Of a stretch of 38,586 bases of DNA, positions 1-38,586 are shown one piece after another (position 1 is the stretch's first letter; every line of letters begins with the position of its first letter). The stretch spans positions 1-38,586 of the forward strand of contig JAFQIB010000095.1 in the NCBI GenBank assembly GCA_017397765.1. The letters run 5' to 3'. Under the pieces are notes generated by a model that was given only the letters and a program-made list of their open reading frames with translations, was not told the origin of the DNA and ran no database searches. This DNA comes from Clostridia bacterium. GTDB lineage: Bacteria; Bacillota; Clostridia; Christensenellales; Aristaeellaceae. Made by a program: the position numbers and the translations under genes.

Positions 1-29
1 ATACTCCGGACCATGCGCAGACAGCAGGT

Positions 30-329
30 ATTTCAATCCACCCACCCCGCGTGGGGTGGGACATATCGTTCCGGCAGGTGCGTGCAGAGGCGGTATTTCA
101 ATCCACCCACCCCGCGTGGGGTGGGACCAGCTCCTGCCCTCATGCCGGTGCTGGAGGGAACATTTCAATCCACCCACCCCGCGTGGGGTGGGACGTGACA
201 AGCATGAGCTGTATGTGGACGTCTACAAATTTCAATCCACCCACCCCGCGTGGGGTGGGACCGTGTGATGATCCTCAAGGCTCTGAGGCTCGCGCAATTT
301 CAATCCACCCACCCCGCGTGGGGTGGGAC
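30..329 (-). CRISPR. Type I-C CRISPR array (5 repeats visible, continues past left edge)
   Basis: Five identical 33-nt repeats lie at 30-62, 95-127, 162-194, 229-261 and 297-329, separated by spacers of 32, 34, 34 and 35 nt; a sixth spacer is cut by the window edge (1-29). Read on the minus strand the repeat begins GTCCCACCCC, forms an 8-bp hairpin (CCCACCCC/GGGGTGGG, loop ACGC) and ends TGGATTGAAAT. That is the type I-C repeat form, whose last 11 nt become the crRNA 5' handle after Cas5c cleavage. The orientation and the leader at 330-505 mean the array is transcribed leftward, in the same sense as the cas operon. All visible repeats are identical, so this leader-proximal end shows no decay. 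I saw no match of these spacers elsewhere in the window. Confidence 0.98.
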
Positions 330-505
330 AGCAGAAGTGACTAACAAATGCGCGTGGCGCATTGTCAACTTCTAACAAAGAGAATCCATCAGTGGATGGA
401 TGCACCATAGACAACTTGAACAACAAGGCGCGAAAACCTGTAAACCCCTTGCGGAATCCGGTGCGAACCTACCAGCAATAACATGCGAGCTGTTACTTCG
501 CACGG
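330..505 (-). promoter_or_regulatory. CRISPR leader with candidate array promoter
   Basis: This 176-nt stretch lies between the cas2 remnant and the first repeat and holds no convincing gene. On the minus strand it has a TTGACA at 363-368, followed after 17 nt by GTTAGT at 340-345. This is a candidate array promoter with a good -35 and a poor -10 that would start transcription close to the first repeat. A small palindrome (ATCCATC/GATGGAT) lies at about 384-401. Because cas1 and most of cas2 are missing, the leader can be expected to drive transcription but not local spacer acquisition. The -10 assignment is weak. Confidence 0.65.
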
Positions 506-646
506 CTACAGGATGAGGTCTCCTTCGATCTCGAAGGTTTCTTTAGCGCCGATGTGAGCAACCTTGCCCTGATAATTGTTACCCAGCGTGTAAAAGCGCA
601 GGCTGTCGCAGCTGGTATCAATGAGTTGCTCCAAATCATGCTTGCT
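506..646 (-). pseudogene. cas2: cas2 remnant (C-terminal part only)
   Basis: Read on the minus strand, the frame ending at the TAG at 506-508 encodes a peptide containing LEQLIDTSCDSLRFYTLG, then NNYQGK and IGAKETFEIEGDLIL. This is the C-terminal half of a type I-C Cas2, the small ferredoxin-fold partner of Cas1 in spacer integration. The Cas2 start, the catalytic N-terminal strand (usually YDV/YDI) and the first half are absent; an in-frame stop lies just upstream at 656-658. The fragment begins where the cas4 fragment ends, so a single deletion joined the two genes. It should give no functional Cas2. Recognition is by motif and context, without a database search. Confidence 0.85.
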
Positions 647-725
647 CAATGTGAATCAGCGCCCACTGCCTGGGACAATAGGCAAAGTGCTGCAGGCCGG
701 AGATCTGCAAAGGCTCGCGGGGCAT
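636..725 (-). pseudogene. cas4: cas4 remnant (first ~28 codons)
   Basis: An ATG at 723-725, one base after the cas7c stop, opens a 29-residue frame with LQISGLQHFAYCPRQWALI, then HIEQA and a TGA at 636-638. This is the N terminus of a type I-C Cas4, including the first iron-sulfur cysteine (Cys17) in the YCPRQWAL motif. A full Cas4 of about 220 residues would carry a RecB-type nuclease core and three more cysteines, all missing here. Position (directly after cas7c) is where cas4 sits in standard I-C operons, before cas1 and cas2. The hexamer GAGCAA occurs at the point where the frame changes from Cas4 to Cas2 and may have served as microhomology; that part is inference. Confidence 0.87.
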
Positions 726-726
726 A

Positions 727-1560
727 TCACATACCCTCGATCACTTCGCAGGCCAGGCCGGGCAGCTCGTCCAGCTGGATGTCATAGTCTGCCACAGAGG
801 CAGGCGCATCGACCTTGGGCGTCACCTTCAGCAGCCGATGCACTTTGGCAGAGGAATACTGGCCATCCTTGCAATTATGCTCCCACCAGCAGACCTGCAC
901 CACTTCCATGGAGCCATCAGGACGGGCGGCAGAGGCGTCATTGACGAACAGGGTACGCAGGGCTTCCTTCACCACCAGGGCATCCTCCTGGGAGAAGCCG
1001 GTCTTTTCCGCCAGCTGCACATTGATGGAACCCTTCACCTGATACAGCCCGAAGCGCACGAAATGCTTCATCCCCATGGTGTCGCTGCCACGTTCGGCTT
1101 CGTTCTTGCGCTCGCCGCTGACACTCTTGGTGATCTGCATGGAGTAGGCGTCCACCGGATCAACGCTGACTGCCTGGTGGATGGATACCGGGCCGCGAAC
1201 GCCCACAGACTTGCAGTCAAAGCTATTGAAGGCAAATACCTGACCGAAGGTACGCACATCCAGCCATTTTTCGCAAGCTACCCTGGCAAATTCATCCTGC
1301 TTCTTGATGCCTTTCAACACGTTTGCGCGATCCTTCAGGCTGATGCAGTCATCGCTGCGACGGTCATCGGACTGCACAAAGATGTCATGCCCCAGATCCT
1401 GCATCCTGTTGCGAATCTTGCGCTTGATGCACACATCGGACATCTCGCCAAAGCCCTTGTAGTCCGTGCGGGGCCGATTGCCGTTGAGGGGATCACCGTT
1501 GGGGTTGGCATTGGTGACAGAAAGCAGCACAGCAAAGTCGATCTTCTTGTCAAACTTCAT
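727..1560 (-). CDS. cas7c: Type I-C Cascade backbone protein Cas7c (Csd2)
   Basis: Cas7 subunits polymerise along the crRNA guide to form the spine of the type I-C Cascade. The 277-residue product opens with MKFDKKIDFAVLLSVTNANP followed by NGDPLNGNRPR, the typical Csd2 N terminus, and has the family length. The ATG at 1560 is preferred over an upstream in-frame start because a GGAGGAA ribosome site precedes it and because it overlaps the cas8c stop by 11 nt, a sign of translational coupling. The C terminus ends one base before the cas4 remnant. No frameshift or missing block is seen, so the gene looks functional. Confidence 0.95.
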   Translation of the reverse strand: MKFDKKIDFAVLLSVTNANPNGDPLNGNRPRTDYKGFGEMSDVCIKRKIRNRMQDLGHDIFVQSDDRRSDDCISLKDRANVLKGIKKQDEFARVACEKWLDVRTFGQVFAFNSFDCKSVGVRGPVSIHQAVSVDPVDAYSMQITKSVSGERKNEAERGSDTMGMKHFVRFGLYQVKGSINVQLAEKTGFSQEDALVVKEALRTLFVNDASAARPDGSMEVVQVCWWEHNCKDGQYSSAKVHRLLKVTPKVDAPASVADYDIQLDELPGLACEVIEGM

Positions 1561-3331
1561 CGGAATGTTCCTCCGTTTCTTCGTTATCCTTCTTGGTGTA
1601 GAGCACACTCTTTTGCAGGTAGTAGCCGGGGAGATAAGATTCAGACAGGGGATCGCCATATTTCTCGGTTTCTTTGAGCGACAAGTGGATTTGCTCCATA
1701 ATTTCGCCGATCAGCTTCTCGTATTTTGTCCGAAGCCCGACGTGCAGCCGGGGATAATAGGCGTTTTTCAGTTGCTCCATGATGACCATGAAGGCGTATC
1801 CGGGACGTTTGACGAGCACAGATTGCATGCGGATCGCATTGGGCTCACGCTTCTCGTCCTGGTCGTAGGTATCTCGCTCAATCTTCTCCATCACGGCCAA
1901 CAAGCGTCCCCATTGATAGCTCCGATCCTTGCGTTCGGGTTCCAGTGCCAATTTGATTTCCCCCTTTTGACGGTCGATGTAGTACTTTCGTATGGCTGCG
2001 CAGGTGATGCACAGCAGCTTGTTGCGGTTGGCTTTACTGTACACCTGAAGGTTTCCGGCTTTGCTGACCAGAGCCTGCATGATATCCAGCGGGAACGCAG
2101 CCTGGTCGATACGGCAGGAAAGCAGACGCTGCATCTGGGGTGCAATCAGCTTTTCGTCCGGCTCCACCTTGCCAGCCTCGCCACGCTGTGTGCCAAAGGC
2201 GAAGGCGATCATGTTGTACAGCAGCGGGGACTGTACGCCGTGGTAGTAGTCCTTCCAGCAGCAGGTTTCGTCCCAATATGCCAGGCGGTCAAGGAAGTCC
2301 GAGCCCAGCATTTCATTATAGTAGGTAATAGCCAGGCGTCCGGTGGTGGCGGCATCAAAGGCGGCGATGATTACCTGATCTTCGGGCTGCCATTTATCCT
2401 GATAACCAACCAGCTTGCGCTTGAGATCCTCGCGGTAGCTCCGGTAATCCGGTAAGGCTTCTTCTTCCTCAAACTGAAAGAGGAAGGGCAACGTAAGCTT
2501 TGGGACGGTGCGTCCCTGAGGATTCCAGCAGACAAATGCACGACCACCCTGGATCGCTCCCTGGGTGCTGATGATCCACTTGAGGGCGTTGTGAGCCTTC
2601 TGTGAGGCAAGGTAGCCCACGGAGGCTGCTTCCTCAGGTTCAGCAAAACGACCACGGTAGGTGAAATTGGCAGAGTCGTTGGCAGAGATAATCTTTGCAT
2701 TGCCGTTGAGGGAGAAAGCCCCCTTCAGGTGCTGCCATGTGATGTGTGTATCCTCTCCTGTCAACATGCAGAGATTGGTTTCCCCCTGCTTTTGCGACAG
2801 ATAGTAGGAGGAATAGGCCTTCATCAGGTCGACATCCTCCCACACAGCAGTCTTGTCATCAATACCCAGTCCAAGCACACGCCAGCAAACCATGTCCTTT
2901 CCTTTGTCGGGGGACATTCCAGCATTGATCAGGTCACTGCGCAGTGTGCGCTGCTGGATATAGACCAGAATCGCCTTTGCTTTAGGATGAGCATATGCCG
3001 ACTGACACCATTGCGTGAGGTTGCTAATGTACAGGTTAAACTTGACCTCGTCATCGCCCAGCAGGTAGCCCAGTTGCTCACACAGCGGGTGGGCAGCAGG
3101 GCTGCTTGTACGGCCAGCGGATTCCTCCGTTACTGGAATGATGATCTTCTTGTCCTTATCAGCAAGCTTTGCGCCTTTGAACGCTCCATCCGCATTGATG
3201 GTGACTTCGATCTGCGCCTTGGTTACAATGTGGCCGATGGGGGCCAGGGGTTCTTCTTTGCCCTCTTCATAGAGGCCAACAATCTTTTCCATGGCTTCGT
3301 AGGTTTCCAATGCCTTTTGCAAAAGTCCCAT
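1550..3331 (-). CDS. cas8c: Type I-C Cascade large subunit Cas8c (Csd1)
   Basis: Cas8c is the large subunit that reads the PAM (5'-TTC in characterised I-C systems) and recruits Cas3. In many I-C systems an internal start in cas8c also makes the small subunit Cas11c. The 593-residue product starts MGLLQKALETYEAM and is full length for Csd1. A GGAGGTGACC ribosome site precedes the ATG, which shares one base with the cas5c stop (TGATG); the 3' end overlaps cas7c by 11 nt. An internal start for Cas11c can be expected in the last ~130 codons but I could not single one out. The gene is open throughout and looks intact. Confidence 0.95.
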   Translation of the reverse strand: MGLLQKALETYEAMEKIVGLYEEGKEEPLAPIGHIVTKAQIEVTINADGAFKGAKLADKDKKIIIPVTEESAGRTSSPAAHPLCEQLGYLLGDDEVKFNLYISNLTQWCQSAYAHPKAKAILVYIQQRTLRSDLINAGMSPDKGKDMVCWRVLGLGIDDKTAVWEDVDLMKAYSSYYLSQKQGETNLCMLTGEDTHITWQHLKGAFSLNGNAKIISANDSANFTYRGRFAEPEEAASVGYLASQKAHNALKWIISTQGAIQGGRAFVCWNPQGRTVPKLTLPFLFQFEEEEALPDYRSYREDLKRKLVGYQDKWQPEDQVIIAAFDAATTGRLAITYYNEMLGSDFLDRLAYWDETCCWKDYYHGVQSPLLYNMIAFAFGTQRGEAGKVEPDEKLIAPQMQRLLSCRIDQAAFPLDIMQALVSKAGNLQVYSKANRNKLLCITCAAIRKYYIDRQKGEIKLALEPERKDRSYQWGRLLAVMEKIERDTYDQDEKREPNAIRMQSVLVKRPGYAFMVIMEQLKNAYYPRLHVGLRTKYEKLIGEIMEQIHLSLKETEKYGDPLSESYLPGYYLQKSVLYTKKDNEETEEHSDEV

Positions 3332-4056
3332 CAGGTCACCTCCCCATATTCACGCAGACCAGAGAAATTGCCTGTATCCTCGCCAAAGGATTTCATGCTC
3401 ATGGCTTTGATGGGCTTGTGCATGGGACACTCTTCCGGCCGGACGAATTTGATGATCCCCTTCTCCATCACTGGCCGCCAGAGATTGACAGTCATTTTGC
3501 CTGCGGTTTCCTCGGAGTAAGCCTCATCGGCATAGGTCATGCCATGATACATCACCCCGAAGGACAGCTGTGGCAGATCGTCGTAGTCGCCTTCGCCTTC
3601 ACCGAACACGCAGGGTTCCACATAGGCCTGGCACTCGCGGGTGCCCAGGAATACATCCCTGCGCCCACCACGGCGAATCATTTTTTTAGCGATCTCGTGA
3701 TGCTTGTTTTCGTTCCGATCTCCCGCCAACTCAGGACGGTTCATGTTCCACTCGAAATGGGCGCGCACCTGGTAGCGGCAGTCCTTCAGGTAGGTGTAGT
3801 AGGCCAGGTCGTTACCGCCGTTGTACTTGATGGGGCGGATGCTCTTGACCTCCGTCTGGATACGGTTCATGATGCGCACTTCATCTATATACCAGATGAT
3901 GGTAGGCTTCCAGTAAATTGAGGAAAGCACGCCCTTGAGCGCCTCGTATGTAGGCACCTGGTAGCTGTTTTTCTCGCCGCCCACACGCATCAGTGGATCG
4001 GAGAACAGCGCATACGGTCCGTAGACCTCGAACTCTACAATATTAGGGTGCTGCAC
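3331..4056 (-). CDS. cas5c: Type I-C crRNA-processing endonuclease Cas5c (Csd5)
   Basis: In type I-C, which lacks Cas6, Cas5c cuts pre-crRNA at the 3' base of the repeat hairpin to leave an 11-nt 5' handle, and it stays in Cascade at that end. The 241-residue product has the family pattern: an N-terminal strand (VEFEVYGPYALFSDP), MRVGGEKNSYQVPTYEALKG and VLSSIYWKPTI. The start is a GTG at 4056, 12 nt after a GGAGG; it overlaps cas3 by 22 nt. Both the array repeats and the divergent repeat at 6549-6586 present the hairpin-plus-TGGATTGAAA arrangement this enzyme recognises, so it probably matures both. Confidence 0.95.
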   Translation of the reverse strand: MQHPNIVEFEVYGPYALFSDPLMRVGGEKNSYQVPTYEALKGVLSSIYWKPTIIWYIDEVRIMNRIQTEVKSIRPIKYNGGNDLAYYTYLKDCRYQVRAHFEWNMNRPELAGDRNENKHHEIAKKMIRRGGRRDVFLGTRECQAYVEPCVFGEGEGDYDDLPQLSFGVMYHGMTYADEAYSEETAGKMTVNLWRPVMEKGIIKFVRPEECPMHKPIKAMSMKSFGEDTGNFSGLREYGEVT

Positions 4057-6395
4057 AGATCATTTCCCTCCTTTATGCCGATATTGCTGTCGTAATAGTC
4101 GTTGTTCAGGGCATAGATGCTGCCGTCCAACAGCGTAAACGCCATTCCTTTTTCCAACATCTGTTCAATTTGCCCGTTTGTAACCGAAACGGTATAAGGC
4201 TTTGCTTTTTCCAGCAACCTGGCTACACTGGCAAGGTCATATCGAAGATCATCGTTCGATAATTCATCCATGATCTTTTTTCCCTCACCAAATGACACAA
4301 GAACACTCTCGCTGTTGCTGTCAAACACCTCGAACCATTTCCCCGCCGTGCGGAAGGCCTGGTTGAGCAAATAAGGGGATGAGGATTTCGACAGGAACTG
4401 CGTGTTGGTTGAAAGCAGCTCGAAAAGGTATTGTTCGTTGACGTAATAATCCTGTGCTCGCTTCGGCATATCGACATACAGGGCCGTATAATAATCCCGT
4501 ACAGCTGCGTCAGAGGCAAGGTCGTGATCGTAGTATGCCGGATGCTGGCGATATTCCGCCAACAGCTTTGTCAAAGCAGCTTGCGCCTCGCTGATCTCTT
4601 TGAGCGGCCCCAGCTTTTCACCTTTCAATGTGCAGATGCGTACCGGCTGAGGATCGGTGTGTTCGCCATGGCGGTTGCATCGTCCGGCGGATTGCACAAT
4701 GCTGTCCAACCCGGCGGCCAAGCGAATAACTGAACCGAAGCTGATATCCACGCCGGCCTCGATTAACTGTGTCGAGACGCAGATCAATTTCTCCTTCCCT
4801 GCCAAGGCCGTGTTCAGTTCTTGCAGCACCTGCTTACGATGCGCCATGCACATGCTGGCGGACAGATGGAAAAGCCTTGCATTTGTCGTTTCTCTCAGCG
4901 TATGGAACAGATCGGCTGCCTCGCGTTTGGTATTGCAAACCACCAGCAGACTGTTGGTGGTTTCAAGTGTTTTGCGTGCAAGGTCAGCAAGCTCCGCCAT
5001 GGAAAAGGAACCAGCATCCTGAATCTTTGTCCGTTGGAAAAGCGGCGCATACTGCTTGAACATAGCATCGCTGATCAACGGCTCGCAGGGGATCATTTTG
5101 CGTTCTGCTTTGTCGAAAGCCGGCTGCGTCGCGGAGCAAAGCACCACCGTCGCATTGCAGCATCTGACCAGGAAATTGATGGCGCAGTTGAACATGGAAA
5201 GCATCCTGGGTGGCAGAGATTGTACTTCATCAATGATGATGACGCTTTCACATAACGCATGGAAACGCCGCACCGAGGACATTTTGCCGCTGAACAGCGT
5301 ATTCAGCAGCTGTACAAAGGTCGTGATAATCATGGGCGCATCCCATGTTTCCTGCATATATTCCGTTTGCGCCACCTGCTCCGGCGTTGCTTCTTCCTGC
5401 ACCAGATTGGAATGATGCTCCAGCACAAGAACACTGTCGCCAACCGCCGACTTGATTACATCGGCATTCTGCTCGATGATGGAAAGGAAGGGGGCAACAT
5501 AGAAGACTCTTTGCATCTTGTTCTTTTTGGCATGAAGCACTGCAAACCGTATGGCTGCCAGCGTTTTACCGCCACCGGTGGGCAGGTCGAGGCGATAAAG
5601 CCCGGGGGGATTCTCTGCTGCGGCAACGCAACAGTCGGAAAAGGCTCTGCGAGCCAACTGGATGGGTTTCTCCTGCGGAAAGGACATGATGTGTTCGTCA
5701 ACTCGCGCAGCACATTCTGCCCAGTCAGGCGGGTTGTTCTGTGGAAGGGGGAGGTTGTCCATAAAACATCGGGTGTCGGTTCTGTCTGCTTCAACGATGG
5801 CCGAGGTGATCAGACGCGCCAGCAGCCCCAGAGCATAGCAGCATTCCTTTTCACTTCTGACATAAGCGTGAATCCTCAGCTGAAAAAAAGCGGTGATCTC
5901 CTTCTTCGCCTCGCTGAAAAGCTGCACGATTTCGTCTTTGGCCGCACATTCTTCATAAAAGGATGTGATCGCTCGGTAGTCATAGGTGGGCTGGTGCTTC
6001 AGCCGATGATCAAACCCGCTTTCATGCCGTTCATTCCACAGATCAAACAACCCGTGGTGACTGCCAATACAGATGGCAATGACCTCGGCCACAATATTTT
6101 CCATAGGCTGATTGTTTAGAGTATGAAACAGCTCCATGATACAGCGCACACCAGCAAAGGTATGGATCACGCTGCCCTTGCGAACTGGTTCGTTGTTGCT
6201 TGCTCGGGTAATGTAATCATCAAATTCATCTGTGAACTTACCGCAGTCGTGCAGTAAACCCGTCAAGTACCCCGTTGCGCTCAACCCGCAGGGGGCAAGA
6301 ATACATTTCGCAAGATCGGCAACAGAACGTGAATGCTCCGCACAAGTCTGAATGCGATGCGGATTTGACAATGGATCAATGTGCGCTGTATGCAT
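4035..6395 (-). CDS. cas3: CRISPR-associated helicase-nuclease Cas3
   Basis: Cas3 is recruited to the R-loop formed by Cascade, nicks the displaced strand with its HD domain and degrades DNA while translocating. The HD nuclease comes first, with an early histidine in AEHSRSVADLA and the HD pair in LTGLLHDCGKF (near residues 45-55). A superfamily 2 helicase follows: Walker A LPTGGGKT near residue 275 and a DEVQ box (IIIDEVQSLP) near residue 390. Two in-frame ATGs exist; I prefer the second (6395) because GGAG lies about 8 nt upstream, giving 786 residues; the first, at 6407, adds four. First gene of the cas operon, with its promoter at 6447-6475. It looks intact, so interference should still work. 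Confidence 0.95.
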   Translation of the reverse strand: MHTAHIDPLSNPHRIQTCAEHSRSVADLAKCILAPCGLSATGYLTGLLHDCGKFTDEFDDYITRASNNEPVRKGSVIHTFAGVRCIMELFHTLNNQPMENIVAEVIAICIGSHHGLFDLWNERHESGFDHRLKHQPTYDYRAITSFYEECAAKDEIVQLFSEAKKEITAFFQLRIHAYVRSEKECCYALGLLARLITSAIVEADRTDTRCFMDNLPLPQNNPPDWAECAARVDEHIMSFPQEKPIQLARRAFSDCCVAAAENPPGLYRLDLPTGGGKTLAAIRFAVLHAKKNKMQRVFYVAPFLSIIEQNADVIKSAVGDSVLVLEHHSNLVQEEATPEQVAQTEYMQETWDAPMIITTFVQLLNTLFSGKMSSVRRFHALCESVIIIDEVQSLPPRMLSMFNCAINFLVRCCNATVVLCSATQPAFDKAERKMIPCEPLISDAMFKQYAPLFQRTKIQDAGSFSMAELADLARKTLETTNSLLVVCNTKREAADLFHTLRETTNARLFHLSASMCMAHRKQVLQELNTALAGKEKLICVSTQLIEAGVDISFGSVIRLAAGLDSIVQSAGRCNRHGEHTDPQPVRICTLKGEKLGPLKEISEAQAALTKLLAEYRQHPAYYDHDLASDAAVRDYYTALYVDMPKRAQDYYVNEQYLFELLSTNTQFLSKSSSPYLLNQAFRTAGKWFEVFDSNSESVLVSFGEGKKIMDELSNDDLRYDLASVARLLEKAKPYTVSVTNGQIEQMLEKGMAFTLLDGSIYALNNDYYDSNIGIKEGNDLCSTLIL

Positions 6396-6446
6396 ATTTT
6401 TCTCCATAAAGGATTGAAATAACGGTACAGGAGTTGCAATGAATAT

Positions 6447-6475
6447 ATTTTAGTACATACACATGCCTATGTCAA
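6447..6475 (-). promoter_or_regulatory. cas operon promoter (TTGACA-N17-TAAAAT)
   Basis: Minus-strand -35 TTGACA at 6470-6475 and -10 TAAAAT at 6447-6452, exactly 17 nt apart, predict a start near 6440 and a ~45-nt leader before cas3. It is a near-consensus housekeeping promoter, strong enough that a brake would be useful. The sequence matched by the CreR-like guide (6490-6505) lies just upstream. A full-length Cascade footprint starting at 6505 would reach the -35 box. Confidence 0.88.
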
Positions 6476-6489
6476 GTTTGTCTGTATAT

Positions 6490-6508
6490 AAAATAAACAT
6501 ATATTGAA
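6490..6508 (-). promoter_or_regulatory. Predicted Cascade/CreR operator upstream of the cas3 promoter (PAM + protospacer)
   Basis: On the minus strand this site reads TTC (6506-6508) followed by AATATATGTTTATTTT (6505 down to 6490). The guide immediately following the handle of the divergent repeat is AATATATGTTTGTTTT (6587-6602). The first 11 nt are identical, position 12 differs (a G.T wobble against the target strand) and 13-16 agree; further down the match fades. TTC is the canonical type I-C PAM and sits exactly at position -1 to -3. Seed pairing with weak PAM-distal pairing is what crRNA-mimics use to bind without cleavage. The sequence match is seen directly; repression is inferred. 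Confidence 0.85.
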
Positions 6509-6514
6509 ATAGTA

Positions 6515-6543
6515 TTGCAAATTTCAGAATCAAATGATATAAT
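6515..6543 (+). promoter_or_regulatory. Promoter of the CreR-like RNA (TTGCAA-N17-TATAAT)
   Basis: Plus-strand -35 TTGCAA (6515-6520), 17-nt spacer and perfect -10 TATAAT (6538-6543). The predicted start falls at about 6549-6551, the first base of the divergent repeat. It is divergent from the cas3 promoter, and the predicted operator lies between the two. It may also drive the 138-aa gene at 6665. Confidence 0.85.
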
Positions 6544-6548
6544 CAATT

Positions 6549-6646
6549 GTCGCATCAAGCAATACCCTTGATGTGTGGATTGAAAAAATATATGTTTGTT
6601 TTTTCACAGGGAGAACGCCGCGATATGTGATTATCACGGCGTTCTC
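6549..6646 (+). ncRNA. creR: CreR-like crRNA mimic: divergent type I-C repeat plus guide targeting the cas3 promoter
   Basis: The transcript is expected to begin GTCGCATCAAG and to fold 6551-6559 onto 6567-6575 (9 bp including one G.U) around a loop of CAATACC. The next 11 nt, 6576-6586, are TGGATTGAAAA, differing only at the last base from the array handle TGGATTGAAAT. The hairpin stem is unlike that of the array repeat, but the layout (GTC start, stem, 11-nt handle) is the same, as Cas5c processing would demand. The guide starts at 6587 and matches the cas3 upstream region next to a TTC PAM. A 10-bp hairpin (6611-6620 with 6637-6646, loop of 16) may mark the 3' end, although no U-run follows it. 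Known relatives are CreR (cas-autorepressing) and CreA (toxin-repressing) RNAs. Because the target is the cas promoter, CreR is the better label. Confidence 0.85.
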
Positions 6647-6664
6647 ATAATACGAGGAGGAGCT

Positions 6665-7081
6665 ATGATCACATCGTTCTGCATCGAATGGCATAATTGG
6701 GGCGACATAACACCCGTATATCATGTAGCAACAGAGACCACAAAGGTTTTCCGGCGAAAGAAGCTGTTGACCACCGGTCAATACAATGACATTGGCAATG
6801 CCTTCATTACGACCTCAATACCTCTGAGCCAAGAGAAGTGTGACTATCTGTTTTCATTGATTGATACAATCGTTTCAGAAGCCTCCGGCAAAGGCTATAT
6901 GCAAAAGATCTGCGATGGCTATTACTGGCGCCTTCTGATCCGTCACAGTGATAAGCATGTTCAGATGATCGAAGGTACTACTATCGCCCCCAACACCGCC
7001 TGCGAATTGGAGCTTGCCATCAGAGACATTCTCCATTCTGAAAGATATATGGGGCGTCCGCATCTGTTTGGCATTTGTTAA
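6665..7081 (+). CDS. Hypothetical protein, 138 aa, directly downstream of the CreR-like RNA
   Basis: I do not recognise a named family. The ATG at 6665 follows an excellent GAGGAGGAG site, so the longer upstream reading frame is not used. The product is soluble, with no signal peptide or membrane segment. Its second half (GYYWRLLIRHSD, then VQMIEGTTIAPN, and a C-terminal RPHLFG) resembles small Firmicute proteins ending in a P-x-LFG-like motif. It lies behind the CreR promoter and after a 10-bp hairpin without a U-run, so it may be expressed by read-through of the CreR transcript. A link to CRISPR function (for example a cargo or control protein) is possible but rests only on position. A strong bidirectional terminator follows. 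Confidence 0.75.
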   Translation: MITSFCIEWHNWGDITPVYHVATETTKVFRRKKLLTTGQYNDIGNAFITTSIPLSQEKCDYLFSLIDTIVSEASGKGYMQKICDGYYWRLLIRHSDKHVQMIEGTTIAPNTACELELAIRDILHSERYMGRPHLFGIC

Positions 7082-7090
7082 CAAATACAC

Positions 7091-7123
7091 AGCCGCCTGC
7101 TGGTTGGAAAACAGCAGGCGGCT
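7091..7123. terminator. Bidirectional Rho-independent terminator
   Basis: A 12-bp perfect stem (AGCCGCCTGCTG at 7091-7102, complement at 7112-7123) with a 9-nt loop and T/A-rich flanks separates the plus-strand 138-aa gene from the converging minus-strand small ORF. Confidence 0.85.
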
Positions 7124-7135
7124 TTCAATATACAG

Positions 7136-7333
7136 TTATTCGTTCATGGTCTCAACCATCAGCCTTGCTCCCAGCTTGAAGCTGTTCTGAAACAGCATCA
7201 GCTCGGACAATATCTGATAGATGCGTTTCTTCAACTCAATCATTTTCCTGATCTCCTTATTCTGGTAGTAGTCTCTGCAAGTCTGACTCTCCAGAAATAT
7301 TGGCAAATCATTGGTAAACTGAGTTTGAAGCAC
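7136..7333 (-). CDS. Small DUF6809-like protein, probably N-terminally truncated
   Basis: A 65-codon minus-strand frame starting at a GTG ends in FQNSFKLGARLMVETM, which resembles the conserved C terminus of DUF6809-type Firmicute proteins (usually near 100 residues, role unknown). The preceding part is helical and charged (MIELKKRIYQILSELM). There is no good ribosome site before the GTG, and a stop codon lies four codons upstream, so the N terminus typical of the family appears to be missing. This could be a short functional variant starting at GTG or at the internal ATG (MIELKK), or a decaying remnant next to the CRISPR locus. The family call is from memory of the C-terminal motif. Confidence 0.5.
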   Translation of the reverse strand: MLQTQFTNDLPIFLESQTCRDYYQNKEIRKMIELKKRIYQILSELMLFQNSFKLGARLMVETMNE

Positions 7334-7465
7334 AGAAAACGCTCATTTGGGGGCGCTATAAGAAGATTCAGGACGTTTTATCGTGCCGGGGAAATCCTGC
7401 CGTGGCCAACAAACATCATCTTCATCATCTATCACGTTCCCTTGCCCACCGGTGCACCTGCCCGT
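7334..7465. other. Intergenic spacer, nothing recognised
   Basis: About 130 bp between the small DUF6809-like frame and the end of the histidine kinase gene. I found no clear terminator stem with a T-run, no promoter with proper spacing and no conserved element. Confidence 0.5.
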
Positions 7466-8356
7466 TCATGGTTTTCCCCGCTTGGGGACAAAGCCGCTGA
7501 ACACGGTTTTGTCGTCATCGCTGCGCACGGAAATATCGCCGCCGCGATCGTTCAGGGTCTTCCTGACGATGTGCAGGCCCATGCCGTGGCCGCTGCCCTT
7601 GGTCGTGAAGCCGGGAATGAAGATATGCTCCCGGATCTGATCGGGAATCTTCTCACCGGTGTTCTCCACGCAGAAGGTGTAGTGCTTGACATTCTCCGCC
7701 AGGGAGATGCTGAGGCTGCGCTTCTCCTGCGGCAGGGCCTCCATGGCGTCAATGGCGTTGTCGATCAGGTTGGACAGCACCTTGCACATCTCCCAGTCCG
7801 GCATGGTGTTTTCCAGCAGATCCCACTTGGAGGCAATGGACACCTGCGTCCTTACCCCCGCCTTCTCACAGGCAGCGACCTTCACCTGCAGCAACGCATT
7901 CACCGCAGGGTTTGCCGTCTTCATCACGCGGCTGACCGCAGTGATCCGGCCGTACACCTGCTCGATGTAATCATTGGCCTCGGCGTATTCCTCCATCTCG
8001 ATCAGGCTGTACACCACCTGCAGATGGTTTAGGAAGTCGTGGCGCTGGGCGCGCAGGGTGTTGTTGAACTGACTCATCGCATCGATGGTGTCGTCCATGT
8101 CATCCAGCTGGTTGAGCAGCTTGCGGGTGGACAGAGCCTCCCGGATGTCCACCACCGCGCCCCAGATGATAACCAGCGACGCCACAATCGTCAGCGTGAG
8201 CATCAACCGATAGCTGGTCTCGATTTCCGGGACGATCACCACGGCGATCAGCACCACCAGGATCAGCAGCACCTGCAGGCCGTTAATGACGATGGCATAA
8301 TGGGTTGCCTTGCGGACGGAGGGATTTCCAGCCGGATTCTTCAGCTTCAGCTTCAT
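7466..8356 (-). CDS. Orphan sensor histidine kinase (SpoOB_a / GHKL type)
   Basis: A membrane sensor kinase of the sporulation-kinase-like (SPOB_a) class with a GHKL ATPase domain. Two N-terminal membrane segments are visible (about residues 22-43 and 50-68) with almost no extracytoplasmic loop, so it probably senses something in or at the membrane. The H-box is LRAQRHDFLNHLQVV (phosphorylated His in RHDFLNHL), followed by an N-box (VLSNLIDNAIDAM) and G-box residues (KGSGHGMGLHIVRKTL). Length (296 aa) is normal for this short class. A GGAGGGG site precedes the ATG, which overlaps the rarA stop (ATGA). No response regulator is encoded nearby, so the partner must lie elsewhere. Its signal is unknown. 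Confidence 0.88.
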   Translation of the reverse strand: MKLKLKNPAGNPSVRKATHYAIVINGLQVLLILVVLIAVVIVPEIETSYRLMLTLTIVASLVIIWGAVVDIREALSTRKLLNQLDDMDDTIDAMSQFNNTLRAQRHDFLNHLQVVYSLIEMEEYAEANDYIEQVYGRITAVSRVMKTANPAVNALLQVKVAACEKAGVRTQVSIASKWDLLENTMPDWEMCKVLSNLIDNAIDAMEALPQEKRSLSISLAENVKHYTFCVENTGEKIPDQIREHIFIPGFTTKGSGHGMGLHIVRKTLNDRGGDISVRSDDDKTVFSGFVPKRGKP

Positions 8357-9672
8357 CGTTTCCCCTCCCTCGCCTGCTGATTCTTCAGGATGGTCGCCTC
8401 ATGGCCCATTTCGGTGGGCCTGTAATACTTCTTGCCCTTGACCTCGGGCGGCATGTACTCCTGCTTCACCCAGTGGCCGGGGAAATCATGGGGATATTTG
8501 TAGCCGTCGCCCGCGCCGATGCGCACATGACCCTGATAATGGGTGTCCCGCAGATGCACGGGCACCGGGCCGTAGCCGCCCTTTTCCGCATCGGCCAGGG
8601 CTTCGTCCACCGCCGCGCATACAGCGTTTGACTTGGGGCTTTCGCACAGGGCAATGATCGCCTGGGCGATGGGCAGCCGTGCTTCCGGCATGCCGACAAA
8701 TTCCAGATCCGCCGCAGCAGCCTGCGCCTGGAGCATCACCATGGGATTGGCCTGCCCCACATCCTCGGAGGCATGGGCAATGATGCGCCGGCAGATGATC
8801 CGCGGGTCCACGCCGGCATAGATCAGCCTTGCAAACCAGGCCAGCGCCGCATCGCTGTCCGAGCCCCGCAGGCTCTTGCAGAAGGCGCTGAGCATATCGT
8901 AATACAGGCTTTCGTCGCAGCGGAGCATGGGCTTCTGGATGGACTCCTCCGCCACGGCAAGATCCACATGGATCACACCGTCCTCCCCTGCCGGGGTGGT
9001 CAGCACCGCCAGCTCCACCGCGCCCAGCGCCGCCCGGGTATCGCCGCCGGCGATGCGGGCGATGTGCCGGAGTGCATCCTCCTCCATGCGGACGTTAAGC
9101 GCCCCGTAGCCCCGTTCCTTGTCCGCAAGCGCCCGGCGCATGGCGGTGATCACATGCTGCTCATTCAGCGGCTGGAACTGGAATACCCGGCACCGGCTGA
9201 CTATGGCGGGTGTCATGGCGATCATGGGATTCTCGGTGGTGGAGCCGATAAAGCGGATGATGCCCCGCTCAATGGCCGGAAGGATGGAATCGCTCTGGGC
9301 CTTGGACCAGCGGTGACACTCATCCAGCAGCAGATAGGTCGGCTGACCATACAGGCTGCGCCGCTCCTGGGCAGCCTTGATCACATCCCGCACGTCGGAA
9401 ACGCCGGAGGTGACCGCATTGAGCTGCACGAAGGCCGCCTTGGTGGCCCCGGCAATGATGGAAGCCAGGGTCGTCTTGCCGCAGCCGGGCGGCCCGAAGA
9501 AAATAGAGGAGGTCAGGCGGTCCGCCTCAATGGCGCGGCGCAGCAGCCGTCCCGGCCCCACCAGATGCTCCTGTCCGATAAACTCGGACAGATCCCGGGG
9601 CCGCATCCGGTCCGCCAGCGGCGCACTCTCCTCCACAGAAAACAAATCATTCATGCCATTCATCCTTTGCAT
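8353..9672 (-). CDS. rarA: Replication-associated recombination protein A (RarA/MgsA), AAA+ ATPase
   Basis: RarA is a tetrameric clamp-loader-like AAA+ ATPase that acts at stalled replication forks and single-strand gaps. The sequence shows the family start (LADRMRPRDLSEFIGQEHLV), Walker A (FFGPPGCGKTT), Walker B with sensor (YLLLDECHRW), sensor 1 (IGSTTENP) and the C-terminal tetramerisation region, at the standard length of about 440 residues. Walker B reads DECH where many relatives have DEIH. Starts at 9672, 9663 and 9654 (MNDLFSVEE) are all possible. The first overlaps the DUF1294 stop and has no clear ribosome site; the last has AGG at better spacing. It lies in a tight minus-strand run with DUF1294 before and the histidine kinase after. 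Confidence 0.95.
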   Translation of the reverse strand: MQRMNGMNDLFSVEESAPLADRMRPRDLSEFIGQEHLVGPGRLLRRAIEADRLTSSIFFGPPGCGKTTLASIIAGATKAAFVQLNAVTSGVSDVRDVIKAAQERRSLYGQPTYLLLDECHRWSKAQSDSILPAIERGIIRFIGSTTENPMIAMTPAIVSRCRVFQFQPLNEQHVITAMRRALADKERGYGALNVRMEEDALRHIARIAGGDTRAALGAVELAVLTTPAGEDGVIHVDLAVAEESIQKPMLRCDESLYYDMLSAFCKSLRGSDSDAALAWFARLIYAGVDPRIICRRIIAHASEDVGQANPMVMLQAQAAAADLEFVGMPEARLPIAQAIIALCESPKSNAVCAAVDEALADAEKGGYGPVPVHLRDTHYQGHVRIGAGDGYKYPHDFPGHWVKQEYMPPEVKGKKYYRPTEMGHEATILKNQQAREGKR

Positions 9673-9947
9673 CACAGCAGCTTCGGCAAAATCAGGATCA
9701 GCAGCGCAATCTGCACAATCAGCAGCGCCGGGAAGCCCAGCCTGAAATACCAGTGCTTCGTCTTATGGCGGAAGAAAAACATGCCCGCCGTGCCGCCCAG
9801 CCCGCCAAACAGCGCCGTCACCAGAAACAGCGTCTTCTCCGGAATCCGCCACGCGCCGGCCTTCGCCTTCGCCTTATCGATCCCCATCAGGGAAAATGCC
9901 AGCCCGTTCATCACGATCAGCACCACAATCAACACCGGCACCATCAT
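9672..9947 (-). CDS. DUF1294 small membrane protein
   Basis: A 91-residue membrane protein of the DUF1294 family, whose function is unknown. The family signature is visible: an N-terminal membrane helix, MGIDKAKAKAGAWRIPEKTL, a second hydrophobic helix containing ALFGGLGGTAGMFFFRHKTKH, and a third helix at the C terminus. I chose the ATG at 9947 rather than the in-frame ATG seven codons earlier because a GGAGGGAGAAGC ribosome site sits directly before it. The stop overlaps the rarA start region, implying translational coupling. Confidence 0.9.
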   Translation of the reverse strand: MMVPVLIVVLIVMNGLAFSLMGIDKAKAKAGAWRIPEKTLFLVTALFGGLGGTAGMFFFRHKTKHWYFRLGFPALLIVQIALLILILPKLL

Positions 9948-9971
9948 GCTTCTCCCTCCGTCCCACATTCC

Positions 9972-10012
9972 AAATTCATAATTCCTAATTCCTAATTCAT
10001 AATTCTGAATTA
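9972..10012. repeat. AATTC-rich dispersed repeat, copy 1
   Basis: A 40-bp AT-rich run built of AATTCATAATTCC/TAATTCC units in otherwise GC-rich DNA. It shares a 20-nt identical core with the element at 27075-27110, which is in the opposite orientation. It lies between the stop of the 72-aa gene and the start of DUF1294 and supplies the last stop codon (TAA). Confidence 0.75.
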
Positions 10013-10228
10013 AATCTGCCCATCGTCGCCCTTGCGGAAATCAATGGCCAGAATATCCCCTCTCGGCACCGACACAGTCCGGGGCGAGCGGGTTGTGATA
10101 AAGTCCACCGAGTCAGCATCATAGCGCAAGATCCGGGCATTGACCTGGCTGAGCGTGCCGTCCTCCGCCATCAGCATCAGGCGGATGACCCGGTCATGCT
10201 CCAGGGAATAGCGGAGCAGCCTTTCCAT
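10010..10228 (-). CDS. Conserved hypothetical protein, 72 aa
   Basis: A short soluble protein, predicted all-beta by eye (RVIRLMLMAEDGTLSQVNARIL, then SVDFITTR and TVSVPRGDILAIDFRKGD). The pattern suggests a small barrel (SH3- or Sm-like), but I cannot assign a family. The ATG lies three bases after the stop of the upstream membrane protein gene, whose last codons (AAGGTGGGGGA) provide the ribosome site, so it is co-translated with it. Gene neighbours give no clear functional hint. Confidence 0.75.
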   Translation of the reverse strand: MERLLRYSLEHDRVIRLMLMAEDGTLSQVNARILRYDADSVDFITTRSPRTVSVPRGDILAIDFRKGDDGQI

Positions 10229-10231
10229 GAT

Positions 10232-12604
10232 TCAGTCCCCCACCTTCCAGATCGTTGCTTCAGGATTCTCAAACACCCTCGTGAACAGCCCGTCCAGCGT
10301 TTCATGCAGCGCCTGCTGGCGGCGGGCTCTCAGCTTGGCCAGCAGCCGTTCGTCCTCTGCCGTCAGCTCCGGGAAGGATGCCATGATCTCCTCCTCGTCG
10401 CTCAGGCCGTAATCAAATATCCACTGGCGGCACTGCGCGTAGACCGCCCGGGCGGAATAGTCCCATGCTGAGAAGGCATAGGGCACGCCGGTGTAATCCG
10501 TCCGTTCATAGCTGGAGACCAGGATGTAGTCCACGCTGTATTTCTCCAGCACGTCCAGATGATTTGCCGGATCGAGATAGAAGCGGCTGATATCCGCCTT
10601 CCGCTCCGTGGTATCGATGCCGTGATAGTACAGCCACAGATCCGGGCCGCAGACGATGTCCCGCCCGGCAATGGAGGCCACAGGGTTGAGGTGGTGCACG
10701 CCGGTGAGGAAGGTCGCGTCCTCCTCGGTGTTGTCCCGGGCATAGACGCCGGCTGCCACGCTGTCGGCAGAGAAGGCCATGTATTCGCTGACCGCCTCGC
10801 GCCACAGCGTCAGCCCGGCAGACAGGAAGAAGGTCACCGCTGCCAGGCCGGCGATCACAGGCCGGGCCCGCAGCCCCCTCAGCTTCTGCCAGAGTCTCCT
10901 GCACCAATCCGCAACGATCAGGCAGCACAGCAGCCACGCCAGGTACAGGAGCTTGTTGTTATCGTAGATATTGGGCTGGAAGCGGATGCACTCCGCCGCC
11001 AGGATGATGGGCAGCGCGCCGGCAAAGATGCGCCGCCAGCGGGGATTCCTTTCAAACAGCGCAAGGATCAGGATGATGAAAGGCAAGCCGATATTCTTGA
11101 CATAGAACCATCCGTAGCCGTCGATCATGCCGGAGAAGGTGCCGTCGCTGGAGTTGACCCAGTTGAACCAGGGCTGGATGAAGGTATTCTGCGCCTGCTC
11201 CATCCCCTCCTGGAACACCTGCCGGAAGGTGAAGCCGAAAAGCTGCGGCACGCTCAGCACGCAGGCGATCCCGCCGTAGAGCAGATACCAGCGCAGCTCC
11301 AGCCAGAAACCCCGGCCCACGCTCAGCCCGTCCAGGGGCCGCCAGCCGGAGGCGACTGCCGCAGTCAGCACTGCCAGCAGCCCGAAGGCGGCAGGCAGCC
11401 ACCAGCTGACCCCGGCAGTGCTCATCAGGTGCAGCGCCAGCAGCACGGCAGCCAGCACGCCCTGGCAGCCCGCCGCCGCCCACAGCAGCAGCTTGCGCCA
11501 GCGGGGCATCTCCCCTGCCGCAGCTGTTTCCGGTTCGCCCGAATGGAAGCCGTCATACACCAGCAGCCCCAGGGAGCAAAGCGCCAGCGCCACAAAGGAG
11601 TGGGTATGGATCAGCGGCAGCGCGCCGCCCCACACGCCCAGCAGGATCACCGGACGCAGACGGCCGGACTGCGGCTTTCCGGGCCGGAAGGTCGTAAACA
11701 GCAGGTAGAAGCAGGGAATCACCATGCACCAGCCGCCCAGCAGCGTCCGCTGGGGCAGCATCAGGTCGGCAATCACGTTCGACCAGCGCAGGTTGTTAGG
11801 CGTGGGCTGGTTGGTGGGGGTCATGTAATAGCCGTCCAGGATGGCCTCGATCCGGCTCCACCAGGACATCGTGCCGTCGTACTCAGTGCCGCCGGCGAGG
11901 TCGAAATCATACAGGAAGCCAAGACCGCCGTTGAGGAAGAACAGCAGCGCCGCCAGGACGGCTGTCCTTCTGCCCGCCGTCATATCCCGCGCCAGGCACA
12001 TCACGCCCATGTAGCACAGCGCCATCATCAGCGTGCCGGGCACAGCCAGCGCTGCCTGCAGGGGCCAGCCAAAGAGATAAAAGGTGGTACTCAGGCTGTC
12101 CGTCAGGAAGGGATAGGACAGCTGCATGCCGGGAAAGAGCGAATAATCCGGCGGGAAGGCGGCGTTCTTCAGCGAGGTCACGAAGCTCATGTGCATCGCC
12201 AGATCGCCGTAGGTCGCCTGTCCGACCCACCAGCTGCCGTCATCCATGATGCGGACGTTATGGGTAAACTGGAGATAGGCGGACAGGAGCGTCAGCGGCA
12301 GCGCGACCAGGAGCATCTGGAGGCCCAGGCGCGTTTCCCTGTCGTCCCAGGGCTTTGCGGGCGCCTTGTCTCGCAGCAGGACTGTGCCGCCCGTCAGCAG
12401 AGCCAGCGGGATCAGCGCCAGCAGGTGGCCCGTCACGGAGAACTTCACCGCAAAGGCCATGAGTGCCGGCAGCCACATCATCAGCAGCAGGCCCAGCGAT
12501 GCGCCCAGCCAGATCCGGGTCAGCACGGATTTGCGCGGCAGCAGGCTGCGGACCATGCACAGGCCGCAGAAGATGTACGCCGCGAGGTACAGGATTGCGA
12601 TCAT
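10232..12604 (-). CDS. Large multi-pass membrane protein, GT-C glycosyltransferase-like
   Basis: A 790-residue integral membrane protein with roughly a dozen hydrophobic helices in the first ~620 residues and a soluble C-terminal domain of about 150 residues. The layout, and motifs such as ASIAGRDIVCGPDLWLYYHG and VDYILVSSYER in the tail, resemble polyprenyl-phosphate-sugar-dependent GT-C glycosyltransferases (YfhO-like or related DUF families). A catalytic acidic pair cannot be pinned down (candidates include NVRIMDDGSWW near residue 120), so substrate and activity are open. The ATG at 12604 is chosen over a longer frame because it follows a GGAGG site with 8-nt spacing and begins at the first membrane helix. 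It heads a five-gene minus-strand run. Confidence 0.8.
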   Translation of the reverse strand: MIAILYLAAYIFCGLCMVRSLLPRKSVLTRIWLGASLGLLLMMWLPALMAFAVKFSVTGHLLALIPLALLTGGTVLLRDKAPAKPWDDRETRLGLQMLLVALPLTLLSAYLQFTHNVRIMDDGSWWVGQATYGDLAMHMSFVTSLKNAAFPPDYSLFPGMQLSYPFLTDSLSTTFYLFGWPLQAALAVPGTLMMALCYMGVMCLARDMTAGRRTAVLAALLFFLNGGLGFLYDFDLAGGTEYDGTMSWWSRIEAILDGYYMTPTNQPTPNNLRWSNVIADLMLPQRTLLGGWCMVIPCFYLLFTTFRPGKPQSGRLRPVILLGVWGGALPLIHTHSFVALALCSLGLLVYDGFHSGEPETAAAGEMPRWRKLLLWAAAGCQGVLAAVLLALHLMSTAGVSWWLPAAFGLLAVLTAAVASGWRPLDGLSVGRGFWLELRWYLLYGGIACVLSVPQLFGFTFRQVFQEGMEQAQNTFIQPWFNWVNSSDGTFSGMIDGYGWFYVKNIGLPFIILILALFERNPRWRRIFAGALPIILAAECIRFQPNIYDNNKLLYLAWLLCCLIVADWCRRLWQKLRGLRARPVIAGLAAVTFFLSAGLTLWREAVSEYMAFSADSVAAGVYARDNTEEDATFLTGVHHLNPVASIAGRDIVCGPDLWLYYHGIDTTERKADISRFYLDPANHLDVLEKYSVDYILVSSYERTDYTGVPYAFSAWDYSARAVYAQCRQWIFDYGLSDEEEIMASFPELTAEDERLLAKLRARRQQALHETLDGLFTRVFENPEATIWKVGD

Positions 12605-12707
12605 CAGGGAAACCTCCAATGGTCGGTTCAGTATGTCAGCTTTGGTGTTTGCTGGGGGAGCAAAGCAGCACAGAGGACACTTGGCTTCCGCAACAAACCC
12701 GAAGGGG

Positions 12708-12734
12708 TCTGGGGGCGATCGGAAAGCCCCCAGA
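12708..12734 (+). repeat. Conserved hairpin with GATCGGAAA loop (relative of the 168-bp repeat)
   Basis: A 9-bp stem (TCTGGGGGC/GCCCCCAGA) closes the loop GATCGGAAA. The same loop with a different 9-bp stem (CCAAAGGGC/GCCCTTTGG) occurs on the minus strand within the tandem repeat at 38127-38586. Both are preceded by a GCAAC...GAAGG stretch. It sits in the ~200-bp space before the membrane-protein gene, which otherwise shows no gene. Confidence 0.65.
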
Positions 12735-12754
12735 TACCCGCATTGAAGAAACGA

Positions 12755-12782
12755 CGGGGAGAAGCGGCGTGGCTCCTCCCCG
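12755..12782 (-). terminator. Probable terminator of the small anchored-protein gene
   Basis: A 7-bp stem (CGGGGAG/CTCCCCG) about 25 nt after the minus-strand stop at 12807, followed by TCGTTTCTTC. The T-run is interrupted, so efficiency is uncertain. Confidence 0.5.
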
Positions 12783-12806
12783 CTGTGTGGGTTACAGGTA
12801 TTTGGG

Positions 12807-13235
12807 TCAATCGACGATCTCCGCCGGAACGTAACCGCCACCACCGCTACCGTCATTCAAAGACAGCATCCGAACATCAGTCATTGTATAGAAGGACATT
12901 TCATAGCGCTTGCTGTCTCCGGCTGCGTAGATGAGAGTCAGCGTACCGCTTTCTATACTCCACCGGAGATCCTCTGCATGATCAAGGCAGCTTCGTGGAA
13001 TCTGCACATTTGTCATACTGTTATCCTGGTACGCGTCACTCAACGCATATGCAACGCCAGTACCGTCCTCGTTGAAAGTCAGCACTTCCGGCGCGACGTA
13101 TCCGCCTTCATAGAGCAGCCACGTTCCAATAAGATCATCCGTATTCTGATTTCCGTTGTTCAAAACCCAACAGACAGTCAAAAATACAACAGCAGCGACT
13201 GCAGCTGCGATCGCTACAAGTGTTTTTCTCTTCAT
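12807..13235 (-). CDS. Small membrane-anchored extracytoplasmic protein (lipocalin-like/DUF5640-type)
   Basis: A 142-residue protein with an N-terminal signal anchor (MKRKTLVAIAAAVAAVVFL) and an extracytoplasmic beta-rich domain beginning DLIGTWLLYEGGYVAPEVLT, then FNEDGTG. The (L)IGTW...LTFNEDGTG pattern is that of small lipocalin-like domains (DUF5640 and relatives) in Firmicutes; ligand unknown. The cysteine in LTVCW does not fit a lipobox (V at -1), so it is probably a membrane anchor and not a lipoprotein. The ATG at 13235 follows GGGAGCC and starts the signal segment. It stands alone, with a weak terminator after it and the repeat-rich spacer upstream. Confidence 0.75.
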   Translation of the reverse strand: MKRKTLVAIAAAVAAVVFLTVCWVLNNGNQNTDDLIGTWLLYEGGYVAPEVLTFNEDGTGVAYALSDAYQDNSMTNVQIPRSCLDHAEDLRWSIESGTLTLIYAAGDSKRYEMSFYTMTDVRMLSLNDGSGGGGYVPAEIVD

Positions 13236-13349
13236 GGCCTGGCTCCCGTTCTTCCTTTTCTTTGCAGCTGTGCGGGCTGTTTCTCGAATCCGTTGGATTC
13301 TCGAAAGGCGCATGGAGCTTTTTCGTCTGCGGACGGAGGTCTCCGACGG

Positions 13350-13406
13350 GCAGGGCCTCCGCGGCCCTGCACCCCGCAAGGGTCACAGACCCTTGACCCT
13401 TTTTTC
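13350..13406 (-). repeat. Two-hairpin element after the M42 operon (probable terminator), copy 1
   Basis: On the minus strand, after the first M42 stop, GGGTCAAG leads into a hairpin (AAGGGTC/GACCCTT, 13378-13394), the linker CTTGCGGGG, then a second hairpin (GCAGGGCC/GGCCCTGC, 13350-13370). The plus-strand side ends in GACCCTTTTTT and could stop rightward transcription. The same order with other stem sequences occurs at 27350-27401. It fills much of the 180-bp gap at 13236-13417, where I see no gene. Confidence 0.65.
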
Positions 13407-13417
13407 CCGCTTCCTTG

Positions 13418-14404
13418 TTAGTTGAAATAAGTCTGCAGCAGCTTCAAGCCCGCATCCATATCGCGCATGTCGATGACCTCACAGGCGCTGTGGACATAGC
13501 GGCAGGGAATGGAAATCGTACAGACCGGAATACCACCGCGGCTGGTCTGCATGGCAGAAGCATCCGTGCCGCCGTAGGGCAGCACCTCGCGCTGGGTCTT
13601 CACGCCGGCCTGCTCGCCAGCCTCGATCAGCGCCTCGCGCAGCGCCGGATTGGAGATGCTGCCGCGGTCCATCACCTTCACGGCAATGCCCTCGCCCAGC
13701 TTGATCTCCGGCAGCGTCACGCCGGGGGTATCGCCCCAGCCGGTCACGTCCAGCGCAATGCCGATATCCGGCTCCTTGGCAAAGGAAGCGACCTTCGCGC
13801 CGCGGCAGCCGACCTCCTCCTGCACGGAGAACACGGCAATGATGGTGTCCTGGGTCTCCCCCACCGTCTGCAGCAGCTTCACCAGCAGCGCGCAGGCGCA
13901 GCGGTCGTCCATCGCGGGAGCAGCCACCCGGTTTTCGCCCAGGCGGAAGCAGTCGTTGGCGTACACGCACACATCGCCCAGCTGCACCATCCGCTTTGCG
14001 TCATCCTTGTCCTGCGCGCCGATATCAACGAACAGATCCTTCAGCGCGGGCTGGCCGGACACAGGCTGGGCCACCACCACGCCGTGCACGCCATTGGGGA
14101 ACACCACATGGCGGTTATAGCTGTTCACCATACCGATGCCGCCCACGTTGGTCACCCGTAGGAAGCCTTCCTTCTCAATGCCGGTGACGATATAGCCGAT
14201 GTGATCCATATGGGCGGAGAGCATCACCTTGCGGGGATTCTCCCCCTTGCCCAGCTTGGTGGCGATCAGGTTGCCCAGCGCGTCCACCTCAACCGTATCC
14301 ACACAGTCCTTGATTTCCTCCCGGATGACGTCGGCCACAGGCGTTTCCAGGCCGGAGGGGCCCACGGGAGAGAGCACCTTCTTCAGCAGATCAAACATAG
14401 TCAT
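13418..14404 (-). CDS. M42 family metallopeptidase (third gene of the cluster)
   Basis: M42 enzymes are di-zinc or di-cobalt aminopeptidases (glutamyl aminopeptidase, deblocking and TET types) that usually form cytosolic dodecamers and trim peptides. Visible metal-site motifs are LSAHMDHIGYI (first His/Asp), PAMDDRCACALLV (bridging Asp), FSVQEEVGCRGA (catalytic and ligand Glu), ALDVTGWGDTPG (Asp) and the C-terminal YVHSACE (His). Length, 328 residues, is normal. The ATG at 14404 has AGAAGGAGAT before it. It follows the middle M42 gene by 12 nt and is the last of three paralogues read from one promoter. Individual substrate preferences cannot be read from sequence. Confidence 0.93.
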   Translation of the reverse strand: MTMFDLLKKVLSPVGPSGLETPVADVIREEIKDCVDTVEVDALGNLIATKLGKGENPRKVMLSAHMDHIGYIVTGIEKEGFLRVTNVGGIGMVNSYNRHVVFPNGVHGVVVAQPVSGQPALKDLFVDIGAQDKDDAKRMVQLGDVCVYANDCFRLGENRVAAPAMDDRCACALLVKLLQTVGETQDTIIAVFSVQEEVGCRGAKVASFAKEPDIGIALDVTGWGDTPGVTLPEIKLGEGIAVKVMDRGSISNPALREALIEAGEQAGVKTQREVLPYGGTDASAMQTSRGGIPVCTISIPCRYVHSACEVIDMRDMDAGLKLLQTYFN

Positions 14405-14416
14405 TATCTCCTTCTA

Positions 14417-15427
14417 TCAAAGGGCCGCCATAAGGGCCTTGGTCAGTTCAAACTGGGCGTCAGCATCGCTGAGCTTGATGACGCTGGAGGGGCTGTGAAT
14501 GTAACGGCAGGGCACGCTCAGCACGATCGTGGGAATGCCCTGGCGGGCCCGCTGGATCGACCCGGCGTCATTGCCGCCGGACACGGAGCCCTTCACCTGA
14601 TGGGCAATCCCCGCCTGCTCCGCCACATTCAGCGTCTTGCGGAAGAGCTCCCGGTTGACGATGGAGGAATTGTCCATGAAGGAGACCGCCACGCCCTCGC
14701 CGGTTTTGCAGACCTGCACCGCCTCAGGAACGTCGCCCAGGTCGTTGCAGGTGGTGCCCTCCAGGACGATGCCGATATCCGGCTCCTGGGCAAAGGCAGC
14801 GCCGCTTGCACCGCGGCAGCCGACCTCCTCCTCGGAGACGAAGGCCGCGATCAAATCGCAGGGCAGCTCCTCCTCCAGCAGCCGCAGGATCGTCCAGCAG
14901 CCTACCCGGTCATCAAAGGCCTTGCCGCAGGCATAACCCTCGCCGAATTCCACATAGGGCGTATCAAAGCTGATATAAGTGCCCAGCGGGGCCTTGCGCT
15001 CCGCCTCCGCCTTGTCGGCAGCGCCGATATCCACATTGATATCCCGGTAGCCCATCACGCGGGCCCGGTCGGCGGCGGACTGCAGGTGGATGGCCACCGC
15101 GCCGATCACGCCGGGGATATTGTCATCACCCACCAGCACGCGCTTGGAGATCAATACGCGGGGATCGATGCCGCCGGCCTGGGTCACCTTGAGGAAGCCG
15201 CCTTCAGCATGCCCGGTGACGATCAGACCGACCTCATCCATATGGGCCGCCACCATCACCCGCTTGCGGGGCGCAGGGCCGACGCCTTCCTTCACCACAA
15301 TCACATTGCCCATCCGGTCGATATAGGGCTGATGCCCCTTCGCCTTCAGCTCCTCCAGGAGTGCGCGGCGGATGGGCTGCTCATGGCCCGAGGGCGCGTT
15401 GATTTCCGTCAATGTCTTCAGATCCAC
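14417..15427 (-). CDS. M42 family metallopeptidase (second gene of the cluster)
   Basis: Second of three M42 aminopeptidase paralogues, 336 residues. Metal and catalytic motifs are present: VAAHMDEVGLIV, KAFDDRVGCWTIL, AFVSEEEVGCRGASGA, a ligand region near VLEGTTCND and the terminal YIHSPSSV histidine. In the Asp ligand strand it reads VLEGT where the neighbours have ALDVT and VLDVD, so one metal ligand is Glu instead of Asp, possibly shifting metal or substrate preference. The start is a GTG at 15427 after GGGAGGATGAACT, inside the last codons of the upstream gene (10-nt overlap), so translation is coupled. Confidence 0.93.
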   Translation of the reverse strand: MDLKTLTEINAPSGHEQPIRRALLEELKAKGHQPYIDRMGNVIVVKEGVGPAPRKRVMVAAHMDEVGLIVTGHAEGGFLKVTQAGGIDPRVLISKRVLVGDDNIPGVIGAVAIHLQSAADRARVMGYRDINVDIGAADKAEAERKAPLGTYISFDTPYVEFGEGYACGKAFDDRVGCWTILRLLEEELPCDLIAAFVSEEEVGCRGASGAAFAQEPDIGIVLEGTTCNDLGDVPEAVQVCKTGEGVAVSFMDNSSIVNRELFRKTLNVAEQAGIAHQVKGSVSGGNDAGSIQRARQGIPTIVLSVPCRYIHSPSSVIKLSDADAQFELTKALMAAL

Positions 15428-16458
15428 AGTTCATCCTCCCAACCCGCGTCCAGCTCGCTGATAAAGTGGGCCAGCAAGCGCGCGCCTTCCTCAAGGGTAT
15501 CCAGAGAAATGGTTTCCACCGAGGTATGCATATACTTTTCCGGGAGCGAGAACACCACGGTGGGCACGCCTGCGCGGCTCACGCCGATCTCGTCCGCATC
15601 CGTGCCGGTATAGCGGCCCGCCACATTCTGGCTGAGCTTGACGTGGTGCGCCTTGGCGCAGTCCACCAGCCGCTTGGCAACCTTCGGCTGCACATAGGGG
15701 CCATGGGTGACCACCATCGCATCCAGCGGATTGGCCACGTCCGGGCCGCAGCCGGGGGTGAGGGCAAAGTCCACATCCAGCACCACCGCCAGATCCGGCG
15801 CAACCGCGAAAGCTGCGGTCTGGGCACCCCGGCCGCCAACCTCCTCCTGCGCGGAGCAGACGAAATACACGTCCGCCTCGCAGCTCATGCGCTGCAGCCG
15901 CTCCGCTGCCCGGAGCATGATCGCCACACAGGCCCGGTCATCCAGGGACTTGGCAGCCACCTGACCATTCGCCAGCTCGGTGAAGGGGGTGTTGAAGGTT
16001 ACCAGATCGCCCACGCGCACCTGCTGGCGCACCTTGTCTGCCGGCAGGCCCAGGTCGATATGGAGCTTGTCCATCTTGTAATTATTCGCCCGATCCTCCG
16101 CGCTCATCAGATGGGGCGGCATCGCGCCGATGGTGCCGAAGAGCTTGCCGTTCCGGCCGTGCACCCATACGCGGGAGCCGGGCAGGATGCGGGGGTCCAC
16201 GCCGCCCACGCTGGAGAAGCGCACGCTGCCGTCGTCCTCGATCCGGTTGACCATCAGGGCGATCTCGTCCAGATGGGCACAGAGCATGATCTTCGGGCCC
16301 TGCCCCTTCTTGTGGGCAATCACATTGAACATGCTGTCCACCGTGACCTCATCCACATAAGGGCGGAACTGCCCGGCGAAGTATTCCGCAACGCACGCCT
16401 CCTGTCCGCTCACGCCCAGCGTGGACGTCGCCTCGGACAGGATCTTCCTGATATCCAT
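15418..16458 (-). CDS. M42 family metallopeptidase (first gene of the cluster)
   Basis: First gene of the three-gene M42 cluster, 346 residues. Motifs: LCAHLDEIALMV, KSLDDRACVAIML, FVCSAQEEVGGRGA, VVLDVDFALTPG and the C-terminal KYMHTSVETI. All expected metal ligands and the catalytic Glu are present. The ATG at 16458 follows AGGAGGAATCCC. A TTCACA-N17-TATAAT promoter with an extended TG element lies about 70 nt upstream (16518-16546). Three adjacent M42 paralogues suggest a peptide-scavenging unit, perhaps forming mixed TET-like complexes, which is inference. Confidence 0.93.
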   Translation of the reverse strand: MDIRKILSEATSTLGVSGQEACVAEYFAGQFRPYVDEVTVDSMFNVIAHKKGQGPKIMLCAHLDEIALMVNRIEDDGSVRFSSVGGVDPRILPGSRVWVHGRNGKLFGTIGAMPPHLMSAEDRANNYKMDKLHIDLGLPADKVRQQVRVGDLVTFNTPFTELANGQVAAKSLDDRACVAIMLRAAERLQRMSCEADVYFVCSAQEEVGGRGAQTAAFAVAPDLAVVLDVDFALTPGCGPDVANPLDAMVVTHGPYVQPKVAKRLVDCAKAHHVKLSQNVAGRYTGTDADEIGVSRAGVPTVVFSLPEKYMHTSVETISLDTLEEGARLLAHFISELDAGWEDELWI

Positions 16459-16517
16459 GGGATTCCTCCTTTGAGACCGGCATTTTCCCGGTTTTCATTC
16501 AGTAACGGATTTCATAT

Positions 16518-16546
16518 ATTATAGCACAATCGCCTCCGCTTGTGAA
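16518..16546 (-). promoter_or_regulatory. Promoter of the M42 peptidase operon
   Basis: Minus-strand -35 TTCACA (16541-16546) and -10 TATAAT (16518-16523) with a 17-nt spacer, plus an extended TGC before the -10. Predicted start near 16511. It is divergent from the surface-protein promoter at 16639. Confidence 0.85.
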
Positions 16547-16638
16547 GGGCAGCAGGGGGAGGTACATTGTTTTCCTTGCGTACAACGCAAAAATCACGCA
16601 AAAAGTCACCAAGTTTTACATTTCTGCGTCCGTTCACC

Positions 16639-16668
16639 TTGACAGAATCGGCGGTTTACGAGTACAAT
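16639..16668 (+). promoter_or_regulatory. Promoter of the surface-protein gene
   Basis: TTGACA at 16639-16644, 18-nt spacer, TACAAT at 16663-16668. It predicts a 5' leader of about 105 nt before the ATG at 16780. Just upstream, at about 16583-16607, ACGCAAAAA occurs twice in direct repeat, which could be an operator; no regulator is known. Confidence 0.75.
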
Positions 16669-16779
16669 AGGATAGAAGGTTTGTATCATGAATTACATGA
16701 TGGAACCAATGCGATCCCTGTGCCTGTTTCCGCAGGCGTGGAAGGAGGAAGGGTGAGGTTTGGCTCGCCCGAGAAAGCA

Positions 16780-18606
16780 ATGAAAAAGCGTATTCTGGTT
16801 CTTGTGACGCTGGTGGCCCTGTTCGTCCTGGGCCTGAGCAGCGCCGCCATGGCAGCGGATGATCCCATCACGCTGAACATGGATCTGTCTGCCACCCGCT
16901 TCTCCGGCCCGGCAGAGGTGACGGTGACCATCCGCGTGACCAACACCACTGACAGCGATATGCCCGGCCCGCTGGCGCTGTATTATCCTGACGGCCACCA
17001 GATCAAGGACTTTGGCACCCCGACCCTGACCGCAGGACAGTCCAAGACCTGGACCGGCCCCTGGACCGTCACCGCCGACCAGATCAAGGCCGGCAAGGTG
17101 ATCTTTGCCGTGCGTTATTCCATCCTGGGCGCGGACGGCAGCGTCACCACCAAGACAGACAGCTATTATTGTGCCATCGAGGACGCAGGCGCTGTGGCGC
17201 AGGTGGAGATCAACCGCTACATCACGCCCTCCATGGCCGGCAACGGCCAGAAGGTCTCCGTGATCTATGAGATCGCCAACACCGGCACCATTGATGTGAC
17301 CGACGTCACCATCAAGGAAAACAGCACCATCTCCAAGACTGCCGGCACCATCGATCTGATCAAGGCCGGCGAAAAGGCTTCCCATACCTTCACCGCCACC
17401 ATGGCCAAGAAGGATCTGACCTCCAAGGCCACCATCACCTACAAGGCCGGCGGCAAGACCTACACCGAAACCCTGGGCAGCCAGAAGATCAAGTACGGCA
17501 ATATCAAGCTGTCCGCCACCCTGACTGCTGACAAGAAGGGCGGCAACGCCGGCGATACCGTCAAGCTGACCCTGACGATGAAGAACACCGGCAAGACCGC
17601 CTACGAGAACATCACCGTCACCGATCCTTCCCTGGGCACGGTGTTCTCCGGTCTGACCGTCAAGGGCGGCGAGACCGTGACGCAGGAGAAGGAAGTCACC
17701 ATCTCCAAGAGCGTCTCCTATCAGTTTACCGTGACCGGCACCGCCTCCGGCTCCACCGTGGAAGCCGCAACCGGCGTTGTCGCCATCACCGCAGTGGACC
17801 CTGACAAGGTGATCGACCTGGACGTCTTTGCCGAGGTGGACAAGCCGACGCTGTATGTGCTGCCCACCGTGGTGAAGTTCACCGTCAGCGTGGTCAACAA
17901 TTCTTCCGTGCCCGCGGAAAAGGTGACCGTGTCCTCCTCCGGGATGGATCTGTACACCTTCGACGCGATCCCCGCCGGCGAGACCCGCTCCTTCGTCCGC
18001 GACGTGCAGATCGAAATGACCGGCAACTACCGCTTCGACGCCCGCATCGCCAATCAACTGGGTGAAACGGAAACCTTCAGCAGCGATCTGATCCGCATCA
18101 GCCACTCCACCCCCACCGCCGCGCCCACCATCGTCCCCATTGCGACGCCCGCAGTGCCGGCGCTGGAGAAGGTACCCACCGATGACGGCCTGCCGCCCTA
18201 TGTCACCACGATCCAGAATGTCATGGGCATCGGCCAGTGGGTATGCCTGGGCATCGGCGTCGTTGCGCTGGCGCTGATCGCCGTGGGCATCGTCGGCCGC
18301 GTCCAGAACGCTGCCAAGTCCGCCAAGGCGCCCGATCATCTGGAGCGCGACGGCTACCGTGACTACACGCAGGCTGTATCCTCCAAGCATCGTCACGCCA
18401 TGCCCGATGCGGATCAGGATGCGATCTTCTATCAGCCCGCCGCCGCTGCGCCCCTGGAGGACGCGGTGGAGGAAGCGCCCGCTGCGGAGGAGACGGCCGA
18501 GGCTGTGACCGACGCCATGGCCGAGCTCTATCCCGAGACCGTGCAGCCCGCTGAGGAGGCTGTGGAAGCCACCTATACCCGCCGCCGCAAGGCTGACGAG
18601 GAGTAA
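16780..18606 (+). CDS. Surface-exposed repeat protein anchored by a C-terminal membrane helix
   Basis: A 608-residue exported protein: signal peptide at 1-26 (cleavage after AAMA), then about four Ig-like/CARDB or DUF11-type beta domains with recurring phrases (VTVTIRVTNTTDSD, VSVIYEIANTGTIDVTDV, VKLTLTMKNTGKTAYEN, VKFTVSVVNNSSVPAEKV). A Thr/Pro linker, one membrane helix (WVCLGIGVVALALIAVGIVG) and a ~90-residue Ala/Glu-rich cytoplasmic tail follow. Thus most of it faces outward. Such domains serve in adhesion or envelope organisation; the exact role is unknown. The start at 16780 has only a weak GAGA site (a GGAGGAAGGG lies 27 nt upstream), but it is the only one that begins with the signal peptide. 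Own promoter and terminator. Confidence 0.85.
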   Translation: MKKRILVLVTLVALFVLGLSSAAMAADDPITLNMDLSATRFSGPAEVTVTIRVTNTTDSDMPGPLALYYPDGHQIKDFGTPTLTAGQSKTWTGPWTVTADQIKAGKVIFAVRYSILGADGSVTTKTDSYYCAIEDAGAVAQVEINRYITPSMAGNGQKVSVIYEIANTGTIDVTDVTIKENSTISKTAGTIDLIKAGEKASHTFTATMAKKDLTSKATITYKAGGKTYTETLGSQKIKYGNIKLSATLTADKKGGNAGDTVKLTLTMKNTGKTAYENITVTDPSLGTVFSGLTVKGGETVTQEKEVTISKSVSYQFTVTGTASGSTVEAATGVVAITAVDPDKVIDLDVFAEVDKPTLYVLPTVVKFTVSVVNNSSVPAEKVTVSSSGMDLYTFDAIPAGETRSFVRDVQIEMTGNYRFDARIANQLGETETFSSDLIRISHSTPTAAPTIVPIATPAVPALEKVPTDDGLPPYVTTIQNVMGIGQWVCLGIGVVALALIAVGIVGRVQNAAKSAKAPDHLERDGYRDYTQAVSSKHRHAMPDADQDAIFYQPAAAAPLEDAVEEAPAAEETAEAVTDAMAELYPETVQPAEEAVEATYTRRRKADEE

Positions 18607-18625
18607 CCCCATACGCTGTTTATTC

Positions 18626-18659
18626 AAAGGGACGGGCCCCATACGGGTCCGTCCCTTTT
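18626..18659 (+). terminator. Terminator of the surface-protein gene
   Basis: A stem of AAAGGGACGG with CCGTCCCTTT, followed by a T, begins 20 nt after the stop codon; the arms supply A- and T-runs on both strands. Confidence 0.85.
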
Positions 18660-18698
18660 CCTGTCTGTTCCGGGCAGAAAATTGCCACATTTTTCGGC

Positions 18699-18727
18699 TT
18701 GCATCCGGCGTGCAAATATGCTATATA
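18699..18727 (+). promoter_or_regulatory. Candidate promoter of the MATE gene
   Basis: TTGCAT (18699-18704), 17-nt spacer, TATATA (18722-18727), giving a leader of about 60 nt. Both boxes deviate from consensus. Confidence 0.6.
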
Positions 18728-18794
18728 TGCCGTTGGTTTTGCTCCTTTTTTCAGTTGTTGTATGCTTATCACCCCATCCTGAGAGGATCACACT

Positions 18795-20216
18795 ATGGCA
18801 CGCAATGCAAGCCGCGACCTGACACAGGGGTCGCCGATGAAGCTGCTGATCAGCTTCGCAATGCCGCTGCTGGGCGGCTTCCTGTTCCAGCAGCTTTACA
18901 GCTTCGTAGATACCGCCATCGTCGGCCGTTTCCTGGGCTATGACGCCCTGGCTGCCGTTGGCTCCACCGGCTCGCTGAACTTCCTGATCAATGGCTTCTG
19001 CATGGGCATCTGCTCCGGCTTTGCCATCCCCATCGCCCAGGCGAGGGGCGCGAAGGACGATACGGAGCTGCGCCGCTTCGTGATGCACGCCACCTACCTC
19101 GGTGCAGGCATCTCCCTGCTGCTGGCGTTGATGACCGGCTTCGGCACGCCGCTGTTCCTCCGGCTGATGAACACCCAGGAGGAGCTGATCGGTATGGCAG
19201 TCAGCTATATCCAGCCGGTGTTCTTCGCCATTCCTGCCACCGTGCTGTACAACATGACAGCCGGCATCATGCGGTCCCTTGGCGACAGCCGCACACCCAT
19301 GCTGGCCATCGTTATCGCCGCACTGCTGAACATCGTGCTGGATCTGCTGTTCATCCTGGTGTTCCACATGGGCGTAGCAGGTGCAGCCTGGGCGACCATC
19401 ATCAGCCAGCTGATCAGCGGCCTGTGGTGCCTGCTGGTGCTTCGGCGCAACTTCCCCGTCCTGCGCATGACCCGGGAGGATCGGGTGATCCGTGCGCCCT
19501 TCGTCCGCCGGCTGCTGGGCATGGGCCTCCCCTTCGGCCTGCAGTATTCCATCACGGCCATCGGTTCCGTCACCGTCACCATTGCCGTCAACGGCCTGGG
19601 CACCATTGCCATTGCAGCAGTCACCGCCGCCGGCAAGCTGAGCATGCTGTTCTGCATCGTCTTTGATGCGCTCGCCAGCGCCATGGCGACCTACGCCGGT
19701 CAGAACATCGGCGCCCGCAAGCTGGACAGAATCCACCAGGGGCTGAAGGCGGTTTCCATCGTCGGCTGCATCTACTGTGTGCTGGCCTTCCTGGTGATCC
19801 TGTTCTTCGGCAAGGGCATCGTCTCCCTCTTTGTGGATGCAGATGACCCGGCCATCATCGCGGAGGTCCTCAGCAAGGCACACCAGTTCCTCATCGTCAA
19901 CAGCGCGCTGTATATCCCGCTGCTGTTCGTCAACATCGTCCGCTTCACTATTCAGGGCGTCGGCTTCACCACCGTCGCGATGACCGCCGGCGTGATGGAG
20001 CTGATCGGCCGCGCCGGCGTTGCCATGCTGCTGGTGCCCGTCTTCGGCTTTGACGCCGCCGTCTGGGCCAATCCGGCTGCCTGGGTCCTGGCAGACTGCT
20101 TCCTGTTCCCCTGCTATTTCACCGTCATGAGATGGCTGAAAAACCGTCTCCTGCTCACCGGCCAGCTCACCCAGAGCCCGAAGGAATATTCCGCCCGCAG
20201 CAGCGCCGGCAATTGA
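18795..20216 (+). CDS. MATE family efflux transporter
   Basis: A 473-residue, 12-helix exporter of the MATE (multidrug and toxin extrusion) family, which uses Na+ or H+ gradients to expel cationic drugs or metabolites. The N terminus is characteristic: DLTQGSPMKLLISFAMPLL, then FQQLYSFVDTAIVGRFLG, and AAVGSTGSLNFLINGF. The second half repeats the fold (RRLLGMGLPFGLQYSITAIG). An ATG preceded by GAGAGGATCACACT is the start. Single-gene unit between a candidate promoter and a strong terminator. Substrate cannot be inferred. Confidence 0.94.
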   Translation: MARNASRDLTQGSPMKLLISFAMPLLGGFLFQQLYSFVDTAIVGRFLGYDALAAVGSTGSLNFLINGFCMGICSGFAIPIAQARGAKDDTELRRFVMHATYLGAGISLLLALMTGFGTPLFLRLMNTQEELIGMAVSYIQPVFFAIPATVLYNMTAGIMRSLGDSRTPMLAIVIAALLNIVLDLLFILVFHMGVAGAAWATIISQLISGLWCLLVLRRNFPVLRMTREDRVIRAPFVRRLLGMGLPFGLQYSITAIGSVTVTIAVNGLGTIAIAAVTAAGKLSMLFCIVFDALASAMATYAGQNIGARKLDRIHQGLKAVSIVGCIYCVLAFLVILFFGKGIVSLFVDADDPAIIAEVLSKAHQFLIVNSALYIPLLFVNIVRFTIQGVGFTTVAMTAGVMELIGRAGVAMLLVPVFGFDAAVWANPAAWVLADCFLFPCYFTVMRWLKNRLLLTGQLTQSPKEYSARSSAGN

Positions 20217-20233
20217 CACACTTCACATGCATC

Positions 20234-20270
20234 AAAGCCTCCGCAGGACAGCCGGTCCCGCGGAGGCTTT
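20234..20270 (+). terminator. Terminator of the MATE gene
   Basis: An 11-bp stem (AAAGCCTCCGC/GCGGAGGCTTT) with a 15-nt loop, about 15 nt after the stop. Confidence 0.88.
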
Positions 20271-20306
20271 CGTATACTGCGGTTGCGCGCCTCAGGCGCT
20301 TCCCTC

Positions 20307-20335
20307 TTGACAGGCCCCCTCAGCTATGGTATCTT
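20307..20335 (+). promoter_or_regulatory. Promoter of the alpha-galactosidase gene
   Basis: TTGACA (20307-20312), 17-nt spacer, TATCTT (20330-20335); about 35 nt of leader before the ATG. The convergent AraC-type gene is the obvious candidate regulator. Confidence 0.75.
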
Positions 20336-20374
20336 ATCGCCAAAGCCATCCGAACGTTTATGGAGGAACGCAAC

Positions 20375-21619
20375 ATGATCGCACAGTACCCGCCCATGGG
20401 CTGGAACAGCTGGGACTGCTACGGCGCCGCCGTCACCGAGGAGACCGTCCGCCGCAATGCCGACTACATGGCCCGCCACCTCAAAAAGTACGGCTGGGAG
20501 TATGTGGTGGTGGATATCCAGTGGTCTCAGCCCACCGCCGTCAACCACGCCTACGAGCCCTTCTCCACCCTGACCATGGACGCCTACGGCCGTCTTCTCC
20601 CGGCGGAGAACCGTTTCCCCTCCGCCGCCAACGGGGCAGGCTTCAAGCCGCTGGCTGATTATATCCACAGCCTGGGGCTGAAGTTCGGCATCCATATCAT
20701 GCGCGGCCTGCCCCGCATGGCGGCCCACCGGCATTTGCCCATCCAGGGCAGCAGCTTTGGCTGCCACGAGGCGGCCAACCCCAACAGCATCTGCGCCTGG
20801 AATCCGGACATGTACGGCCTGCGCTGTGAAAAGAACGCCGCCCGGGATTACTACAACAGTATCTTCCGCCTGTACGCCGAATGGGGCGTGGACTTCGTCA
20901 AGTGCGACGACATCGCCCGGGAATACCCCCACTGCCGCCGGGAGATCGAGCTGATCTCCGAAGCCAGCCGCAGCTGCGGGCGGGACATCGTGCTGTCCCT
21001 TTCCCCCGGCCCTGCGCCTTTGGAGCAGGCCGAGCATCTGAAGACCTACGCCAACATGTGGCGCATCACCGATGATTTCTGGGATGACTGGCAGCTGCTG
21101 AAGGGCATGTTTGAACGGGCGGAAAAGTGGTGCATCCATGCCGCACCGGGGCACTGGCCGGACGCAGACATGCTGCCGCTGGGGGCGCTGCGCCAGTGTG
21201 AAGATCCTCAGGACTGGACCCGCTTCACCAGAGCTGAGCAGCGCACCATGATGACGCTGTGGCCCATGATGCGCTCCCCGCTGATGATGGGCGGCGAAAT
21301 GACCAAGAACGACGATTTCACGCTGAGTCTGATGTGCAATGCAGAGGTGCTGAACATCATGCGGGAAAGCTTCTGCAGTCATCCGCTGTGGACGACTGAG
21401 GAAGAATCCGTCTGGGTTGCCCCCCGCAAGGACGGGCAGGGTCTGTATGTGGCGCTGTTCAACCTCTCCGATGCGCAGCGTACCGTGTCCGTTGCTGCCA
21501 GCCAGTACGAGGGCGGCGAGCAGGCCCGGGAGCTGTGGACGGGCGTCTCCCGCCCCGCCGGAGCCGTCCTCTCCGCAGACCTGGCGCCCCATGATGCAGC
21601 GGTTTTCCTGGTACAATAA
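20375..21619 (+). CDS. Glycoside hydrolase family 27 (alpha-galactosidase-like)
   Basis: A 414-residue retaining glycosidase of clan GH-D, probably removing terminal alpha-galactose or a related sugar. It starts directly with the family signature (PPMGWNSWDCYGA) followed by YVVVDIQWSQP. The nucleophile is the Asp in DFVKCDDIAR and the acid/base is probably an Asp in WRITDDFWDDW. A C-terminal beta domain ends in APHDAAVFLVQ. No signal peptide is present, so it works in the cytoplasm on imported oligosaccharides. The ATG at 20375 follows GGAGGAACGCAAC; the longer frame upstream runs back into the MATE gene and is not used. GH27 also contains alpha-N-acetylgalactosaminidases and isomaltodextranases, so substrate is uncertain. 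Confidence 0.88.
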   Translation: MIAQYPPMGWNSWDCYGAAVTEETVRRNADYMARHLKKYGWEYVVVDIQWSQPTAVNHAYEPFSTLTMDAYGRLLPAENRFPSAANGAGFKPLADYIHSLGLKFGIHIMRGLPRMAAHRHLPIQGSSFGCHEAANPNSICAWNPDMYGLRCEKNAARDYYNSIFRLYAEWGVDFVKCDDIAREYPHCRREIELISEASRSCGRDIVLSLSPGPAPLEQAEHLKTYANMWRITDDFWDDWQLLKGMFERAEKWCIHAAPGHWPDADMLPLGALRQCEDPQDWTRFTRAEQRTMMTLWPMMRSPLMMGGEMTKNDDFTLSLMCNAEVLNIMRESFCSHPLWTTEEESVWVAPRKDGQGLYVALFNLSDAQRTVSVAASQYEGGEQARELWTGVSRPAGAVLSADLAPHDAAVFLVQ

Positions 21620-21632
21620 AGTCCAAACAGAA

Positions 21633-21671
21633 AATGTCCGCCTGCCGGAACTCACCTGGCAGGCGGACATT
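21633..21671. terminator. Bidirectional terminator between GH27 and araC-type genes
   Basis: A 14-bp perfect stem (AATGTCCGCCTGCC with its complement) and an 11-nt loop lie between two converging genes, with A-rich left and T-rich right flanks. Confidence 0.9.
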
Positions 21672-21673
21672 CT

Positions 21674-22615
21674 TTATGTATGGAAGGTTTCCTTTTTCTG
21701 ATAAGCATCTGCGCCGTAGATGACGCGGTACTGGGTGGGCGTGCAGCCCTTGACGTCCCGGAAGACCCGGTTGAAGGTGGCAATGGAATTGAAGCCGCAC
21801 TGGAGCGCCACCTGGGTGATGGGCACCCGCGTGCCGGCCAGCAGCTCCATGGCCATATCCACCCGACGCTTGGACAGGTACTGTGTGAAGGTCGAGCCGG
21901 TATGCTGGCGGAACATCCGGGACAGCGTATACCGGGAAAACCCCGCATAGGCCGCCAGGCTGTCCAGGGAGATATCCTCCATATAGTTCTTGTTGAGATA
22001 ATCCAGTGCCCGGTTAAAGGCATCCTCGCCGGACAGCTGGCGGTTCAGCGCATTGAGCTCCGAGGGCGTGGCGCTGGTCTTGAGATACTCCTCGCCCAGA
22101 ATCGCGTAGATTTCCAGCAGCTGCGCATAGTTATATAGATTGCGCAGCATCGCGCCGCTGCGGTGCACCCGGATCATCTCAAAGAAAAGCGCCCGAATCT
22201 GCTCGCTGCAGGCCATCTCCTGGTCGATATAGATCGGTTTGGCCATCATCTGCCGGATCGCGCCGAATTCCTTGAGGGTGAAGGCGCCGTTGAGCTCATA
22301 CAGCAGCAGCTCCCGCTCGCTGCCCTCGTCCATGTGCAGGCTGTGATTGCTGCCGGCAGGAATAATCATCACCTCGCCGGCCCGGACGTGATACTCCCCC
22401 TCCGCCGTCGTCACCAGCACCTCGCCCTTCAGGGGCAGAATGACCTCCACCGCGGAATGGAAATGCTGCTCATAATCGTCGGCAACCCTGCCGGGCCAGA
22501 TGCGGATCGATGTATTCTCCGGATAGGTAACAAATTCATGATTGCCCTGCTTGACCCGGAACCCGGAAGCAAACAGATGCTTCTCCTCTGCGCTGACGAT
22601 CGGCTTGTGCTTCAT
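21674..22615 (-). CDS. AraC family transcriptional regulator with cupin sensor domain
   Basis: A 313-residue regulator: an N-terminal cupin ligand-binding domain (EQHFHSAVEVILPLKGEVLV, then GEVMIIPAGSNHSLH) and a C-terminal pair of helix-turn-helix motifs (ISLDSLAAYAGFSRYTLSRM and ITQVALQCGFNSIATFNRVF, ending GCTPTQYR). Such proteins usually bind a sugar and activate transport and glycosidase genes. It converges on the GH27 gene, the most likely target, and no transporter gene lies next to it. The ATG at 22615 follows CAGGAGG; the longer frame has no ribosome site. Confidence 0.92.
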   Translation of the reverse strand: MKHKPIVSAEEKHLFASGFRVKQGNHEFVTYPENTSIRIWPGRVADDYEQHFHSAVEVILPLKGEVLVTTAEGEYHVRAGEVMIIPAGSNHSLHMDEGSERELLLYELNGAFTLKEFGAIRQMMAKPIYIDQEMACSEQIRALFFEMIRVHRSGAMLRNLYNYAQLLEIYAILGEEYLKTSATPSELNALNRQLSGEDAFNRALDYLNKNYMEDISLDSLAAYAGFSRYTLSRMFRQHTGSTFTQYLSKRRVDMAMELLAGTRVPITQVALQCGFNSIATFNRVFRDVKGCTPTQYRVIYGADAYQKKETFHT

Positions 22616-22819
22616 CGCGGCCTCCTGCAGAAATGATGTCCCCCTTATCCTACCACATCTTTTGCCGTCTTTCAAGCAAAAATTGATATTCCCTCCGCAA
22701 ATAATGAATCCGACCAAAAACAGCGTTTCCCCTTCTTTCATATCCGGAAGGAGAAACGCCTGATTTACATACCAAATAAGCCGCTTGTCAGCAGCAGGAA
22801 AAACAGATCAGAGCAGAGG

Positions 22820-23068
22820 TTATGCCAGTACCGCCAGCACCGCCGCAACCGCAGCCTCTTCATCAGCGCCTTCAGCCATCAGCAGCATGTTGGCCTGATC
22901 GTCTGCCCCCAGGGACAAAAGGCCCAGCATGGACTTGGCATTGACGATCTTCTGGTCGCACTGGATCATCACACGGGCTTCAAAATTGCTGGCCGTCTGC
23001 ACGACCTCTGCAGCCAGCGCCCTGGTCAAAGGAGCCTTGCCGGGAAAAACGATCTGCTTGCGGATCAT
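22820..23068 (-). CDS. crh: Crh-like HPr paralogue lacking the PTS histidine
   Basis: An 82-residue HPr-fold protein. By ungapped alignment to B. subtilis HPr, residue 15 (the PTS phosphorylation His) is Thr (APLTRALAA replaces the IHARPA region), while Ser46 and its surroundings are kept (NAKSMLGLLSLGAD). This combination marks Crh, which takes part in CcpA-mediated catabolite repression after HprK phosphorylation of Ser46 but cannot carry phosphate in sugar transport. Its place at the end of the murB-rapZ-whiA operon, overlapping whiA by 4 nt, matches crh in Bacillus and many Clostridia. The His loss is seen; the regulatory role is family knowledge. Confidence 0.85.
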   Translation of the reverse strand: MIRKQIVFPGKAPLTRALAAEVVQTASNFEARVMIQCDQKIVNAKSMLGLLSLGADDQANMLLMAEGADEEAAVAAVLAVLA

Positions 23069-24051
23069 GTTTCTTCCTCCTGTGTCTCATTGAATTCACG
23101 GATCAGCTGTTCTTCATGCTGACGGACGATCTCCATCAGCCTTCTCATTCTGTGGTTGACAGCAGATTTGGACAGCGGCGGCTCAAACTGCTGGCCCAGC
23201 TCGGCCAGAGAAAGATCGGCATTGTCCAGCCGCTTCTGGGCAATCTCCTGCAGCGCCGGCGGCAGGGAGCGCATGCCCTTGACGATCACATACCGGCGGA
23301 TGCCCTCCACCTGCGTATCCGCTGCATCCAGCATGCGCTGGAAGTTATGCTCGTCACAGTTGATGGCGCGGTTGGCAGCGCCGCGGGCCTGCTTGCGGAT
23401 GCGGATATCCTCCATCGCAAACACGCTGTTGCTCGCCCCCATCAGGGCAATAGCGTCGCTGATCTGCTGCGCACTTTTCAGATACACCACCGTCGAGCCC
23501 TTGCGCTGGTAGGTGTTGACGGGCAGATCACTCTTTTCCAGCAGACGGCTCAGCTCGCGCACCAGACTCTGGTCGCCGGCGGTGATCTCAAAATGATAAT
23601 CCTTCTCCGGGTTCGACATGGTGCCCGAGCCCAGGAAGGCAGCCCGCAGATAGGCCTTGCGGCAGCACTGACGGGTCATGGGATGGCGGACCGTCGTGCG
23701 GCGGTAGCGGATATTGCCCGCCTCGTCCTGCTCGGTCATGTTGAGGGCAAGCATCAGCTTCTGGCTGTCCTCGTCACCGACCGTCAGTACACAGGTGCGC
23801 TGGCCGCCCAGCCGGGCATGCTGGACATAATGCAGGCGGGGGGTAATGCCCAGCCTGGCGCGCAGCAGGCGGAAGATCCGCCTGGCCAGGGCTGCATTTT
23901 CCGTGCGGTACTGCACCTGCACGCGGCCCAGGCCGTGGAAGCTCAGACTGCCGCTGGTCCGGTACAGGGCGGTCAGCTCGGACAGCATGCAGCAATTCTT
24001 GCCCAGCGGCAAACGGCACAGCTCGTCCTTGACATTGGATGAAAACGACAT
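23065..24051 (-). CDS. whiA: Sporulation/cell-division regulator WhiA
   Basis: WhiA is a conserved Gram-positive DNA-binding protein with a degenerate LAGLIDADG homing-endonuclease-like N domain and a C-terminal helix-turn-helix; in Bacillus it affects cell division and chromosome segregation. Here the start (MSFSSNVKDELCRLP), the LAGLIDADG-like stretch (YLRAAFLGSGTMSNPEKDYH) and the HTH (LAELGQQFEPPLSKSAVNHR) are all present over 328 residues. The ATG directly follows the rapZ stop; the rapZ 3' end (CAGGAGGCTGAG) supplies the ribosome site. Confidence 0.95.
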   Translation of the reverse strand: MSFSSNVKDELCRLPLGKNCCMLSELTALYRTSGSLSFHGLGRVQVQYRTENAALARRIFRLLRARLGITPRLHYVQHARLGGQRTCVLTVGDEDSQKLMLALNMTEQDEAGNIRYRRTTVRHPMTRQCCRKAYLRAAFLGSGTMSNPEKDYHFEITAGDQSLVRELSRLLEKSDLPVNTYQRKGSTVVYLKSAQQISDAIALMGASNSVFAMEDIRIRKQARGAANRAINCDEHNFQRMLDAADTQVEGIRRYVIVKGMRSLPPALQEIAQKRLDNADLSLAELGQQFEPPLSKSAVNHRMRRLMEIVRQHEEQLIREFNETQEEET

Positions 24052-24951
24052 TTACTCAGCCTCCTGGCTGCTCTTCCAGTGCGCCTGCTCCAGGGCCAGA
24101 TCCCGGTGGGAAATACTCACCTGATAGCCCTTGCTGCGAAGGAATTCGCCCAGGCGCTCCGCAATGGCAACGCTGCGATGCGCGCCGCCGGTGCAGCCGA
24201 TGGCGACAGACAGGCGATGCTTGCCCTCCTCCTGATAATGGGGCAGCAGGAACGCCAGCAGATCCTCCAGCTTGGCAACGAATTCCATGGTGATCGGATT
24301 CTTCAGCACAAAATCCCGCACGTCCGCATCCAGGCCGGTATGGCTGCCCAGGCCCTTGATGTAAAAGGGGTTGGGCAGGAAGCGCACGTCATAGACCAGA
24401 TCCGCCTGCCGGGGCAATCCGCGCTTGAAGCCAAAGGAGCTCAGCTCCACCCGGATTCCGCTGGACTGGCTTTCTCCGCTGAAAATACCGATCAGCCGCG
24501 CTTTCAGGTCACGGGTCTTGAGGGTGGTGGTATCGATGATGTAGTTAGCCGTCTCACGCAGGGGCTGCATGATCTCCCTTTCCTTGGCAATGGCGTCGGT
24601 CAGGGAAAGCTGGTCGTTCGCCAGGGGATGCTCACGCCGAGTCTCCTTGTAGCGGCGGACCAGCGCTTCATCGCTGGCCTCCAGGAAAAGGCTCTCAATG
24701 GTGTAGCCCAGCTCCCGGGTCTCGCTGATCAGATCGCTGACCGCCTTGGCGTCAAAGAACACCGCGCTGCGCACGTCCACCGCCATGGCGACCAGGGAGC
24801 AGTTGATGGTGGACTGGGCAAAGGCTTCCATCATCTTGAACATCATGTTCGGAGGAAGATTGTCCACACAAAATGCACCCATATCCTCCAGATATCGGTT
24901 CACGGACGTTTTTCCCGCGCCGCTCAGGCCGGTTACCAGCAGAAACCTCAC
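24052..24951 (-). CDS. rapZ: RNase adapter / nucleotide-binding protein RapZ (YvcJ)
   Basis: P-loop protein of the RapZ/YvcJ family, 299 residues. In enterobacteria RapZ guides RNase E to the sRNA GlmZ; in Firmicutes YvcJ is an ATP/GTP-binding protein linked to competence and cell-wall precursor control. Walker A is LVTGLSGAGKTS at the N terminus. DMGAFCVDNLPPNM follows, and the C-terminal domain has the signature IGCTGGAHRSVAIAERL. A GTG start at 24951 is preceded by AGGAGGAAGAACGC. It lies 24 nt after murB and directly before whiA. Confidence 0.95.
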   Translation of the reverse strand: MRFLLVTGLSGAGKTSVNRYLEDMGAFCVDNLPPNMMFKMMEAFAQSTINCSLVAMAVDVRSAVFFDAKAVSDLISETRELGYTIESLFLEASDEALVRRYKETRREHPLANDQLSLTDAIAKEREIMQPLRETANYIIDTTTLKTRDLKARLIGIFSGESQSSGIRVELSSFGFKRGLPRQADLVYDVRFLPNPFYIKGLGSHTGLDADVRDFVLKNPITMEFVAKLEDLLAFLLPHYQEEGKHRLSVAIGCTGGAHRSVAIAERLGEFLRSKGYQVSISHRDLALEQAHWKSSQEAE

Positions 24952-24975
24952 GCGTTCTTCCTCCTGTATCTTGGT

Positions 24976-25917
24976 TCAGATCTCTTTTGCAGGCGCATCC
25001 TCACCCAGAATGCGCACCTCGGGCTCCAGCATCGTGCCGAATTGTGCCTGGACAGTCTGCTGCACATGGGCCATCAGCGCCAGGAAATCCGCCGCCGTGC
25101 CGCCCTTGTTGATGCAAAAGCCCGCATGCTTCTCGCTGACCTGCGCGCCGCCAATGGAAAAGCCCTTCAGGCCGCACTGGTCGATCATCGCCGAAGCATA
25201 CCCATTCGGCGGACGCTTGAAGGTGCTGCCCGCGCTGAATTGGGTCAGGGGCTGCTTGTCCGCACGGCGGGTGTTGAAGTCCACCATTTCCGCCAGCAGC
25301 GCCTCCCGCTGGCCACGGCGAAGCTGGAAGGTCACATGCGTAATCACCTTCTGCTCATCCATCAGCCGGGAATAGCGGTGCCCAAAGCGCATATCATAAT
25401 GGGAATAGCGGAAGGGCTCGCCGGTCAGATCGTAGCCCTCCACCAGGCTGACCACCTGCCCCATCTCGCCGCCGTAGGCCCCGGCATTCATGTAAACGCC
25501 GCCGCCCACCGTGCCGGGAATGCCGCTGGCAAAGGTCAGACCTGCCAGGCTGGCCTCGGCAGCCGCCATCGATAGGGTGCTCATCATCGCCCCGGCCTCG
25601 GCCCGGATGGTCTCCCCGTGCACCTGGATATGCTGCATATCCCGGCACATGCGGATCACCAGCCCGCGGATGCCGCCGTCCCGGACCAGCAGATTGCTGC
25701 CGTTGCCGATGATCACCACCGGCACCTCCAGCTCATGCGCCGCCCGGAGCAGCAGCTGCACCTGTTCCGTCTTGTCCGGAGACGCCAACAGCGACGCCGG
25801 CCCGCCCAGGTGCAGCGTGGTATACCGGGCCATCAGCGCATCCTTCTTCAAGCTGAGATGCTCGTCCGCTGCCCGCAGACGGCTCTCCAGCAATGTGATT
25901 TTTTCATTCAGAGTCAT
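24976..25917 (-). CDS. murB: UDP-N-acetylenolpyruvoylglucosamine reductase MurB
   Basis: MurB is the FAD/NADPH enzyme that reduces UDP-GlcNAc-enolpyruvate to UDP-MurNAc, the second step of peptidoglycan synthesis in the cytoplasm. The FAD-binding segment is seen in VVIIGNGSNLLVRDGGIRG and ASGIPGTVGGGVYMNAGAYG; the substrate-binding and catalytic region in FSAGSTFKRPP (catalytic Ser) and the C-terminal Glu in LEPEVRILGE. Length 313 is typical. The ATG at 25917 is chosen over a GTG two codons earlier because AGGAGG stands 7 nt before it. First gene of the murB-rapZ-whiA-crh operon. Confidence 0.95.
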   Translation of the reverse strand: MTLNEKITLLESRLRAADEHLSLKKDALMARYTTLHLGGPASLLASPDKTEQVQLLLRAAHELEVPVVIIGNGSNLLVRDGGIRGLVIRMCRDMQHIQVHGETIRAEAGAMMSTLSMAAAEASLAGLTFASGIPGTVGGGVYMNAGAYGGEMGQVVSLVEGYDLTGEPFRYSHYDMRFGHRYSRLMDEQKVITHVTFQLRRGQREALLAEMVDFNTRRADKQPLTQFSAGSTFKRPPNGYASAMIDQCGLKGFSIGGAQVSEKHAGFCINKGGTAADFLALMAHVQQTVQAQFGTMLEPEVRILGEDAPAKEI

Positions 25918-25938
25918 TTGCACGCCTCCTGTTCTTTT

Positions 25939-25967
25939 ATTTTACTATATTTCCCCGTCTGTAGCAA
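25939..25967 (-). promoter_or_regulatory. Promoter of the murB-rapZ-whiA-crh operon
   Basis: Minus-strand TTGCTA (25962-25967), 17-nt spacer, TAAAAT (25939-25944), about 22 nt before the murB ATG. Only 8-10 nt lie between predicted start and the ribosome site. Confidence 0.75.
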
Positions 25968-26080
25968 GCTTATTTTTTGCATTCCTTCGGCATATATGAT
26001 CCATCATGGACAAACCAGCAAGGATCATCCGGCAGCCAACGCGCCGCCCATCTTGCCGCATGCTATACTACTCTATGCAC

Positions 26081-26106
26081 AAAAAAGGCTGCGCTTGCAC
26101 GCAGCC
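26081..26106 (-). terminator. Terminator of the cotH-DUF4956-VTC operon
   Basis: On the minus strand GGCTGCG-TGCAAG-CGCAGCC is followed by TTTTTT, a classic Rho-independent terminator. It now lies about 240 nt beyond the VTC stop because a structured element sits between them (26109-26343). Confidence 0.88.
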
Positions 26107-26343
26107 ATAGCATTTCGGAAAAGTGCATTTGGCACTTTTTCGAGGATTTGCACTCGCGCACTGGTCGAGCCATCAATGGCTCTCCCGGCCGTTTGCTCGT
26201 GTAAGGAATGTTTTCGGCTGAAAGCCGAAAACGCCCCGCCCGCGCGGCAAAGCCCCGCGATACGAAACCAGTCAGAGGACCTGCGGGTCCTCCGACACCT
26301 CCAATGGGCTTCCATGTCTCAATCCGTGCTTGCACGCAGCCAT
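26093..26343. repeat. ~235-bp hairpin-rich element between 16-bp direct repeats
   Basis: The 16-mer GCTTGCACGCAGCCAT occurs at 26093-26108 (inside the terminator stem) and again at 26328-26343, right after the VTC gene. Between the copies are several strong hairpins: AAAAGTGC/GCACTTTT, GAGCCAT/ATGGCTC, TTTTCGGCT/AGCCGAAAA and GAGGACC/GGTCCTC. No convincing gene is present; a 90-codon minus-strand frame crosses it without a proper start. It looks like an inserted MITE-like or structured-RNA repeat that duplicated part of the terminator. I cannot name the family. Confidence 0.65.
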
Positions 26344-26346
26344 GAA

Positions 26347-27054
26347 TTATGCTTCCATATCCTCAAACCGACGGCACCAGGTGTACTTACTGATGGCGCT
26401 CTGCACCGCGCCGGGGCAATAGGTGCACAGCAGATCGCGGATGTAGGGCGGCATCACCCGGTTGAACTTGACCTCCAGGATCATCTCGTTGTTGTCAAAG
26501 GGTGAAATCGTCGGCACATGGGGGTTGAACAGGTCCACGCTGCCAAGCCCCGTACGCAGCTGCTTGTCAAAGGTAATGCGAACCTCCTCCGCCGGATGCA
26601 GATACGCCTCGCGCACATAGTCCACAATCACCACCGGCCGAAGCAGGCCGCAGGTCATCTCCCGGTACACATCGCTGAGCAGGCCCGACCGCGTCTTTTC
26701 CAGGTCCGTCGTATCACCGGCGATCAGCTGATCCGCCAGATCCCGGGGAATGGACAAACTCCGCTTGGAGATCAAACTGCCCACCTTGGTCTTGCATTCC
26801 AGCTTGATGACCTTGTCCGACAGATTATAAATGCGGATGCGGTACTTATTCCGGTTCTGCACACCGTCCAGCTTCTCAAAATACGCATCGTTGAAGATCG
26901 TATCAAAGTAGAGGCTGCGGATATGATACTCGTTGTTCTCATCGCCGTTGGGATCGCGCCAGAGGACGTGATCCAGCTGGCGGGACAGCACCTGATACTG
27001 CATCTCGCTGATAAAGAACTTCAGCTCATGCCGAAGCGGAATATTCGCAGGCAT
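26347..27054 (-). CDS. VTC-domain polyphosphate polymerase-like protein
   Basis: A 235-residue protein consisting of a VTC domain, a triphosphate-tunnel fold that in yeast Vtc4 polymerises polyphosphate from ATP. Tunnel motifs are visible: RHELKFFIS at the N terminus, YHIRSLYFDT, KYRIRIYNLSDKVIKLECKTK with its basic residues, and NEMILEVKFN near the C terminus. In Firmicutes such genes commonly sit with cotH and DUF4956, as here; the joint function (surface or spore polymer?) is not settled. ATG at 27054 follows GGAGGCGTATCC. The distance of 340 bp from DUF4956 contains several hairpins, so expression may be uncoupled. Confidence 0.88.
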   Translation of the reverse strand: MPANIPLRHELKFFISEMQYQVLSRQLDHVLWRDPNGDENNEYHIRSLYFDTIFNDAYFEKLDGVQNRNKYRIRIYNLSDKVIKLECKTKVGSLISKRSLSIPRDLADQLIAGDTTDLEKTRSGLLSDVYREMTCGLLRPVVIVDYVREAYLHPAEEVRITFDKQLRTGLGSVDLFNPHVPTISPFDNNEMILEVKFNRVMPPYIRDLLCTYCPGAVQSAISKYTWCRRFEDMEA

Positions 27055-27074
27055 GGATACGCCTCCTTTCGGGG

Positions 27075-27110
27075 AATTAGGAATTATGAATTCGGAATTC
27101 GGAATTTAGA
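27075..27110. repeat. AATTC-rich dispersed repeat, copy 2
   Basis: On the minus strand this 36-bp AT-rich run contains the same 20-nt core as the element at 9972-10012 and, like it, lies just before a gene start (VTC). The surrounding gap, 27111-27349, otherwise holds a GCTCTCCC/GGGAGAGC hairpin (27201-27219) and no gene I can support. Confidence 0.75.
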
Positions 27111-27349
27111 GTGTTGTTCTGCTGGAGCAGAGGTTGTTGCACATTTGTTCCTTGTTTGAGGCAGCGGGAAGGATGTCCTCTCAGTCAGCTTGCGCTGACA
27201 GCTCTCCCGGAGGGAGAGCCTCCTGCTGCATCCGCGCGCAGCCTCACAGCCCGCGCCATGAGGGCGCGGTCAGCTGCCATGCCGTCCGCCCAAGCCCCTC
27301 GCGTGCTCAGCCGCAAAAAGCCACCCAGCCGCAACGCGAAAAGGGAGTC

Positions 27350-27401
27350 AAGAGGGATAAATCCCTCTTGCGGGGATTCCTAAGGGGCAGAGCCCCTTAG
27401 G
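27350..27401 (-). repeat. Two-hairpin element after DUF4956 (probable attenuator), copy 2
   Basis: Hairpin 1 AAGAGGGAT/ATCCCTCTT (27350-27369), linker CTTGCGGGG, hairpin 2 CCTAAGGGG/CCCCTTAGG (27379-27401). The left flank reads AAAAGGGAGTCAAG, close to the flank of the 13350-13406 element. Hairpin 2 overlaps the DUF4956 stop codon, so the element may terminate or stabilise the cotH-DUF4956 transcript before VTC. Confidence 0.65.
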
Positions 27402-28086
27402 CGCCGGCTTCGGTCTGGCAGGCAACGAGGGTTGCGTCGTGAACGCCTTCAATGCCCAGCATCAGGGCAACCAGATCCTGCTTGTTGTCCAGGCGAACCT
27501 CGTAGGTCATTTCAGCGCCGGAGCGGGTCACGGTCTTGGAGCGCAGACGACGGTTCTTGACAGAACGGCGCAGCTGCTGGTTGATGTCGTATTCCGCATC
27601 CTCATCGTAGTGCAGCACCAGCAGATAGCTGTTGGGGCTGGAGAAGTGGAAGAGGTTGAGGGCAAAGAGGATGACGGAGATCGCCATGACCACCACCAGC
27701 GCGATGATGTACTGCTCCGCACCCAGCAGGATGCCCATCGTCAGCGCCCAGAACATGTAGCAGGTATCCAGGGGATCCTTCACCGCAGTACGGAAACGCA
27801 CAATGGACAGCGCGCCCACCATGCCCATGGAAAGGGCAATGTTGGAGCCGATACACATAACGACAGGCGTGGTGATCAGCGTCATCATGATCAGCGTGAC
27901 GGCGAAGTTGGGGCTGTACAGCACGCCGCGGTAGCAGCGCTTGTACACAAAGGCAATAATCAGACCCACCAGCAACCCGAAGAGCAGGCCCATGCCGACG
28001 CTCCAGGGGGTCAGGTTGGCAAACTGCTCCGCAAAGAACGCGGACAGGGTGTTGTTCGTATTGACAGTCAGGTTACCCGTATTCAC
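27397..28086 (-). CDS. DUF4956 membrane protein
   Basis: A 229-residue membrane protein of the DUF4956 family: an N-terminal membrane helix (SVGMGLLFGLLVGLIIAFVY), then NFAVTLIMMTLITTPVV, the conserved MGMVGALSIVRFRTAVKDP motif, two more helices (LLGAEQYIIALVVVMAIS) and a C-terminal cytoplasmic domain of about 80 residues. Function unknown; the family accompanies VTC and CotH proteins. The start is a GTG at 28086 behind AAGGAGGAATTCCT. It follows cotH by 130 nt. Confidence 0.88.
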   Translation of the reverse strand: MNTGNLTVNTNNTLSAFFAEQFANLTPWSVGMGLLFGLLVGLIIAFVYKRCYRGVLYSPNFAVTLIMMTLITTPVVMCIGSNIALSMGMVGALSIVRFRTAVKDPLDTCYMFWALTMGILLGAEQYIIALVVVMAISVILFALNLFHFSSPNSYLLVLHYDEDAEYDINQQLRRSVKNRRLRSKTVTRSGAEMTYEVRLDNKQDLVALMLGIEGVHDATLVACQTEAGA

Positions 28087-28216
28087 AGGAATTCCTCCTT
28101 GCAGTCCATTTGTGCGGCACGCAGGAGCGCACCTCTACACATTATACAGCATCATCGCCGCAACCGCAAACACTTTCGGCGATATTTCAACATTTTCCTT
28201 GGGGAATGCAGCCCGC

Positions 28217-31200
28217 TTAAATCACCGCGTCCGCAGGCATCTCTGGCTGGGGACCGAAGTACTGGATCATCTGCTCGTCCGTCAGCTTGAACTGCTTCTG
28301 CACCATATCCCACAGATAGGTCGGGCGCTTCTTCAGCGTGTTCTTAAGCTGATTGACGTGCTTCTCCCAGTAGGCGTAAGCCGAGGTTTCGTTGTTGGGC
28401 CACTCGCTGATGACCATCTTGTCATGGAACTCCGCCCAGCGGGAGAAATGCAGACGCATCTCGGAGTCGGGATACAGCTCCGCCACGCATTCGTCCAGAA
28501 TGCCGATCATGTATTCCGTGGTAAAGGTCTGGAAGATATCGCCCAGCTTGCGCAGGAACAGATCGCGGTACTCGGGCACCTTCAGGCAGGTCATGAAGCA
28601 GGTGTTGTCAATGTTCTTCTGACCCATGCCCTTGGCCTTGGTGTAGCTCCAGGGGCTGTCAAAGGAGGAATTCCAGAAGCCGTAGTCCACGTCGTAGAGG
28701 ATCCACTTCCACTTGTAGGGCTCGCCCGTCTCCGGATCGGTGCCGTGCAGGCGGTAGAAGCGGGTATTACCGATATCGGAGTTGCCCACGAACATCTCCA
28801 GCGCCATGTACTCCAGGAGGTTCTCCACGTCAATATTGGCGTCCAGGTAGGCGCGGTCAGCCGGATTGTTGGCAGGATCGCTGGCCTTGAGCTTCTTGAC
28901 CATGGCCTTGAACTCCTTGTTGGAGCCAAACTCCACCGAGCCGCTGCCCACCAGGATGTCCATGTTGTCCGCTTCCTCCAGCGGCAAGCCCTCATGCTGG
29001 GCAACAAAGTAACGATCCACGCGTTCACGCAGGTCCATATGGCCCCAGTAAACGCCGTTGAGGTACACCGCCACGGGCTTCCATGCCTGATGGATGACGA
29101 CGCTGCCGTAGGCATCCAGCAGCCGGGACTGGAAGCCGTCGCGGACGCGGCTCCACACGCCGTCGTTGCCGCAGTTGCGCAGCACAAGGGACTTGTACTC
29201 CAGGAAGGGGCGATCCTCAAAGAGCGCGGCGGCAAAGGTCTTCTGGCCGTAAGCAGCCTTGGCGCGCACCTTGAAGGACTTCTGGGGCAGATCCAGGGAG
29301 AAGTCGCCTGCGGTGCTGATGGCAATGCCCTGGCTGAACATCTGCGTGCCGTCCACTGCGTAGTATTCCAGATAGCCCTCATAGGGGATGCTGGCATCCT
29401 TGACCTTGCGGTAGGTGGAGTTGCCAAAGGGCAGCGCACCCGCCTTGGTCTTGACGATGTCGCCCTCGGCCAGCAGACCGTACTGCGGATTCCACAAGAG
29501 GTCGGGATCGACGATCACCGACACCACCGGCACGTCGTGATACCGGTTGATGAAATAGGTGCCCGTCGTGGTGGTGCTGGCGTGATACATGGGGTTGAAG
29601 GGGAAAGCCTTGGCCCTGAGCACCGTAGCATTGGCATTCAGCTCGATCAGCTGCCCATTATAGGGGATGCCGCGCTCAACGGTGGGCTCGGAGCCGTCGG
29701 TGGTGTAATAGACGGTCGCGTCCTCGGGAATGGTGAAGCCGACGCGGACACCCTGGTCATGCATGCCGGCGGGCACGGTCAGCTGGGGCGCTTTGGCGTA
29801 GCCCAGGAAGCCATCGCCGTTCTGATAGCCGGGCGTGGGGGTATCATAATAAAAAAAGCCCTCACGCCCCGTTGTTCGGCCGTAGGACACATCGGTCGGC
29901 ACCTGCGGCAGCACAAGCTTGTCCAGGATCTTTCCCGTCGGGTCCGCCAGCACGACACAGTATCCGCCTGCCTGAGCCAGACCATAGGAGGTATGGGGTT
30001 CAGCAGCCGTGTTTGCTTCCGTATCGCCGTCACACCGGATAACCATGTACTCCCCCGGCATGATGAGCGTTCCGTCCGGAAACTGCCATTTCCGGGCACG
30101 GCCGAGGTTATCGCTCAGGCCGTACCCGGACAGATCCACCGCCGCAGCGGAGGAATTGTAGATCTCAATCCAGTCCGTATATCCCGCACCGACGGCGACC
30201 TCCACCTCATCGTTGGAGGCCATGACCTCGGTGACATATACGCCGGTGCTGTTCAGCGCCCGCAGGTAAACATCCATCTGATGCTCGCCGGAAACAGTGT
30301 TGGGCAGCTGGGGCGTGGTCTTCTCATGGATGGAGAAGGTGCCGTCCTCATTGCGGGCATAGGAGGCGTCCTCGGGAATATTGTCCAGGGTCACCCGGTC
30401 TGCCAGGCGGCCGCGGCCGTCGGACAGCACGATGGTATCATGCTCCGCGCTGATCTTGAAATTGGTGTGGGGCACGCCGGAGGGGCCGTTGTCGATGTCC
30501 TTGCCGGAGCAGAACACCACATAATAGCCGTAGGGCGCCACGCATGCGCCTTCCGGGAAGCGCCACTTGAGGGGCTTGTTTTCGTTGTTGGACAGGGCGT
30601 AATTATCCAGGGGGATGGTTGCCCCGGTGGTGTTGTACAATTCGACCCAGTCCACCAGCTCGCCGTCCGCATCCCGGTAGCCGGTCAGGGGATCGGGGCA
30701 GATCTCATTGATGATGAGCGCACCGTCGGTAATCATGGTGGCGTTGCGGAAGGCCAGGAAGCCGTCGGTGGTGTTTTCAAAGCCGGGGCTGAACTCCTTG
30801 GTGATCCCCCAGGAGCCGTCGGCCAGGAGCGCATAGCTCTCATCGGCGGACATGATGGGCGTCTTGACCGAATTGATCACATAGGCGTTGGGATCGTAGA
30901 GGGTGATGGTCTCGCCGTTGGAGGAGAGGCTGAACTTGGCATGCAGCGGCTTGCCCACCACCGCCTGATTGACCCGGTTGCAATAGACAAGCACCCGCTC
31001 GTCCGCCTTCAGGATCATCTCCGGGAACAGGAAGCTGATGGACAGCACGTCGTCGCTCAGGCCGACGTTTTTCAAGTCGATGTCATGATTGCTGCTGTTC
31101 CAGATCTCAATCCAGTCGGAATACTCGCCCTCCTCGTCGGGAAGGGCGGTCTGGTTGGAGGTCATCACCTCGCTGATCACCAGCCCGGCATAGAGGCCGC

Positions 31201-31438
31201 CGGTAGTGCCGTGCAGCTCCACCTGATTGTCATCCGTGCCGATGGTGTAATAGGCATGGGACACGGGCTGCTTGGGGCAGATGATGATCAGCAGCACAAC
31301 AGCCGCGGCCAGCAGCAGCATGGCCAGGGCATTGCCGATCTTGCGCCGCTTCTGACGGCGCTTGACCGCAGCGGGCTTTTCCACCTGTTCCGGGGTGGAT
31401 TGCGCACGGCGGCGGCGGGTAGTCTGAGGATTCTGCAT
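28217..31438 (-). CDS. CotH-kinase-family protein with lamin-tail domains
   Basis: A 1073-residue exported protein. Order seen: basic N tail, one membrane helix (residues ~37-54, MLLLAAAVVLLIIICP), three lamin-tail (LTD) domains recognisable by YSDWIEIWNSSNHDIDL, VDWVELYNTTGATIPL and YTDWIEIYNSSAAAVDL, a chitobiase-C-like segment (YYTTDGSEPT) and a C-terminal CotH domain (VYLNGVYWGHMDLRERVDRYF, then KWILYDVDYGFWN). CotH in Bacillus is a protein kinase acting on spore-coat proteins, with the catalytic Asp in a DxD-like motif (here DVDYG). Outside a spore context such proteins are thought to modify surface proteins. First gene of the cotH-DUF4956-VTC operon. Confidence 0.9.
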   Translation of the reverse strand: MQNPQTTRRRRAQSTPEQVEKPAAVKRRQKRRKIGNALAMLLLAAAVVLLIIICPKQPVSHAYYTIGTDDNQVELHGTTGGLYAGLVISEVMTSNQTALPDEEGEYSDWIEIWNSSNHDIDLKNVGLSDDVLSISFLFPEMILKADERVLVYCNRVNQAVVGKPLHAKFSLSSNGETITLYDPNAYVINSVKTPIMSADESYALLADGSWGITKEFSPGFENTTDGFLAFRNATMITDGALIINEICPDPLTGYRDADGELVDWVELYNTTGATIPLDNYALSNNENKPLKWRFPEGACVAPYGYYVVFCSGKDIDNGPSGVPHTNFKISAEHDTIVLSDGRGRLADRVTLDNIPEDASYARNEDGTFSIHEKTTPQLPNTVSGEHQMDVYLRALNSTGVYVTEVMASNDEVEVAVGAGYTDWIEIYNSSAAAVDLSGYGLSDNLGRARKWQFPDGTLIMPGEYMVIRCDGDTEANTAAEPHTSYGLAQAGGYCVVLADPTGKILDKLVLPQVPTDVSYGRTTGREGFFYYDTPTPGYQNGDGFLGYAKAPQLTVPAGMHDQGVRVGFTIPEDATVYYTTDGSEPTVERGIPYNGQLIELNANATVLRAKAFPFNPMYHASTTTTGTYFINRYHDVPVVSVIVDPDLLWNPQYGLLAEGDIVKTKAGALPFGNSTYRKVKDASIPYEGYLEYYAVDGTQMFSQGIAISTAGDFSLDLPQKSFKVRAKAAYGQKTFAAALFEDRPFLEYKSLVLRNCGNDGVWSRVRDGFQSRLLDAYGSVVIHQAWKPVAVYLNGVYWGHMDLRERVDRYFVAQHEGLPLEEADNMDILVGSGSVEFGSNKEFKAMVKKLKASDPANNPADRAYLDANIDVENLLEYMALEMFVGNSDIGNTRFYRLHGTDPETGEPYKWKWILYDVDYGFWNSSFDSPWSYTKAKGMGQKNIDNTCFMTCLKVPEYRDLFLRKLGDIFQTFTTEYMIGILDECVAELYPDSEMRLHFSRWAEFHDKMVISEWPNNETSAYAYWEKHVNQLKNTLKKRPTYLWDMVQKQFKLTDEQMIQYFGPQPEMPADAVI

Positions 31439-31531
31439 AATGTCAATCCTTTCGGAAAACGGCAGGGCCGGAAATCACGCATGGAGCAGCGCTGTACATT
31501 CATATAACGAATGACATACGCCCACTCCTGC

Positions 31532-31561
31532 ATTGTACCACAAATCGCTCTGTTTCTGCAA
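31532..31561 (-). promoter_or_regulatory. Candidate promoter of the cotH operon
   Basis: Minus-strand TTGCAG (31556-31561), 18-nt spacer, TACAAT (31532-31537); leader of about 90 nt to the cotH ATG. Confidence 0.65.
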
Positions 31562-31604
31562 GCCCTGCGGCAGATTCGACAGAAGTTTCAGGGAAAGAAC
31601 ACAG

Positions 31605-31641
31605 CAAAAAAGCCTGCCCGCCCGCGTGGGCAGACAGGCTT
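31605..31641 (-). terminator. Terminator of the SNF2 helicase gene
   Basis: On the minus strand AAGCCTG ... CAGGCTTTTTT, with the inner GCCCACGCGGGC pairing as well, directly after the stop at 31648. Confidence 0.9.
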
Positions 31642-31647
31642 CAGGTA

Positions 31648-34600
31648 TTATCGGAACAAGGACATGATCTCCTGGGGGCTCAGGCCGCTGACCTGGCTTT
31701 CGCCGGGCTTGATGAGCTGCTCAAAGAGCGCCTTCTTGCGCTGGCCCAGAGCCACCACCTGCTCCTCGATGGAGCCGTGGGTGACCAGGCGGATCACCTC
31801 CACCTTGCGGGTCTGGCCGATGCGGTAGGCACGGTCCGTCGCCTGCTCCTCCGCCGCAGGATTCCACCAGGGGTCATAGTGGATGACCATATCTGCGCCG
31901 GTGAGATTGAGGCCCGTGCCGCCTGCCTTGAGGGAGATGAGGAAGATCTGCGCGCCGTCGCCGCCGGCATTGAACTGCTCGCACATCTGCACCCGGCTGG
32001 GGGCAGGCGTATCGCCGTCCAGATACATGCAGCCAAAGCCGCTGTTCTCCAGCTCCCGCCGCAGAATCTTCAGCATGGAGGTAAAGGCGCTGAAGATCAG
32101 CACGCGGCGGCCCTTGGCGATGGCCTCGGGCAGAATCTCCAGCAGCATATCCAGCTTGCCGGAGGCGCCGGTGTAATCCTCCAGCACCAGGGCCGGATGG
32201 CAGCAGATCTCCCGCAGCTGGGTAATGGCCGCCAGCACCTCGGTGCGGCCCCGGTCGAAGCCCTTTTCCTGCACGATCCGGTCCACCCGGTCCCGCAGAT
32301 GCAGCATGGCCGCCTGATAGACCTTGCTCTGCTCCGGCGTCATCTGGGCGGTCATGACCGTCTCCATCTTGTCCGGCAGCTCCGTCAGCACGTCCTTTTT
32401 CAGCCTGCGCATGAGGAAGGGGCTGATGCGCCGGCGCAGCTCCTCCGCTTCGCCGCCGTCCTGATACCGCCGCATGAAGGCGCTGTAGGACAGCAGATAG
32501 CCCGGCAGCACGAAATTGAAGATGCTCCACAATTCGCCCACGCCGTTTTCCAGCGGCGTGCCGGTGAGGGCAAAGCGGGTGGCTGCCTTCAGCTGCCGGA
32601 CGGCGATCGCGCCCTTGCTGCCGGCATTCTTGATGTGCTGCGCCTCATCCAGGATAGCAAAGCGGAAGTCGATCTCCGACAGCAGCTGGATATCCTGACG
32701 GATCAGAGGGTAGGAGGTGATCAGCACGTCCACATCGCCAACCTCGCGGACATGGCGGATCTGGCTGGCCCGCTGGGCCGCCGTGCCGGCCATGACCATC
32801 ACGGACAGCTCCGGGGCAAAGCGCTCCAGCTCACTCAGCCAGTTGTAGGTCAGCGTGGTGGGCGCGACGACAATGGAGGGCTGGATGCTGCCCACTGCAG
32901 GCTCCGGCGTCCGGGCCGAAAGCAGCAGCGCAATCACCTGAACCGTCTTGCCCAGGCCCATATCGTCCGCCAGCACGCCGCCCAGATGCAGCCTGTCCAG
33001 GGTGTGCATCCATTGCACACCCCGCTGCTGATAGGGCCGCAGCGTCAGCCCGTCAGGGAGAGAAACGGCCTCTTCGCTGGGGTTGGTCAGGGCACGGACC
33101 GTCTCGTGGACCGATTCCTCCACCGTCACCGGCAGCTTCAGCCCGCTGAGCAGGCTCTCCATATAGGCAGCACGGTAGGCCTGGAGCTGGACAACGTCCT
33201 CGCCGCCGGTCATGAAATCAATGCTCTCCACCGACGCAGCTTCATACAGGCTGTCCGCCAGCGGCTGCCATTCCTCCATCGCAGAGAGATCCAGGAAGGA
33301 GCCGTCCTTGAGGCGGAAGTAACGGCGGCGGCGGGCAATGGCCTCCATGATCGCGTAAATCTCCTGCGCCGGCTCGCCGTTTTCCTCAAACCTGAATTCG
33401 AGCGCGGTGCCGTTCATCCGCATCCTGCCGCGGAACTGGGGCTTGCGGGGAGCAAGGCGGCGGAAGGCATTGGAGAGATACACCTCGCTCACTGCCTGCA
33501 GCTTCGCCACGCCCTCGTCCACAAAATCAAAGATCGCCTCCTGGCCGGACAGGTACACATGGCCCCTGCTGACCGTGAAGCCGGAAGCGCCCAGGGCGTC
33601 CAGCACCTGGCGCTCTGCCGCAGCATCCCGCAGAAGCAGCTTGTCCGTCCTGGACATGCTCTCCGGCAGCGGCTGCTCGTCAAAGGGATCGATCTCCTGT
33701 TCGCCATAGCGGAAATTGACCTTGGCGACCACGTCCCGGGCATTTTCCGCCCGGTCCAGATATACCCGCGCCGTCAGCGGCATCCGGATCAGCTGCCGCT
33801 GCAGCTCCTCCGCAATCCCCACCACCGCCGTCATCTGCAGGAAGGGCACCAGCTCGCCGATCACGCGGGCTGCCTCCCGCAGCGGATAATCAAACTGACA
33901 CTGGCTGCCGCCGGTCAGCTGCTCGTTATAAAGCACCCGGAGCACATTCCGCTGGGCCTCCTCCACATAGACCACCTTGTCCCCCACCAGTGCGTAGGAG
34001 CAGGAGGCGGTCAGCGGGCGGAATTCCCTGGGGAAGCGGCCCACCACCGAAAGTCCCCGGCGATCGCTGGAAACGCGGAAATGCAGGGGAACCCGCGTCT
34101 GGATCACCCGCTTCACCGCATGGGTGACGTCGCCGTCCCGGATGGAAAAGGGCATGCCCCGCAGCTCCTTCAGGATGGCCTCGGCATAGGGGGCAGGCAG
34201 CAGCAGCTCCCGCTGCTCCGCGCCCCGCAGCACCGCGCCGCCCTCCTTCTGGGCCAGACAAAGCGCCCGCAGGATGGCCAGTATCCGGTTCTCCGTCGGG
34301 CCAAAGCGCATCCATTCCGGGTGGAAGGTGAAGCCTTTGCCATACTCAATGGGCGTGCCGCTGTCCATCGCCTCCAGCATCTGTGGGATGGACTTGACCA
34401 CATACAGCCGCTCCTCGCCGATGAGCAGCACCAGCCTGAGGCGGCAGGGCTGATCGGCTCCGTCCGCTGCCTCGGGGCGGATGGGCTCCACCAGCAGCCG
34501 CACGCTCATGCGGATCGTGCCCTCCTCCGGGATGGTGCGTTCCATGGCAGCCATCAGCTTCGGGCCGGCGGACGCGGCGCGGCGGCGGATCATTTCATCC

Positions 34601-34875
34601 ATCGCCCCGGCGTCCTGACAGGCCATCATCGCGGCAATCATATGGCGGCAGGCGCCCATTTCCTGGCTCAGATAACAGCTGCAGCGGTGGCTGGACGCAT
34701 TGGCCGCGTCTGCTGAGATGGTCACCTCATGCCGGCCCTCCTCCGTCACCTGGCAGCGCAGCAATCGGGCGCTCTTTTCCGTGATGCGGACCCGTCCGGC
34801 GCGGAATAAGCGCTCGCCCATCCGGGTCTCCTCCTCGCCGGCCAGGGTCCGGAGGGTATAAGGGATCTGAATCAT
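31648..34875 (-). CDS. SNF2-family helicase with N-terminal SWIM zinc finger
   Basis: A 1075-residue DNA-dependent ATPase of the Swi2/Snf2 type. The N terminus has a SWIM zinc finger (HRCSCYLSQEMGACRHM; Cys65, Cys67, Cys76, His78). A ~500-residue bacterial SNF2-associated region follows, then the ATPase: Walker A LADDMGLGKTVQ, DEAQHIKN box, LTGTPLENGVGELW, and the C-terminal helicase half (IFSAFTSMLKILRR, then LKAGGTGLNLTGAD and DRAYRIGQTRKV). These proteins are common in Firmicutes; roles in transcription recycling or DNA repair are suggested. The ATG at 34875 is picked because homology-like sequence begins there; its ribosome site (GAGTGATTGC) is weak. No neighbouring defence genes. Confidence 0.92.
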   Translation of the reverse strand: MIQIPYTLRTLAGEEETRMGERLFRAGRVRITEKSARLLRCQVTEEGRHEVTISADAANASSHRCSCYLSQEMGACRHMIAAMMACQDAGAMDEMIRRRAASAGPKLMAAMERTIPEEGTIRMSVRLLVEPIRPEAADGADQPCRLRLVLLIGEERLYVVKSIPQMLEAMDSGTPIEYGKGFTFHPEWMRFGPTENRILAILRALCLAQKEGGAVLRGAEQRELLLPAPYAEAILKELRGMPFSIRDGDVTHAVKRVIQTRVPLHFRVSSDRRGLSVVGRFPREFRPLTASCSYALVGDKVVYVEEAQRNVLRVLYNEQLTGGSQCQFDYPLREAARVIGELVPFLQMTAVVGIAEELQRQLIRMPLTARVYLDRAENARDVVAKVNFRYGEQEIDPFDEQPLPESMSRTDKLLLRDAAAERQVLDALGASGFTVSRGHVYLSGQEAIFDFVDEGVAKLQAVSEVYLSNAFRRLAPRKPQFRGRMRMNGTALEFRFEENGEPAQEIYAIMEAIARRRRYFRLKDGSFLDLSAMEEWQPLADSLYEAASVESIDFMTGGEDVVQLQAYRAAYMESLLSGLKLPVTVEESVHETVRALTNPSEEAVSLPDGLTLRPYQQRGVQWMHTLDRLHLGGVLADDMGLGKTVQVIALLLSARTPEPAVGSIQPSIVVAPTTLTYNWLSELERFAPELSVMVMAGTAAQRASQIRHVREVGDVDVLITSYPLIRQDIQLLSEIDFRFAILDEAQHIKNAGSKGAIAVRQLKAATRFALTGTPLENGVGELWSIFNFVLPGYLLSYSAFMRRYQDGGEAEELRRRISPFLMRRLKKDVLTELPDKMETVMTAQMTPEQSKVYQAAMLHLRDRVDRIVQEKGFDRGRTEVLAAITQLREICCHPALVLEDYTGASGKLDMLLEILPEAIAKGRRVLIFSAFTSMLKILRRELENSGFGCMYLDGDTPAPSRVQMCEQFNAGGDGAQIFLISLKAGGTGLNLTGADMVIHYDPWWNPAAEEQATDRAYRIGQTRKVEVIRLVTHGSIEEQVVALGQRKKALFEQLIKPGESQVSGLSPQEIMSLFR

Positions 34876-35083
34876 GCAATCACTCACTTTGTTGAATCCG
34901 CTGTCCAAAACGGCATTTGCGCCAAAACAGCAATCATATATATTCTGCGCACGCCGGGTGGATTCCTGCCGCTGCACAGACTGTTTCCAGCATTTTTTCA
35001 CAACTCTGCATTTCGCCGCCGCACCCGCGCCTGCCGCCCGGCATAGGCTGTGGCATCCCGAAATGGAAGTGAGGCGGTTTGCC

Positions 35084-35875
35084 TTGAGCGAACTGTTGAC
35101 GATATCTCCCCTGCTGCAGGCCCTGTTGGCGTCGCTGATGACCTGGGGCGTGACAGCCCTTGGCGCTGCGCTGGTGTTCTTTACCAGCCGGGCCCATCCC
35201 CTGCTGATGGATGCGCTGCTGGCCTTTGGCGCCGGCGTGATGCTGGCGTCCTCCTACTTTTCCCTGCTGGCGCCGGCCATCGACGCTGCAGCAGCAAACG
35301 GGCAGCTGCCCTGGCTGATCGCCGCGCTGGGCTTCCTGTCCGGCGGGCTGCTGGTGCTGTTGACCGACCACATCATGCGGCGGCTCTGTCCCGCCCTGCC
35401 GACCGCAGCCACTCAGCGGCGGAGCCTGCTGCTGATCTCCTCCATCACGCTGCACAACATTCCCGAAGGTCTGGCGATCGGCGTTGGCTTCGGTGCGCTG
35501 ACCGCCGGTGCATCGCCCTCCGCCCTGACCGCCGCCTGGATGCTCGCCGTGGGGATCGGGCTGCAGAATTTCCCCGAGGGCGCAGCGGTCAGTCTTCCCC
35601 TCCGCCGGGAGGGTATGCGCCGCAGCAGAGCCTTCTGCTTCGGACAGCTCAGCGGCGCGGTGGAGCCGGTTTCCGCCGTGCTGGGCTGCCTGCTGGCGGT
35701 GTCCGTACAGGCGCTTTTGCCCTTTGCACTCGCCTTCGCCGCCGGCGCGATGGTGGCGGTCGTCATTGCCGAGCTGGTGCCGGAAAGCCAGCGCAGCCTG
35801 CATCCCGGCCTGATGACGCTGGCAACCATGGCAGGCTTTTGCATCATGATGATGCTGGATGTGGCGCTGGGCTGA
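35084..35875 (+). CDS. ZIP family metal transporter (GufA-like)
   Basis: An eight-helix importer of Zn2+ or related divalent metals. The paired metal-binding motifs are ITLHNIPEGLAIGVG (helix IV) and GIGLQNFPEGAAVSLP (helix V). I favour a TTG start at 35084 (263 residues, MSELLTISPLLQALL), since GTGAGGCGG lies about 9 nt before it; an ATG at 35063 adds seven residues but has no ribosome site. Divergent from the SNF2 gene; the ~190-bp gap between them holds no clear consensus promoter. It has no cytosolic His-rich loop. Confidence 0.9.
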   Translation: MSELLTISPLLQALLASLMTWGVTALGAALVFFTSRAHPLLMDALLAFGAGVMLASSYFSLLAPAIDAAAANGQLPWLIAALGFLSGGLLVLLTDHIMRRLCPALPTAATQRRSLLLISSITLHNIPEGLAIGVGFGALTAGASPSALTAAWMLAVGIGLQNFPEGAAVSLPLRREGMRRSRAFCFGQLSGAVEPVSAVLGCLLAVSVQALLPFALAFAAGAMVAVVIAELVPESQRSLHPGLMTLATMAGFCIMMMLDVALG

Positions 35876-35934
35876 CGCTTCCCCAAGTACGCCGAAAAAA
35901 CATGAATGCGCTTACATTTTCTTGTCTGACTCCC

Positions 35935-35963
35935 TTGAATCCAATGAAATTTCGTTGTATACT
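35935..35963 (+). promoter_or_regulatory. Promoter of the AEC transporter gene
   Basis: TTGAAT (35935-35940), 17-nt spacer, TATACT (35958-35963), about 30 nt before the ATG. Confidence 0.75.
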
Positions 35964-35998
35964 GACGATGGATTTTCACCAAAGCACAGGAGGTTCCT

Positions 35999-36937
35999 AT
36001 GGAAAACCTGGTCATTGCCTTCAACGCCGTGCTGCCGGTCATGCTGTGCATCATGCTGGGCTATTTTCTGGCCCGCATCGGCATGATCCGGGAAGAGCTG
36101 CGCAAGGGGCTCAACAGCCTTTGCTTCAAGGTGTTCCTCCCCTTCTATCTCTTCAACAGCGTGTATGAGACCGATGTGTCCGCTTCCTTCAACGCGGGGC
36201 TGATGCTGTTCTGCTGCATCGCCATGATCGCCTGGTTCGGCATCCTGATGTTTCTCATCCCCCGCCTGGAGCAGGAAGATCCCCGCCGCGGCGTGCTGAT
36301 CCAGGGTATGTTCCGCTCCAATTTTGCGCTCTTCGGATTGCCGATGGCGGAAACGCTGTGCGGCAAGGCCAACATGGGCCCCACCAATCTGCTCATCGGC
36401 GTGTGTGTGCCGCTGGTCAATGTGCTGGCGGTGATCACGCTGGAGACCTTCCGCGGCGGCAAGCCCAGCGCAAAGAAGATGCTGCTGGGCATTGCCAGGA
36501 ATCCGCTGATCATCGCCTCCCTGCTGGGCCTGGCCTTCAATCTGCTGAACATTCCCCTGTATGCCGATCTGAAGAAGACCATGACGGATCTGGGCAAGGT
36601 GGCTACCCCCCTGTCCATGGTGGCGCTGGGCGCTTCCTTCTCCTTCGCCAGCGCCCGGATCTACCGCAGGCAGCTGCTGCTGGGCGTGGGCGGCAAGCTG
36701 GTCGTCTCCCCGCTGCTGATGGTGACGCTGGGTGCGCTGCTGGGCTTCCGGGCTGAAACGCTGGTGCCGATCCTGATCTACTTTGGCGCGCCCACTGCCG
36801 TCTCCTCCTTCCCCATGGCTCAGCAGATGGACGGCGACGGCGAGCTGGCGGCTTCCCTGGTCGTATTCACCTCCGCCTTGTCCATCCTGACCATCTTCCT
36901 GTGGGTGTTTGTCCTCAAGAGCCTCGCGCTAATCTGA
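35999..36937 (+). CDS. AEC (auxin efflux carrier) family transporter
   Basis: A 312-residue, ten-helix permease of the AEC/BART group, often exporting or importing organic acids such as malate or malonate. Typical stretches are MLCIMLGYFLARIGMIREE, NSLCFKVFLPFYLFNSVY, QGMFRSNFALFGLPMAE and the C-terminal YFGAPTAVSSFPMAQQM. Ribosome site AGGAGGTTCCT. It shares a promoter with, and lies 18 nt upstream of, the FliB-like gene, so the two are probably co-transcribed. Substrate unknown. Confidence 0.92.
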   Translation: MENLVIAFNAVLPVMLCIMLGYFLARIGMIREELRKGLNSLCFKVFLPFYLFNSVYETDVSASFNAGLMLFCCIAMIAWFGILMFLIPRLEQEDPRRGVLIQGMFRSNFALFGLPMAETLCGKANMGPTNLLIGVCVPLVNVLAVITLETFRGGKPSAKKMLLGIARNPLIIASLLGLAFNLLNIPLYADLKKTMTDLGKVATPLSMVALGASFSFASARIYRRQLLLGVGGKLVVSPLLMVTLGALLGFRAETLVPILIYFGAPTAVSSFPMAQQMDGDGELAASLVVFTSALSILTIFLWVFVLKSLALI

Positions 36938-36955
36938 TGAACAGAAGGGATTTGA

Positions 36956-38119
36956 ATGGAAGAACCGTATCTTGTGCCGGACTATTTTCCGGCCTTTTCC
37001 TGCAAAATGGGGGCCTGCCGCCACGCCTGCTGCGAGGGCTGGCCGATCTCCGTCTCCATGAAGGATTACTTCACCCTGCTGGGGATAGACTGCTCCCCTG
37101 ATCTGCGCCGCAAGCTGGATGGTGCGCTGCATCTCGCGCTGCATCCCACGGAGGACGCTTATGCGCAGCTCCTCCCCCGCTACGACGGCCAATGCCCGCT
37201 GCATCTGCCGGACGGACGCTGCGCCCTCCATGCCGAATGCGGCGACAGCGTCCTCGCCGCGGTCTGCAGGCTGTATCCCCGGGGCGTCCGCAACGGCGAA
37301 TACCGGGAATGCTCCTGCGCCAACAGCTGCGAGGCAGTCATCGAACAGCTGCTGCACAAGGAGGAGCCGCTGCAGTTTATTTCGATCCAGCGGGATTTCC
37401 AGCTGCCGGCAGCGCCGCCCCGCCAGCATCATTTCCACACCGGCGGACGGGAGCAAGCCCTCCGGCTGTGGCTGATCCGCCTGCTGCAGAAGCGGGAATA
37501 TCCCCTTCCCCAGCGCATCCTGCTGCTGGGCGAAGCACTGCGCAGGATGGAAGAGGCCATCACCGCCCGCGATGAGGCCCGCCTGGACGCGCTGCTCAGC
37601 GGACAGGAAGCGCTGCCCCTGCCCCAGCCCCTGACCCCGACCCGTGAGGATCTGCTCCAGGGCCTACAAGCGATGGAACGCATGCTGTCCATCCTGGATC
37701 AAAGCAGCCGCAGCATCCGGGAACACGGCGAGGCTGCAATCGCCTGGTTCAGCAGCAGTCCTTCGCCCTTCGAGCAATACCAGCGCTCGGTCGCCAGCTT
37801 CACCGGCCTGCTGCCCCAATGGGAAACCTGGTTTGAGCATCTGCTGGTGAATCACATGTTCTTTGTGCAGTTCCCCTTCCAGGATCGCCCCGTCCCGATC
37901 TGGGACGAATACCTCTCCCTCTGCGCGGTCTATGCGCTGCTGCGCTGTCTTTGTCTCGGCTGCACCGCGGCCCAGCCCGACGTCACCCATGCAGTCGATG
38001 TGGCTGCAGCAGCCTTCCGGCTGGTCGATCACACAGAATTTGACCGCTACGCCGCCCCGCTCCTGCGGGATCTGGGCTGGGATTCCTGGCAGCAGATCAC
38101 CCTGCTGGTTTCCCTCTGA
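36956..38119 (+). CDS. FliB-like cysteine-rich protein (flagellin lysine N-methylase family)
   Basis: A 387-residue soluble protein with the FliB signature: CKMGACRHACCEGWPI (Cys16, 21, 25, 26), CPLHLPDGRCALHAECGD, VCRLYPRGVRNGEYRECSC and a further ANSCEAV. The cysteines are likely to bind a metal or iron-sulfur cluster, as in the related YkgJ-type proteins. In Salmonella FliB is needed for lysine methylation of flagellin. No flagellar genes lie in this window, and many non-motile Clostridia have such genes, so the real target may differ. ATG at 36956 follows AAGGGATTTGA. Confidence 0.85.
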   Translation: MEEPYLVPDYFPAFSCKMGACRHACCEGWPISVSMKDYFTLLGIDCSPDLRRKLDGALHLALHPTEDAYAQLLPRYDGQCPLHLPDGRCALHAECGDSVLAAVCRLYPRGVRNGEYRECSCANSCEAVIEQLLHKEEPLQFISIQRDFQLPAAPPRQHHFHTGGREQALRLWLIRLLQKREYPLPQRILLLGEALRRMEEAITARDEARLDALLSGQEALPLPQPLTPTREDLLQGLQAMERMLSILDQSSRSIREHGEAAIAWFSSSPSPFEQYQRSVASFTGLLPQWETWFEHLLVNHMFFVQFPFQDRPVPIWDEYLSLCAVYALLRCLCLGCTAAQPDVTHAVDVAAAAFRLVDHTEFDRYAAPLLRDLGWDSWQQITLLVSL

Positions 38120-38126
38120 CAAAAAG

Positions 38127-38586
38127 CCGCCTGCCCCGAAAGCAATCAGGGCAGGCGGCAGACTGCCGACAAAGGTATGTTTGGAGCCTGCAAAAGGGTT
38201 TCGCCTCTGCGGAAGCGACCAAAGGACTTTCCGATCGCCCTTTGGAAACCTTCGGTTGCATACTATTAACGAAAACCAAGTTTGTTGATAAAAACCGCCT
38301 GCCCCGAAAGCAATCAGGGCAGGCGGCAGACTGCCGACAAAGGTATTTTTGGAGCCTGCAAAAGGGTTTCGCCTCTGCGGAGGCGACCAAAGGGCTTTCC
38401 GATCGCCCTTTGGAAACCTTCGGTTGCATACTGTTAACCAAAACCAAGTTTATCGATAAAAACCGCCTGCCCCGAAAGCAATCAGGACAGGCGGCAGACT
38501 GCCGACAAAGGTATGTTTGGAGCCTGCAAAAGGGTTTCGCCTCTGCGGAGGCGACCAAAGGGCGTTCCGATCGCCCGTTGGAAACC
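38127..38586 (-). repeat. 168-bp tandem repeat (2.7 copies, runs off right edge), possible ncRNA array
   Basis: CCGCCTGCC begins copies at 38127, 38295 and 38463, so the period is exactly 168 bp; the first two copies differ at only a few positions. On the minus strand each unit contains, in order, a 9-bp hairpin (CCAAAGGGC / loop GATCGGAAA / GCCCTTTGG; 38219-38245, 38387-38413, 38555-38581), a CGCCTC/GAGGCG hairpin, and a terminator-like stem (CCGCCTGCCC/GGGCAGGCGG) followed by TTTTT. In the first copy the changes in both hairpins are to G.U pairs, so pairing is kept. The stem at 38127-38158 also serves as terminator for the FliB-like gene. No convincing protein gene is present. Confidence 0.8.

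Follow-up and report, generated by a model that had tools for sequence, protein, structure and literature searches.

A predicted CreR-type RNA that would direct Cascade to the cas3 promoter of its own type I-C operon

The cas-regulating RNAs termed CreR were reportedly introduced by Liu et al. (2023, Cell Host Microbe). Cas9 carrying a natural single-guide RNA is comparable to the effector considered here in that it represses its own promoter through partial pairing, and differs from it in being type II and tracrRNA-based.

According to passages of PMC12737573, PMC13131331 and PMC12948488, CreR are crRNA-like RNAs that are partly complementary to the promoter of their cognate cas genes and through which the cell's own effector brings about autorepression. 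The subtypes named in the excerpt of PMC13131331 are I-B, I-E and V-A, and a passage of PMC12948488 describes a mini-CRISPR RNA, whereas the locus reported here is of subtype I-C, among the commonest CRISPR subtypes (PMC7684278, in part), and has one pseudo-repeat followed by a hairpin in place of the second repeat. CreA, the antitoxin RNA of CreTA modules, likewise acts beside a TTC PAM through seed positions 1-5 and 7-11, positions 6 and 12 being irrelevant; however, it represses a toxin gene rather than targeting a cas promoter, is flanked in most modules by two pseudo-repeats rather than one, and pairs over a shorter stretch than the window RNA and its relatives, where pairing reaches about 15-18 nt (PMC8501985, in the part covering these features). 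Racr RNA anti-CRISPRs are also solitary repeat mimics outside arrays, but the passage of PMC10651486 describing them places them in viral genomes, whereas the present RNA lies in a cas locus with a matched target. No I-C CreR was found in the literature searched, the original CreR paper lying outside that search, and PMC9458426 gave no passage on I-C or terminators. The cas3 autorepression loop predicted by the initial annotation of this DNA is not a new idea; it fits into the published CreR class, which our finding extends without adding a new kind. The subtype, the single-repeat-plus-hairpin form and the existence of two control points may be new aspects.

The type I-C locus and its small RNA gene

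The window, that is, the whole 38,586-nt stretch of DNA analysed, carries near its start a cas operon, cas3-cas5c-cas8c-cas7, which family models identify as type I-C:

4035 to 6407, minus strand: cas3, first gene of the operon (TIGR01587, TIGR01596)
3331 to 4056, minus strand: cas5c (TIGR01876)
1550 to 3331, minus strand: cas8c (TIGR01863)
727 to 1659, minus strand: cas7 of subtype I-C (TIGR02589)
1 to 329, minus strand: CRISPR array with repeat GTCCCACCCCACGCGGGGTGGGTGGATTGAAAT, truncated at the contig end

Complete spacers of the window array measure 32-35 nt. The array follows cas7, with no cas4-, cas1- or cas2-sized gene between them (1-727). No Cas1 match was found in the genome of the window (88.96% complete), nor in G206, G209 and G102; one was found in G213, G216, G217, G192 and G135. 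Further along, three neighbouring minus-strand ORFs of similar lengths at 13418-16458, sharing repeats about 1,030 bp apart, are likely tandem paralogues, and a 168-bp unit is present three times in tandem at the window end (38122-38586).

Upstream of cas3 and divergent from it, at 141 bp, starts a solitary pseudo-repeat, which together with its surroundings shows the following features:

6447 to 6452, minus strand: -10 box of the cas3 promoter, TAAAAT
6470 to 6475, minus strand: -35 box of the cas3 promoter, TTGACA (N17 to the -10 box)
6471 to 6489, minus strand: unpaired remainder of the inferred footprint of about 35 bp of Cascade, reaching into the -35 box
6490 to 6505, minus strand: stretch of the target that pairs, protospacer positions 1-16
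6506 to 6508, minus strand: TTC PAM adjoining the target
6515 to 6520, plus strand: -35 box of the small RNA promoter, TTGCAA
6538 to 6543, plus strand: -10 box of the small RNA promoter, TATAAT
6549 to 6586, plus strand: pseudo-repeat (single, degenerate), a hairpin plus the 5' handle GTGGATTGAAAA
6587 to 6610, plus strand: guide, of which 6587-6602 pairs with the target
6611 to 6646, plus strand: 3' hairpin straight after the guide, in the place of the second repeat (z -5.3)

The end of the pseudo-repeat, GGATTGAAAA, is in the same register as the array repeat, whose end is GGATTGAAAT. The sequence GTGGATTGAAA occurs 12 times in the genome: five times in the window array, six on contig C140 and once in the pseudo-repeat, the sole copy outside an array when C140 is counted as array. 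This contig reads as the opposite end of the same array, because its last bases overlap the first ones of the window; the repeats at that far array end (L095) are degenerate. The 5' part of the putative RNA is thus CRISPR-repeat-derived, lies outside the array and is preceded by promoter-like sequence, as in CreR. In all five clade members (the window and the relatives considered below) this promoter has the form TTGNNN-N17-TANAAT, its -10 box ending 5 nt before the pseudo-repeat. A scan of the whole window with Rfam at gathering thresholds gave no match.

Pairing of the guide with the cas3 promoter region

The guide at 6587-6602, AATATATGTTTGTTTT, matches the minus strand at 6505-6490, AATATATGTTTATTTT, in 15 of 16 positions. 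The match starts at guide position 1, its first 11 positions are perfect and the only mismatch is at position 12; it adjoins an exact TTC at minus 6508-6506 and lies just upstream of the cas promoter TTGACA-N17-TAAAAT (minus 6475-6447). Past position 16 pairing is poor, with 5 of 18 positions matching. The initial annotation had already given the match and its register, the PAM, the place relative to the promoter and the weak PAM-distal pairing, and these were confirmed here. TTC is also the motif reported for a type I-C system of Xanthomonas oryzae (PMC8406640, in the passage concerned).

When the guide was compared with dinucleotide shuffles of the 141-nt region 6408-6548 (25.5% GC), a 15/16 match arose anywhere in 5 of 20,000 shuffles and beside TTC in none of 20,000, so AT-richness does not explain the match. 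Moreover, the PAM plus seed with position 6 left free (TTCAATATNTGTTT) has a single site in the 3,126,902-base genome, the one at the cas3 promoter. Partial complementarity of the guide to a PAM-flanked stretch at the cognate cas promoter is a further CreR trait.

That single site also bears on whether the RNA might be a CreA-like antitoxin repressing a neighbouring toxin gene. A 138-aa ORF (6665-7081, plus strand), preceded by a GGAGG-like ribosome site, begins 18 nt past the 3' hairpin; at E 0.001 neither Pfam nor NCBIfam gave a match for it. The target, however, is on the cas3 side, no toxin promoter carries the PAM and seed, and a simple TTGAAA-end pattern reveals no second repeat end within 100 nt past the paired guide. 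Besides, tblastn against the loci of other genomes, which reached 3-6.6 kb upstream of cas3 in clade members, returned nothing related to the ORF (no E <0.4), while guide and target persist there. The ORF was consequently set aside as a partner toxin, and we consider an antitoxin role very unlikely. CreR are in general not coupled to a toxin gene; in the window this unrecognised ORF adjoins the RNA.

Related loci were then taken from a Cas3 search of 308 genomes of the family, which gave 62 places. Among the six closest systems (L003-L008), four have a pseudo-repeat at the same place (L003/L036, L004/L037, L006/L039 and L007/L040), and in L008/L041 the region is truncated by the contig end. 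L003, L004, L005 and L007 correspond to JAGBEX010000025.1, JAQXLU010000091.1, JAFTPN010000014.1 and JAFXBE010000027.1, respectively, with agreement over the 1,500 bases compared. A sigma-70-like promoter was present near the corresponding place in four relatives. The guides of the clade differ, and their targets change correspondingly: each guide matches its own target in 13-14 of 14 positions (6 and 12 excluded), as against 6-13 for the other pairings within the clade. Both cross-pairings that reach 13 involve the window and G213, the guides of these two differing at a single position, and G216, G209 and G102 cross-match at 11-12. Guide and target have thus been kept together in evolution, again as in CreR, and the independent drift that the initial annotation had named as a refutation of its autorepression pairing was not seen; that prediction is strongly supported by the comparative evidence.

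The 3' hairpin gave a less uniform result. Among five relatives, changes on both sides were found in 5 of its 14 pairs. In controls with the five sequences, the numbers of paired cells and of two-sided-change cells and the covariation score exceeded those of all 500 shuffles; 24 of the 500 reached the count of pairs with two-sided changes, and pair types were few, their number being at least as high in 457 of 500 shuffles, so that the overall outcome was mixed. RNAalifold also drew a helix between the handle end and the guide (window 6576-6608) in the five clade RNAs.

In the sixth system, L005/L038 of G206, which has cas3-cas5 and a cas8 truncated by the contig end, no repeat end was found in the 700 nt upstream of cas3, which indicates that the module can be lost. 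This absence, and the fact that a lone degenerate repeat lies outside the array, would suit a stray repeat or self-acquired spacer that has decayed and is now functionless. We regard such a remnant as highly improbable, given that the promoter, the hairpin pairing and the guide-target match have been retained despite sequence change.

Guide-target pairs in other type I-C loci

A survey was carried out in which guides following repeat-end-like sequence outside arrays were compared with the TTC sites of the same locus. The first set contained 60 loci, the window and 59 others: the 19 best of the 61 other Cas3 places, and 40 of the 49 places from an order-level Cas5c search, omitting five already in the set and four that were weak or partial. 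With at most one mismatch allowed outside positions 6 and 12, 12 of 326 guides matched; shuffled guides gave a mean of 0.1 (maximum 1) and rotation between loci a mean of 0.09. Since this filter favours positions 6 and 12, the comparison was repeated with up to three mismatches anywhere and any PAM. It returned 98 matches, among which TTC was by far the top triplet (16, followed by AAA with 7), and 13 of the 16 TTC matches were the same non-coding pairs as before. The second set comprised 100 of 115 places from a phylum-level search (110 of 398 genomes); the place of the window itself, four that were partial or sat at a contig edge and ten that missed the cut-off were omitted. Here 7 of 337 guides matched, compared to a rotation mean of 0.34 (maximum 2); six, non-coding pairs beside cas3 or cas5, were accepted and one was judged noise. 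Without PAM selection TTC was still the commonest triplet in this set (7 of 68), the accepted pairs elsewhere having themselves been selected for TTC. The scattered non-TTC matches (82 of 98 in the first set, 61 of 68 in the second) were treated as background, and four TTC matches were dropped because handle and target lay within cas genes (L047, L065), the target was in an array (L071) or it was inside cas3 (L147).

Altogether, 18 of the 160 loci carry a guide-target pair, with 19 pairs in total. Both I-C systems of G102 carry a pair of their own (L040, L079). The other 142 have no such pair at survey stringency; 11 of the 160 loci offered less than 400 nt upstream of cas3 or had no cas3 found. 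A handle-agnostic search of the cas3 upstream regions and cas3-cas5 gaps of the 48 hitless first-set loci gave one unconvincing, tandem-like match (L060).

Eight plasmid I-C loci, from 86 matching records, were also fetched. One of the eight, that of Lacticaseibacillus paracasei pLPZ1 (NZ_CP065155.1, L199), meets the survey criterion under a looser handle rule: its pseudo-repeat and TTC-flanked target both precede cas5c (L199 60-520), 14 of 16 positions match (1-13 and 15), and a hairpin plus T run is present. A comparison of this intergenic stretch with plasmids found no informative relative (two records, one being itself). Paenibacillus amylolyticus pY5S7-1 (L196 6450-6620) is a weaker candidate, with a pseudo-repeat, a hairpin and a TTC-flanked match at 9 of 10 seed positions, all in a 536-bp cas3-cas5c gap. 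As it falls below the criterion and yet has these elements, the survey count is a lower bound. Other plasmid TTC rows were dropped as array repeats or very loose handles.

This recurrence beside cas genes speaks to the possibility of a repeat mimic of the anti-CRISPR type, which would sequester Cascade and have no target. Solitary mimics of that sort are known from viral genomes (PMC10651486, in part), but the present one lies next to the cas operon of the host and has a specific target close by, and the same holds for 17 other loci; we find a target-free mimic barely credible.

Mismatches between guides and targets are concentrated. Among the 38 at positions 1-16 of the 19 pairs, position 6 accounts for 15 and position 12 for 13 (binomial 7e-18, for pairs that are not fully independent, five loci forming one clade, and that were partly found with a filter lenient at 6 and 12 and then confirmed without it). 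Restoring the four dropped TTC matches changes the share at these positions from 28/38 to 29/49. When positions 1-5 and 7-11 were the sole basis for picking pairs, known pairs made up 13 of 16 rows, the other three being judged noise; in those 13, position 12 was mismatched in 10, and positions 13-16 were matched in 48 of 52 cells. pLPZ1 is an exception, with mismatches at 14 and 16. Matching drops to background after 16-18 nt. The pattern coincides with the free positions of CreA, and in Cascade every sixth crRNA base is flipped out (PMC5904413, in part).

The clustering at 6 and 12 also argues against a reading in which the matching stretches are not guide and target but a pair of operators, arranged as an inverted repeat around divergent promoters and recognised by a DNA-binding regulator. 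The two copies in the window clade do form an inverted repeat at divergent promoters, but in 11 of the 18 loci (L051, L074, L076, L077, L079, L089, L091, L103, L112, L164 and L165) they are on the same strand, so that there is no fixed symmetry; and although a repeat end and TTC were selection criteria, nulls built with the same criteria give about none. Operator sites are, in our judgement, extremely unlikely.

The 64 nt past guide position 16 folded with z < -3 in 17 of the 18 loci (the exception being L164), and none of the 18 control windows 200 nt further on did so. A second repeat end, searched as a simple TTGAAA-end pattern in the 100 nt past the paired guide, was absent from the window and found in one of the 18 loci (L051). 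A type I-C crRNA is normally without a 3' stem-loop (PMC7684278). Few of the 18 loci have a clear T run after the hairpin, so these structures may be weak terminators or 3' caps.

The pairs are placed upstream of cas3 in nine loci and, in a departure from CreR, in the cas3-cas5 gap in the other nine of 18 (the cas5 position of L079 being taken from the order-level Cas5c search). In a promoter scan restricted to consensus matches and the best scorer, six loci including the window have 18-31 nt between the PAM edge and the -35 box, which lies within or at the end of the footprint, and five have the box 4-13 nt beyond the PAM edge; in three the -10 box is 37-47 nt from the PAM edge and the footprint lies downstream, over the start region. 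The remaining four (L091, L103, L109 and L164) showed no clear promoter relation. Judging from this placement, the gap pairs would throttle cas5-cas8-cas7 and not cas3.

Predicted autorepression and its meaning

Taken together, these results make it very probable that 6549-6646 encodes a CreR-type RNA which guides Cascade to the cas3 promoter and represses its own type I-C operon. A promoter of its own, divergent from cas3, would drive transcription of this crRNA-like regulatory RNA, and Cas5c would process and bind its pseudo-repeat as it does the repeat of a crRNA. The guide would then direct Cascade, formed by Cas5c, Cas8c and Cas7, to 6505-6490 beside the TTC, although loading into a normal Cascade is uncertain because the guide measures only 24 nt before the hairpin, less than the array spacers. 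Pairing of about 16 bp would give stable binding and be too short for Cas3 to act. In the type I-E system of E. coli, a match of no more than 18 bp suffices for maximal affinity of Cascade while interference needs more, and PAM-distal mismatches abolished interference and not binding (PMC5904413); we extend this behaviour to I-C by analogy. Bound Cascade, covering or abutting the -35 box, would repress the cas3-cas5-cas8-cas7 operon, and Cascade would in this manner limit its own supply, with competing crRNAs or anti-CRISPR proteins relieving the repression. The initial annotation had supposed that repression lifts when crRNAs are scarce or when Cascade is inhibited. Relief by anti-CRISPRs fits the CreR model, but the crRNA part has to be reversed: crRNAs compete with CreR for Cas proteins (PMC12737573, section 3.2), so abundant crRNAs would lift repression and scarce ones deepen it.

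More tentatively, and with more doubt than confidence, we suggest that I-C systems across the phylum (Bacillota, judged by the names of the fetched relatives) use a distinct single-repeat CreR. A long hairpin starting about 17-31 nt past the handle would stand in for the second repeat and cap the guide, leaving Cascade short or stalled, so that it binds and represses without completing the R-loop or calling Cas3; lineages would choose the control point, braking all of the operon at cas3 or cas5-cas8-cas7 alone. If that proposal is true, Cascade would be tuned separately from Cas3. If the RNAs work as predicted, crRNA-like cas autorepression reaches subtype I-C and scattered lineages of the phylum, and the natural guide-target pairs display in their evolution which R-loop bases matter. 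Work on I-C Cascade and on anti-CRISPRs may likewise encounter a feedback loop that is part of the system.
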